DNA of 64,000 nt from Rhodamnia argentea (Eukaryota; Streptophyta; Magnoliopsida; Myrtales; Myrtaceae): contig NC_063150.1 of assembly GCF_020921035.1 (NCBI RefSeq), forward strand, positions 6,386,001 to 6,450,000, written 5' to 3'. Below the pieces are notes generated by a model. That model saw nothing but the letters and a program-made list of their open reading frames with translations. It did not search any database and was not told the origin of the DNA. A program made the translations under genes and the position numbers. Shown one piece after another: positions 1 to 64,000 of this stretch. Position 1 is the first letter of the stretch. Each line of letters begins with the position of its first letter.

Positions 1-264
1 AACGGCCGGAGAGAGGAATTTAACCTTTTTTTCTTATCATTTAATGACAATGTAGTTCCTTTTGAAAATCTAGCAGCTTCACGACAATCTGTACAAGCTC
101 ATAGAAACTCCTGATGCTGTTGGATAGAGTATACAACTTTCACAAAGCAGATCCTGCCATCTTGTATAGTAATTCTTAGGTTGACTGTACATAGAAACAT
201 GTACTGTCCAAGTCCATTCATATGCTGCATAGGATCCACATATTACGCGTTAAATGCACTTTGA
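1..264. other. 3' flank of the histidine kinase gene
   Basis: AT-rich sequence downstream of the histidine kinase stop codon, probably its 3' untranslated region and flank. No other gene is seen. Confidence 0.4.
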
Positions 265-3124
265 TTACACACCTCCTCCTCTACTTTGAATCTCACTGAT
301 GGCTTTCATCAGGCGAACCCCGTTCGCAGGCTTTTCAACGTGGAAATCCATCCCGGCCTCGAATATCTTCTTCACTTCGGCGCCTGAAGAATGAGCAGTC
401 AAGGCTATGATCGGCGTGTGGATTCCATATCGTCTCTCCTCCTTTCTGATCTTTCTTGTTGCTTCAAAACCATCCATTGCGGGCATCTACATGAACACAG
501 GAGATCAGTGAAAATACTAGCTTAAGGTTACTTCAGTTGTCTTTATGAAGTCCAAATCTTGTAAGTACTATCTGAACTCAACAAGGAAAATTTCGAGAGG
601 CCTAACAATCTTTTGAGCTCTTCAGGGGAGTTTAAGAACTCGCTGCTGATATTAGTGTTTCCGGCAGTTTAAGCATGTTCTAATATCATGGTAAACTTCG
701 GCTTAATTTGAAAATGGTCGTAAGTCTAAAAGCTATACCTGGCAGTCCATCAATATGTACTCGTAAGGACGGCAAATATCTGAAACTCCTCGCTCCCTTA
801 GCTCGTCAATACCATCACGAATCAATTGTACAGCTTCTTTTCCATTTTCGCATAGCTGAACCGTTGCTCCAAGATTGGAAAGATTACGTAGAGCCAGCTT
901 TCGCATTATCTCGCTGTCATCGACGACCAATACTCTCTTCCCACTCAAAGGTTTCTCCCTGCTGGTATTTCCAGTTTCTTCTGCTAAAGGTTTGGCTGCT
1001 TCCGCATTTTGGACCGGTCTCGCCTTCACCTGTTCGCTCGGTCTTTTCTGCAATGAGCCCCCGAATTCTGGAAGAAGCCTTATCACTCGAAGCAAACGGG
1101 TGCCGTGAAAGGGCTTGGACATGATGATATCGTCAGGGTCGAGTTTGCCCTTAATGGCCCTTAGGTCAATACTTCTCATTGTCGGCTTATCTAACCACAC
1201 AACCTTACAACGAGCGCTCGGAATGAGTTTCCTAAATTCAGTCACTGCCATGAATATTTGTTGAAATGGTCCAGCACTTGCGTCGATTATAAGTAGCACG
1301 AAGGCCGCTTGATCTTTGGGACTAGGACTCCTGTACACGGGGAGACTTTGGTCTGCTCCGTCCAGTGATCTGAGAGGCACGCCCCTGACTCTACCTGGAG
1401 CCTTCTTGCACGAAGCGGATTTGCTCAATCTTTCGATCCTCCAACTCATCTCTGATTTTCCTGAAGAACTATGGTATGCAACGTTGACGACCTTCATTTG
1501 TACCTTCTTCAGAATCATAGGAAGATCCTGCCATTGGCTCGCCACGAGAACTTCTATTCCTAGTTTTTCCAGGTAACTCCGACAAGTTCTCCGGCGCTCT
1601 TCATTCTGGATCAATAACACGACATGAGATCCTTCCGACTTGGGGCTACGCGCTTGTCTGGTGCTCGAGCTAAGAAAGCTCAGCCCAGGACTAGTGGCAC
1701 TGGTTAGCCCAAGACGACACGCTGCTCCATAACCTCCGGCCTCGAGGTCTTCCTCTAACAGTTTTGTAGCACCTGCGTCGCATGGGGCAAGGAAAACATT
1801 GAACCTGAAGCACGTTCCTCTCTCGCCCATGTCCTTATCCCTGATCGTTATATCTCCACCCATGAGGCGGACCTGTTACAGTGTCTCGATTAGTGAAGAC
1901 GAATAGTTGCTTATACTATCGAAGATGGTATGATGATAATTTCTCTTTCCACCAGACGAAACCCCTCGATCGCGAGCAGTACAGTTTTATAAAGCAAGCT
2001 GCTTCCGATTGATTATAGCGGCTAATAGTCCTAATGCTGTAGTACGGTTACAGAATGTAAATACAGAATATGGCATGCTCATAAATAAGAGGTACAGAAA
2101 TTGGGAACATACCAGAGACTGAACAATGCCGAGGCCCAAGCCGGTGCCTTCTTGTCCTTGAGCTGTTTCTTTGACCTGGATATAGTTCTCAAATACCGAC
2201 TTCCGCTTTTCTTTGGGAATTCCTTTGCCGGTATCGTCCACCTCGAATACAAATTCCGCAGAATTAGGACTTCGCTGGAATTCGTTCGCAACCTCATCGC
2301 CACTGTCCTCGTCTTTCTTCTCACAGACCAAGCACATCAAGCGTTCCCACCCGCTACTCCTAGGGGAAGCGAGTATCGAATCTTCTAAGCTGGGTTTTTT
2401 AACCCATGCCCGGACGGATATGTGACCACCATCCGTAAATTTAACAGCATTGCTCAGCAAGTTGGATAGTATCTGTTTAAGCTTTCCTCTATCTCCCTTC
2501 ACAAGTGAATATCTGAGCACTGTGCCATCAGTAGGGTCTAAAACAACATCCACACCTTTTCTCATGGCCACTGGATGATACAGATCAACCACGTCCTGAA
2601 GAAGCTGAGCCAAATCGAATTCTTCTTCTTCCAGCAGCATTTTTCCGGCCTCAACTTTGCTCGTATCGAGAATGCGATTCAAAAAACCTGAAAAAAAAAA
2701 TGGAATGTTTGAACTGTCAGTTCTACGAAATCCGTCGACTTGCTCAAGGAACTACAAAAGTTCATCAACAGGTTTTACCCAACAAGTCCTTTGCACAAGA
2801 TTCCATCTGCTTCAAGTTCTTCTCGAGCTCCGAACCTGGAGAAACTTCTTCATAACTTATATCTATAAGGCCGATGATCCCGGCCAAAGACGCGCGAACG
2901 TCGTGGCTGGCTTGAGCAAAGGCATTGCTCTTGCTCATACTCTTGCTCTCGGCTTGCCTAGTCGCCTCCATCTGCTTTATAAGCACAGCTCGCAAGTGCA
3001 TCTCTATAACCCAGGCCCTCGCAATCAAGCATACGAGACTGAATATGGTGATGACCCCCACGGCAACCGATATCGCGAGAAGCAAGACCGTCCGCGTGCT
3101 CCCATGGCAAATGAAACCGATCAT
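265..3124 (-). CDS. CKI1: CKI1-like hybrid histidine kinase, N-terminally short (4 exons)
   Basis: Hybrid sensor kinase of the cytokinin/CKI1 phosphorelay. It should autophosphorylate on His, pass the phosphate to its own receiver Asp and then to HPt proteins. Exons on the minus strand are 3124-2779, 2687-2113, 1872-739 and 486-265, all with GT-AG introns and kept in frame, giving 758 codons. Residues 10-35 form one hydrophobic membrane segment. The H box is QASHDVRASLAG. The N box (LSNLLSNAVKFTDGG), G1 (DDTGKGIP) and G2 (GTGLGLGIV) are intact. The C-terminal receiver has VVDDSE, the acceptor Asp in YILMDCQMPAMDG (split by the last intron) and a late Lys in VEKP. Wording around QQMEATRQAESKSM matches CKI1 as I remember it. 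CKI1 is about 1,100 residues with a long ectodomain. Here an in-frame stop (3139-3137) lies just upstream of the first Met, and no ectodomain exon is visible to 5 kb. This is either a 5'-truncated copy or a gene with a missed first exon. Confidence 0.82.
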
Positions 3125-3139
3125 TGGATCTTCCAGTTA

Positions 3140-5010
3140 TGAGCAGGAGAGTCCGGGACTCTTCTGCATTTGAGGCTCAAAGAGCAGAGAATCCAACACG
3201 AAACACCATGTAATCAGACGCTTGTTTGTATTATTTAAGGCATAAAATCAGAACAAATCATCTCCTATTTAAATCTTCCCTTTCTCAGCAGACTAGCTGT
3301 GTAGGTATGTCTTTGAAATCTGTTTAACAAGCTAGGACATGACATGACATGGAAATTTTCTCACATGCATGACAAGTATATAGGTAAGTTTACAAAAGGG
3401 CAATTAACTAGAAAGTCATTAGCAAGAGTAAACATCTACCGGCAAGAAATTTTATTCAGATGATAATGATATTTTGCTTCTAGTATTATCGACACAATAC
3501 AAGCGAGCATTCGCACTGTCTTTGACGATAGGATAGGAATAATCTAGTTGTTTTCTAGCATTACGACCGTTGTAGTTACCCAAAAGGAAATGTATAACAT
3601 AAACCGCGCAACCCGACACGCTTGCAAACTATGCCATCGACTCCCGACCGGGACTTCACAGAGCATTTGGTCAAGTTCGGGGATTTATAGAGCATCGACT
3701 CACCAACTCAGAACAGAACTTGATAGCTAAAGATCCCATCTTCAAGTGCAAGAATGCTCATAGAACATTTGATCAAGTTCTCAACAGAAGAAACTATATT
3801 GCAGCAGGTTCTTGTCTTAAAGTTGTCACAAGAGTCTCTCACACCTTTGTATCTTCATGAAGACCTCACAGCCAGTCAGACTGCACAATGTATCTTGGTG
3901 GTAAAAAGATATAATAAAAAAAGGAAAAAAAGAGAAACAAATCAGATTCTACAAGTATGATCTTCATTACCCTTTCTGTAAACTTCCTAATAAGTGTGTC
4001 TAAATCTCTTGCACCGACATGACCCACAGAGAAAACGGAAAAGAGATTAGGACTCATGACAAGAAAAACCCCTAAAGCAAAAATTAAGTTAAATTAAAGA
4101 TTTACTACCAAAAATAAACAAATCAATTAAGTTGATAGCTAGTCAAGACCGCGATACTTCTATTACGAAAATTGAAAAAGTTTAGGAACCTAACTGAACA
4201 AACTCCGAAAAGTTCATAGAGTACCCGTGTCTTCCTCTCTCGTGCTCTTGCATGTGAAATTGGTCTCTTCGTCGCCATATTAGTTTGTGAACATGACACA
4301 AAAACGATGTCATGTATATGATTTTCACTGTTAATTAATTCATGACGAGGAATTTCAACACAATCAGATCGTATAGGGCAATTCAATGTGCGAGATTGAA
4401 TTTATGTCTGAGTGAACCACGTGAATTTAAAGGGAAAATCCTCAACCCAATTGAATTAGTCTTTGTTCTTTACAGGAGTATCTTCTATATAAGGACATAG
4501 AAGATATAAGTATATTTAATGGTCGGATCAGATATCACTTAACTGTTTAAGGAAGATATCCCAAAATTTTTGCTATCTAGTGCAAGATCTGGTATTAAAT
4601 ATTTGAAATTGGAGGGCCTCTTTCATTCATTATTATTAGCAAAAGCGAATATATATGGAAAGAGAAATAAAATATCGAATATTATATGGAAAGAGAAATA
4701 TATTTCAAGATTTAATTTTTTTTGGTAAGACTGTTTATGAAAAAGGAAAGATTCGAAGTTTAAAATTGAATTACGTTAGAAATAAGATATCATGATTCAT
4801 TTACGTATTTGCCCATTGACAATACATTTACAACACATCTAATCGAGCATATTTTTGAATCGTTTACGAAAATAAATTAACAGGAAATGTTTGCCAAGTC
4901 AATGGAGAATATATGCTTTCGGGGAAACAATTCCTCTTTAGGAAATTGAAAATCACTTTTCAAAATATGACCAAAAAAATTACGCTTGAACCAGAAATTC
5001 TGCACTGGGC
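3140..5010. other. AT-rich intergenic stretch, no gene recognised
   Basis: Upstream of the histidine kinase on its own strand. I looked here for an ectodomain exon and found only short uncharacteristic reading frames. There are short duplicated words near 4660-4700 (two copies of a segment containing ATATGGAAAGAGAAATA) but no clear mobile-element ends. Confidence 0.4.
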
Positions 5011-5019
5011 GTGGAAACT

Positions 5020-6045
5020 CCAACGCTAGTTCCCAAGCCCTAGGTAGCGAACTCGAGTCGAGAGGCTAAGGCTGTGTCCATCGAGGTGCACCAAGGCCAA
5101 GCCCGAGTCCAAATAGGTCTTGCCCGGAACCCTAGTACCCGAGGGCATTTCCACAAAGGTTGGACTCGGGACACGAACACCTATGTCCGGGACCTCGGTG
5201 ACCATGGTCAAATCCCCAAAGATAGGGTCCATGTCTACGGAGGTTGCGCCTAGGACCCCAATACCATTACTTAGCTCCATGACACCCCAACCCGAAACCC
5301 CGGTGCTCGTGCTCAAATGCCCAACTCTCGAACCTAGATCCATTCGGGCTCGCCTCGAGATGCCGGTGCTAGGACCAAGTCCCCAATGCTTAGGCCAAGG
5401 TCCACAAAGGCCGAGCCTGGGAACCCGGTGCCCGATCTATGGTCCATCGATGTCTAGCCCGAGACCTCGGTGCATGTGCCGAAGCCGTGGGCCTGGGATC
5501 GGGCACTTGGAGCTCGGGCTCGTGTCTATTGAGGTCGAGCCCTAGTGCCGGTGCTCGAGTCTCCGGTGCCCAAGACTAAGCCGGGGACCGTGCTAGTGCC
5601 CGGGTCCCGAACGCTTATGCCTTGATCCATTGAGGGTGGCCCAATACCCCAACACCTTGGACGGGGTCCCCATTACCCGGGCTCGTGTCCGAGCTTGATG
5701 GAGCCAAGTTCCAGTGTCGAGGACCCGAGCATAGGCACCAAGGTCCCGAGCCCCGCTTCTATGGACCCGACCACGGGCACCAAAGTCCTATGGCCCAGCC
5801 TTGATGGATCCAGGCCCGGGCGCCCGGAAGTCAAGCATATGGCACTAGAGCCTCGGGTCCGGCCTCCGTCGACACAAGCTAAGGCACTAGGGAGCGGGGC
5901 ACGAGCTAGCTCTCGAGCCCGGCTTTTGTAGACCCGGGATCGGTGCTCGTGCTCGTGCCTAGGATCCATGTACCCATGGTAAGGCCCTTGGTGCACGGGT
6001 TCGGGGTCCATTGAGACCGGGCGCGGTGCTCGTATCAATCCGCAA
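5020..6045. repeat. GC-rich degenerate minisatellite
   Basis: About 1 kb of GC-rich sequence in an AT-rich neighbourhood. It is built from short, imperfectly repeated words such as CGGTGCTCG, CCCGAG, GGGTCCAT and GGGCACCAA, spaced irregularly by roughly 30-60 bp. Reading frames stay open on both strands (for example 5120-5545 plus and 6038-5673 minus), but the translations are Pro/Gly/Ser/Arg-rich repeats with no domain. They look like by-products of the repeat. A Ty3/gypsy fragment starts right at its right edge, so it may be internal minisatellite DNA of a retroelement. That link is inference. Confidence 0.6.
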
Positions 6046-6270
6046 ACTCTTCCTTAGGCTTAGGCAATACAACCTGAAGATGAACCCTCCAAAGTGCTTC
6101 TTCGGAGTATCGTCGGGGAAACTCTTCGGAATCATAGTACGAAAGAATGGGATTATGTTGTATCTCGCAAAAACAAAAGACACATTGGGGATACCTAATA
6201 CTACTAATATTAAGGAATTGAGAGGCTTCTGAGGGTGGGTGGCCTATATAATCGGGTTTCTCGCCAATAG
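6030..6270 (+). pseudogene. Ty3/gypsy reverse transcriptase / RNase H fragment
   Basis: The plus-strand frame reads IRKLFLRLRQYNLKMNPPK followed by CFFGVSSGKLFG, the classic end of the gypsy reverse transcriptase (LRKYNLKLNPxKCxFGVxSGKxLG). After a spacer, KELRGF and a stop stand where an intact element has the next conserved block (xxRSFLGRxNYIxRFI). It is short and degenerate, with no LTR or other domain attached. It lies directly against the minisatellite at 5.0-6.0 kb. Confidence 0.7.
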
Positions 6271-7140
6271 ATAAGGAAAGCGCCAACCTTTTCTCTCCTC
6301 TAAGTTAGAAGTCCTGGGAACTGGAGGTGATAAAGAAAGGAATGGCGCAGAGGGGGATGAGGACCCGAATTCCATTCTTTGAGTGAGCAGCCTGTAAGTT
6401 GCGGTGTATGCCAGTGTGGAAAGAGTACTATTGGCATCTACTTTGCGATCGACAGCTGGTGTAAACCGAAGATCGGCCAAACTACAAAGGGCTCAGAGAA
6501 GAGGTTTTTCGACTTAGCCAAACCACTTGGCTCAAGTCAATTCATTATTTCTTTATCGCAAGCAAATAGCCAAAGAGCTTATGAAAGAGCACCGTCTTCT
6601 CTTATTCCCGAAAACATATGCGGAGCGATTATTACAAAATAGACTAGCATCTCTAACGGGAAAAGCAAGCAAAGACCTACCCTTTGGTTTGTTTGGTGGC
6701 CTCCTCGAATTGTTATGTGCATAAGCGATGCACTAGAGGTTGTCGAGAATAGAGATATAGCTTCCTTCTTTGAAGCGCCTCCCTTTCTCGATAGAACTGC
6801 TACCTTGTGCTTGCTTACTAGACTAACCGGACTGCCTCCTCCATAATCGGTACCGATGTCGCTACCTATCTTGCCGATACTAAGCTGGGATTTGCTTCTC
6901 GGTCGGAACTAGTGCTCCTCGACCTAACTTCTTTTTGCAATACCGAAAATCCGGAAAAAGGAAAGTTTACCGATAAATGCGGAATTCTCTCTTTTAAGGC
7001 TAAGGCTTTACTTCAAGCAAGCAATTGTTCTCTTCGACTGACACAGGGATAAAGAAAGATTGTCCATGCACAAGTCACTAGCACCCTAATCCTAGTGACC
7101 CTGCCGAATCGGAATTGTACCTGAAGCCACGTGATTTTCA
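6271..7140. other. Unassigned mosaic sequence, possibly organelle-derived
   Basis: No intact gene. The texture (balanced base composition, words such as GAAAGCAAGCAAAGAC, little low-complexity sequence) reminds me of plant mitochondrial intergenic DNA, which also carries gypsy scraps. I recognise no specific mitochondrial gene, so this is only an impression. Confidence 0.2.
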
Positions 7141-7614
7141 AAGAGCTAGAAATCAATTGGTATGTGAACGTGTGTACTTTAACATACGCAATTGTCTTGT
7201 GTCATTCATTCGTATCATGTAACTATGATGAATATTTGCGTAGAAATCCACAAGGAGTATACCTTCTTCATCCCCAATTCGTTCGATTATGGATTGAGAA
7301 TGATTAATGGGCCATTATTGAAGCCATCATTCAATTAATTTTTTATGGTGCTTTTATTTTCTATAGATGACAATAGCAATGTACCACGAGCACGTTCATC
7401 ATTTATCTTTCCATAAATCCGATGTTATATCATATACATGACTCCTCCTTCGCCAGTGAAAGAATATAATTACATTTATTTTCTGCTTCTCTTTAATTAC
7501 TCATCATTCTCGCACGAGGTGCTCTTCACAAAATGATGAGAGCAGCAATTCAATAAATTACACCAAATGAATCAAGAAGAAAACAAAAAATTGCACGAAT
7601 ATCAACAAGAAACG
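7141..7614. other. Intergenic, 3' side of the RING-CH gene
   Basis: AT-rich, no gene seen. The portion next to 7614 is probably the 3' untranslated region of the minus-strand RING-CH gene. Confidence 0.35.
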
Positions 7615-10220
7615 TCAAACTATATGTTGACGCCGCCGATCATTGTCGTCGTTGTCGTCGTCTTCGTCTTCTTCTTCTTCTTCTTCTTCATGGTTCGGAG
7701 TTTCATCATCCACAACCTAGAACATACAATGGTTTAATTAGTACTTAAATCTTTTTTTGTGAACTATCACACGCAGTAAAAAAAAAAATTTCTCTTTCTT
7801 TTTTCCTAATTTTTCCCATTTAAAAAGTGGGAAGAAGCTTACGTGGTAACGTTGCCGGATGCTGTTCTGAACCGCCGTGATTGTCTGAATCAATAAGAAC
7901 ATCGGGACAACAATCCCACTCATTCTCAAAACAAGAACCTGTTTTCACCACAGCAAAACTTCGAAATTCAGACCAACAAAATCCCACAAATCTTGAGTTG
8001 GCGATCAATTAAACAAATTTCAATTTCAATCCTTTCCCCCTCTTCTTTCAAGCACGAGTCTTAGAACTTACGGTGACGAGGGTAAATGGGTATTCTTCCG
8101 GTTTGCCGGAGAGCACATCGAGCGTGTGTCTTACAAGCAAGAAAACTGTAAACTGCCCACAAAAAGATGATTAAGGAAGTTAGAACCTACAACCACATCG
8201 AACCACTTAGGAATCCTAAAAAGTACAAAAGCAATGTAGTGGACGACCCATTTAAGCGAACTCGTGTTAGGAAAACATGAAAATCGACAACCTTCCTAGG
8301 TAAAGGAAGAGACAGGAAAGATCCCCACCAAACCAACACCAAATCAACTAACTCTTGGGCTAAATGGACTTTATTTCCCTTTCTTTATCAATTCTACGCT
8401 AACCCAATAGGATTTCTCGAACCGTAAATTGTTTTTAAGTGCGGATAATGCAGGATCCAGTTTGGTGGCCAACTTGCCAGGTGGCAGATCGTGGGTTACT
8501 GCTCAGTTCCTTCAAAGTTGTGGTCACCCAATATGATGTTTATGCTTACTACATAATTGTTTTTTTATTTTTTTCATAATAAGTCAATGATCACTGGCGG
8601 CGGAGCATGAAATGTACAAATGGACTTACCGAGAGAGCCAATGTCCGGCAACAAGCGGCGCCCCGGTTGGCAGCCGAGGCGCACTCAGAGTAGACGGCTT
8701 CGATCGGCACTCCTGTTGCCAATCTCGGGCTCTGCGGTTCGGGTTCGAGTCGCGGAACTTGCAAGCTGTCCCTGAAAAGACAAATGAGTTCGGATGTGTG
8801 CTGTAAATGAATTAAGACTACCGTCTGTTTTGACATGGATTACAAAGAGACGTTCCAAGGAGCCAGAAACAATTGGTACAAGAAAAAGCAAAAGGGATTT
8901 CTTAATCTTTGTAATGCAAGTAGTCCCATGTTAGCAGAATAATTAGTTGTCAAGCATGTCTGGCTTTTTTATATGGCCTTAGTCAACAAAGATGAGTGCA
9001 TTTCTGGGGACAGCATTCCGAAAGCGGCGCGAAAAAGGGTGGTGATCACTAATTAGAATGTAGGGGCTGTCACAGAGAAAAGACTAATCACCTTATAATT
9101 TGTAGGTGATAGGCCATGGGATTAGGCTAATAAAGTAGAATTAACCAATAAACGGGGAACACTACCTAATAGTAACGGCTGCTTCAATCAATTGAGCCTT
9201 CTTCGAAGGTGCTGTGTAACCGGGTTCGTAGTTCTGCAGAAATTTGCGGACGAAGAAAAACAGAGCAGATTAGAACAAACACTTCAAGAAAACTCAAGCA
9301 TGTGAAGATGGTGAGGACGGGAGTGTGAAAGAGATGGCCAAAAGCTCACTTCAAGAAAACTCCAGGGAAAATAAAAATTGAAAAAAGTTGTGAGTTTCAA
9401 GAACCCAAATTTGTTTGGATGATAGCTTAGGAATTAGTCCTCCTAAATAATCTAATGACAAGAGCCAGAGGGAGAGAGGATAGAGAAATTCAGAAGGAGG
9501 AAAACTTCAATTGAGACAGGTTTTGAGGCAATCTGAACATTGACATGGACGCAGAAGACGACGTCTGAGAGAGTTGGAAGAAAAAGCTTGAACATTTAAG
9601 AAAAAAAACAAAAGGAGCAAAAGTCCAATTCGAATTGCAACAGAACACATGCATAGAAAAACAAGCAAGGAAATTTCGCCCGAATCACAGCTATTCTTCG
9701 ACAGGAAAAGACGAAAAGAAGAAGACAGAGCATAAACGTGCCACTTTTCGTTCTTGTTCTGTTCAGAAGCAGAATCGATTTTCTTTTCAAAAAATTTACC
9801 TGAAGACATATTTCACAAGTGGTGCTTCCCTTCTCGTTGCACCATCTCTGTATACAATCCCTGTGCGCGAACTGCGATGAGCAAGGCAAAATCAGAATCA
9901 CCGTGGTGAGAAAAAAAAAACAAAAGGGAAAAGGGAAAAAATTCAAGAGGGCGATCAAAACAGAGAACAGAGAATCAACAACAGCAAGAGCTCAAAACAG
10001 AGGAAGAATTCACGAGCTCTCTCACCTTGACGGTCCCTGAACAAGCGCAAGGAGCTTCCAAGCTCTGTTCGCTCTCGAACTCCGCTTCGTGACAAATCCG
10101 GCAGCACGGAATCGCGGAGCTCGACGGGAAATCATCCACGAACAGCGAAACATCTCCCATCTCGCCCTCTCTTTTTTTCCCGAGCAGCTCTTCGGTTCTC
10201 TCTGCGTGGGAGTCTGTCAT
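7615..10220 (-). CDS. RING-CH (RINGv) membrane E3 ubiquitin ligase, 7 exons
   Basis: MARCH-like ubiquitin ligase of the plant RINGv plus DUF3675 group, expected to act on membrane proteins. Exons (minus): 10220-10026, 9871-9800, 9233-9166, 8771-8630, 8152-8072, 7938-7843, 7716-7615. All introns are GT-AG and phases agree, giving 251 residues. Zinc ligands follow the C4HC3 order: C40, C43, C58, C60, H68, C71, C84, C87, with the conserved Trp (QRWCNEKG) before the last pair. The next exon carries [12 protein letters not shown], typical of this family. Two hydrophobic stretches in exons 5-6 (FTVFLLV and [18 protein letters not shown]) are likely membrane segments. The tail is a run of Glu/Asp coded by GAA/GAC repeats (about 7630-7690). 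I chose the Met at 10220. M21 (MGDVSLF) is an alternative start. Confidence 0.9.
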
Positions 10221-10382
10221 GTCAGGAGGATGACGACGATGATTCAAACTTGCTCTGTTTTCAATCCTCTGTTTCCTTTTTCCAAATCTCCGTGCCTCCT
10301 CCTTCGTATGTGGAGGCTTAGGACTTTTTAAAGATTGAAAAGAATTGGACTCGAACTTCCGAGAATGCCCTCTCATCATGCC

Positions 10383-10400
10383 CCGTATATATCTTACCGT
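10383..10400 (-). promoter_or_regulatory. Possible TATA box of the RING-CH gene
   Basis: On the minus strand AAGATATATACGG lies about 165 bp upstream of the chosen start codon, a reasonable TATA position for a gene with a leader of about 130 bp. Judged from sequence only. Confidence 0.3.
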
Positions 10401-11284
10401 ATATTTTAAGGAAGGCGATTCTCAATTTCGTGAAATTGTTTTCATTAATTCCTTACCATCTTTCTGGATGTTATGACAGGATTCGACGCGTGAAATGGGA
10501 ATGGGAAGGCCAAGGCTTAGGCTTTGACCGGTTAACGCCTGGGACACGGCCAAAAGTCAAAGAGTCTAAGGAAAAAGTCGCCTTCAATGGGGAGGAATAG
10601 AGCAATTTTTCCAACCCTCATAGCTGTGTCGGGCCGACCATATTTCGCTTTGGTTAAGGTCTAGAACTTTCCTTTCTTTATGCACAATAAATTGCTGCGA
10701 TTTAAGGTGGGGAAAGAAGGGTTATCATAAAATGTCGCGTTAAATCCGATTCGAGCCTCGTACTAAAACACAAACTGATCGGAGGTTTTACACAAAAACA
10801 CGAAACCGTACTTTTAACCTCATGGAGGAAAGTGCGATCACTTCACCGCACGCGCTCTTACGTTGCTTTCCTTTGTGGAAAATTGTTAGCTATCCCCATT
10901 AATCCAGTGTTTAGGTTTTCGACGCTACAGTGAACAACAAGATTAAGTCCACCTCCCTTATCCGAAATCTCTGGAACGCCATCCATAATTAAAAGCAAAG
11001 GAAGTAGTTCTTTATGGCCATTACGTCGCGTCAAATTAAAAGCTTGTGCTTCCCAAGGTGTAAAATGCTGACAGTTTTGTGATCTCTATTATCACGCATT
11101 AATTCTTTCCGTCGATTCCGATCTATGTTATGTATAGAAAAGTGACATTTATCTCACTCTCTTATATTCAAAATTATCCTCGCATTACCATCAGTCAGTT
11201 ATAATCACACAATTCAAGCAACAATCCAAAATCCATAGTTGTTATATGCATAATCATGTAACTACGCTTGCGCCACGCATGGCT
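10401..11284. other. Intergenic, no gene recognised
   Basis: AT-rich sequence between the RING-CH promoter and the palindromic element at 11294. Nothing gene-like is seen. Confidence 0.35.
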
Positions 11285-11293
11285 TAACCTTTA

Positions 11294-11812
11294 GGATTAA
11301 TATCATGAAAAACTTCAAATTGGTACATATGTGATAAATTTACCCAAAATTATTTTTTTATCACGAAAAACTCCAAACCGGTATACATGTGACAAATTTA
11401 CCCCAAATTATTTTTTTGACCACCTAAAATCCTAAACCGGTATATCCGTGACAAATTTACCATAAACTAATTTTTTTAACCACGAAAAATTCCAAACTAA
11501 TACGCCTATGACAAATTTACCCTCCATAAAATTTGGTTAATGCCACGAAAAATTTCAAATTTATGCACTTGTGACAAACAGAGGGTAAAAACCTTAAACC
11601 GGTATACCCATCAACTACCATGTGTTATCCAACTCTGTAATTTGACGATTTGATTTAACTAAAATTAATGGAGGGTAAACTTATTATAGATGTACTAGTT
11701 TGGGGTAAATTTGTCACAAGTGTACCAGGTTATAGTTTTTTGTGGTCAAAAAATAGTTTGGGATAAATTTGTCACACGTGCACCGGTTTGGAATTTTTCG
11801 TGGTATTAACCC
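11294..11812. mobile_element. Palindromic MULE-type MITE with internal tandem repeats
   Basis: The ends are inverted: left GGATTAATATCATGAAAAAC against the right end read in reverse, GGGTTAATACCACGAAAAAT. The flanks are TAACCTTTA (11285-11293) and TAACCTATA (11813-11821), a 9-bp TSD matching at 8 of 9. The left arm holds about four tandem units of roughly 60 bp (a CACGAAAAACTCCAAACC block followed by GTGACAAATTTACC). The right arm holds two in inverted orientation. It is non-coding. The 9-bp TSD and long inverted arms suggest a Mutator-like origin. Confidence 0.8.
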
Positions 11813-11821
11813 TAACCTATA

Positions 11822-13163
11822 TTATCATGCACTTGAAAAAAAATTTCCCTCGTTAAGTATATGTGATGTCAACTTTTAAATTTGTCTAAATCTGTGGGGG
11901 TCTCATCTTGCACAAGTGGAGCAACTCCAACAATAGTGCAAGACACGTTGGAGCATTAGTGAGAGCACGAGATTTGATCACCCCTTATCTATCAATAGCC
12001 AAAAAATTCAAAATGGGATGCTATGCATCAACCAATGTTGGACCAAAACAAGAAGTTCAAACATAAAATTGCCCTCTATTTTCCAAATTCCGAGATTTTA
12101 AACCAATATTCGAGCGAACCCGTGTCGTAATTTCGTAATCAAATCTATCGTGAAAAAAACACGATTCGATTTGATTAGACTTGAATTAGAGATGCAAGAA
12201 ACCGTTTGCTTCATATGACAAGAAGGGGTGGTTCGATTTTACCATGTTTCGGAAAATAAATGTACATTAATGTAGGATGGGGAAGATTTAGGATAAAGTT
12301 GAGGATCTATTTACATGATGTGGTCAGCCACGTCATCCAGATAAGTAGCGGTAAAATGGTTGGCCGAAATTTTAAAATCTCCTCACAAACCTAAAAGCGA
12401 TGCAATAATAGTACCAAGGAAAAAAAAATCCCCCATTCCTTGTCCCCACGTGCAGCACTTCAAAAAATTTCAAATCATCGCTTCCGCTCGTGCTCAAACG
12501 CCGACCGTCCGATCACACATCAACGGCGCCGGAACGCCAAGAATTTTGAAAGAGGAGGGAGTGGGGCCCGGTCGGAGATAAAACAAACGGGGAAACGCGG
12601 TCCGCCGAAAAAAGCTCGAGTGAGCTAGCTGTGATCCAGCGGGGCCCCCATCGTTTTTGAAGCTCCCATGGCGTTGCTTTTTCTTTTCTTCTCCCAAATT
12701 TTATTTATTCGATTGATCGCGCGATGTCGTCATTTTCTTTTCTCGCCCTTTGAGTTTTTCAGGGCGAAATGACGATACTCTCCTCGAGGAGAAAAGTAAC
12801 AAATTTTTTGGGATTATGGAGAACCGCAAATTGTTTCGTGGTTTGGGTACGTACGTGGGACGCCGACATTTGTCCTTATCCCCTTCTCGATCTTATCGTT
12901 TGTCCGTCGCCATTTCTCTTTCTTATGCTTAGGCTTATTGTCTTTTTTGTCTCCTTCTCTTTTTCTGGATTTTATTTTTGGGCAGTCTTATCAAATGGCA
13001 AGAATTGATGATTCGAGAAGGGTTCCAGAATCTTTTTTTTTTTTTTTTGTGGTTAATTTTTTGTATTTTTGAAGTTTAAGAGCCATTTTTATGACAAAAA
13101 AAAAAAGTTTAAGAGCCATTTTGCAAAAAAAGAAAAAAAAATGGGAGACAAATGGGTCGGAAG
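11822..13163. other. Intergenic, no gene recognised
   Basis: Mostly AT-rich, with a GC-richer island near 12440-12660 and poly-T/poly-A runs near 13030-13140. Open frames at 12360-12930 are short and match nothing I know. Confidence 0.35.
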
Positions 13164-13512
13164 TCCTTAACTTGTGATGAAAATACAATTGAGTCATAAA
13201 ACTTTTAAAATGTTCAATTAAGTCTCAAAACTTGTCAGAAAGTATCATCGAGTCATAAAACTTTCAAAAAAATGCTATCAAGTCTTACAATTTGTCAAAT
13301 TGATGAAATTAAGTATTTCTATTGATTGCATTTTTTGAAAATTTTAGGATTCGATTGCATCGTAGCAATAGTTTTAGTACTTGATTGCACCTTTTGAAGG
13401 TTTTAGAATTCGATCGCACTTTCGTGATAAATTTTAAGACTTGATCGTACTTTTTGAAGGTTTTAAAACTTAAGCGTATTTTTGTGATAAATTTTAAGAT
13501 TTTTAATGTATT
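13164..13512. repeat. Palindromic fold-back repeat (same family as 32282-32881)
   Basis: Alternating AAGTCNTAAAACTT-type words on the left half (with ACAATTGAGTC phrases) and their reverse complements on the right half (GATTGCAC.., TTTTAAGACTTGAT). The left edge near GTCCTTAACTTGTGATG pairs with the right edge near ATAAATTTTAAGATTTTTAA. The same words recur in the fold-back element at 32.3-32.9 kb. TSDs are unclear. Confidence 0.55.
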
Positions 13513-13566
13513 TATTATTAAAAAAAGAAAGTTTAGGAGCCATTTTAGACCTGAAGCATATAGCAA

Positions 13567-14156
13567 GTGGGCGGCTATGTGGGGACTCCACTTAGTTGCG
13601 GCGGCGGATTGGAGTCTTGCCGAATTCGGGTCGGCTTTCCACCGTCAATAATCAATATCCTCCACGTCCTTAAATTCAGCATCATTCGTCCAAGAAAAAT
13701 GTTGTGTTGAAGTGGAAAGTGGATTTTCTTAGAACCTTGGCGATTGGACCACGTGGGGGAATCAGAGGATAGTTTCAGGAAATGGCTTTAATTAAAAACA
13801 TTAGCCTGTGATTTTTCCCGTACGATTGGCCGGGACATAATACGGTCATTAATGGAGTGGACATGCTCATCGCTTAGGGAGTCAAAAGGAAATACATTAC
13901 TTGTTTTCGACGTTATTATTGAAGGGGGGCGGTTTTTGACTGGATTGGTTTTTTTTTTTTTTTCTTCTGAAATCGGATGCTGACGTGGATTTCCTCAGAA
14001 GCAATCTTGAGAAATGTCGACTTTTAAGCTTGGGACGCACATTATATCAACATATGAACTCCGGCTCACATAAAATTAATCTTGGACCGTTCCTTCCGGC
14101 AGTGGAGACCGCGTAAGACGATTGATAAACTAGGAAAAATGAAATTATATCCTATA
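13567..14156. other. Intergenic, no gene recognised
   Basis: No gene or clear repeat. There is a poly-T run near 13950. Confidence 0.35.
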
Positions 14157-14165
14157 TAATCTAAT

Positions 14166-14479
14166 GAGAAAATTTCGAGGCCCTCCTTAAATAAGGTTAT
14201 GGAGGCAGTCTCATATCAGTCTCAAAAAAATGCATGATCTCGCCATTGAAGGGCATTTTTGTCTTTTATATTTTTGAATTTTTTTTCCTTTTTTTCTTGT
14301 TTCTTTTCCTTTCCTTTTGAAAAGAAAAAGAAAATTAAAAAGTATGTTTATTTTTTTTATAACTAAAACGCCTTTTTCTCCAATGGCCAAAATAATCACA
14401 TGCTCGTGGCCGGCCCGGCCAAAAGTCTTTATTTGAGACAACTTGGTTAATTCTTCGTGCCCCTATTCGGAATTTTCCC
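14166..14479. mobile_element. Small MULE-type MITE (same TIR family as 51593-52870)
   Basis: The left end GAGAAAATTTCGAGGCCC and the right end read in reverse (GGGAAAATTCCGAATAGGGG) match the ends of the larger elements at 31942 and 51593. The flanks TAATCTAAT (14157-14165) and TAATCTGGA (14480-14488) agree at the first six of nine bases, so the TSD is plausible but decayed. The interior is short, T-rich and non-coding. Confidence 0.6.
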
Positions 14480-14683
14480 TAATCTGGATCCATGGCTTTG
14501 CATAAGACGAAAATTGAAAGACTCGATAAAAAGAAGTCATGCTACAGATAAGCCTAAATTCATGTCATTAGGAGGAGGGTTCCAACGCATGGGATTCGTA
14601 AACCTGTACGGCTGATCGGTTCAAAACTGAAGACGTCGCCCCACACTATAGTTCCAAGGATAAAAACCATTCACCATCTTGAT

Positions 14684-14998
14684 TCACTTAGCCCAACAAA
14701 AAAGCAGAGAGCGACAAAGCAGTACGACCAATGGAACCAATGACACGAAGAAGGCAACCAACTTGCCATGAACATTTTGGTGGGAGATTTTTGGTAATGT
14801 ATAGTTTGGAAATCGAAATGCATGGAGTAACGTTTGAGATTCTGTGATTTGGATTTGCTGGTGATGGGGGATTGGTGGTTGAGTTGGACCGCCGGATTGG
14901 AGAAGCGTTGCCTTCGAAAGCTCACCTAACGTTGGACACTTTGGTGGTGGAGTGTGGCCCATGACTCGAGCATTATTAGGTTCGCCATTGTTTTCCAA
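14684..14998 (-). CDS. Small unknown membrane-anchored protein (uncertain)
   Basis: A 104-residue open frame starting MENNGEPNNARVMGH. It has a Pro/Gln-rich middle and a hydrophobic C-terminus (KLVAFFVSLVPLVVLL) that could be one membrane segment. I recognise no family. There is no visible TATA box, and neighbouring sequence is non-coding. It could be a chance frame or the remnant of a longer gene. Confidence 0.25.
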   Translation of the reverse strand: MENNGEPNNARVMGHTPPPKCPTLGELSKATLLQSGGPTQPPIPHHQQIQITESQTLLHAFRFPNYTLPKISHQNVHGKLVAFFVSLVPLVVLLCRSLLFCWAK

Positions 14999-15447
14999 TC
15001 AGAACTTTTAGGCCCATCTCGACCAAGTACAGAATTTCATTAGACTCGTGGTGTTCTATCTCGCTTAAGAAAAATCGACCGGACGCAACGTGATGGGCTC
15101 GGGAACAACTCTTTTGGGTCTCTCGATCAAGAAATTGTTCGACCATAAGCTGCCCTGTCTCTATAGATTAGATAATCACCTTACATATAGTAAAACGAAG
15201 TTCATATTTAAACTTGAAATTTTGGTTACCCTCGAAAAAATGCAACTGACTTGGTTTTGATTTTACTTATTGCCAAGATAAATACATAAATAAATAAATT
15301 TTTTTCCAAGAAAGTAATTATGGATTAACGTTAACTCGATGATGGAGGTGTAATTAGCATTCACATTACCGAATAGAGAGTCGAGATGGCAACATTTTGA
15401 CTATTTTTGTGACTCTCGTATTTGGTTGGGTTCATCATTGATTGAAC

Positions 15448-15803
15448 TAGGGGTGTCCCAGGTCGGCCCGAGTCGGCCTGAAAATAAACAAGATCTAGCC
15501 CGGCCCGAGCCCGAATTACATATCCCCCAACTTTTCGGGCTGAGTAGGGTCGGGTCGGATTCTTTTTTCTTTTTTTTAGAATCAAAAGCACTTGATAAGC
15601 TCGTCGAATGAAAGAATATAAAAAAAAAAGAAAAACGAAAAGAAAATAAATTAAAAAGAAAACGTGGGTGTCAAAAAAGCTGGAGTTGGCCCGACTCGAG
15701 CCTACGCGGACAGTACCAAAGCCCGGCTCAAAAAGGCCCGAAAATTTGGTGAATTTTCGGACCGAGCTGGGTCGGGCCAGCTCGGGCTTTTTTGACACCT
15801 CTA
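15448..15803. mobile_element. hAT-type MITE with perfect 8-bp TSD
   Basis: The ends TAGGGGTGTC and GACACCTCTA are inverted repeats typical of hAT MITEs. GATTGAAC flanks both sides (15440-15447 and 15804-15811), a perfect 8-bp TSD. The interior is palindromic and GC-rich near both ends (GGCCCGAG and CTCGGGCC words), with an A-rich centre. It is 356 bp and non-coding. Frames reading across it are by-products. Confidence 0.88.
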
Positions 15804-15811
15804 GATTGAAC

Positions 15812-17730
15812 TAATGTCGTTTTTACTAATCAATTTCCCCATTACGTGAATTATATTGCAAGCTTTCTTCTGAAGCGTCGCCGGGGACAATAGTCTAGTA
15901 GATATGTATGTTGAGTTTACGAAACGAGCAAACGGTTGTTGCCCAAACTACTTTTGAGTATTATTCGAAGCCATCGTAACACACATGGGCCTGTTAGAAA
16001 GAGAAATAACAGTAATCATCGGGCAAAATGTGAATTATATTTTCATACTTTTTCAAATAATAAATAAATACTCTTAGGCACCTTTTATATCATGAAAAAA
16101 AATGGATGATTCAGTGAATATTTTTCTAAACATGATCCATCGTGCCACTTGAAATAATTAGTTAATAAAAAATATCTTTATTATCGATAATGATCTGCGT
16201 TTAAATATTTTCGCAGGCGATAAAAAAAAAAACTTTCTTCGTTGATTTTGTAAGTGATGCGAGAGATATTTTATTTTTTCGAATCGTTCATTTTTCTCAA
16301 AACAAATAAATTCGTCGGGCGATTTTTCTCGGATGTGACCGGGATGAAAGATGATGCACCACCTATGTCTATTAAAGCCTGTTCGAGCCGAGGATTGCTC
16401 TTGAATCACTCGATATTGGATGAGGAAGAGGGGATAAGAAGCGGTTCTATGGAGAGAAAGAGACCGCCACCGGTCACACTCCCATCTTCCTTTTGCACTT
16501 CTTCACTGTCCAACTTGCAATAGCAATTGATTTGGACCCTCCTTTTCTTTCTTAATCTCTAAGGATGCATACGACGCATCTTTTGGTATCGAAATTCAAA
16601 CTCGACAATCTAAAGCGACCGTCGAGTCCCCGATCCCAATCCCGAGCACGTTAGATATTTCCATGGACGACAAGTGCCCTTCCAAACACATTTTAGGTAG
16701 CTAGCTAAGAGGATTTCACGATTTATAGCTAATGTAATGATTTGTCTCGTGTTATATGTAATCAATAATTTACAAAATCCAATTATGACCTCTCAAATAT
16801 GATCAGCAATGAATTTTTGTTTGCGAGTAACAAGTGCGCCGGAGCTCTTGTTCTAGCATTTCAAAGGAATAATTTAGCGCTCACTTTATCCAACGTACTA
16901 AGATCACAATAAGATAACTGCTGGTGATTCTACTGAAATTTTCGAGATAAATCAACTCATAACTCAAAAAAAAATTATTTCGAGAATTTCAATATTTTAT
17001 ATCATCAAATTGCATTCAACATGCTCGAGTTGGTGCATATTAAGTGTTGTTTTCCATGTAGAACATGACGAATTGCGCCACCGTTTACTGCCGCCGCAAA
17101 GGGCCAACCACAAAGGTATGGCGGGGCAAGCAAGGGTCGTCGCCGCCACCCTCAAACGACTAAAGCTATTCCTTTTTACATTTATAACCTTTTTTTTTTT
17201 TGTCTAAAGGCGAAATTCTCTTTTAATTGTTTTTTCTTTTTCGGACTACCATCATTTCGAGTTTACACAAGTAATCCTCTGACGAGACCCGCATCTGCCC
17301 GGCTTCACCTGCAATTCGGACTTCAAATTACCTCTTCTCTCTACTTGCCAAGGGAAAAAGAAAATATTGAGAGTTTTCGCATTTATTCCAAATGCCTTAT
17401 TTTAACAACGCTCGACATGACATAACACGACATGATGTGTCTATACATCTAAACTAACAGAAAGAATGAGACGTGCCTGAACCTAATTTACGTCCTAATA
17501 ACCCTTAGGTCGTGCGATTTCGATTGCGATGAAGATCGTGAACAACTTCAAGCGGCCGATTTTTTTTAAGCTTCTTGCTAGTGCGTGAGATCTTGGCAAT
17601 GAAAGCCACAGTTCCCGTGATATTTTTTCAGAGACAGGGAGTTATAATTGGGAAATGCATCCTACACATTTTTAGAGGTTTTATACACGTGTAATCTCCC
17701 CTAAAGGCTAACATGTTTAGAATAAAGGGT
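15812..17730. other. Intergenic, no gene recognised
   Basis: AT-rich. A short frame at 16345-16523 (MKDDAPPMSIKACSS..) has acidic and Pro-rich stretches but no family match. Near 17070-17210 there is a GC-rich patch followed by poly-T, similar to interiors of the MULE-type elements here, but ends cannot be paired. Confidence 0.3.
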
Positions 17731-17737
17731 TGCGCAA

Positions 17738-17840
17738 CCGTTGTATCAATTACAATTTTAATGATCAACTTCTTCGATAATGATATCTATGCTACTTAGT
17801 ATTGTCATAATATCGGCCAATTTCATTTCAGAAGCAAAAC
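17738..17840 (-). pseudogene. ndhH: Plastid-derived ndhH 3' end / ndhA start (NUPT)
   Basis: The minus strand reads [21 protein letters not shown], then a His codon and a stop. It matches the C-terminus of plastid NDH subunit H ([22 protein letters not shown]) as I know it. Right after the stop comes TTGTAATTGATACAACGG, which resembles the start of ndhA; ndhH and ndhA are adjacent in this order in plastomes. Similarity ends on both sides within about 100 bp. Differences include changes of G to A on the coding strand and a degraded ndhA start codon, as expected for an old nuclear insertion. This rests on remembered plastid sequence, with no search run. Confidence 0.7.
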
Positions 17841-18029
17841 CGTGAATGCACAAAGTTGGTAAGGGGGATTTGCCCTTAAAATTGCTCACTCCACCACTAA
17901 AGGAAATAAAAGATAAAAAGGCTTGCACAATCAGCTTTAATTTGGTATTAAGCATGACCACATTCAATCATCCTTAGTACCTCAATCAATTGATAATTTC
18001 CTACGCGTGTAATACCCATGTTATTTCCT

Positions 18030-18865
18030 TCGTGAAATTTCAAATAAAGGCTTGAAGTGCCATCACTATTTCAAAGAATAGCCCGATCGAAGAACATTTT
18101 TGTCCTTTATCTTTTTATAATTTTTATTTTATTTTATTTTATTTTATTTTCTTTTTTCGTTTTGCATTTTTCATTTTTCCCTCTTTCTTTCTTAGCCATC
18201 GCCGGACTCGGGCGAGGGTAGCCCTTGCCCGGCTAGGGCTTCCCTTGCTCAAGGCCTGCGATGGCCAAGGAAGAAAGCCTTTAACGGTTTTAGGGTTTCA
18301 CACCAGAGTTCCTCGGCTACCCGGGTTACGGCTAACGACACCATTCTTGTTTTTTCATGCGTCATTCCCACTGTCAAGTGAAATTTCGTTCGTTGCTGTT
18401 GAGATTTGTTTCGTTGTTTCTGCAATATAAATTTTGGGATCTAGTCGACGCAGTTTGGCATCTTCTGCTCTTGGTTCTCAACTTCAACTTGGTGGTCAAG
18501 AGGGTCCTGGCCAAGCAACAGCACGAGGGCAAGGTCGAGCCTCGCCCGGATCCGGCAAAGGCACCCTTTGTCGGATGCGGCGAGGCTCGACCTTGTCGTC
18601 TAGAGAAAGAAGGAAAGGAAAAAAAATAGTTCACATCAAGATCGGTCGTGACATGTAGGACAATCGGCACCGACTAGACCATCATATCAATGATTTTCGG
18701 CCAAAATTGATCAGAAGAACTAAATTAACAAATTGTTAAAAATTTTAAGACTATATTGGCATAATTGAAAAGTTTATGATTAAATTGACAAAATTGAAAA
18801 AGATTATCCCTAAATTGATTGTCATACAATAGGTTTAGAACATTTTGGACATTTCCTGATCAAAG
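18030..18865. repeat. Patchwork of truncated MULE-type termini
   Basis: Near 18036 a left terminus (GAAATTTCAAATAAAGGC.. followed by TTTTTGTCCTTTATC) matches the 31942/51593 family but has no right partner. At 18690-18860 there is an opposite-facing terminus of another family (GGCCAAAATTGATCAG.. ending GAACATTTTGGACATTTCC). GC-rich segments lie between (GGGCGAGGGTAGCCCTTGCC and similar). Open frames here are repeat by-products. Confidence 0.45.
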
Positions 18866-19375
18866 CCTATCACCATTCTTAGAGGCAACTGGCGTAACTG
18901 TTGCTCGTGTCACTCGGGGCGGGTGGCATTGGCGATTGAGGATGGCAACGACACGGTGGACGGAAGTGGCACTTGGCTTCGGCTGCAGCAACGGGGAGGC
19001 TTTCATTAGGGAAGGAGCAGGAGAGAAAAAGGAGGAAGAGCATAAGGACAAAATAGAAGAAAAGAAAAAAAAGACAGGTTCCTTTTTACTCAAAAGATAA
19101 ATTTAAGAAGTAGACTTGCTTCATTAATTTTTAGAGGATACCAATTCTTGTGGACCCAACAGTGTAAGAATCTCTCTTGTAATCTCGGTATTGACTTTTG
19201 ACCAAAAAAAAAAATATCGGTATTGACTTATGAAGCCGCCAATTAAATGACTTCATCGTTGAAAACCACTCGCCCGATAAAATCCTGAAAACAGACAAGC
19301 CAGAAAACTGGAAACAGGGAGCCCCCCACCGAATCCCAAAGACACAAATCACAGCTCAAAATTGCAACGCCTCCT

Positions 19376-19383
19376 CCTATAAA
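19376..19383 (+). promoter_or_regulatory. TATA box of the universal stress protein gene
   Basis: CCTATAAAGG lies about 155 bp upstream of the start codon at 19533. The intervening leader ends in a CA/A-rich tract. Position and sequence fit a plant TATA box. Confidence 0.5.
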
Positions 19384-19532
19384 GGAGACAAGACCCTGCG
19401 TTGTTCTTCCTAAACATCTCCGAAACCGAAAGAGCAAGTAGAAACCTCTCGATCTCTCAGATCTCTGTGGCCAACCAAACACACACAAAAAAAAAAAAAC
19501 AAGAATCTCTCCATTCGTTCTTGGAGGATTCG

Positions 19533-20795
19533 ATGGAAGGAGAGGTGGACATGAACATGATGATGAAGAAAGGAAAGAGAATAGTGGTGGCAGTGGACGA
19601 GAGCGAGGAGAGCATGCACGCCCTGTCGTGGTGTCTCACCCACCTCATCTCTGCTGACCAGCCCGGCAACGGCAACCCCACCCTCGTACTCCTCTACGTC
19701 AAGCCTCCTCCCCCTGTTTCCTCCTTCTTCGACGCTGCGGGTAATCGTCATCAACCACTCAGATCACGCTGCTCTTGTCTTTCTTTCTCTGTTTCTGGGT
19801 TGTTTCGTGCTTCTTTTCCTTGTTCCCGGTAAAAGGGTCTTCTTTTATGGAAGCGTGCGTTGGCAAATTAGTGATTGGGATACAGAACAGAGCATCACAC
19901 TCTTCTTACATTCTTCGTTTCTTTCCCTGTTTCTGGGTTGCTTCTGCTATAGAAGCATGAAGAGGGAAACTAGATGATAGGGTCGAAGCAGAGCGGGGTT
20001 GTGCTCTGATAAGTTCTCATCAAGAACCAAATTAACGGTTTAATCAATTCATTTCTGTCGCAGGGTACATGTTCTCGAGCGATGTGAATGCGGCCATGGA
20101 AAAGTACGGGTGCGACTTGGTGAATTCGGTGATGGGACGAGCAGAGGCGATCTACAGGAGCTTCAGCACCAGCGTATACCTCTCTTGACCTTCCTCTCTC
20201 TTTTTTTGATTGATTCCAGATATTCCTCCTATTCAAAAGATCGCGTCTTTTTCCTTGCGTTTCTTTTTTACTTTGATTTTCTGATAAGTCAAATTAATAT
20301 TTGGGGAATTGATTTGGCAGATGACTGTGGAGAGGTTCGTCGGGAAAGGGGAAGCGAAAGCCGTGATATGCAACGCGGTGGAGAAACTCAGAGCGGACAC
20401 TCTGGTTATGGGTAGCCATGGGTATGGCTTCATGAAGAGGTACATCCCACTTGATTCCTCCCTCCATAAGTCTCTTTTCAATTCCAAAGGAAGAACGCGA
20501 AAACGTCGTTTACATCTAGTTTTCTCATAAACCCTTTTAAAATCAGCTTTCGCTTCTTGGCAATCTCCTTCTAGTTTCTTTCGTCCCTTTTCTTCGCTTC
20601 TTTCTCCATTCCATGGATAAGAACAGAGGATACCAAAACAGAGGAAGAAAGAGAGAGAGAGAGAGGACGAAGAGAGCTTATTAATGCTTTGATATTGACG
20701 TGGGCAGGGCTCTACTGGGGAGCGTGAGCGATTACTGCTCGAAGCACGTCAAGTGTCCCATGGTGATTGTGAAGCATCAAGCTGAGGATAACTGA
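19533..20795 (+). CDS. Universal stress protein (UspA family), 4 exons
   Basis: Cytosolic Usp-domain protein of the ATP-binding plant type, linked in plants to drought, hypoxia and pathogen stress; its exact role is unknown. Exons: 19533-19740, 20064-20173, 20321-20439 and 20708-20795, all GT-AG with matching phases, giving 174 residues. The domain opens with RIVVAVDESEESMHALSW (first strand plus Asp). It ends with the nucleotide-binding signature G-x2-G-x9-G-S (G137-SHG to GS at 150-151), then CPMVIVKHQ. The intermediate helix (MTVERFVGKGEAKAVICNAVEKL) is standard. The Met at 19533 is the first with a conserved downstream strand. Downstream Mets at MNMMMKK are possible alternatives. Intron 3 contains a GA microsatellite (about 20648-20666). 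Confidence 0.92.
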
Positions 20796-22435
20796 GAAAT
20801 CTTCTCCTCCTTCTTGAACTCCATGAATCTCTGTTCGATGTCGAGGAAAAAGCTACGTAGCCCTAATCCTGTCGTTACTAGTGGCGTCGATCTGTGGGCA
20901 GTTGCGCATATACGCAATTAATGTGAGGGACAGAATAGGCTTTGCAGCGAATTGTTTTCACTTTGATTCCGTGGTCGTGTCATGTTTGGAGTCGTGGCGG
21001 GAATCTAGAAGTTTCTCGGTTGCAACTTGGGTCGGCTCCACTGAACAAAAAAAAATTATTTCGACTCTTTGATCAACGAGACTTTGGAGACTTCGATCTA
21101 AAAGAGAACAATGCGATTCTCCTACCTTGGACATATATTATAAATTTAGATATCAAATTGAATAAATTAAAAAATTTAAAGATGACATTGCACATTAAAT
21201 TATAATTTAGAGACCACGTTGAATAAATTTTAAATTCAAGAATAATATTATAAATTAGATTAAAGCTTGTGAATTATTGTTATTTCTCATGCGATTGACT
21301 CCATCAAGGACATAATTTATAGGTCTTACCCGGCCCTTCGTGTAGTTGGCAGGTTTGGCTTCCTAAACACCGACGGCAACGCATTGATCAAGGACAGGCA
21401 CTTGAAGTTTGAGAGAGAGAGAGAGAGAGTTGGTGCCATCAGTTGCAGAACCAAATTGACTGATACAGCTATGAGTGTGACTTAGGCCAGTCGGTATGAG
21501 CTTGTGCCGTTCGATTCATAGAAGTGCCCACGTCCGGGTGAAAAGTGAAAAGGAAGTCTTGTGATATCGGGAAAGACATAGACTTGGGCAAAGCTTAAGG
21601 GCATCCTAGTCTAATCAATCGAATCTAGATCAGACCCGAGCTTACAGTTTCTTATTAAAGGTCGTTCAAGCTTTTCTTATACATGCTAATTTGAATTGAT
21701 GAATATTCGATTCTCGCAACCTTCGTAGGGAGGACGGGAAGAGACCAATCCTCATCACTTGGAGCCCAAATCGATTGGTTCCGAGCATATTCTAAGATTT
21801 ATCCGGAACCCGCCTACCTCTATATTTTTTTCCCTTTATTTTCCATTTTTTTTTATGTATATCTAGCATGGATAATCAGAATTAAGGATAATAAAAATGA
21901 CGCGTGTTACCTCGGATGATGATGAGAGCACATGAACTTCGGAGTCCCTCGTCCCCTGCATTTCCAATCTACAAAGCATCTACTCGAGTTTTAGACAGAA
22001 CCGATTAAATCGGGATTGGAAATTGAGAATCAAATAAGTCAAGGCCGGTTCTTCAATTATTTACCCAAGAACCGAATTAATCCTCATGTGAACCAGCCCA
22101 AAACCAATCGGGTATGGCCGGTTCGATTTAGTGTGGTTCCCATGCTGAACCCGATTTGGTTAATTAGTCCTAGAGTTGAGCACACAAAGCTGAAGAAATA
22201 TGTAAAAGGAAAATAACAATATTAATAGATTGAGAATTACCTAAAAAATGGTTAGTTATTTTTTGAATAGAAAAAAATGAGTGAGGCCTTGGGTTTTTAA
22301 TATAATTTATTGTTGAATTTTTATTATTTTATGAAAATTAATATTGGAAAAGAAGAAAAGTGAATCGATCGAGTATTTTCACTTTACTTACAAGAGATAC
22401 GTCGATTTATATTACCAACACCATCAATGTAAAAA
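20796..22435. other. Intergenic between the USP and SAR1 genes
   Basis: No gene seen. Near 21080-21260 there is AT-rich sequence with phrases (GACATTGCACATT, GACCACGTTGAATAAAT) of the small fold-back family found intact at 58059-58336. A GA microsatellite lies at about 21412-21430. Segments near 21990-22160 contain repeated ACCGATTAAAT/AACCGGTTC-type words but no paired ends. Confidence 0.4.
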
Positions 22436-22570
22436 AATTATCAAAAAAGTCTTAGACCTATTGTAATTGTGTTAATTTAGTCCTTTAATTTTTTTTTTGT
22501 CAATTGAGTCTTAAACCTTTTGCATTAATACCAATTCAGTCCATCTAGTCATTTTTGGAAAAATATTTTA
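22436..22570 (+). repeat. Left half of a dispersed TIR family, solo
   Basis: The run TTATCAAAAAAGTCTTAGAC, then repeated AATTTAGTC / AATTGAGTC / AATTCAGTCC words, matches termini near 38370 and 53050 and, inverted, 18690-18860 and 37510-37630. No right terminus is found nearby, so it is a truncated copy. Confidence 0.5.
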
Positions 22571-22771
22571 TCATTTTCTGTTGGCCCAACTAGCCACCCA
22601 AGACCCATGGGCCGCGGGAACCCGTCTCCGGCCCCACCAGAAAACCAGATCCAGCTGACAATAATTCGTCACCAGTTTTCCATTTTCCTTTGGCCGTTCT
22701 CTCTCTCACACATCACATTCCTTTCTTCCATCGTCCTCGATCGCAATTAGGGCAACGACAAACGCAATCGG

Positions 22772-22831
22772 ATGAGCGGCATGGTCTTCGTCGATTCCGC
22801 TTCGGGCGATCTCCTTTCTCGCGAGAGCTGA
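22772..22831 (+). other. Upstream ORF in the likely SAR1 leader
   Basis: A 19-residue open frame (MSGMVFVDSASGDLLSRES, then TGA) ends 108 bp before the SAR1 start codon. It lies in the GC-rich segment that I take as the 5' untranslated region. Whether it is transcribed and translated cannot be seen from DNA. Confidence 0.35.
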
Positions 22832-22939
22832 TCGTCCCCTTCCGGAGTGCTAGAGCTGAGCTCGACCCCGGTTCGCCTCCGCGATCACCGGTCGGATCCG
22901 GCGACTTCTCCCCGGGGAGCTGCTTGAGCTGATCGAGAG

Positions 22940-25425
22940 ATGTTTGTGCTGGATTGGTTCTACGGTGTCCTGGCCTCGCTCGGCCTGTGGCAGAAGGAGG
23001 CCAAGATCCTCTTCCTCGGGCTCGATAACGCCGGCAAGACCACCTTGCTTCACATGCTGAAGGACGAGGTTTGGCTTCTCGTTCTGTCTCGTGTTCGATT
23101 CAGGTCGTGTGTTAGTTGTTGCCGGTTCGGCAATCTGTTAGTAGTTGACGCGGCAACGTGTAACTGAAAGATCTTAGGTTTTGAAATGGTTTTGTTTGGT
23201 GATGGGATTGAATTGGAGGAAGCGGTGGCTATGGCTGATTGATGGACTAGGTGACTGCGGATTTGGATTTTTAGATTCCAATATTTGCAATCCTGATTAT
23301 TTTCAGCTGTAAGTTCTGGTGTTGTTACTCTTATGGAGTCAGAACATGTTAAATAGTGTTGATATCTGAGGTCGGAGTTTCTTCTTCTTGGTTGACGAAT
23401 CATGTTATGTTTTGCAATTGTTCAGGATGGTAATATTGACTAGTTTAGTGAAACTTGTAGGATTTGAGCTGGTTTATGATTTATGTTGATTGAGGTCGGT
23501 ACATAGCAAAGTAGTTTTCGACTGGAAGGTAGGAGTTTTGGTGTAATCACGGGAATTAATAGATTGTTTATTGTTTCAGAGACTAGTTCAGCATCAGCCC
23601 ACGCAGTACCCAACTTCTGAAGAGTTGAGTATTGGGAAAATTAAGTTTAAGGCTTTTGATTTGGGAGGCCATCAGATTGCTCGCAGAGTTTGGAAGGATT
23701 ACTATGCCAAGGTATATTTTTAACGGAAGTCCTAGTCCGTCTTGCACAGCATCCAGCAGTGCAGTGTGTCTAGTTGTGTAAATGATGTTAATGTTCCAAC
23801 CTCCTTAATCATTTTGCATTTATTTGTCTCCGAGATTCCTCTTTATTGTCACCAACATGACAAATCCTCTCTCTCTCCTCATCTCTCTCTCTCTCTCTCT
23901 CTCCTCATCTCTCTCTCTCTCTCTCTGTGTCTCTCTCTCTGTGGTGATGATTTGCCTCAGTGTTCTCTTGTTTTCTCCAAGTGACTAATTGCACTTTTTC
24001 CCACGCTAATCCCCTTTTGAAAACATCTTAATTCTGGCTTTCTTTTTGTGAACTTTTTGGCCAAGGAAGTTATAGCCTCATCTATGTTTTTTTTTTTTTT
24101 TTAACTCTGCCCTTCTCCTGTATTGCCAATTTTTTACATGTTTCTCAGTAGATCGACACTTACTATATGATCTAAGGTTCCTCTTTTGAACAGTGATGGA
24201 TGGCAAGTTTGACATATTGGGAAGGATCTATGCTTCCTACAAGAATGGAAATTTATTGCCATACTTTGTTTATAGACATATATGAGGTATCTTGTAAAAT
24301 CTTTGAGATCGTTTTGGCTCCTGGGATTGATATTAGGGATAGCTTGTAACTGTTTCCCTTTTTAATTCTTTTTCCCAATTTGGCAATTTGGCTTCTTTGT
24401 GTGAAACACCAATCTTTCCAAATGTATAGACAGTTTAATATTGATCTATAAGATCCCATGTCAGATTTTAATATTTTTTCAAAAATTTTAATATCATGTC
24501 AAGTTTAGGCAGGAAATTGAACATGCAACTTTTTGCTTAAAAAATCCTAAAAAAAGGGCCCTTAGATTTAAATACCCTTGATTGTACTATGTGTGCAGAA
24601 TAAGTTAACCTAAGCAATCAAATCTTTAATTGTGTCGTGATTTAGCGGTGGCCGTGAAAATAAAATTTAATTCTAGATCTAATCAAAGTTCTCTCTTTTT
24701 GTAAACAAGAAATTTCCGTGACCTATGGTATCATTGGAAGTTTTGCAATTCCTGTTATCATGGTGTTTCAAATAAGTAAGTTGTATGGGTAAAATGACGA
24801 ATTTTGTTTATATCATTTCTCTAAGCTCTCTTTTTTGTCTAACATGTTTAACAAAGTAAAAGAAAATGATATTCTTAATGTATAAGTCGTTTTCATAATC
24901 ACATTTGCAGCTGCTGACTGCATGTCTTTCGGACATGAAACTTTAGTTAGCCATTCGTACAATTTTTTCCATCTCTTTTGTGCATTTATGCACCTGTTCG
25001 CTCTTTTTTGCATTTTCTAATGTTTCAATTGTGTATAGCTGCACTTGGATTCTCTACTTAAACAATTCTAGTGCTATGGGCAAATGACATCTTCTGCTTC
25101 ATAGGTGGATGCTGTTGTCTACCTGGTTGATGCTTATGATAAGGAGAGGTTTGCAGAATCAAAGAAGGAACTGGATGCACTCCTCTCTGATGAGGCCCTT
25201 GCGAATGTTCCATTCCTTGTATTAGGGAACAAGATTGACATACCCTATGCTGCCTCTGAAGATGAACTGCGATACCATCTTGGTTTGGCCAACTTTACCA
25301 CTGGAAAGGGAAAGGTAAATCTAGCAGACTCAAATGTCCGTCCCCTGGAGGTATTCATGTGCAGCATCGTTCGCAAAATGGGCTATGGTGATGGTTTCAA
25401 GTGGGTTTCTCAGTACATTAAGTAG
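22940..25425 (+). CDS. SAR1: SAR1 small GTPase (COPII coat initiator), 3 exons
   Basis: Arf-family GTPase that inserts its N-terminal helix into the ER membrane and recruits SEC23/24 to start COPII vesicle budding. Exons: 22940-23068, 23580-23711 and 25105-25425, GT-AG, phase 0, giving 193 residues, the usual SAR1 length. The N-terminus [16 protein letters not shown] is the amphipathic SAR1 helix and lacks the Arf myristoylation Gly. GTP-binding motifs are intact: GLDNAGKT (27-34), DLGGH (70-74) and NKID (129-132). The C-terminal half contains [18 protein letters not shown] and ends KWVSQYIK. The 1.4-kb second intron carries a CT microsatellite. The leader contains a small upstream ORF. Confidence 0.97.
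23866..23942. repeat. CT microsatellite in SAR1 intron 2
   Basis: An interrupted run of CT dinucleotides within the second intron, broken by CATC and TGTG interruptions. Confidence 0.9.
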
Positions 25426-25875
25426 CATATCGATCCACACGATGCAGTACAGCCCCCTTGAAAAAAAAATGTATGTTTTCAGCATTCACCCTCCTGTTGT
25501 TTTAGCGCTGGAGCTTTGCTTTAAACTGGATATATGTTGTGAATGTGTTTGGAAGGAGGAATCGTTGTTCTCTCTCTGTAAGATTTACTTGTGGCAACAA
25601 GTTCGTCTCTCCGATATTGTAGTTTGCTGATCAAAGTTCTCCCTGCCTTGCTTTATTTGGGACATAGGGTTCTATTTTTGATTGCCAAGTATGGTCCCCT
25701 TTAGTTATATCTAGGTTTGAAAATTGAAACCAACAAGAAATTGGCAAGTATATCAAGTAATATTCATAACGTCACATTAGAAGGAAGCTTGGCAGTATGG
25801 TACACAAGTGGATGTTTGCTTCATTTGGTGAACCTAGGAATAGCTTCTATTCACCTGAAGAGGAGACTTGATACG
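25426..25875. other. SAR1 3' flank
   Basis: AT-rich sequence after the SAR1 stop codon, probably including its 3' untranslated region. No gene is seen. Confidence 0.35.
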
Positions 25876-25885
25876 TTGGGTTTAC

Positions 25886-26729
25886 GGCCAGCTTAATACC
25901 CAAGAAAACCCATCAACTTTAGTATCTATCTTACTTATATTCAATTTTTTGTCTCATAAAAAATCCTCAAATTTTACTTTTGTTTTAATTTTACTAGCCT
26001 ATTATCTAAAAAATCTTAACTTTAGCATCTATTTCAATTATATTTAATTTCGTTTTGTCTTATAAAAAAACCCTCAATTTTTACTTTTGTCTCGGTTTTG
26101 TCACTATTAATCTTCTGTCCATAATTTCGACCAAAAAAAATCTTGTCCATAATCACCGTTATTTAATCTCATGTGACTCGAATTTTCTTGCCAAATTTTC
26201 CAACAAATCTTTGAAATTTGGAAACAATAGGTTTCACGGACGATGGGATTTGAGATCATTTGTCCAAATAATCGGATCACCACGTCTAGCCGTTCTTTGG
26301 GCTGTTGAGTGTCGGGGATAATTCAAAACGCGCTGTCTTGAGTGGCACTATATCTCCGACTATGTATAGGGGAAGCATATAATAGAAGAAAAGTATGTAA
26401 TTTTTTTATGTTAGCTTTGTTGTTGAGCAATTCATTAACGAAGTGAAAATTTCATGTTAAATTAATTACTAATGATTATGGATGAAATGCTAACGATGGT
26501 AGAATTGGAACAAAAGTAATAATTGTGTGTTTTTTATAAGACAAAAAATAGTTTTGGATCTTATTGTGATAAATGCTAAAGTTGGAGGAGTTTTTTGGGT
26601 ATTAAGCCGGTATAACTAGGACAAAAGTAAAAATTGGGTGTTTTTTATGAGACAAAAAAAACTTTTGGACTTAATTAGGATGGATGCTAAATTTGGGGAA
26701 TTTTATTTTATTTTTTTGGGTATTGAGCC
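25886..26729. mobile_element. Inverted-repeat element with perfect 10-bp TSD
   Basis: TTGGGTTTAC occurs immediately left (25876-25885) and right (26730-26739), a perfect 10-bp duplication. The ends GGCCAGCTTAATACCCAA and, reversed, GGCTCAATACCCAA are inverted. The arms (about 230 bp) contain repeated phrases about TCTCATAAAAAA..CTCAA and their complements. The core (about 26160-26350) has mixed composition with no recognised coding sequence. TSD length and long arms suggest a Mutator-like non-autonomous element. Confidence 0.82.
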
Positions 26730-26739
26730 TTGGGTTTAC

Positions 26740-27280
26740 AAGCCCGAATCAGATAATGCTTGATCTTGATTGAGTACTTGTCCAATGATCTTCCTATGCA
26801 GACAATCGATGCGATCCGATGTCTTCAATAAACATGTAAGGATGCGTGAAGGGGGAGCTCTACAACGTGACAGTAATGGTCGATTCGCAGACTAATCCTC
26901 GTAATGGGATTTCCATCCCAGATTTTCGCTTGGTAAACACGGGGATGAAGACAATTCACCTGTCCTGAAATATGCTTTTCCCCACTCGTGAAGCTGTTGC
27001 TTATCATCGAGCTTTCCTCCGGATTTAATAAGCGGAGCGGGCTGCGCCCGAGATTTTACCTAGTCATCAACGAACGCTAATCATCCGTTCTTCCCACGAA
27101 CGAGATCGGTCCTGCGAATCTTTCCAGGACAACCTTTTTGACTTGGAATTTCCCCACGCGAACCGCATCGATGTCTTCGCCACGAGAGAAAAAGGCCAAG
27201 CCAGGGGAATTAGAACAAATCGAAAGGAGCCCAAAACGGTCGTGGTGACTCCTCGAGTCGCCACATGGCTCCACCAACGC
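26740..27280. other. Intergenic, no gene recognised
   Basis: Sequence between the TIR element and the W-box cluster. Overlapping frames at 27067-27541 on both strands match nothing I know. The region is likely promoter and upstream DNA of the first PADRE gene. Confidence 0.3.
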
Positions 27281-27283
27281 GAG

Positions 27284-27467
27284 TTGACCAATCTACATCG
27301 GAACCCACGTCCCAATCCTGTAGAGGATCAGATCCTTCTCTCGAACACCAACCTTAGAACTCCTCTTACATGTCTCTCCTCTTTGTCCACAATCGAAGTC
27401 AACCCTCTCTTCGTTTTCTCCTTTGACTCTTTTTCCTTGCGCTTTCCTCTTACTCTCCCCGTTGACT
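27284..27467 (+). promoter_or_regulatory. Cluster of four W-boxes
   Basis: WRKY-type cores occur at 27284-27289 (TTGACC), 27397-27402 (AGTCAA, reverse of TTGACT), 27423-27428 (TTGACT) and 27462-27467 (TTGACT), the last inside GTTGACTCC. They lie upstream of a TATA-like box at about 27495, and together look like the original promoter of the PADRE gene at 30713. PADRE genes are often pathogen-responsive, which fits WRKY control; that link is inference. Confidence 0.5.
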
Positions 27468-27492
27468 CCTCTCCCACCTCTCCACGACACAA

Positions 27493-27501
27493 CCTATTTA
27501 A
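27493..27501 (+). promoter_or_regulatory. TATA-like box now cut off from the PADRE gene
   Basis: CTATTTAATG lies 25-30 bp before the LTR insertion point at 27522. Without the LTR it would sit about 155 bp upstream of the start codon at 30713, a normal promoter distance. Confidence 0.4.
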
Positions 27502-27521
27502 TGACTTCATTCACCGCCATG

Positions 27522-30500
27522 TGTTGACACCTAAATTTTAATTTTCATTTATCATTTCATAAAAATGAGAATTAATAATAGTTCTCACAAAAATAATTTT
27601 ATCATGCATAGTACATTTATTTTCTGTCAGTCAAAAGCATGTTATGGTATTTAGGGTCGGATGTCGGGTCAATTGAGCTTAATTTGATAGGCGGTTGGAC
27701 CAAACTAGTTTGAAAATTTTGAATGAGGCCCAGAAGGGATGCCGAATTTTTCATCATAATTTTGGACTTAAAACAGCCCGTTTGAGCTCTTAAAATTGCA
27801 AAAAGGCATAAATTAATTATCCATTTGATTAGTTAAGGTCCAATTGGGTCCGGAATGACAAAATGAGCCCACAAAAGCCTAGGATTTTGGTCCAACTTGT
27901 GGGAGTCCTCATTTGGACGAAAATTCTAACTATTTTTAATAAATAGGACTCCTCAAAAGTTAGAATTTTCAATCCGACGATCGATATCTAATAAGAGTTT
28001 CTGAATCGAACGGTTGTCGGTAAACCCTACGCTTGCGTGCAACCCTTTGTTCTATAAATACACAGTTATGTCTAGGGTTTATGGGGGTTCCACACGCACA
28101 ATTCAGAAAATATTCAAAGAAAGACGTGAGAGAGAGTTCGGCGGTACTCTATTGGTCCTCGATTCCATCGGCCAAACCCCAAGTCTTCGACGTTGTCTCG
28201 TTGCCGCCGCCGCAACCCACCTGCTGTCGTGGACTGTTTACTACTAATCCAGCACCGTTTCGCCATTATTCAGCGCTGTTTTGTTGCTGTTTTGGTGCCA
28301 AAACAGTGCTGCCTAGCCCCGGTTTACTTACAATTCAGTGCAGAATTCTACCACAGATTTTGAGATTGTTCGGTTGCTATTCTAGGTGATTTTTCTTTGC
28401 TGTTCAGGCCTAATATAAAGCTGATTTCAAGCGTTTCGGCTGCTAGTTTGGTGCAGAATTTTTGCTCAGCAATACAAGGTAACTTCCTTACACTTTTTAG
28501 GGTTAAATTGGTGTTGAAAAACATGCTGATTTGATGCTGTTTATACGTTGTTGGTGTGCTGTTTTATCCGAATCAAGGCCCCTTTTACATGTTTTATGAT
28601 ATCTAACCATGCAAAATTTTGCGGAGGCATTAGGGTAAGTTATTACTGCATTTTTAATGTTGTTTTGCATGGATTCGTGCTTTTTTGCTCGCTGATTTTG
28701 GGGCGTGAATCATTGGTTTTCTGAAAATTCATGAAAATCTTTCTTTTTGCATTAAAACCCTAATTTTGTCATGATTTTCGAAATTTTGGGATTAATTGGA
28801 CATATTTTTCAGAATACTAAAAAGGATTAAATCTGAATTAAGAAAACATTTTCTTAATAGGCAACGAGTTTAAACTTGGATGATTTTTCCCGTTGCCATT
28901 CGGGAACGATCCTCCGGTTTAGAAAAATTCGGGAAAGATAGCCGACTTGATCTATTGCCGTTTAGATCCGATTTGCTATCTTCAAAACGCCGAATTTAGA
29001 TTTATGAATATCCTTTTTTTGAAAAATGCAAGAGGATGGGGTTTGATTCGTTTCGGCTTATCTGGATTGCAATCTTGAATTATTTGATTGGATTGATATT
29101 CTGCAATTGATTGAGATCTTGTTTGATTTAAATTTCCTGAAAAACTTAAAAAAGAATCGTAAAAAATTAGTGAGATATGGTTTCTTATAAATCATGTCTG
29201 ATTAAATCTTTAGGAAGATAAGGTTCCTTAAAAACTTTATCTCATTAAGTTTATCTTGAAAATTTAGGTAAAGAGAATCAAATCGGAATACTTTTAATCT
29301 GGCCAAAAATTCAAAAGAAAGGGGACAGAAATCAGAGAATTTTGTCATGCATATCTCGCATTATCTCATTGCATATTTAGCATATCCTGAATATCTCACG
29401 TCATTTTCGCGCATATTTCAAATTTTTTGCATATCTTGCATATCCACTGCATATTTTCGAATATCCCTAATTTTGCATTCCATATTTAAAGATATCATGC
29501 ACCTCATTTATTTCATGCATCTCTCATATTGGGGAAAAATTCATGTAAAAATACAAAAGATCGGTTCATGCCATTTTGCATCATTTTATGCATATTTTGA
29601 GTATCTCATCACGTTCCTGTCATATCTCATGTCGTCTTATGTGATTTCATGCATATCTTTATCTTATTCACAAAAAAATACAAAAATATGCCTCATTGCA
29701 TATCTTGTGTTTTCCATGCGCATCTCTTGCATATATCATGCCATCTTTGCATATCTTTCTCATATCATATTTTTAGAAAAATCATATCTCGCATATCGCG
29801 TGTCATGCTTTTACATCCTATGTTGTTCATTGGCGTATTTTGAATATCACCAGCATCATATACCATATTTTTTTCGAAAATTGCATATTCATTCATTTTT
29901 TTGTTATGTCACATGGTCATGTCATTGGCATATCATGTTTGTTCGAGTTCATTATCTTGCATGTTGTTTCATATTACGTAAATGTTGTGCTATATTGCAT
30001 GTTTTAATTAAGTAGTTAATTGTTACATATAGGGAAACATTGACTTAACATTTTGCATGTTACGGTCTCCATATGTTTATTTTTATTGCATAATTGTCTG
30101 CACATTGCCTTGCATTCCACTTTAATTTGATGTCGTTAGCATTGCTTAATTTAGTCACACAAATTTGGCATGTATTTTAGCCTCCGCATGTTACGCATTG
30201 CATTCATTCTAAGAAAGTGAAAACATAAAAAGAAACCTCACTTGAACATGAAAAACTCCTTGCGAATTCAATCAAACTTGAGTTGCCAACCTAAGACATT
30301 TCATGAAATTAAGGTACCGAAAGGGCATTAGCTTTAATTAGTTAATGTAATCAAGTCCCCGAATCCACAATCTCTGGTTCGTAGAAATAAGAATAGTCCT
30401 CCTGCTATTTTTATTTAGGTTTCTAATCAACCTACCCAAAATGGTTAGTGGCGACTCCGAATCCTAAATCATTCTAATTAACCAAAGTTGCGATTTGGTA

Positions 30501-30584
30501 GGGCTTGGGAGAGTCCGTATTAGGTTAGTTATCAAAATTAACCTGATAATTCATTAGCCTAAATCTAATTTTTAGGTCGCGACA
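27522..30584 (+). mobile_element. Solo LTR of an LTR retrotransposon (3,063 bp)
   Basis: It begins TGTTGACACC and ends GGTCGCGACA (TG...CA), with CCATG on both sides (27517-27521 and 30585-30589), a perfect 5-bp TSD. There are no gag/pol sequences, so this is a solo LTR left by recombination. Such a long LTR is more typical of Ty3/gypsy lineages, but the lineage is not shown. A TATA box (TCTATAAATACAC, near 28050) followed by a GC-richer stretch probably marks the U3/R promoter. From 29345 to about 29960 the LTR is full of GCATAT words at short intervals, which keep a 222-residue nonsense frame open. Confidence 0.9.
28049..28061 (+). promoter_or_regulatory. TATA box of the solo LTR
   Basis: TCTATAAATACAC, a strong plant TATA match, about 530 bp into the LTR and followed by transcript-like sequence. 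It could now drive transcription toward the PADRE gene 2.6 kb downstream. Confidence 0.5.
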
Positions 30585-30712
30585 CCATGCTTCCTCCAAC
30601 TCTCATAACCACCTAGTTGACGCGCGAGTTTTAAAAAAAAAAAAACTTTTTTTTAAAGAACAATCGTTTGCACCTTCAGTTTTGAGAAAATCGTACCTCC
30701 ACGAACGTAGCC

Positions 30713-31198
30713 ATGGGTAATCTCCCTTCTTGCTGCGCCCGGCCATGCCCTCGAGAAGCGGTGCTCCTTGATCCTGACAGGAAGCTCTGGCGACTCCCTG
30801 CCCCGGTCAAAGCGGCCGAGGTCATGCTCGAGGCGCCGGGGTGGGTCGTCGCTCCAGTCGATGAGATATGGAGGAGCCGACGGATTGTGGCCATGCATGC
30901 TGACGACGAGCTCGTAGCGGGGAAGACGTACCTGACGGTGCTCGCGTGTGGGATGAACGGCAAGGTGGACGAGGCGGAGTTGGCGGCGATAGAATTGACA
31001 TTCGGAAGGAAAAGGAACGATACTCGCAAGCGGAGCGAGGCGAAGATGAAGAAGAGCAAGGGAAGGACTTTGTGTGTGGCTATTTCAGAAGGAGAGAAAA
31101 ACGGCGGCGGTGCAGGCGGCGGCTTCCAACCTCAGTTGAATAGTTACAGCCGGAGACAGTGGAACCCTGTGTTGGAGCCCATCTTGGAAGACAATTAG
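30713..31198 (+). CDS. PADRE/DUF4228 domain protein, copy 1
   Basis: Single-exon, 161 residues. PADRE (DUF4228) proteins are plant-specific, and many respond to fungal attack; their biochemistry is unknown. The N-terminus MGNLPSCC has the Gly2 and Cys pattern for N-myristoylation and palmitoylation, so it is probably membrane-associated. Domain landmarks: VLLDPDRKLWRLP, AAEVMLEAPGW, then DDELVAGKTYLTVL. A basic Lys/Arg-rich linker and a C-terminal WNPVLEPILEDN block follow, as in relatives. It is a diverged paralogue of the gene at 34210 on the same strand. A 3-kb solo LTR separates it from its probable promoter. Confidence 0.88.
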   Translation: MGNLPSCCARPCPREAVLLDPDRKLWRLPAPVKAAEVMLEAPGWVVAPVDEIWRSRRIVAMHADDELVAGKTYLTVLACGMNGKVDEAELAAIELTFGRKRNDTRKRSEAKMKKSKGRTLCVAISEGEKNGGGAGGGFQPQLNSYSRRQWNPVLEPILEDN

Positions 31199-31670
31199 GA
31201 CCACAGATTCCTCTTCTTCGGTTCCTCTTGGAAGATCAAAAAAGGTCTTCAGATTTCCATTTCCTATCTGGCAAATGGATCCTTCATGTTGATATACAGA
31301 GCTGGGTTGTTCTTAATAAGCTATTATAAACTGATCTTTGATTGAGTCGTGAATAGTTGAAGGAAGCACGGCGATTAAGCTAAGCTCTCCCTCGATGACA
31401 ACCACGAGAACGGTCATAACATGGCAGGAAAGCATTACAAGTGCTAGTCGAACTTAACCTGTGTTTAGAACTTATAATGCCAGACGTGCTAAAATAAGAT
31501 TTTTCTATCCGATGTAACAAACGACATCGGAAGAGCAGACAATATCAAAATGACTCGAGCAAAGAATAAATGCGGAAAAATAAACTTGACGCGGTGGATT
31601 TTACGTGATTTGGCAGCATGCCTACTTCACAGCTAAAGATCCACAGCATGATTTCTCTATGATTTCATTT
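31199..31670. other. 3' flank of PADRE copy 1
   Basis: Sequence after the stop codon, presumably including the 3' untranslated region. No other gene is seen. Confidence 0.35.
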
Positions 31671-31928
31671 TTTTTTTATTGGAAAAACGTTTTCATTCAT
31701 TCATTCAGCAAGCTCTATTAGAGTTAGACAAGTAAGTCTTCGAACACAAAATATTTCAAAGGCGTCGAGGGAGCAAAGACAACCGATTGGTTGGGAGGGT
31801 TTTGTTTCGATAGGCCTTGGTGATCCAATCGACGGCTGGATTAGTCTTCTCAGGAACAATGGACACCTTCCACCTTTAGGAAAACCCGGCTCTCTTCGAT
31901 GATGGGTAAAGAGGAAACTCACGGGCAT
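31671..31928 (-). repeat. Probable 3' end of a LINE-like element
   Basis: The minus strand has an open frame ending ..RRLTCLTLIELAE, then repeated GAATGAATGAATG, a short AT stretch and a poly(A) run (31670-31682 as T on the plus strand). This resembles 3' ends of plant LINEs (stop codon, short T-rich tail, poly-A). No reverse transcriptase is visible, so it is at most a 5'-truncated copy. Confidence 0.35.
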
Positions 31929-31941
31929 GATTTATCTACGA

Positions 31942-33058
31942 GGGGAAATTCCAAATGAGGGCATTGAGTGCCCTTATTTTCTCAAATAAGAGCAACAAAA
32001 GGGACATTGTTTCAAAAAAGAGTCCGAAAACCCTTCATTGTTTTAAAAAAGGGCCACAACAAAGGCATTTTCGTCATCTACTTTTTTTATTTTTTATTTT
32101 TTTTCATTTATTTTTTTTATTTTTTTTTTGTTGCGGCCGGTTAGGATTACCTAGCCCAGGCCCTTGCCGGCCTTGCCCAACCCTCATCCGTGGCCAAACA
32201 TAACTTGAGACCGGCCACCGGTGAAAAGGAAGGGAAAAAAAAAGGGAAAAAGAAAGAAAAAAATGAAAAAAAGAGAAGGGTATATTCATTAGAAGTTCTA
32301 AAATTTGTTAAAAAAGTGCAATTGAGTACTAAAATTTGCAAAAAATGCGATCGAATCCTAAAACTTGTCAAATTTGGTACAATCGAGCCCTTCCGTTAAC
32401 TTCGTCCAATTTGATTAACGAAAAATGCTGACGTGCCTTTTTTTTTTTAATATTCTCTCTCTAACATGGCGATAACATGGCTAAAACGACGTCATTTGGT
32501 TCGAATTTGATTTTCCATATAAATTTTATTTAAAATAATTTAAAAAATAAGCTTAAGAAAAAATCACAGAACCAGTGGCGAGGGCTGCATGTGTGTGTTT
32601 TTTATTTTATTTTTTAAAGCTTATTTTAAAATTTAATTTAAATATAAATTATATTAAAAATAAGATTCGAACCAAAACGACGTCATTTTAGCAACGCTTT
32701 CGTCATATTGGAGAGAGAAAATATCTTAAAAAAAAGGCACGAAAATATTAAGAAAGTCACGTTAGCATTTTTCGTTAGTCAAATTAGACGGAGTTAACAA
32801 AATGATTCGATTGCATCAATTTAATAAGTTTTAGTACTAGATTGCACTTTCGTGACAAATTTTAGGACTTTTAGTGAATACATCCCAAAAAGGAAATAAA
32901 ATATTAAAATAATAATAATAATAAATGGTGATAATGCCCTTGGTCATGTTCTTTTTTGAAACAATGAGTACATTAAAGGTCCTTATTTCAAATAAGATCA
33001 ACTTCAACCCTTATTTAAGAAAATGAGAGCACTTCAGGACTTTATTTATAATTTTTCC
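31942..33058. mobile_element. MULE-type TIR element with a nested fold-back MITE
   Basis: The ends GGGGAAATTCCAAATGAGGG and, reversed, GGAAAAATTATAAATAAAGT lead inverted repeats of about 140 bp, with phrases such as TTTCAAAAAAGAG and CATTTTCGTC. The flanks TATCTACGA (31933-31941) and TATCTATGA (33059-33067) form a 9-bp TSD with one mismatch. The interior has a GC-rich patch (about 32135-32225) and a second palindromic element at 32282-32881. No gene is recognised inside. Confidence 0.8.
32282..32881. mobile_element. Nested palindromic fold-back element
   Basis: The left arm (from ATTCATTAGAAGTTCTAAAA) and the right arm (to TTTAGGACTTTTAGTGAATA) are inverted over about 250 bp. Each contains a CTAAAACGACGTCATTT or AAAACGACGTCATTTTAGC block flanking an AT-rich core. 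It sits inside the 31942-33058 element, so it is the younger insertion. The words recur in the 13.2-13.5 kb repeat. A TSD is not clear. Confidence 0.65.
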
Positions 33059-33067
33059 TATCTATGA

Positions 33068-34140
33068 TAGGTAAAGAGGAAATCACATCACAATTGCGCA
33101 CGCTCACGAGTGTTTCTCGACCCCGATGATATCCTAACGAGCCCCACAAGAATTACTAGAGAATGTTCCCGACAATGGATTCCGATGGAACTGGGCAAGT
33201 GCATCTAGGAACCAAGGCAAACCAAAGAACAACAACTCCATGAAAACATAAGGTGTTCAGGTGAGATCAAACTATGGATAGTCCACCTGGTTTTCTACAT
33301 TAAATTGACTTGATCTAATCATAAAAGGGAGTTCAATTTAATGTGATAATCTTTTCTAATATCGGATGTGGAACATAGGGAAGTTGTAGTTGGACCGCCC
33401 CCGCTTCAACTCCCTGCATAACCACATAATACATACATCTTCAATATATTTGAAACCGATCTACTCCATTCCCAGTGAAAAAGAACCAATTAGTTAACAA
33501 CAGTTACAGTTGAACCGTCCCTTGACTTCTTCCTCCACTTGTTTTAGGTAGAGCAAGATGTAGGAGACCAAATCATCTCCGGAAAAGGACCACACCAATC
33601 TAAACTGCACCGTAAACATATAAAATCGAATCAATGTCGACCAACCTGTCAGCTACCGGAGGTGTGTATGTTTGGAGCTTGCGGATTGAATGTTCCATTT
33701 CCATCCATGTATTGTCCGTTGCAGACATGATTACAAATTCCAGATAAATTCGATCGTCCTATACGAAACGAACTTTAAGAGCGGCGGGATTTCGAAAGCC
33801 GCCGTTTCTAGCCAAGAATGCGAAGGTTCAGTTATCGGTGAGTATCGTAGGATTGACCGATGTACATACGAGGAGATGCATTAGTTAGCTAAAATTTGTC
33901 AAATTCAATCGAACTTAGGGAAACCCATTATGGCAAAGATTGTAATTTAGATACCTTAATGGGAGAATCGATGGCTCCTTGGACCTTGTTGTTTATCGAG
34001 TGGCGTAGGTTCAGATAGTGTACAAATACTAAACTAATGACCCTGTCTTCGGTTAATTACCAAGTCCACCCACATCACGAGATGGAGCCGTTTAACCAAC
34101 ACCTCCGACACATTCCTACGTCGACTCGTTCTTCAACCTC
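33068..34140. other. Intergenic between the PADRE paralogues
   Basis: No gene recognised. Contains the upstream region of PADRE copy 2. Confidence 0.35.
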
Positions 34141-34169
34141 AATATAATGCAACACATCCTAACCACCGT

Positions 34170-34179
34170 ACTTTATAAC
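34170..34179 (+). promoter_or_regulatory. TATA-like box of PADRE copy 2
   Basis: CTTTATAACTT lies about 40 bp before the start codon at 34210, followed by a CT-rich leader (TTCTCTCTCGCTCTCTC). An alternative is TATAATG near 34143. A short leader is plausible but unproven. Confidence 0.35.
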
Positions 34180-34209
34180 TTAACTCACCTTCTCTCTCGC
34201 TCTCTCATC

Positions 34210-34809
34210 ATGGGGAATCAGGAGTCTAGGAATCATTCCTCCTCCTCCAGGGGCGGAAAGGTCGTCTTGTGGGACGGCACGGTGCACCGGTTGGAGGACC
34301 CCGGCCTCACCGCGGCCGAGCTGATGCTGGAGCACCCACGGCAAGTCGTGGTCGAGTTCGACCCCAAGGCGAGCGGGAAGAGGCCGGCCCCGCTGCCCGC
34401 CGACCGGGAGCTCGAACCTGGGAAAGTTTACCTCATGCTCCCTGTGAAGCAGGGGAAGCCCATGTCCCTGTCTGCCGAGGAGGCCCGGCACGTCCTCCTT
34501 GCGGCGAACTCAGTCCTGCGGTCGAGGTCTCTCCTGCCCTCGTCCTCGAGGCTCTTGCCGTTGTTTGCGTGGATGTGCATTCTCGGCGATGGATGCAAAG
34601 AGAGCAGGCCGCCGCCCCGGGAGGGGAACCGGGAAGACGAGACGAGCGTGGCCAAGACGTGCACCTTGGCGGACCCGATCATGTCGGAAATCATGGACGG
34701 GAGGCCGGAGTACTTGAGCAGGCAGCTCTCGGGGAAGGGATGGAAGCCGAGTTTAGACACCATCAAAGAGAAGAGGATTGAGAAGAAGGTGCCTTACTGG
34801 CTGTTCTAG
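34210..34809 (+). CDS. PADRE/DUF4228 domain protein, copy 2
   Basis: Single-exon, 199 residues from the MGNQESRN start. An upstream in-frame Met at 34147 lies in the leader, and I reject it because family members begin MGN. Gly2 suggests N-myristoylation. The domain is a full PADRE pattern: KVVLWDGTVHRLEDP, AAELMLEHPRQVV, LPADRELEPGKVYLMLP. The conserved C-terminal motif GWKPSLDTIKEKRIEKK is followed by VPYWLF. GC content is far above the flanks, as in copy 1. The tandem arrangement (3 kb apart, same strand) suggests duplication, but the two proteins have diverged strongly. Confidence 0.92.
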   Translation: MGNQESRNHSSSSRGGKVVLWDGTVHRLEDPGLTAAELMLEHPRQVVVEFDPKASGKRPAPLPADRELEPGKVYLMLPVKQGKPMSLSAEEARHVLLAANSVLRSRSLLPSSSRLLPLFAWMCILGDGCKESRPPPREGNREDETSVAKTCTLADPIMSEIMDGRPEYLSRQLSGKGWKPSLDTIKEKRIEKKVPYWLF

Positions 34810-35890
34810 TCACTTTCACAAGGTCTTCAAGCGTTAGGGAATCATAGTTGTTGTGAAAAATTACTAACGGCGATGGAGAGAAATTGGAGGGACCAAAGTC
34901 AACGGCACATGTCCTGACCAGGATCTTGAGGAAGAACTACGTAGTAATGATCCAGGAGTTTAGGGAGTTATAGCTATAGGGGTCCGCCTGTTTGTGGGCA
35001 GTTCGACCCGAAAGTCTGTTTATGACAAGGCCCGGTGTTCTAAATTTGAGCCCATCCACCGCGTTGGGCCAGGTCGGTAGTTGCATTTCCATATGCAACG
35101 GTTTGATGTAATCGATTCGATTTATCTTTTGTTCAGTTTCCTAGTTGGTTCTCCGTGTCGCGGAGTCAGATATTCGTGCTCCAATCGCAGTGCAGCAAAA
35201 TGATGTGAAGAAAACTTGTAAATGGGGCTACCCATAGCATCTCATATTCAATCACCACGATAAAGAAATTAATCGTTCGGAATATATTGTCCATATCGGA
35301 TTCTAAACAATCTATTTCCAAATGTTATTGTGCATAAAAAGTGGATGATTTAACTTACTTTGGACAAAAAACAATAATTGCAAAGTTGTGAGGCATTTAT
35401 AAATTGTACAACACGTTATAAGGAATTACATGCCCTACGACTAAAGCTATAATTATGAAAAATTATACATCAAACGACCTCAAGATCTCTGAATTTTTGG
35501 CAAATCAATCATGATATTGCCCCCCTATTGGTTGTTCACACGATCGACAATGATCACTTTTACCGACCCATCTTTACTTTTTGACAGTTCTTGCTTCAAA
35601 TGTTGGACGAACAAAATGAAATTGGGATTTGGATTCACATCATGAATGATTTTTTTTTTTTTTTGGGTGTCGAACATCATGAATGATTTACAAATCAGTA
35701 ACTGGTCTTGTACTTTAGTCAAGTGAATGGTGGATAATGAGCCGAAAGTGAACAGATCAGTCTCAATCGGCGAGTAGTTGATTTTTCCGGCAGCCGGTAT
35801 AGGGTAATATTGTCCAAATCAAAAACTGCATAAAGAATACAGAGAAAAGAGCAAATTTTTTTTAAAAAAATAAAAGAATATTGTCATCGC
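34810..35890. other. Intergenic, no gene recognised
   Basis: AT-rich sequence after PADRE copy 2. No gene or clear mobile-element ends are seen. Confidence 0.35.
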
Positions 35891-35959
35891 CATTCTATGT
35901 CCTGTCTCTCTCCTAGACGCTGTGGAGGTCACCAACGGTGTCGTCGGCTCGGAGGACAC

Positions 35960-36130
35960 CGGATTTGGGATCTCCAAGGCCGGGGACGTCGAATCCGACA
36001 TCTCGAGCCCAAACCCGCAGAGACAGAGGGGTCGGTTGACCCTTGAGGTTGGGCATGGGCTGGGACAATAGATCTGGGGATCTCCAAGGCCGGCGAAGTC
36101 GGATCCGACGTCCTAAGCCCAGATCCGTCT
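35960..36130. repeat. Two-copy tandem duplication, GC-rich
   Basis: GGATCTCCAAGGCCGG followed by a GTCG..ATCCGAC..GAGCCCA/AAGCCCA pattern appears at about 35969 and again at about 36077, a spacing of roughly 108 bp. It is probably interior DNA of the decayed TIR element whose right end is at 36.4-36.6 kb. Confidence 0.5.
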
Positions 36131-36399
36131 CGCGACCCGCATAGACAAAGTATAAAGGCAAGGGGCTTTGCTTAGCACTTGAGGTTGTGCCCGGGCTGGC
36201 AACGATGAGCTGGTGGCGAAATGCCGGCGAGGTGGTACGACGACCGGTTGGCGCATGGTGGGCGGGCAGGTTTGATCGCGGTGACCATGTCGTGCCGCCA
36301 GAAAAATCAATTATTTAAGATAAAAACAAAGGTTCTCTCTCTCTCTTTGGTTTTTTAGTTTCTTTTTATTCTTTTTAAAACTTACCACATTAAGTGTCA

Positions 36400-36572
36400 G
36401 AAAAAATGCTTTGTTCCGACGGCCGAAAGAATCAAGTGCTTGCCTGTCAACGAGTCAAACCCTTATTTGAGATTAACTTTATCACTTCAAGCTGGCCCTT
36501 ATTTGAAACAAGATTTACTTTAGATCCCTTTCTGATAAAATTATCACACTTTAGATCCTTATTTGGAATCTG
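36400..36572. repeat. Solo right terminus of the 31942/51593 TIR family
   Basis: Repeated phrases CCCTTATTTGA.., TTATTTGAAACAAGATTTAC, TTTAGATCCTTATTTGGAAT match the right ends of the intact elements, but no left terminus or TSD is found. Confidence 0.5.
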
Positions 36573-36686
36573 TCCTCGATGAAAACGACTGCAATTGATA
36601 AATCTAAAAGAAATTATTCATGCTTGGCGCATACTGTTTGCACGCAGTGGTTTGTTTGCTGCATTAACTCAAGCTTTTCGAATCCA

Positions 36687-36687
<1 letters not shown>

Positions 36688-36724
<37 letters not shown>
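36688..36724. repeat. AAT microsatellite
   Basis: About twelve AAT/ATA units in a row. Confidence 0.95.
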
Positions 36725-36725
<1 letters not shown>

Positions 36726-39345
36726 TCGGACATTGGAACAAGATGGGAGATGATATTAATTTATATCCTCAAGTGTAAGGGGGATAAACCTAAACAATAG
36801 GACTGGGGGGCAGCTCCGGGATAGTAAAATAGCTCCAGAAATTTAGTTCCGGGATTCAATCATTTTCAGTTTATTCTCCTCATGCTTTTTCAAGTAAACA
36901 AAGAATACTTTGAATTTGAGAAAAAATTACGAAATTTCACATGCCCCGGGCCATTTCATATATCTCAAAAAATTGCTTGCGCTCAGCATCGAATGAAAAT
37001 CAAATCTTAAAAGGTGAATTGCCAAAATATAAAAAAAAAAAAAACCGAAAGAGCATGTATTTCATAGACATCGAATAACGTGGGTATAATTTAATGTCGT
37101 ATTAACCTATTTTAAGCGACCTCGAAAAAATCGAAAGAATTGCCCGTCATTGTGAATGATTGTTGCACGAAATTGGAAACATGCTTATAAGTGGAATAAT
37201 AATCTTTGAAAGAGCGCGCAAAAAAAAAAAAAACAGAAATAGAGAGATGAAATAAAAAAAAGAAATGAAATGAAATGTAATCATTAAAGTCCCCTAAAGT
37301 CAAAAGATCTGAATCCAATGCAGTGCGAGTTGATGGCCAACCTCTCTTCCAAGCCAAGCTTTTGTCGCGCTAGGACGATGTTGGCCGTACATACCTCTTC
37401 TCCATTTACCGCCAGATCTGATAATGACCATCAGAGTTTACACACAAAAAATAAAAATTAAAAAAAAAAAAATATCAAAATATCGCTAACAATTGCTCAC
37501 GTCACAGTCAAGTCAAGTAAGAGATTTTTCGGCTAAAATTGATCGGATGGACTTAATTGATAAAGTTAAAAGATTTATGGTTCAATCGATAAAAATGCAA
37601 TAAATATGAGACGTTCTGGACAATTTTTCTCAACAAGGGTAATTCTCCAATTAGGAGCACCTCGACGGCACATGGGTTCGTCAGTGATTCTTGAAAAAAT
37701 CGAGCACAGAGGGAAATTTGGAGCTCGCGAAATACTCTACCGAATTCATAGATCTGAGTAGGAAATGGCACTTGGGAGAAAAGGTGGGGCTTTTTTTCTT
37801 CTTGTTGATGCGTGGAAGATAAGGGAAGGTTTCTGATAAGCGGATCGGGAGAAAAGCTCGAGTGGCCGTGCATGTGAGAAGAGAAGAGGTCCGATTCGGA
37901 CGAGCTAACATTCACCTGATCCGCCCCTCATAATTGTCAATCTCCCAACTGGCCGCCGACTTCTTTTCTTGCCTTGGGAACCGCACCAACCAATCACCCC
38001 ACAATCCTCTTTCACGATCCGCCACCACCCCACGACCCATCGAAATTCTCTCTCTCTCTCTCTCTCTCTGGGGGTCGATCGGCTTTGAATGCTTGCCTAG
38101 ATCCAGATCCACGTGAGGCCGGTCGATCATGGCCGCTGAATCATGTGGGCTCCGCACGTAGGTCACACCAGATCAACAACAATCATGACGCGTTCGGATC
38201 CCACGGAGCCGAGTTTATGCGAGACTTGCATCTCGCTCTCGGGTCAGTGTAAGCAAATCCGAGTCTCTGATTTTGTACGTCTCGCGTGAAACTTGCGAGA
38301 AACCTGTCACGTTCAAGTTTGGTGGTGGTGGCGGTGTTGTTGTAAAAGAACACAACAAAATAGGGTAAAGTACCAAAACACTCATAAACACCTTAAATTT
38401 GTATTAATTAAGTATTAAATATTTTAATTTGATAAGTTTAATCCTAAACATTTTACATTTGTGCCGATTCAATCCATCTAGTCAATTTTGATAGGAAATC
38501 GTAGTAATTGGCTTCGGCCGTCCTACGTTGCATGGACGGCGCTGTCGTAAATATTTTTTAAAAAAAATTTCGATGATTTTTTTTATTTTTCGTCTTTTTT
38601 TTTCTTTTCTTCCTTTTATTTTTCCCAACCGCAGGCCGGCGAAGGCCGCAATACCAAGTCTCACTTCCGCCCATGATGTCGCGTACCACACAAAATGTCA
38701 CATGTCTCACACTTAATTAACCAATCTCGGTTCCACTCCCCCAGCAAGAGCCCGTTTGATTTTTTTTTATATTTATAACCGAGGTATTGGAGTCGACTTA
38801 CGTGCACCTCTACTATTCCTCGGGAGAGACTAGTACAGCAACCCACCGACATGGTCTCCCACTTAAATCACGGGTGCTCAACTTGGGAATAAAACCTGTG
38901 ATCGGTGCGCTTAACCACACAATCTCAAATACGAGAGCCTGTTTGATTTTGTGCTGCACTTACAATTATGAAAAAGAAGTCTCGACTTTTATTAAAGACA
39001 ACAGCTTTCGAAAAATCCGTCCCCATCCAATTTTGGGGCAATGTTATTTTAAAAGAACATAACAAAATATGCAAGTGTCGATATTTTACAATACGAATTA
39101 TACGTGATCACAACTAATTAAAAAAAGGCTATCAATGTAAAAAATGAACAAATATATATATGACCGGTGCGTGACAACGCACGGACATCCCTAACAAAAT
39201 CACGATATAATTAATCACTCATCAGTACGTTCCCAAAAAATATTGGCTGGTAAAACCAATAATGTAATCGACCAGCAAAAGAACGTCACTTTCACCGAGC
39301 AGTTCCAATTGCATCATCACGAATCGCAGTTCTTTAGCCCACCAC
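36725..39345. other. Intergenic with truncated repeats, no gene recognised
   Basis: Contains an inverted terminus near 37510-37630 (GGCTAAAATTGATCGG.. GACGTTCTGGACAATTTTT), a CT microsatellite at about 38047-38069, and a left terminus at about 38366-38490 with a GC-rich interior to about 38660. Minus frames near 37553-38166 match nothing I know. Confidence 0.4.
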
Positions 39346-39349
39346 GCTT

Positions 39350-39360
39350 TCTATAAATAC
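39350..39360 (+). promoter_or_regulatory. TATA box of the beta-xylosidase gene
   Basis: TCTATAAATACTC about 75 bp upstream of the start codon at 39426, an excellent plant TATA match. Confidence 0.6.
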
Positions 39361-39425
39361 TCACGTTTTTTTTTATAACACCCCACTCAATCCAGCACCC
39401 CCACTCCCCTCAAAACCGCCACGCG

Positions 39426-42400
39426 ATGATCGGAACCGCTGTCCCCGCCACCGCGGCAACCCTCGTGGTCGTCCTCCTCCTCACCTCCGGTGGCATCTGC
39501 CGTCTTGCTGTCGACGCCCGCGAGCCTTTCGCTTGCGACCCGAAGGACGAGAGGACGAGGGGTTTCCCCTTCTGCCGCGCGTCGTCCCCGATCCCGGAGA
39601 GAGCGAGGGACCTGGTCGGGTGGCTCACATTGCAGGAGAAGGTGAAGCTGCTGGGGAACACCGCGGCCGCGGTCCCGCGGCTGGGGATCAGGGGCTACGA
39701 GTGGTGGTCGGAGGCGCTCCACGGGGTCTCGAACGTGGGGCCGGGGACCCAGTTCGGCGGCGACTTCCCCGGCGCCACGAGCTTCCCTCAAGTGATCACG
39801 ACCGCCGCTTCCTTCAACGCTTCGCTGTGGGAAGCGATTGGGCAGGTGATCATCTGCCCACTTCTTCTCGGTTTGGTGAATCATAAAGCTGCATTAACCG
39901 AAAGAACAATTAGAAAAAGAAGCACAAGAACACTATCCTCTGAGTAGAATGGCCCACCATCTCCGCAGATGCTTTCTTTTTGAAAAAAATATAAAAAAAA
40001 TGGGATTATTCGATTTATCTTGTACGGGTTTTTCTATGTGTGTTCTTGACACATTTCTTAGGTTTTGACGTTTGTGTCCGTGTGCATCATCATCAATGTG
40101 GGAGCATAGGAAACGTCGTCGCTTTAGAACAATGCATCGGACATAATGCTTTTGAATGCACGAAAGGCTCAAAAAGGGAACTTTTTAAATAATACCCAAT
40201 TAGCGACTAATGATTACAATAAATTATAAAGGGTTAGCGAAGAACTATGACTTAATTTTCCCAAGATCTCGTATGATGCAGGCACTGCTTTCGCTCGTCG
40301 GACAAACAAGTTTTATTTTCTTCAGGAAGATTATGGCTGAATTGACTAAGAATGTACGAAAAATGAACTATAATAGATAGTGAATTCCGTGTGAGATTTT
40401 TCGCATATAATTGTTCGAATATGGTGGGTCCGTCCTAAATATTCAATAGATTAGACTATTTCCTCTTGTTTTCCAAATGGGTCCCGAGAAAGGGTCACAT
40501 TATTTTGGGTTTGTGGTTATTTATTGATTTAGTGAGATAAGTACAGTCTAGGTAATTATTGCCTGAAAAATAATGAGCTTAGGCAATCTCAATCAAAATT
40601 ATTGGGGCGGACCCAGTTTGCAATTTTATCTCTTGGCAACTTTTTCGGGAGTCGCAATCGGACGTCGGCTGGATTAAACGACGTACGACCTTTATCCTCT
40701 CTCACCAATCGCGCGACATGCCGTTGCGACCAGCCTCCCGAATTTTGCAAGTCCTAAAAGCGCAGCGTCGTTTAATGCTTCACCTTTTCGGCGCAGGTAG
40801 TGTCTGACGAGGCGAGAGCGATGTACAACGGAGGCATGGGCGGGCTCACCTACTGGAGCCCCAACATCAATATCCTGCGCGACCCACGCTGGGGCCGGGG
40901 ACAGGAGACTCCCGGCGAGGACCCCATCGTGGTTGGCCGCTACGCCGCCAGCTACGTGCGAGGGCTACAAGGGAGCGACGGCAGCGGCCGGCTGAAGGTG
41001 GCGGCCTGTTGCAAGCACTTCACGGCCTACGATCTCGATAACTGGAACGGGGTCGATCGCTTCCACTTCAACGCGCGGGTAAGTTTTTGCTTGGCTCACC
41101 GTGAATTTTATCAAATTAACATACGAAACCATTATGTTTATTGATGTGACAGATGACTTGATCAATAGAGAGGTATTGGACCCGTCAAGCTTGACATCAC
41201 AATCGAACCTGAATGTCCTCACCTAAGTCTGCTCGTGCTTAAAAAACTTATTGAACTCTTTATGTGGAGCCGATCGGAATGGGGTAGATCAATGCACTTG
41301 AATTAGAAGTCGATCGTTTAATTCAGGCGCGTCTGAGCGACGTAGTCAAATTTCTATCGGAGTGCATCGATATTAGCAAGATCTGAGTGTTTGAAGCGCA
41401 TCCGGCAATCAAATTAAACTCAAAAAATTGAATTGAAAAACCCGATGGAATTTAGTCATTACTTGTCAAATTTACCATGAGACTCTTATATTAAAAGTGG
41501 GCTAAATGAATCGTGACGCCGGGTGCGGATTCCGATCGTCGGAGCAGGGCCATCCATTCCTGTCAGTACGGTATGGCTAATTTAATGGCGCGACTTTGAA
41601 CTTTTGGTTGGTGATCAACTTGCGTAGGCTTTATGGCACTATGACGACAAGAATATCGTTGTCACGATAGCTTTTTAATGGCCGCCCATCTCGTTCCATG
41701 AGAAGTTTCTAGAGCATCTCTATCGAAGCGGAAAAACAAAATTGGTTAGTTCTTTAGTAAATGAATTGGAATAATGACAAGAATGATCTTTGAACTTTAA
41801 TCTAACGTGTAATATGATCTTTGTATTTTTTATTTAAAATATATTCTCCGAACTTTAACATAACGTGTAATGTGATATCCAAACTTAATTTGTTATGAAA
41901 ATGAGAACATATGGCTAGCGGCGCGTTCTCATGTTCGAAACATTTTTTTGGACAGGTGAGCAAACAGGACATGGAGGACACGTTCAATGTCCCGTTCAGG
42001 ATGTGCGTGATGGAAGGGAAGGTGGCCAGTGTGATGTGCTCGTACAATCAAGTCAATGGAGTCCCGGCCTGCGCCGACCCTAATCTCCTCAGGAAAACCG
42101 TCCGCGGTGCGTGGCGGCTCGATGGGTAATGCCTTCTACTCCTCGGTTCGTTACATTAGTTGCGCAAAATCGAAGGACGATGATGTGCTAAGCTAGGCTG
42201 CACATGGGTTTAATTTTTGTGTGCGATTCGACGTGGGAGTGCAGGTACGTGGTCTCCGATTGCGATTCGGTCGGGGTATTCTATGACAAGCAACACTACG
42301 CGTCCACGCCGCAACAAGCCGTTGCCGATGCGATTAAAGCAGGTTCTCTCTTCGATTTCTCACTTTAATGATGGTGATAATTTGGAAAAGATGGACAAAA

Positions 42401-44161
42401 GTCAGAAAATTAAATCAAAAATTGAGAAAGGGTAATCTCACATTTTCACATTTCACACAGGACTAGATTTGGAATGTGGCCCGTTCCTCGCTACGCACTC
42501 GGGGGAAGCGGTGAGAGGCGGCCTGTTGAACGAAGCCGAAGTCGATGGCGCTTTGCTTAACACACTGACGGTCCAAATGCGGCTGGGGATGTTCGACGGC
42601 ACGCCGTCGGCCCAACCGTACGGCACGCTCGGTCCGAATGACGTGTGCACCCCGGCCCATCAGGAGCTCGCCCTTGAAGCCGCTGGGCAAGGCATTGTCC
42701 TCCTCAAGAACCAGGGACCGACCCTCCCTCTCTCCCCTCGCCGCCACCGCACCGTCGCCGTCGTCGGCCCCAACTCGGATGTCACTGTCACGATGATTGG
42801 GAACTACGCCGGTGAGCATTCTGGTCGCTTAGCCCAAAAATCAAAAACTATTTCTAATTATGTGAGATTGGAATAACGATCTGAATTTAAATTATCAATG
42901 TACATGTAAGTCTAAAATATGAGATTAGACCAATTTTTAACAATGATTCTTCTTTATTAGGTGTTGCATGTGGATATACAACTCCTCTTCAAGGAATTGG
43001 CAAGTACACAAACACGATACACCAACAAGGTTGCGTGGACGTAGCTTGCCACGACGACAAGCTATTCGGAGCAGCGATTGAGGCGGCACGCGGAGCCGAC
43101 GTGACGGTCTTGGTGATGGGGCTCGACCAGAGTATCGAGGCCGAGTTCAAGGACAGGGACAGTCTCCTCTTGCCGGGACGACAGCAAGAGCTCGTGGCGA
43201 AGGTGGCCATGGCCTCCAAGGGTCCGACCGTACTAGTCTTGATGTCCGGTGGTCCTGTCGACATCTCCTTTGCTAAGAATGATCCACGGGTGGCCGCCAT
43301 TTTGTGGGCCGGTTACCCCGGCCAAGCTGGCGGTGCGGCCATTGCCGATATCTTGTTCGGGTCAACCAACCCAGGTCTCTTCCTTCTTTTTTTTAATAAT
43401 TCCTTATAAGGGTAGAAGTTATTTGAACTTATTTTGGACTTAAATCATAGTTAATTGTCTTATTTCATTTCCCTTAAGTTTGAAGTGACTAGATTCGTTA
43501 AAATGAAAATTAATTTACCATTTTTTATTCCGCTAAAATAATTTTGAACTTAACATTATCTTGTTCAGGAGGAAAACTACCTATGACATGGTACCCACAA
43601 GATTACCTAGCAAGCGTACCCATGACCGTGATGGACATGAGGCCCACGGGATCGAACCTTTACCCGGGGAGGACCTACAGATTCTACCAAGGCCCGGTAG
43701 TGTACCCGTTCGGCCACGGGATGAGCTACACCCAGTTCGTCCACACGATCGCCGCCGCTCCCGCGGCGGTGGCCGTCCCCCTCGACGGCCGCCGGCCGGC
43801 GAACGCCACGAACTCCGGTAGGGCCGTGAGGGTCACGCACGTCCGGTGCGCCAGGCTCTCTCTCGGGGTCCAGCTGGACATCACGAACGCCGGGGCGAGG
43901 GACGGGGCCCACACGGTGCTCGTGTACTCCACGCCCCCGGGAGGCGGTGGTGGGAGCTGGGTGCCGCAGAAGCAGCTGGTGGGCTTCCAGAAGGTCCAGG
44001 TGGCGGCGGGGGCCCGCGAGAGGGTCCAGATCAACATCCACGTGTGCAAGTACTTGAGCGTGGTGGACAGGCTCGGCGTTAGGAGGATTCCGTTGGGGGA
44101 GCACAGGCTTCATATTGGGGATGTCAAGCACTCGGTGTCGCTTCAAGCTGAGAGACTCTAG
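39426..44161 (+). CDS. BXL: Beta-D-xylosidase (glycoside hydrolase family 3), 7 exons
   Basis: Secreted wall enzyme expected to release xylose (and in this group often arabinose) from xylan and arabinan side chains. Exons: 39426-39845, 40797-41078, 41956-42125, 42245-42342, 42461-42811, 42961-43374 and 43569-44161. All are GT-AG with consistent phases, giving 775 residues, the usual length. The N-terminus is a hydrophobic signal peptide ([13 protein letters not shown]). Substrate-pocket motifs: [37 protein letters not shown]. The catalytic nucleophile is D296 in VVSDCDSVG; the acid/base Glu lies in [13 protein letters not shown] (E500 or E502). The C-terminal fibronectin-type domain follows [10 protein letters not shown]. 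It is closest to BXL1/BXL2-type enzymes, and I cannot separate the two. Intron 2 carries part of a small fold-back repeat. Confidence 0.96.
41765..41890. repeat. Partial fold-back MITE in beta-xylosidase intron 2
   Basis: Phrases such as AATGATCTTTGAACTTTAAT and AACGTGTAATGTGAT match the family at 54966-55295 and 58059-58336. Only one arm is clear. Confidence 0.45.
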
Positions 44162-44489
44162 GAGCGATCAAGACTCGAGAGGAATTTGCCATTTTTTTTT
44201 CCTTTTTTTTTTCTTTTTGAAAATTTGGGGCATCATCGCAAGATGATGAGCCGCCAAGGGCTTTGATTCTTTCAATTGGCATTGTATTGTGCCAAGGCCA
44301 TGCACGAAACTTGTCGTATTTACATCCAACTGTGAATAAAGCGGGGAATGAAGAAGTGGAAATTGCATAGAAAGTGCAGAGGCAGCTCTAAAATTGGGTA
44401 CTCTCTCTTTTCATTTACAGATCTCGACTTTGAGTAAATGGGTAGGTCGTGCTCCTGAGACCACCTAAAATTCTGTCGACAATATACGT

Positions 44490-44661
44490 GATGGAACTAT
44501 TCAGATAAAGACAAAATATTCTCATTAATTACTAAAATTAGAATAACAACAACGATTAGTATATGAACATAACAAATTCCAAAGGAGTTGAGGGATTTCG
44601 AGAGCCAATTAGTAGGGAGGGATCCTAATCTATGAGCTTTTGCAATCCGATCGGCACGGTA
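44490..44661 (-). pseudogene. RNase H-like retroelement fragment (distal part), split by copia
   Basis: The minus strand reads NYRADRIAKAHRLGSLPTNW then LSKSLNSFG, resembling the end of a plant retroelement RNase H domain (xxADxLAKxA...W). The upstream half continues on the other side of the copia element at 51583-51457 (ECVGLLAQLKG, VVVEFYPGEA). The host fragment was therefore interrupted by the copia insertion at the GTTAG duplication. No reverse transcriptase is visible. Confidence 0.5.
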
Positions 44662-44666
44662 GTTAG

Positions 44667-45363
44667 TGTTGGTGGTTTGTTTGTAAAACAAACAAAGAAG
44701 TGTCTTGTCTCACTTGACAGTTATTTTATTTGTTCAATTGATGAAAGGATACAAAGGTCATGTCTATTCAATTGACGGTTATTTTCTAAAACACACTTAC
44801 AACCTTTGAAATGTCGTGTCTATTCAATTTGTGGTTATTTTCTAAAACACTCTTACAATCTTTGGAGTATTTGTGTCTATTTGAAAATAACTATCGATTC
44901 AAACATGAAAAGGTATGATTGAACGTATAATTTCGAACATGAAGAGATATGTTTGAACTATCGGTTATTAGACATGAAGAGTTGCAATTTAAAAAAAAAA
45001 AAACTGTTTCGAACAATGAAAAGGTGTGTGAGAATTACCATCTTTTCGGACGCGAAAAGGTGTGTTCTTTTCTCATTATATATTCAACCATTCTGCTCAT
45101 TATTTACAACTTCTAATTTCAATTTTCGTCCTTTCCAAACAAGAGAAATACAACCTTCTTTTCCAATTGTTTCCTAGAGAGTTCTCGGAGAAATATTAGA
45201 ATTGCTATCTAATATTCTCGCTTGAGACTCTGTTGTATCCTAGAGGATTTTTACCGTAAACCATTAGCGGTGTTGTGGGGCAAATAATTCCTTAAAGAAA
45301 GTGTTATCACGCCTCAGAGTCCGATTCCTTTGTTCATCCCATTTGACCAATATTTTACCAACA
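44667..45363 (+). repeat. Left LTR of the copia element
   Basis: 697 bp. It contains a 56-bp tandem duplication (units starting at 44757 and 44813 with GTCATGTCTATTCAATTG and GTCGTGTCTATTCAATTT) that is single-copy in the right LTR. This fully accounts for the length difference. Confidence 0.95.
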
Positions 45364-45388
45364 ATTTTAAAGAATTATTCGTTCAACA

Positions 45389-46260
45389 ATGGAGTCAGAA
45401 TCAATCAATGTTATGAACCGGGATATGGTGAAACTGGATCGGTTCGATGGCAACAATTCCGCTCTTTGGAGAGACAAGATAATGTTTCTCCTCACCGCCC
45501 TGAAGATTTCCTATATGCTCGACCCCAGTTTAATGCCTATAGAGGATCCGGTGCCTACCACCGAAGGAGTAGAACCTAGTACAGACGATGTCGAGAGGGT
45601 CAACAAGGAGAGGAAGAAACGTGAAGAAGACGAATTGCTTTGTCGAGGCCATATACTGAACACGTTATCCGATCGTCTCTATGACTTGTTCACCGAGACG
45701 AAGTCTGCTAGAGAAATATGGAATGCGCTTGATTTCAAGTATAAAGCAGAGGAGCAAGGTACGAACAAATATCTAATCGCTAAGTATTTTGACTTCAAGT
45801 TTGTTGATACTAAACCCTTGTTGGAACAAGTCCACGAATTGCAAGTATTGGTCAATAAAATTCGTGCTCTCAAGATAGATATTCCAAAATCTTTTCAAGT
45901 TAGAGCAATTATTGCAAAATTGCCTCCTAGTTGGAAAGATTATGGAAAAAGAATGCTGCATAAATCTGAGGACATCACTTTGGATCAAATTCAAAAACAT
46001 CTTCGCATTAGGGAAGAGTCATGTTTGCATGATAAATCTGTTTTGTATGATACCAAAGTGAATTCTGTGGAGGGAAATGGATTTCAGTCCAAAATCTACC
46101 AAAACTCGAAACGCAAGAGAGAGCAGAATTTTAAGAAGCCATAGAAAAAGAAAAAGGGTTGTTGCTTCGTTTGTGGCAATGAGGGTCACTATGCAAAGGA
46201 GTGCGGACATCGCAAGAGCACATTCAAGGACAAGAATACTTTATGAGTTAAGGCAGATGT
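45389..46260 (+). pseudogene. copia gag with zinc knuckle, interrupted
   Basis: Starts MESESINVMNRDMVKLDRF, the usual copia gag opening (DGNNSALWRDK). It runs 251 codons to a TAG at 46142. In the same frame after the stop comes the CCHC knuckle (CFVCGNEGHYAKEC), then a second stop, TGA, at 46244. Confidence 0.9.
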
Positions 46261-46264
46261 AAAT

Positions 46265-47552
46265 ATGGTTGAAGAAAACTATGTGGCCATGGTTTCAACC
46301 AAGTTTTCGAACTTGAATATTTCCGAAAAGGTTAAGGATTCTGTAGCCATGATTTCTGAAATCAATTTTGCCACTGTCGAATCTACTTGGTGGGTCGATT
46401 CTGGTGCAAATGTGCACATATGCAAGGATCAATCAATGTTTAAGCACTTTGAAGAGATTGTTGAAGTGCATCTTCAAGAGATTGAGATGGCAAATAAAAC
46501 TCTTGCAAAGGTTGCTGGAAAAGGCACTGTCATTTTAGATTTTACTTCCGGAAAGAATGTTTCTCTTGTTAATGTACTATTTGTACCCGAAATTAGGAGA
46601 AATCTGGGTTCCGTTGATCCGCTTTGTAAAAGGGGGTTTCGGGTTTTGTTTGAGTTCGATAAGGTTATCTTGTCGAAGAATGGGCTGTTTGTGGGAAAGG
46701 GTTACGCCAATGATGGCATGTATCAATTGAGTATCAATAATAATATTGTGTCTTTTCGCTTACGTTGTTGATTCTTCTCATTTATAGCATAATCGATTGG
46801 CACATTTAAATTTTCGCTATTTACGGAATATGAAAAAGTTAGACTTGATAAATTTTAATGGAGAATTTGATAAATGTGAAATCTGTGTTAAGTCCAAGTT
46901 AACAAAGAAATCATTTCCTAGTGTTAAGAGAAATTCAAATGTATTAGATTTGGTGCATAGTGACATATGTGAATTCAATGGCATGATAACACGTGGTGGT
47001 AAAAGGTATTTCATTACCTTTGTGAATGACTGCAGTAGATACTTATATGTCTATCTCCTAAGATCAAAGGATGAGGCGTTTACTATGTTTAAAAAATATA
47101 ATGCTGAAGTGGAAAATCAATTAAAAAGGAAAATTAAAGTCCTACGTTCAAATAGAGGCGGAGAATATTTCCTAAATGATTTGTCAGCCTTTTGTGAAGA
47201 ACATGGTATTATTCACCAAGTTTCGGCACCGTACACTCCACAACAAAACGGTTTGGCTGAAAGAAAGAATAGGTCTTTAGGAGAAATGATTAATTGTATG
47301 CTTTCGAATTCAAAGCTACCAATTAATCTTTGGGGAGAGGCATTGCTTACTACATGTTATATTCATAATAGGATACCATCCAAGAAAAATAACATCAGTC
47401 CATATGAAGTTTGGAAAGGCAGAAAACCAAACTTGTCACATATTAAAGTGTGGGGGTGTTTGGCATATTACCAAATACCGGATCCTAAGAGAACAAAACT
47501 TGGTCCTAGAGCTATGAAAAGTGTATTTATTGGATATGCTGAGAACAATAAA
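46265..47552 (+). pseudogene. copia protease and integrase, broken
   Basis: The protease active site WWVDSGANVHIC is near 46390. A frameshift near 46755 and a TAG at 46785 precede the integrase zinc-binding region (HNRLAHLNF.. CEICVKSK). The catalytic core shows the first Asp (LVHSDICEF) and the Glu (NGLAERKNR). The second Asp position is Asn (RSNRGGEYF, codon 47151-47153), so integrase would be inactive. Coding is cut at 47552 by an insertion. Confidence 0.88.
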
Positions 47553-48353
47553 GACAGGCCTCTTTATACCGGCCATGATGTTGCACCTCACTAAAATGGT
47601 GAAGGACAAAGTCGTGTCTATGGCCCCCATCCGTGACAACCCTCGAAATAGAAGCATACAGAGGAATTGGACCCTTTCTCCCACCATTTTCGCAGAAAGC
47701 TGAGCTTGCATTTACACCTCCATGGACCAAGGCTAGGCTACATTCTCCAGCTCGTTTGTTGCATTTTCTTCCCACCGACTCATATATCCGTGGGTATACG
47801 GTGCTGAATGCGCATATCCCTCCCGCTAGGGCTGGTCTTCTCGGAGGTTTGTTCCAAATGAAGCTTATGGGTGCTGTGGATCACCGCCTTTATGTTGTGT
47901 CAACTCACAGCCCTTCCTCCACGTACCACCGGTGCTGAATGCCTCGGTGCAGCTGGTCCACTTCTGTCTTGCTGCGGCTATAGCAAGTTTTTGGAGTTTG
48001 GTTTTGGAGCTACTCATCCTCGGTTCCAGGATCTTGCTAGTTCGGGTGTATTGGGGCGTTTGGTTTTTCCTCGCTTTCGGTATTTCCACGCCTTTTGTTG
48101 CTGTTCTTTTCTCTTTATTTGTGTCGCCTTTTTGTAATCTTGTATTCCGCTGCCCTCTCCCTTGCGGTCCGCTTGCCGACGGGTATTGCGTCCAATACAT
48201 TCGCATGTATCTTGCAACCGGATCACCGTTGAACCATCTCGCGCACCGACGGCGCCATTTATGGTTCATGGTTTTTGTGTGTCCGGTTCTCTTCTTGTAC
48301 CTAGTCCTTTTGGAAAGTTCAATACATTCTTACCTTACCAAAAAAAAAAAATA
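47553..48353 (+). mobile_element. Poly(A)-tailed insertion in the copia element, LINE-like
   Basis: About 800 bp foreign to copia, interrupting the integrase frame. It ends TTACCTTACC followed by an A-rich tail. AATAAA lies at both junctions (47547-47552 and 48354-48359), compatible with a short TSD. No reverse transcriptase domain is visible. The 3' end looks like that of a 5'-truncated plant LINE. A SINE or retrocopy is possible. Confidence 0.6.
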
Positions 48354-48359
48354 AATAAA

Positions 48360-50232
48360 GCTTATAGGCTTCTTGATTTAGATTCAAATGTCATTGTAGA
48401 ATCAAGAGATGTTGAATTCTTCGAGAATAAGTATTCTACGGATTCTGAAGTTATTGAGAATAATGCTCAAATACAAGATACAAATAATTCGGAACCCATA
48501 GAAACACACGTAGATTTTCATGAGAAAATAACAAATGATTATGAAATCGTGATTGAACCTAGGAGAAGCACTAGAGCAAGAAAATCAAAGGATTTTGATC
48601 CAGATTTTATCACTCATGTTTTCCTCGTAGAAGGAGACAGAGATAATAATGTGGTAAATAAATACCCCCAAATATTAAATTTAGAAGATGATCCTAAAAT
48701 TTTTAGTGATGCTATGTCTTCTAGAGATGCTTCCTTTTGGAAAGAAGCTATAGATGATGAAATGGACTCGATCATGTCCAACAATACTTGAGTATTGGCA
48801 GATTTACCAAAAGGATCTAAATTTATTGGGTGCAAATGGGTTTTCAGAAGAAAATACAATTTCGATGGTACTGTCCAAGCTTTTAAGGCTAGGTTAGTAG
48901 CTAAAGGGTATAGGCAAAAAGAAGGAATAGATTATTTTGATACTTATGCTCATGTAGCACGTATAACATCTATTTGAATTCTTTTTGCTCTAGCATCCAT
49001 TTATGATCTTTGTGTTCATCAAATGGATGTTAAAACCGTTTTCTTAAATGGAGATTTAAATGAGGAAATTTACATGGAACAACTAGAGGGTTTTGTTCTT
49101 TCTGGAAATGAGAGGAAAGTATGTAAAATTGGTCAAATCTCTTTATGGGCTTAAGCAAGCATTAAAGTAGTGGCATGAGAAATTTGATTTAGTTATATTA
49201 TCTAATGGTTTTAAGCATAATAGTGCTGATAAGTGTATTTATTCTAAATTCACTAAAGACAATGGTGTTCTAGTTTGCTTATATGTTGATGATATGCTTA
49301 TCTTTGGAACTAATATGGCCGGAGTCATTAACACTAAGAAGTATCTAACTTCAAATTTCAAAATGAAAAACTTGGGCGAAGTAGATACTATCTTAGGTAT
49401 TAAAGTTAAAAAACATAGTGGGGGTTATTCCTTAAGCCAATGTGATTATGTTGAGAAAATATTAAATAAATTTAAACATCTTGGTTTCAAAGAAACAAGT
49501 ACTCCATATGATATTAGTGTCAAATTAAATTATAATATTGGTAGAACAGTAGCACAACTTGAATATGCAAGTGCTATAGGGTCTTTAATGTATGCGATGC
49601 ATTGTACTAGACCCGATATTGCTTTTTCCGTATGCAAGTTGAGTAGATACACTAGCAATTCAAATATAGAACATTGGAATGCAATTACTAGAATTTTTGG
49701 TTATCTTAAGAGAACTAAAAATTTGGGATTGTTCTATAACAATTATCCGGCAATATTAGAAGGATACACCGATGCTAGTTGGATTTCTAGTGTGGGAGAT
49801 AAACATTTTACTTATGGATGAATCTTCATGTTAGGTGGATGTGTTGTTTCTTGGGCGAGCAAGAAACAAACATGCATAGCTCACTCAACTATGGAATCCG
49901 AATTTATTGCTTTAGCAACAAGTGGGAAAGAAGTTGAATGGATAAGAAATTTGTTGATAGACATCAAATTATGGCCTAGTCTTATGCCTCCTATTGCTAT
50001 TCATTGTGACGGTTAAGCTACTTTAGCAAAGGCTTATAGTAGCATTTATAATGGTAAGTCTAGACATATCAGTCTAAAACATGAGTACGTGATACAATTG
50101 ATTCATGATGGTACCATAACAATTGTTTACGTGAGGTCAAGCAAGAATCTAGCGGATCCTTTTATAAAGGCTCTAACAAGAGATGTGGTAAAGGCGATCT
50201 CAAAAGAAATGGGGCTGAAACCCTTTGATTAA
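48360..50232 (+). pseudogene. copia reverse transcriptase and RNase H, broken
   Basis: Reverse transcriptase motifs: [20 protein letters not shown], and the catalytic CLYVDDML near 49277-49300. RNase H shows [16 protein letters not shown] and a C-terminal KNLADP. Stops occur at 48789, 48975, 49168, 49819 and 50014, and there is a one-base shift near 49128 before SLYGLKQ. Confidence 0.92.
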
Positions 50233-50810
50233 AATCACCAGTAATGGTAACCCGACCTAATACTAGCGCATCACTAGTTATAAGGTTTAATGGGTAAAAA
50301 CAAATTACTGAAAGTGATTGTTTGATATTGACATTAGCCTAGACATGAGAAGTCGGTATCGCTTGTTACGTTTTAGAAGCTGAGTTATACTCTTAATGAA
50401 GTATAATACGATTTAGAAGCGTGTTTATTAGTAACAGAAACACGTAGTAATACTTCACCTATATGGGCTAAGAAGTGATGCCGCTTTTTACGAAAGTTGG
50501 GGTTACTTTCTAGAGAGCTTATGAAACAAAAACAAGCATAAAGCCATAATAGTGTTGAGTAATTATGAACTTCTCGCAGAAACAAGACGTCGGTATATGT
50601 GCGGTATGTCCGATTCTATTATTTAGAGTAACAAGTTCAAAGCCAAGCTACTTGTAACTTTGACAAAATTTTGAGATACTTGTACTAAATAGAGGTTTAA
50701 CTCGAAAGAGACCTTTATGTAGGTATATTAATCTCATGGAAATGTTGGCTGTAATTTTTTTATTTTTTTTAAATTATTTTTAATTTTGTTTTACAAAAAA
50801 AGTGGGGGAT

Positions 50811-51451
50811 TGTTGGTGGTTTGTTTGTAAAACAAACGAAGATGTGTCTTGTCTCACTTGACAGTTATTTTATTTGTTCAATTGATGAAAGGATACAAAG
50901 GTCGTGTCTATTCAATTGGCGATTATTTTCTAAAACACTCTTACAACCTTTGGAGTATTTGTGTCTATTCGAAAATAACTACCGATTCAAACATGAAAAG
51001 GTATGATTGAACGTATAGTTTCGAACATGAAGAGATATGTTTGAACTATCGGTTATTAGACATGAAGAGTTACAATTTAAAAAAAAAAAAAACTGCTTCG
51101 AACAATGAAAAGGTGTGTGAGAATTAACACCTTTTTGGACTCGAAAATGTGTGTTCTTTTCTCATTATATATTCAACCATTCTGCTCATTATTTACAACT
51201 TCTAATTTCAATTTTCATCCTTTCCAAATAAGAGAAATACAGCCTTCGTTTCCAATTGTTTCCTAGAGAGTTCTCGGAGAAATATTAGAATTGCTATCTA
51301 ATATTCTCGCTTGAGACTCTGTTGTATTCTAGAGGATTTTTGCCGAAAACCATTAGCAATGTTGTGGGGCAAATAATTCCTTAAAGAAAGTGTTATCACG
51401 CGTCAGAGTCCGATTCCTTTGTTCATCCTATTTGACCATATTTTACCAACA
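50811..51451 (+). repeat. Right LTR of the copia element
   Basis: 641 bp, bounded by the purine tract on the left and the GTTAG duplication on the right. It differs from the left LTR by scattered substitutions and the missing 56-bp duplication. Confidence 0.95.
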
Positions 51452-51456
51452 GTTAG

Positions 51457-51583
51457 CTTCCCCGGGATAGAATTCCACGACAACTCCTTTAAGTTGGGCC
51501 AAGAGACCCACGCATTCATTAACTACTTGCTGCTTGCTTAGTGTGAAACAAGCAAAAATCAAACTTGTGAACTTTTCCCCAGG
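51457..51583 (-). pseudogene. RNase H-like retroelement fragment (proximal part)
   Basis: Upstream half of the interrupted RNase H-like sequence (minus-strand VVNECVGLLAQLKG..EFYPGEA), which resumes at 44661 on the far side of the copia element. It also borders the Pack-MULE at 51593. Confidence 0.45.
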
Positions 51584-51821
51584 TAGATAATAGAGAAAAT
51601 TTCAAAAAAGGGCCTCGAGTGCTCTTAATTTCTCAAAAAAAGGCTCGAAGTAAATTTTATTTCAAACAAGGGCCTCAAGTGTCCTCCTTGTTTCAAAAGA
51701 GGACCTAATAAGGGATATTTTCGTCTTTTGCATTTTAAAATCTGTTCTTTTTTAATTTTCCCGTGTTCTTTTACTTTTCTTTTTCTTATTCCTTTCCTTT
51801 CTCCTCTCCCCTCTCCCACCC

Positions 51822-52275
51822 ATCATGGGCTTCAGCTTCTCTTCAATTGTGGGCATCAGCTTACCCTCTCCTCCGAACGTCCTTGAGCAGCACCAAATCA
51901 ATAATCAACCCAACTTAGAAAAAAATCGGCAAACGTTCGACGAGAAGCAAGAACCACCCAACGCTTGCTGGAAAAATCAAGAGCCGAAAAGAAAACCGTC
52001 ATGCCCCGCACTTGGTGAGGAACTCCGAAATGGGGTGGTGAGAACAGAGGATCGGAGACTTCTCGCCCTGGCGATACGAGCAACATCCGACGGGAGGTCC
52101 TCATAGGTGATCACGGGTATGGTCTTCTTGAAGGACTCGCGATCGGTCTAGCCATCAAGGCCATGGCGGCGCATGTACTCGACGCGAGCATTGCGGGCGG
52201 GGGTCTCGGCAAGGACCCACCTCGGGACCTCATCGATGGCTGTGACTACCTTGATGAACTGGAGGGCCTTCTTAT
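51822..52275 (-). pseudogene. Captured GH3 acyl-acid amido synthetase fragment with retained intron
   Basis: The minus strand reads ALQFIKVVTAIDEVPRWVLA, ETPARNARVEYMRRHGLDG, a stop, then DRESFKKTIPVITYEDLPSD. After a frame change comes GEKSPILCSHHPISEFLTKC, and about 125 bp later FGGEGKLMPTIEEKLKPMM. This is the N-terminal region of the GH3 family (amino-acid conjugation of auxin or jasmonate), in order. The 125-bp gap (about 52006-51882, ending AAG) sits where GH3 genes have an intron before SGTSGGERKLMPTIEE. Stops and frameshifts make it non-functional. Confidence 0.85.
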
Positions 52276-52567
52276 TGTTGTCGGGGAGGTTGTGGTCGGA
52301 TGGGAGTTGAGTGGGTAGGAGATGGAGACGAGGGAGGCGTAGAAGGGGTTGGATCGGAGGGTGACATAAGAGCAGCAGGAGTTGCGGAGGCCGTTGAAGG
52401 CGAAGCCCTCGGTGAAGTTGTCGTTGGTGGTGTCCTCGCTGGCGAGTTGCTTGTTGTTGATGTACACTTGCTGAGAGAGGAGGAGGCGAGCTTGGTGGAG
52501 GAGGAGGAGGAAGAAGATGGAGAAGAAGGAGGAGGGAGCGTAGAGAGAGACCGTGGACTCTATGGAT
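52275..52567 (-). pseudogene. Captured LysM receptor-like kinase N-terminus
   Basis: The minus-strand frame reads ESTVSLYAPSSFFSIFFLLL then HQARLLSQQVYINNKQLASE, NGLRNSCCSYVTLRSNPFYA and SLVSISYPLNS. This fits the signal peptide and first LysM region of LYK4/LYK5/NFR5-type receptors (xQQxYxNNxQL...C.SYxTFRSxPPYxTxxSIxxLLN). The codon before ESTV is ATA where a start would be expected. No kinase domain is present; the fragment runs straight into GH3 sequence. Confidence 0.75.
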
Positions 52568-52879
52568 TCCTCTATTGCTCAAAAATCAAAATAAGAATTG
52601 GAGTTGTTGGAGGAGGAAGAGGAAGATGATGACGGGGAGTCGAGGACGACCTGCAATGAAGGAAGGAGAAAAAAAGGGAAAAGGAAGGAAAAAAAATAAA
52701 GAAAGGAAAAATGGGAAAAAATTAGAAAATGTAAAAAGACAAAAACACCCTTACCGAGGCCCTTTTTTGAAACCAACAAGGCACTTCGGACCCTTATTTG
52801 AAACAAGGTCTACTTCATGCCCTTTTCTAAAAAAACTAGAATACTTGATTCCCTTTTTTGAAAATTTCCCTAGATAATA

Positions 52880-54965
52880 TTATCTTGTTCATTATTTTTG
52901 ACTTTGGCATATCAACTTGGTCGCTGTAACCCAAAAGTTCACATCATCATCATCGTAGCTATTTAACTTCGACCAAAAAAAAAAAAAAGTCATCGCTATT
53001 AAACAGTTGGTAACTAGCTATTTACTTTACTCTCTTACTATCGCAAAATCATTGAAAAAATTATCGAAAAGGTGCTAAATATATTGTACCTATGCTAATT
53101 CAGTCATAAATCTTTTAATTTGGCAAATTTAGTCTTAAACCTTTTAGCGATTTACCAATTCAATCCTAAACTTTGTAATTGTACTAATTTAATCCTGAAC
53201 ATTTTGACGATTTGTTAATTTAATCATTCCGATCAATTTTGACCGAAAACAATCGATGTAGCGGTCTAGTCGGCGTTGTCTATTTTACGTAGCACGGCTA
53301 AGATTGCCATGAACAATTTTTTTTTTGTTTAACTTTTCTTGAAGTTTTTATGTTTTATTTTACTTTCTTATTTCTTAATCTTGGGCCGGCGAGGGCCGAT
53401 AACCCTCACCTGGTCGGCCACGGTGTCTGGGACGCTATCCTTTTGGATAGTTTTAATCTTCGTCGCACCTTCTACACTTCGAGAGTAACAGCACTCATTG
53501 CGGCGATATCCACAGGACCACAGCCATTACTCATCAGCATCGATTTTCAGTCGGAGCAACAGAGCAAGGCCCATTGCAGGAGGCAGACGCACTCTTGCGG
53601 TGCAGGCAATCATCATGTTCCCGAAAGGATAAGCCTTCGCCCATCCCCCATCTCCCTCCTTTTCCAGGAGTTCACACCGCATGTGAGCTGTGCTTGAACA
53701 GTTGGAATCGAGTAGTGGGGGAGAGGGAAATGGGGAGAATGCAGAGCCACTCCTGGGAAAAAATAGTCAGAGAACCCCATGATTGATCAAAGGAAGTGTC
53801 CAAACATTAATTACATGGAAACCATCGAAAAACTAAAGGTCAAGAACATGGACCCTGAAGAGGCCAAGTCTCTCGGAACATGTTCCTGTCGTCCCATGTG
53901 AAGGGCGTGTGTGAACCTGGGTCGCGAACAGGACCCAGCTCGGGCTGTGGTCTTTGCGTTCAGAACCCAGACAGACCAGACCCATCATGTGGGAGGCTTG
54001 AGCAGAGAAGGTATTGACAAACTTCACGTCAATACGAGCGAGAAACAGGGTGACGCACTGACCCTTGACAAATTGACATTCCCAATAAATGCGTGGCCCT
54101 AGAAGGCCCAAATCCACCACCAATCATCGCATCTCTGTTCCCCACTGCGCCCGAGCCATGATTGGATCGTGCATCGTGGGTCAGAATCGGCCATGCCTGG
54201 CCCTCTCTTCTCTTCTCTCTTCGCTCGTCCTCGTACCCCGTCAGAAGCGTGGGTCGAATAGAAAACGACCCGATTCAAATATGCTCATATCTATGTAGGT
54301 ACAAATTTAACACCCATACTCAATCCAATTTGATCCACTTTCCCATGACACTCTCGTATTTAATCAAATCTAGAAATATTCATACTTAAATTGAAATGAG
54401 ACTACGGAATAAGTAGGTGCGAGATCGATTGAAGACGAGAGAGAATGAAAAGAGAGTATAGAGGTGAATTGGCTCTAGATAGAATGTAAACTCGTTTACG
54501 ATCCATTTAATACTTATATTACGTTTAAACTCATTTGTGACCCAATCATTGAATATAATCAACCAAATATAACAATTTGACATATCATATACGAGTTAAG
54601 AAATGAATTTATGGTTCATTTTGATAAATTTACTCACCGCCATCTTCTCGTTTTGGGTTTCAAGTTGTCAACCCCATCGCATCACTTGTCTCGTGAGCCA
54701 CGGCATTGATGAATGAATCGCGCATGTGTTTGCCATAACTTCTTTACGAATGGGTCGAAAGTGTAGGACTGGCTCTCCCAAAATGTCGTACTTGAAGCTA
54801 CCCCAAGGAGCATGATCCCCCTCCCTCCATTATCTATCCAATGGATACTATCCATTGGGCGTTAATCATTGCGGTCTCTGTCGCTTTCCAAGAGTCCTAC
54901 ACTTCTTCGCCCGGGAAGGCTATTAAGATCAGCTTCACATATTGACAAGGGCGTTCTTTTGAGAA
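52880..54965. other. Intergenic with truncated repeats
   Basis: Near 53053-53255 lies a left terminus (GAAAAAATTATCGAAAAGGTG then repeated AATTCAGTC / AATTTAGTC words) of the family seen at 22436, without a right partner. 54290-54640 matches 56790-57120. Frames at 53350-54300 match no family I know. Confidence 0.4.
54290..54640 (+). repeat. Dispersed repeat, copy A
   Basis: Shares order and words with 56790-57120: CTTAAATTGAAATGAGA / CCAATTGAAGTGAGA, GAGATCGATTGAAGACG / CAAGATCGAGAACGAAG, TAGAGGTGAATTG / TAGAGGCGAGTTG, ATACGAGTTAAGAAATG / ATATGGATTAAGAAATG. The copies are diverged, in the same orientation, about 2.5 kb apart, and their function is unknown. Confidence 0.65.
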
Positions 54966-55295
54966 AGGTAAATAACATAAATGACTCATGAACTTTAATT
55001 TAATATGTAGTGATCTTTAACTTTTAAATTATGTAATGTCATCTTTAAAATTTTAATTTGTTTAATATAATTCATGTACTTTTGATATATATTTAATTTA
55101 GTTTTTGTAATGCATGAAAATGTTCAATGTGATCTTTAAATATTTTCATACAATTCAAAGTCTAGTGACCACATTAAACATGGACGGTATTTCACATTGA
55201 GCTAAAGTTGAAGGATCACGTTGAACAAATTTAAAGTTCAAAAGTAACATTATACATTGGGTCAAAATTTACGAATTATTTGTGTTATTAGTCCT
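54966..55295. mobile_element. Small fold-back MITE
   Basis: The arms AGGTAAATAACATAAATGAC and, reversed, AGGACTAATAACACAAATAA are inverted. Internal phrases (GTGATCTTTAAC.., GACCACATTAAACATG..) are mirrored. The flanks TTTTGAGAA and TTTTAGAA suggest a 9-bp TSD with one lost base. Same family as 58059-58336. Confidence 0.65.
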
Positions 55296-55304
55296 TTTTA
55301 GAAC

Positions 55305-56780
55305 TAGTCCTCCAAGTCCTTTCTCCATTAAATGTTCACGTGCTATCTACTTTTGCTAGTATGAATTTCCAACACGGGCAGTTTCTAGTCAAAATCAAAA
55401 TATATTATTTGAATTTCCAAAAATAAAAAAAAATCACGATAAGAATATATGTGAACCTAGGTGTAGACATTCGCATTTTGCGAAAACACTAAGTGTTTCA
55501 AATTTGAGAAAAAGTCAAAGTGCGTAAAGCGCGAGATTTGATTTAGTAGAAAGCGAAGCAAAGATCAATTCATACATAAGAAACCGGAGAAATCCGAAGG
55601 AACTCGATCTAGTTATCGCGTGCGGGCAAAGGAAGCTAAGCGGTGTTGGCTGAAAAATCTTACGCCGAACTAAAAGTAGATACTAAGGAGCTCATCATTC
55701 CATTCTGACTTAAAGAACGAACAGCAACCAAACCAAACTCGTTAGTCAAGTCTGAAGATTTATTGATAAATGAAACTTTCAATTTCGGCCTTTCATCTCC
55801 TTCTAGACTAGACTCGGACAAACATTTGAATTGAGGTTTTTCTTTATTTTTTTGTTTAAAAGAAGTAATCGAACTGAGAACGAGATTGAACGCATCTAAA
55901 ACGCGGCTAAACTATGCTAAGATGAAGTAAATGTTGTACATTACCTCATTGTGCTATAAGATGTTTATTACTTACTTGTTATCACATCAAAGTTTCCAAA
56001 GAATAAGGGCGGAAAATTGCATGTGTTTGGTTTGCCATGAAAGAGAGCAATTTTAGGGTCAAATTTCATCAGCTTTCCTTCTTCTAGCAGACATCTCTTA
56101 TGGGATCTTCAGCATTTGTATGTGATCAGCGTAATCAGCGGGAAATGACTCCGCTCGTGCCAAAGAAGATTTCAACGCGCACGAACTCTTTTTCTCACGT
56201 CATGTGGCATCGGAGTCTCGGTCCAAGTTCTTGGTACACTTTTTTCATGAATCATTTCCACATGTGGACGATGCTTCCCTCGGATGATTGTACTTAGCTT
56301 GAGTTCTACGGTCGTGGCTTTGAATCTAGCCGCTTTGCTTATTCCTACTGAGAAGAAATCTCTCAGTTCTTTTTCCCCCTTTTTCTTTTGGTTGTGAAAG
56401 CTTCATGCAAAAGCCGACTTCACTGATTGGGGCTCGAAAAGATCCCCGTGACTTGCAGCAAAAGTTTCACGAGGCTCACCACACTTTTTGATTCTCTCAG
56501 GTGTTTTGTCTCTTTAATATCTTTGCATTAGTATTATGTTTTAAACGCATGAACTCCTTGCTTCTTCGCTCAATGTGATTAGCATCGGCTTAATCGAGGT
56601 TCTATACTATGTTCTATTCACTTCTTTTCACCAATGAGGAAGAAAATAGCTAGCGATCGTCCAAAAGTTTTCATTCGTTCAAGATGGTCATGAGAGATCC
56701 ATGTAAACCCGTCAAATAGGTGGATCGGATCATAAATAGCTAGTGCGAACCAAATAGACCTAGTTGACCCATTTATAATC
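55305..56780. other. Intergenic, no gene recognised
   Basis: AT-rich. Short frames such as 56100-56297 have no family match. Confidence 0.35.
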
Positions 56781-56789
56781 CATTTGTGT

Positions 56790-57125
56790 GATATAAATCT
56801 AGTGATCAATATCCGATCCTACCCATGATCAGACCCATATTCTTTAAAAAAAAAATTCATATTTAACCTAATTTAGAAAAACTCATATTCCAATTGAAGT
56901 GAGAGTGCAAAGAGCAAATGCAAGATCGAGAACGAAGAAAGAGTCGTAGAGGCGAGTTGAGTTTAAGTAAACTGTAAACCCATTTATCACCTATTTAATA
57001 CTCATATTTTGTGTTAACCAATTTATGACATATCTATTCGAATATAACCCCTATAACAACTCGGCTCATCATATATGGATTAAGAAATGGATCTATGACT
57101 CATTTTAACAGATCTAGGTCCATGT
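56790..57125 (+). repeat. Dispersed repeat, copy B
   Basis: Second copy of the sequence at 54290-54640, same orientation. Both copies contain GTAAACTCGTTTAC / GTAAACCCATTTAT words and end in ATGACTCATTTTAACA / ATGGTTCATTTTGATA. Confidence 0.65.
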
Positions 57126-58049
57126 TGGTATATAAACTATGTGGTCTGTGGTCTTTGGTCTTATAGGACTGTCGTGGCCTCACTATCGTCCTTCGTTTTC
57201 CCTACAAGTTCCATTTGTTTATGGAGATCTCGTTGACCCCATTTTGCGTGAGGCCGAAGGTACTAAAATCAGCCGCATCTGCTTTGTAAAAAGCCGAGGA
57301 AATCGCGCTTGACTTTGGGCTTGTCATTGCCTTGTCTTCAAGCAATAGTAGAGAAAGAGAAAACATATTTTTTATTATTTTTTATTTCGTTTTTTAGAAA
57401 CTTCCAATCAAGTATATTTGACATATAGATCCCACAACACTTACTTCTCCCAAATGCCGGAAACCCACTCATTTAGTCCACCTTTCGTTCTTTTGGCCCC
57501 CTAGAAGATCAGATGATGAGATGATTGATGAAGTAAAAGACTTTGAGTTTATAGCCAAAAAAGGAGGAGACTTGAGTCACTCAAAAGGGGCATCGTTTCT
57601 CTCCAAAAATCTATGCTTAATATGATTTGTGAGGAGTATTATGGAACGTCGAATTACCGATAAAGCTAGATTTGAGTAAACTTTTACCTGCCTTAATCCT
57701 ACTTTGATTGAGATTCAAGATATGGGTTGACTTGAATTGGAAAAAAAAAAGTTGCATCAATATGTCTTTTTTTTGGAAAAAAAAAAAAAAAAACAAGAAA
57801 TTGAAGATGGCATTCCTCACGAATCAAGATTTTTCGGGTCTCATCTTGATTTTAGATGTTACGGTTTTATGAAAAGGTGTCAGGATGTATTTGGACCATA
57901 GTTACATGGTGATGGTAGATATAATTATGTGAGAGGAGGGTGATGTGCCTACATCTTGTGTTTGCAAAAAGCATTTGCTTTTTATTTCGTTGAAGATAGA
58001 TCATTGACTATCTTCACGCATTATTAGATAATTTAGCTTCCAAAGACAA
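57126..58049. other. Intergenic, no gene recognised
   Basis: AT-rich with poly-T/poly-A runs near 57740-57795. No gene seen. Confidence 0.35.
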
Positions 58050-58058
58050 ATTGGATAG

Positions 58059-58336
58059 GGAAAATAGCTCAATTGATCCCTAACTTTTGACCTAATATGT
58101 GATGTGATTCTTGAACTTTTAATTTGACCGATATAATTTCTGAATTTTTGAAATATGTTCAACTTAGCCCCTGAATTAGAAGAAGATGTTCAACGTAGTC
58201 TTTCCATTAATTCAAGTTCAAGAACGACTTTGAACATTTTCTTATAGTTCAAGAACTGAATTGAACATGTTCAAAGAGTTCGGGGACCACATTGCATATT
58301 GAATCAAAGTTCATGAATCATTTGTGTCATTATCCT
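58059..58336. mobile_element. Small fold-back MITE with perfect 9-bp TSD
   Basis: AATTGGATA flanks both sides (58050-58058 and 58337-58345). The ends GGGAAAATAGCTCAATTGAT and, reversed, AGGATAATGACACAAATGAT are inverted. The arms mirror each other (ACCTAATATGTGATGTGATT against its complement). It is 278 bp and non-coding. TSD length suggests Mutator-like ancestry. Confidence 0.85.
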
Positions 58337-58345
58337 AATTGGATA

Positions 58346-61300
58346 AGCCTTCTCTATGCCAAGTTTGATATAGCTGTGGTTAAACTATATTGTGATGTGC
58401 CGCAAAGTGTTGGAGTATGTTTAGTAGTGCATGTTTCACAATCCCAACACTTCAAAATTAGGTGAGTATTGCGATCTGTTGCGACTTCAGAGGTGGTACA
58501 GATGTGAAGCGTGGCTTAGAATCCATTTCAGACGGAGATATTATAACATCAACTCCAGATCATATGTGAAGATAAGGGGTATGGAATATGAGTGAACAGC
58601 CCGGTCCATGAATTGGCAATTCCAAGGCATTATTAACAATTAGGAGCACTGTGCAGTTGCATGCACGATCTGCATAATTTTGTAATCTCCAAAAGATAGG
58701 GTTTGTCCGACGATCAGTTGCAGAGGATATTGCTGCTGATCGAAGCAAAAAGATGCTGTGTTTGCTCCTGTCAAAGCAAATTTTCAGCAGGGATAATGTT
58801 AATTTACTCTTTCTCTTTTCAAAATATTAGTTGATTATTACGTACGGGATAATGCTGTGTTTACACGATGTTCTTTTGTTTTTTAAGATAGGTGAAAAAC
58901 AACGATCTTCGAGGAAATTAGGAAAGGTAATTATTAGGAGTGTCCACGAGCTGCTTCGAAGAGAGCACGTATAAAAATATATATTTGACCCGACTCAAGA
59001 TTCGATCCGAAGTAAAAACCGGATCGAAAATAATAAAAGAGCGGATTCGGTTCTTTTATGTGCTCGTGCGTGTGTTGACTGTCCAGTAAACATTGTTTAC
59101 TTTAATTGTCTTGGTTCCAAAACAAGTTAAGAAATGTGTTTCAAGGCGGTTCGGGTTTTATAACTTGAAATCAAATCGAACAAGCGGGAGTCCCTCGTTT
59201 TACTTACTATCCGACTCGACAAGATCCTAATTTTTTTTTTGTTATTATTAAGGTAAATTCGGTTCAGTTCGAGATTCGGTTTCGGTGGGCTTCTCTTCTC
59301 AACACCCCAAGGATCAGAATAATGACGCAGCCGCATATTATGTCTTTAGTACGACTCTGGAAGTCAAAACCAAACGATGTCTAACGGACATTTGGCTGCT
59401 AATGGCATCACTTATTTTCAGCTTAAAAATAGGAGAATGAAAGCTCGCCTCCCCATGATTAGCTAATTAATTATTCTCTAACACACATGCTCCGTGCCCG
59501 GCACTTGTCCCTGTGAGTTAATTGAAAACTTAGGCTCCTATCTACCGAGAAACCTTATTCTAATTCTTCTTGTGGACTTCCTAGATAATTTATTACTAGT
59601 ACTAAATCACGTTATCTACTTTATATGCTAATTAGTACCAAAATCAAATGGCTTTTTTATTAGGATTCTGCGCACAACCACAACGAAGTAAAGTGTAAAA
59701 ACGAAAAGAGAAATCGAGAAACAAGATTTTATCCCGGTTCATTCTTAAACTAGGGTTATGACGAGCAGAAGATTTCACTATAATTATCACATCGAATCTC
59801 TAATTGCATCACTCAATTACAAGTAAAAAGATTATATATAGTAATAGCTATTTATAAACCCAAACTCAAACTACTAATGAAAAAAAATGAGCGCAAATTA
59901 TAAAAGCTTTGTGGTAGCTCGGGGGAGCGTTGGCTCGGCGACCCTTGCTGGGGTGGCTCTCCTGGACTATTGTCTGCTCATCGAAGAGCGGAACTCTTAT
60001 GTTTTTTTGTCAATGGAGAGTATGAATCACATCCCAACATTCTTTACATTTTCACTTCCCCACTCCTTCATTATATTTTATTCTATATTTTGTTGGGCTT
60101 TTCCCTTTATCGAATTTGGCAAATGTACCAGTTGATAGCTTTAAATAAGAGTTAAAATCAATGAGAAGCTTTATTGTATGATGCCCAAAAAATGTCAGAG
60201 ACATATCCACCTCCCCTGAAAAGCAAGCTTAAAGAGAGGCGAAACGTGAAAAACTTTACAACTCTCGAAAAGCGATAGACAAATAAATAAACAGTAAGTC
60301 ATTTCCATAGCATGTGAGTTTGGGTTAATCTCTGCAATATTAGGTGAATAATCAGCCACTTTTTCGGGCTAATGCAAGAACACTGCACTTTAACCCGCCC
60401 CGTATTAGGCTGGCCTCGCTTGCAAAAGCTGCAAGTCGTTTTTGGCTCCCTCCACGTAAAACCCACGTGCTTCTGTCATCACGAGACACGTGTGGACCAC
60501 AGCCACTCCTCTGAGCTCTGCAGTGCCCCCACCCATTTTTTTTTCCTTCTTTTTTCCCCTCCACTTTTTTGAGAATTTCTAGATGGAAAGATGAATTTCC
60601 CATGTATTTTAATGACCGATTTTCTTTACATTTTTATATAATATTTAGAGACCCAATTATTCTGCCGTCAAAATGAGAAAAAAGAGAGAGTTTTACAAGA
60701 ACCTCATCTTAGGAATGGGTGGGGAGTGGAATCTTTAGGGTTTCACGTCACCCACGAATGCTCCCTTCGGCGCAAACATGTCTAGAGAATTGGAGAGTTT
60801 TGCCACCACAAGAGATTCTTTTTATTTCATTTTTTTTAATTTACAGTTCTTGATTTTAGATTGTCATTTCATGTTCCTAAGATTAGCATGAGAGAGATTC
60901 GAGGATAGCTTCGATTCTCTTTTTTAAGTAAGCATGTTGTCTTAGGGGCTGGGATTAGCCACCCTGACAATTGAATTGGGTAGCCACAATGCATTACACC
61001 TATGCTGTTACGATCGTGTGGAGACCATCCCTTTTAAGAAAAGAATTCGTGGGCTGTCTTTGGTTTCGGCTTTAGGATTCTTACTTGGAGGAAGTTAAGG
61101 TTAAAGATCATGGAAACCTTACTAAAGGAGCACGTGATAATTAATGCTTGATTAAGTTGGAAACGTCTCGCCAGCGACTCGCTGACAACCCGTTGTCATT
61201 ACATTCTCCATGCGCACAACAGGTCCAAAGTAATGGGGGCGCACTAGGACTTACCTAGCTTCATTAAATTATGGTCGAGTTGGTTGGGTTGGTCGATCAA

Positions 61301-62250
61301 GATCCGATATGATAAAAAACCACGATATAAATGCATTTGCATGAATCAGTTTATAGTACGAACAAAAGGAATCACGATGTGTGAAACGTTTGAATTGGAA
61401 CACACGATTTTTATTGGGGGTGTGGTTCATACTCCCTATCGACAAAAAGTCATAAGAGTACCGCTCTGCCGAATAGTAAAATTCTCTGCTAGATGTAACC
61501 TTACCTTAATGGTGAATCGAGATAAATCCCGTGTCTCGATTTCTCTTTCTCGCCTTTACTCTTTATTTCGTAGTGTTTGTGCACTTAATCATAACAATTT
61601 TGCCTGGAGTTCGATGCGGTTTTCGTTCTTCTTTTTTTACATGTGATTGATATGATGTGTTAGAAAAGGTCTAGATCATAATTAACGTCCTTCGGACGAG
61701 CCGCTATTCATTTTCTAATCTTCTTTAACCATCCTCGGATCAAGTCCTTGACCCCGAAAGATAATGGAAGAAAAAAGAAGGGTTAGGAAGTGGAGCACTA
61801 CTAACGAACCACGAACCCATCGTATGTTGGAAGTGGGGACGAGAAACTATATAGTACTTCTCGAAATGCAGCTGCCACATGCCAGTACGGCCGTCATCGA
61901 TTAAATTCGAATCCATCTACCTCATATGTTTGCACTGAAATAATTGGGCAACAACTTGGAATGACAACGCAAGAAAAAAAAGAAAAGAAAAGGAGTGGAT
62001 CGTCTCCAAAAGAATGTTACAAATTGAACAGCAACCACCAATAATAGTCCTTTGCGAGGAGGGACGGACATGAACGATCCATAAACCCTTCTTGTGAGAA
62101 TTGGTCAATTCATTTACAACGAGGTAGGGGCAAAGACACGGCATGTGTGGATACTGGATGTCGAAAGGGATTGAACATTCCATGTTTTCTCTTTCGTTTT
62201 TGTGAAAATTTGTCCTTGTGGATAGAAGGAGCTGTCAGGATAGCAACACC
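58346..62250. other. Long stretch without a recognised gene
   Basis: AT-rich sequence, some of it decayed repeats (for example AACCGGATC/GGTTCGGG-type words at 58980-59280). Short frames (59887-60135, 60352-60603, 61284-61646) have no family match. CACGTG-type G-box words occur near 60465-60495, with no gene I can attach to them. Confidence 0.35.
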
Positions 62251-62463
62251 TCAGTCGTGGCAGCATTCCCCATTATTAGTATTGTTGTTGTTGTTGTTGT
62301 TCCTAGGGTTGTGAAGATCATCCATGCAAGCTAAGAAACGACGAATTCTTATGTGGCCGCCTACCCGACATGTTAACCTCCTTTCGCCGTGTTTTCCGAG
62401 GGGCTTCCCTCTGTCCACCCTTTTGATCGGTGAGTCACAGAGATGGACGTTCCCCACATTCAT
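62251..62463 (-). CDS. Small basic unknown ORF (uncertain)
   Basis: A 70-residue frame starting MNVGNVHLCDSPIKRVDRGK, rich in Arg/Lys and His with several Cys, ending in an Asn run coded by a GTT/AAC repeat. A TATA-like TTATATACATTT lies about 15-25 bp upstream on the same strand, too close for a usual leader. I know no homologue. It is probably a chance frame. Confidence 0.15.
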   Translation of the reverse strand: MNVGNVHLCDSPIKRVDRGKPLGKHGERRLTCRVGGHIRIRRFLACMDDLHNPRNNNNNNNTNNGECCHD

Positions 62464-64000
62464 AATCGGCTAAATGTATATAACTCGTATTCCATCAATT
62501 GGAGATATCATTGAAGGAATTGCTCTGACTAGGGATGCAAAATATATATAGTTAGCCCGGCCTTTCAAATGAGAAAGCCCATCTTAATCCATAGATTCCA
62601 TACATATGTATTGTGCTAACTGCATGAACTAGGAAAGACGCGAGCCGGGATCAGTATTAGTGCCTCTCACAAATTATTTCTACTCAGTAGTGTGGAGAAT
62701 TGAAACGATGCCGTGCCTACATACCCGAATCTCTTCCTTCAACAATTAAATCAATCTCATGGCTTGTCTTTTCTCTCTCTCCCTCTTTCTCTCTCTCTGG
62801 TAGCTGAAAATGTTGGACACCTAGGGCAAGATTTTTAATCGGAACATAAGAGAAGTACTTGTGTTGGAAGTGCGTGTATAGGCAAGGGTGGGGGTTGTTC
62901 AGAACAGCCTATCGAATTATAAAGTTTAGCGAACCGAAAGTGGACCTTTTGATCATGCCAATGGCCGCTTCCCTCCATTGATGACCTTTACCTAAGAATT
63001 TCATACAATAATAATAGTTACAAAAACAAGAGCAATGTATCCATCTATGATAACTTTGGAATACAACCTGGATCGACTGTCATTTGTACTGGAGCTCCAA
63101 ACCATATGGTCGCGGGAAGCATAGACGGACCCAACATTTTTTTTCTTAGGACACTTTGTGGCTTGTCAAAGGCGTGGGTCCAATGGTCCCGAACCTATTG
63201 TTGGAACATAGAAAATACCAGAATAATTGCTACATTTATAGGACACATCTACTGTATCTAACATCAATTATAGGATGACCAAATCTCGTATTTTTTTCTC
63301 CCCCTCTTTGGTTTCGTTGAAGCTTTTAATTATTTGGGTTTTCTTGTTGTGCTGAATTCTCTGCCCCTTTGGCGTTTTATTGTTTCTTTTAATGATGGGG
63401 AAGTTGATCGGCCGCGGCTTGGTTCGTACCAAAGGATGCAATGATGTCGTTCGTTTGCACTAATTGCGAGTTTGCAATCCCATTATTTCGTTTGTTGAAA
63501 TAGGGAAAAATCATAGTATTGTTCATATGAATATTTAACTAGCTTAAGCTAGTTCATTATAGGAGAAGATGCAGTTTATACAAGGCTGTTAAACTAGGTA
63601 AACGTAGACCGTCTTGTCGTGAACCAATCTCTAAACCGAATTAGAGATAATGGCCCTTATTAGCGAGGGTTCGTCAGTTTTGTGCACCAAAATTAGAGAT
63701 GATACTCTTATTTTACGAAGGCATTTCCCTCTTCCGAGAATGAATCGCCCTGCCCACGAATATTGGTCTCCATCTCCATCTTTGCTTCTGGACCAAACAC
63801 GATCATGTGAAGGGTTGAGGACTCTTGTAACTTGGGAATGGCGACTCTCCTTCGACACACTGGGGTTGGTATTGACAATGATGTCGTCTCGTCCCCATCA
63901 ATGTATGACCTAACCTTCCTAAGGTGGGAAATTGGAGAAGCTATGTTAACTAACTGGCCCATGATTGATTGCTTCCATTCCATTTCCGCGCCATTAAAAT
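62464..64000. other. No gene recognised to the window end
   Basis: AT-rich with a CT-rich run near 62768-62800. The minus-strand frame 63983-63708 (91 residues) and the overlapping plus-strand frame have no family match. Confidence 0.3.

Follow-up and report, generated by a model that had tools for sequence, protein, structure and literature searches.

How did 5'-end DNA of a LysM receptor gene and of a GH3 gene come to lie side by side between inverted repeats in the genome of Rhodamnia argentea? The sequence that raises this question, positions 51593-52870 of a 64-kb window (the whole stretch of DNA analyzed here, C1:6386001-6450000), is a 1,278-bp non-autonomous Mutator-like element (MULE). 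An earlier note, made from the letters of the window, had placed an element of this length at these coordinates with a perfect 9-bp target site duplication (TSD), and all of these values were unchanged on re-measurement. The two copies of TAGATAATA flanking the element agree at 9 of 9 positions, and their length falls within the 9-11 bp characteristic of MULEs. The inverted repeats described in that note are also present, but the arms exceed its estimate of ~150 bp once gaps are allowed. Without gaps the arms comprise 139 nt with 72% complementarity, and gapped local alignment extends them to ~215 bp, with a score of 113 versus a maximum of 30 among 300 base shuffles. The resulting terminal inverted repeats (TIRs) of ~210-215 bp are degenerate and lie within the range of about 100-500 bp expected of long-TIR MULEs. 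The core of the element has a G+C content of 49-59%, compared to about 30-38% on both flanks, and reading through its open reading frames (ORFs) disclosed no transposase-like ORF.

Table 1. Features of the element and its target site (window coordinates)
Feature	Position	Strand	Basis
Target site duplication, left copy (TAGATAATA)	51584..51592		Sequence comparison
Left terminal inverted repeat, with ~30-bp internal subrepeats	51593..51807	+	Inverted-repeat alignment
Start of GH3.6 exon 2 (TFGGEGKLMPTIEEKL)	51831..51887	-	Alignment to parent locus L030
Intron 1 of GH3.6, retained (about 124 nt); the window copy still has the GT donor but no longer the AG acceptor	51888..52011	-	Ends hand-counted from alignment
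Exon 1 of GH3.6, beginning at codon 11, with codon 63 a TAG stop (52148-52150) and a frameshift near 52068	52012..52303	-	Alignment
LYK5/GH3 junction, CCAGCC in both parents	52298..52303	-	Alignment
LYK5 codons 1-88, covering the signal peptide and the first part of LysM1; start ATG changed to ATA	52298..52563	-	Alignment
LYK5 sequence directly upstream of the start codon	52564..52583	-	Alignment
LYK5 sequence from farther upstream, some 100-170 nt ahead of the start codon	52589..52663	-	Alignment
Right terminal inverted repeat	52660..52870	-	Inverted-repeat alignment
Target site duplication, right copy (TAGATAATA)	52871..52879		Sequence comparison

Read on the minus strand, the cargo runs from LYK5 upstream sequence through LYK5 codons 1-88 and then from GH3.6 codon 11 across intron 1 into exon 2. 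Between the two upstream pieces of LYK5, about 80 bp are absent. The earlier note had called the element a chimeric Pack-MULE with parts of a LysM receptor gene and of a GH3 gene, and had proposed that the segments be aligned to proteins of both kinds and that parent loci and sister copies be sought in the same genome. Both segments gave significant protein matches. Among PDB proteins, the GH3 segment matched GH3.6 (E 7e-9) and GH3.5 (E 1e-4) and the LysM segment matched LysM receptor kinases (E 9e-7), while the scrap of GH3 exon 2 gave no significant PDB match on its own (E 0.6). The Pfam scores lie under their curated cut-offs (GH3, 23.2 bits against 23.6; LysM1_NFP_LYK, 22.1 bits against 36) and point in the same direction as the protein matches. 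The top database protein for the LysM part was LYK5 of R. argentea itself (P0001, 70% identity, E 2e-32), and that for the GH3 part was GH3.6 of Eucalyptus grandis (72%, E 1e-24).

Both parents were located in the same genome. The LYK5 locus, at C2:30095500-30103500 (L029), encodes a protein 100% identical to P0001, and the exons of the GH3.6 locus, at C2:28559500-28567000 (L030), are 92-96% identical to the E. grandis protein. The two genes thus share contig C2, with start codons 1,535,559 bp (1.54 Mb) apart. The window copy is 87.5% identical to the LYK5 parent over 289 columns and 76.6% identical to the GH3 parent over 517 columns, intron included. Since intron 1 of GH3 is present in the element, the captured material came from genomic DNA rather than mRNA, and the retained intron rules out an origin by retroposition. 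The element thus has the attributes of a Pack-MULE, namely fragments of ordinary host genes (LYK5 and GH3.6) with no transposase-like ORF seen and a kept intron, and its two separate parent loci make it one with several parents.

A MULE-like element with eroded ends (L029:3289-3767) was also noticed upstream of the donor gene LYK5, about 370 bp from its start codon. It was considered as the capturing element and set aside. Because no TSD was found for it, on inspection by eye as well, and TIRs of this type are common, with others lying within the window, its adjacency to LYK5 is weak evidence.

At the point where the two gene pieces meet, the motif CCAGCC corresponds both to LYK5 nt 261-266 and to GH3 nt 31-36, and the parents share exactly these 6 bp. 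Microhomology of at least 6 bp occurs at 0.24% of random LYK5 x GH3 breakpoints (200,000 draws). The join falls at the identical place in 23 of 23 aligned copies of the element, which indicates that the junction formed once. Among the genome matches listed, it was seen only in copies bearing at least one of these TIRs, and the joined segments did not turn up at an ordinary host locus free of TIRs, the finding that the earlier note had said would count against its proposal. With both parents in hand and a junction bound to the TIRs, that proposal is supported at the DNA level.

The assembly searched comprises 346.7 Mb in 74 contigs, and 40 of 1395 first-look candidates were scored, which makes the copy number a minimum. 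The sister copies proposed in the note are numerous, with both gene pieces present at at least 25 loci. These 25 consist of the 23 aligned copies, a 24th that a Copia element interrupts (L032) and a heavily deleted locus that has both pieces (L028); the alignment omits these last two as well as L026, which has one end only and the GH3 piece. Since L004 and L006/L043 represent a single insertion on C1 that was duplicated along with its flanks (97.8% and 96.2% identity), the 25 loci correspond to at most 24 insertions. Among 23 elements, 22 of them chimeric and one the LYK5-only relative L031 described below, 15 have TSDs that match at 9/9 positions and 6 have TSDs that match at 8/9. In a control of mispaired flanks (n=506) the corresponding figures were 1.0% and 3.4%, together 4.4%; element ends were permitted a 2-base shift in both the table of TSDs and the control. 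L015, L017, L028 and L026 were left out of this table (the matches to L015 and L017 end before the right end), two of the 9/9 duplications (L002 and L021) are runs of A and carry little information, and L004 and L006/L043 were both counted.

A tree of the 23 copies contains three groups with support, namely A with 10 copies (the window copy among them), B with 4 and C with 6, along with three further copies. K2P distances are 0.05-0.17 within group A, 0.08-0.15 within B, 0.05-0.06 within C and 0.02 between L015 and L017, compared to 0.14-0.25 between A, B and C, and this spread suggests that amplification occurred in several bursts. Group C lacks the stretch matching element positions 958-1103, LYK5 start included, and in the sampled group C copies L016 and L019 the right TIR clusters with left TIRs (support 93/90).

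Taken at the level of DNA, it is nearly certain that a non-autonomous Mutator-like element of R. argentea took up 5'-end DNA of LYK5 and GH3.6, two genes of one contig, and became a chimeric Pack-MULE. The join was made a single time, at the 6-bp microhomology, and the pieces would have been acquired by template switching during gap repair; the available text of PMC8277862 describes gap-filling or template switching as a capture model for animal Pack-TIRs. Transposition has carried the chimera to at least 25 places, presumably with MULE transposase supplied from elsewhere. The coding pieces of its copies have decayed, and the copies would have been methylated and silenced.

A more detailed form of the same explanation holds that capture was stepwise: a MULE that carried a longer LYK5 piece gave rise to a descendant that swapped the 3' part of this piece for GH3 DNA. 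A candidate for such a precursor exists in L031 (C3:5400984-5402247), a LYK5-only element with related TIRs and a TSD, TAAATTAAA, matching at 9/9 positions. Its continuous ~690 bp match 652 bp of LYK5, span the whole LYK5 stretch of the chimera and retain the 80 bp of upstream sequence missing from the chimeras. Over 280 LYK5 sites, there are 11 at which L031 has the state most common among the chimeras while the LYK5 gene has another, and 7 of these shared states are found in at least 21 of 23 copies. The chimera differs alone from L031 and LYK5 at 4 sites, and L031 differs alone at 32. The clearest shared state is TTC for GCC at codon 74, beside a common 3-nt gap. That said, some of the 11 shared states may reflect later changes in the LYK5 gene. 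Codon 32 is V in the elements, guava and E. globulus (A in Syzygium), and codon 49 is F in the elements and guava. Codon 40 is A in Rhodamnia and in elements such as L002 and L005, D in guava, E. globulus and Syzygium, and again A in several more distant plants. Some of the states that L031 and the chimera share are probably older LYK5 states, and the source was perhaps the LYK5 gene of the Rhodamnia lineage before its latest changes. Moreover, a tree of the LYK5 segment puts L031 with the gene and not with the chimera (support 0.788), and a tree of the TIRs places it neither with nor apart from the chimera. Stepwise capture is plausible, with a little less than an even chance.

Whether the chimera ever specified a protein is a separate matter. 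The earlier note had read a secreted LysM N-terminus directly into GH3, a reading that fails in the window copy, where the two pieces lie in different frames, the LYK5 start is ATA, GH3 codon 63 is a stop followed by one frameshift and the acceptor AG of the intron is gone. The codon phases differ at the junction, where LYK5 nt 261 occupies the third position of codon 87 but GH3 nt 31 the first position of codon 11. Barring early indels, the two pieces were therefore out of frame from the moment they were fused. Other copies are open in places. The LYK5 start is kept and the LYK5 part free of stops and frameshifts in 3 of 23 copies (L002, L003 and L043), L005 has compensating indels in this part, and these four have ORFs of 104-107 aa; the GH3 part is free of stops and frameshifts in two others (L015 and L017). 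In L017, a 266-aa ORF begins at the LYK5 ATG, quits the LYK5 frame early and continues with GH3 in frame, intron included. A motif scan also found frames, open from one stop to the next, in which later indels had brought together native motifs of the two genes, in L012, L018, L019, L021 and L025, while its hits in L001 and L010 depend on one short motif, in L001 a motif of the GH3 part.

These ORFs and frames are the best case for a functional product of some copy, either a fusion or a truncated LysM peptide. Against it stand the junction, out of frame as described, and the survey of ATG-started sense ORFs (the two longest in each of 23 copies, listed to 150 aa, with splicing applicable to 6 of the 23), none of which has both pieces in native frame. 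The five copies with motifs of both genes in one frame are without a recognizable LYK5 start and have 2-4 frameshifts in the GH3 part, and a truncated peptide would contain only the start of LysM1. A functional product of either kind is hardly credible, and a fusion protein is made unlikely by the out-of-frame junction, the start lost in the window copy, and the stops and frameshifts.

Selection on the coding pieces was judged across copies. For the GH3 part, comparing the copies with their parent gives a dN/dS of 0.50, and comparing copies inside a group or from different groups gives 0.35-0.74. These values might be taken to signal coding constraint, an idea rejected because neutral simulation gave means of 0.50-0.55 (95% ranges from 0.39-0.75 to 0.40-0.61), based on a substitution spectrum from groups A and C that includes the coding pieces and so is not fully independent of the test. 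Group B, at 0.35, is the sole group below the neutral range, and only slightly so. Group C argues to the same effect, with a dN/dS of 0.43 despite a stop at codon 82 in 6/6 copies and 2-4 frameshifts in each. For the LYK5 part as a whole, the corresponding values are 0.74 (copies against the gene) and 0.54-1.01 (copies against one another by group), partly above the neutral expectation (means 0.55-0.58, with ranges from 0.38-0.85 to 0.43-0.71 by divergence); with the TCC-rich signal-peptide codons removed the values are 0.63 and 0.45-0.91. An open, in-frame and constrained protein-coding fusion is not what the window copy presents. C-to-T changes, counted on both strands, affect 7-10% of CG and CHG sites compared to 2.6-3.7% of CHH sites, an excess of the pattern expected of methylated DNA, and the substitutions appear largely to fit neutral decay.

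A further role would operate through RNA. The family could supply small RNAs that act in trans to dampen LYK5 and GH3.6, thereby linking glycan perception with auxin conjugation, and it does have sense-strand pieces of both genes. Exact 21-mers of LYK5 are found in 22, and of GH3 in 22, of 24 elements (23 chimeras and L031, with repetitive TCC stretches unmasked), and together the shared 21-mers cover 91 LYK5 and 55 GH3 start positions. In maize, siRNAs from gene-capturing elements silence donor genes, according to the available portion of a review (PMC13317346). Opposed to this are the mostly neutral look of the substitutions and the small number of exact 21-mers in any one copy, 0-28 for each parent. 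As far as sequence comparison can speak to it, such a source is very improbable, and slightly less probable still is its fuller form, in which dispersed, dual-target small RNAs would co-regulate in trans LYK5, for chitin or symbiotic glycan perception, and GH3.6, for auxin conjugation, in this lineage. Most likely the element has no present role and is a decaying selfish element.

Pack-MULEs were reportedly described in rice by Jiang et al. in 2004. The Rhodamnia element resembles those of rice in being a non-autonomous MULE with long TIRs, a 9-bp TSD and GC-rich pieces of captured genes; figures for rice are given in the available text of PMC8277862 and PMC4858842. It differs in coming from a eudicot tree of the Myrtaceae, with both parents on one contig and one chimera at at least 25 loci; for rice, the former source, as available, gives 36% of Pack-MULEs (481/1337) as multi-copy (PMC8277862). 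A closer likeness is the PM-ZIBP family of tomato, likewise an amplified eudicot Pack-MULE with differing TSDs among the copies listed, in which the accessible part of the report counts 14 copies, 13 with tandem TIRs and 1 with single TIRs (PMC3310237). PM-ZIBP captured one gene and has mostly tandem TIRs, whereas the Rhodamnia element captured two and has TIRs with ~30-bp subrepeats (PMC3310237, in the same part). With animal Pack-TIRs it shares microhomology at the capture breakpoint, often seen in animals, but the animal elements are mostly hAT and Tc/mariner, and the text available from that source reports no Pack-MULE in animal reference genomes (PMC8277862).

In the open-licence literature, no report was found of a Pack-MULE in Myrtaceae or of Mutator-like gene capture in Eucalyptus, and for Pack-MULEs with LysM cargo none that, judged by its listing, evidently concerns the present case. 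The element is a further Pack-MULE of a known kind that stands out by its copy number and by the completeness with which its origin can be traced. How MULEs acquire sequence, by what mechanism and in what order, is described as unsettled in the available text of two sources (PMC8277862, PMC3310237). Here a single genome offers a clean eudicot example, with both donors, the microhomology at the junction, a possible precursor that had captured one gene, and successive amplification bursts, and because the origin can be read in one genome, order and mechanism become testable with a few genomes of Myrtaceae.

Several other elements and genes were noticed along the way. A separate family of ~1.2-1.3 kb (L033, L035, L037, L040 and part of L038) has related TIRs and a common GC-rich core, and L033, L035, L037 and L040 are 86-96% identical to one another over their full length. 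By eye, we take the core of L034:1051-1314 (-) to resemble an IDD-type zinc finger and that of L042:718-1062 (+) a GRAS-type protein. A Pfam search with five eye-chosen ORFs of TIR relatives (L033, L034, L035, L039 and L042) gave nothing above cut-off, the one hit being a zinc knuckle with E 0.39, and the L042 ORF had no match in PDB. Within the window, a second MULE-like element lies at 31942-33058, with related inverted ends, an 8/9 TSD (TATCTACGA / TATCTATGA) and no cargo recognized by eye. The broken ORFs at 45371-49821 resemble, by eye, those of a Copia-type retroelement, although the stretch around 47600-48360 looks unrelated. Two genes were also picked out by eye, one resembling a beta-xylosidase at 39357-44161 (+) and the other a hybrid histidine kinase at 733-3136 (-).
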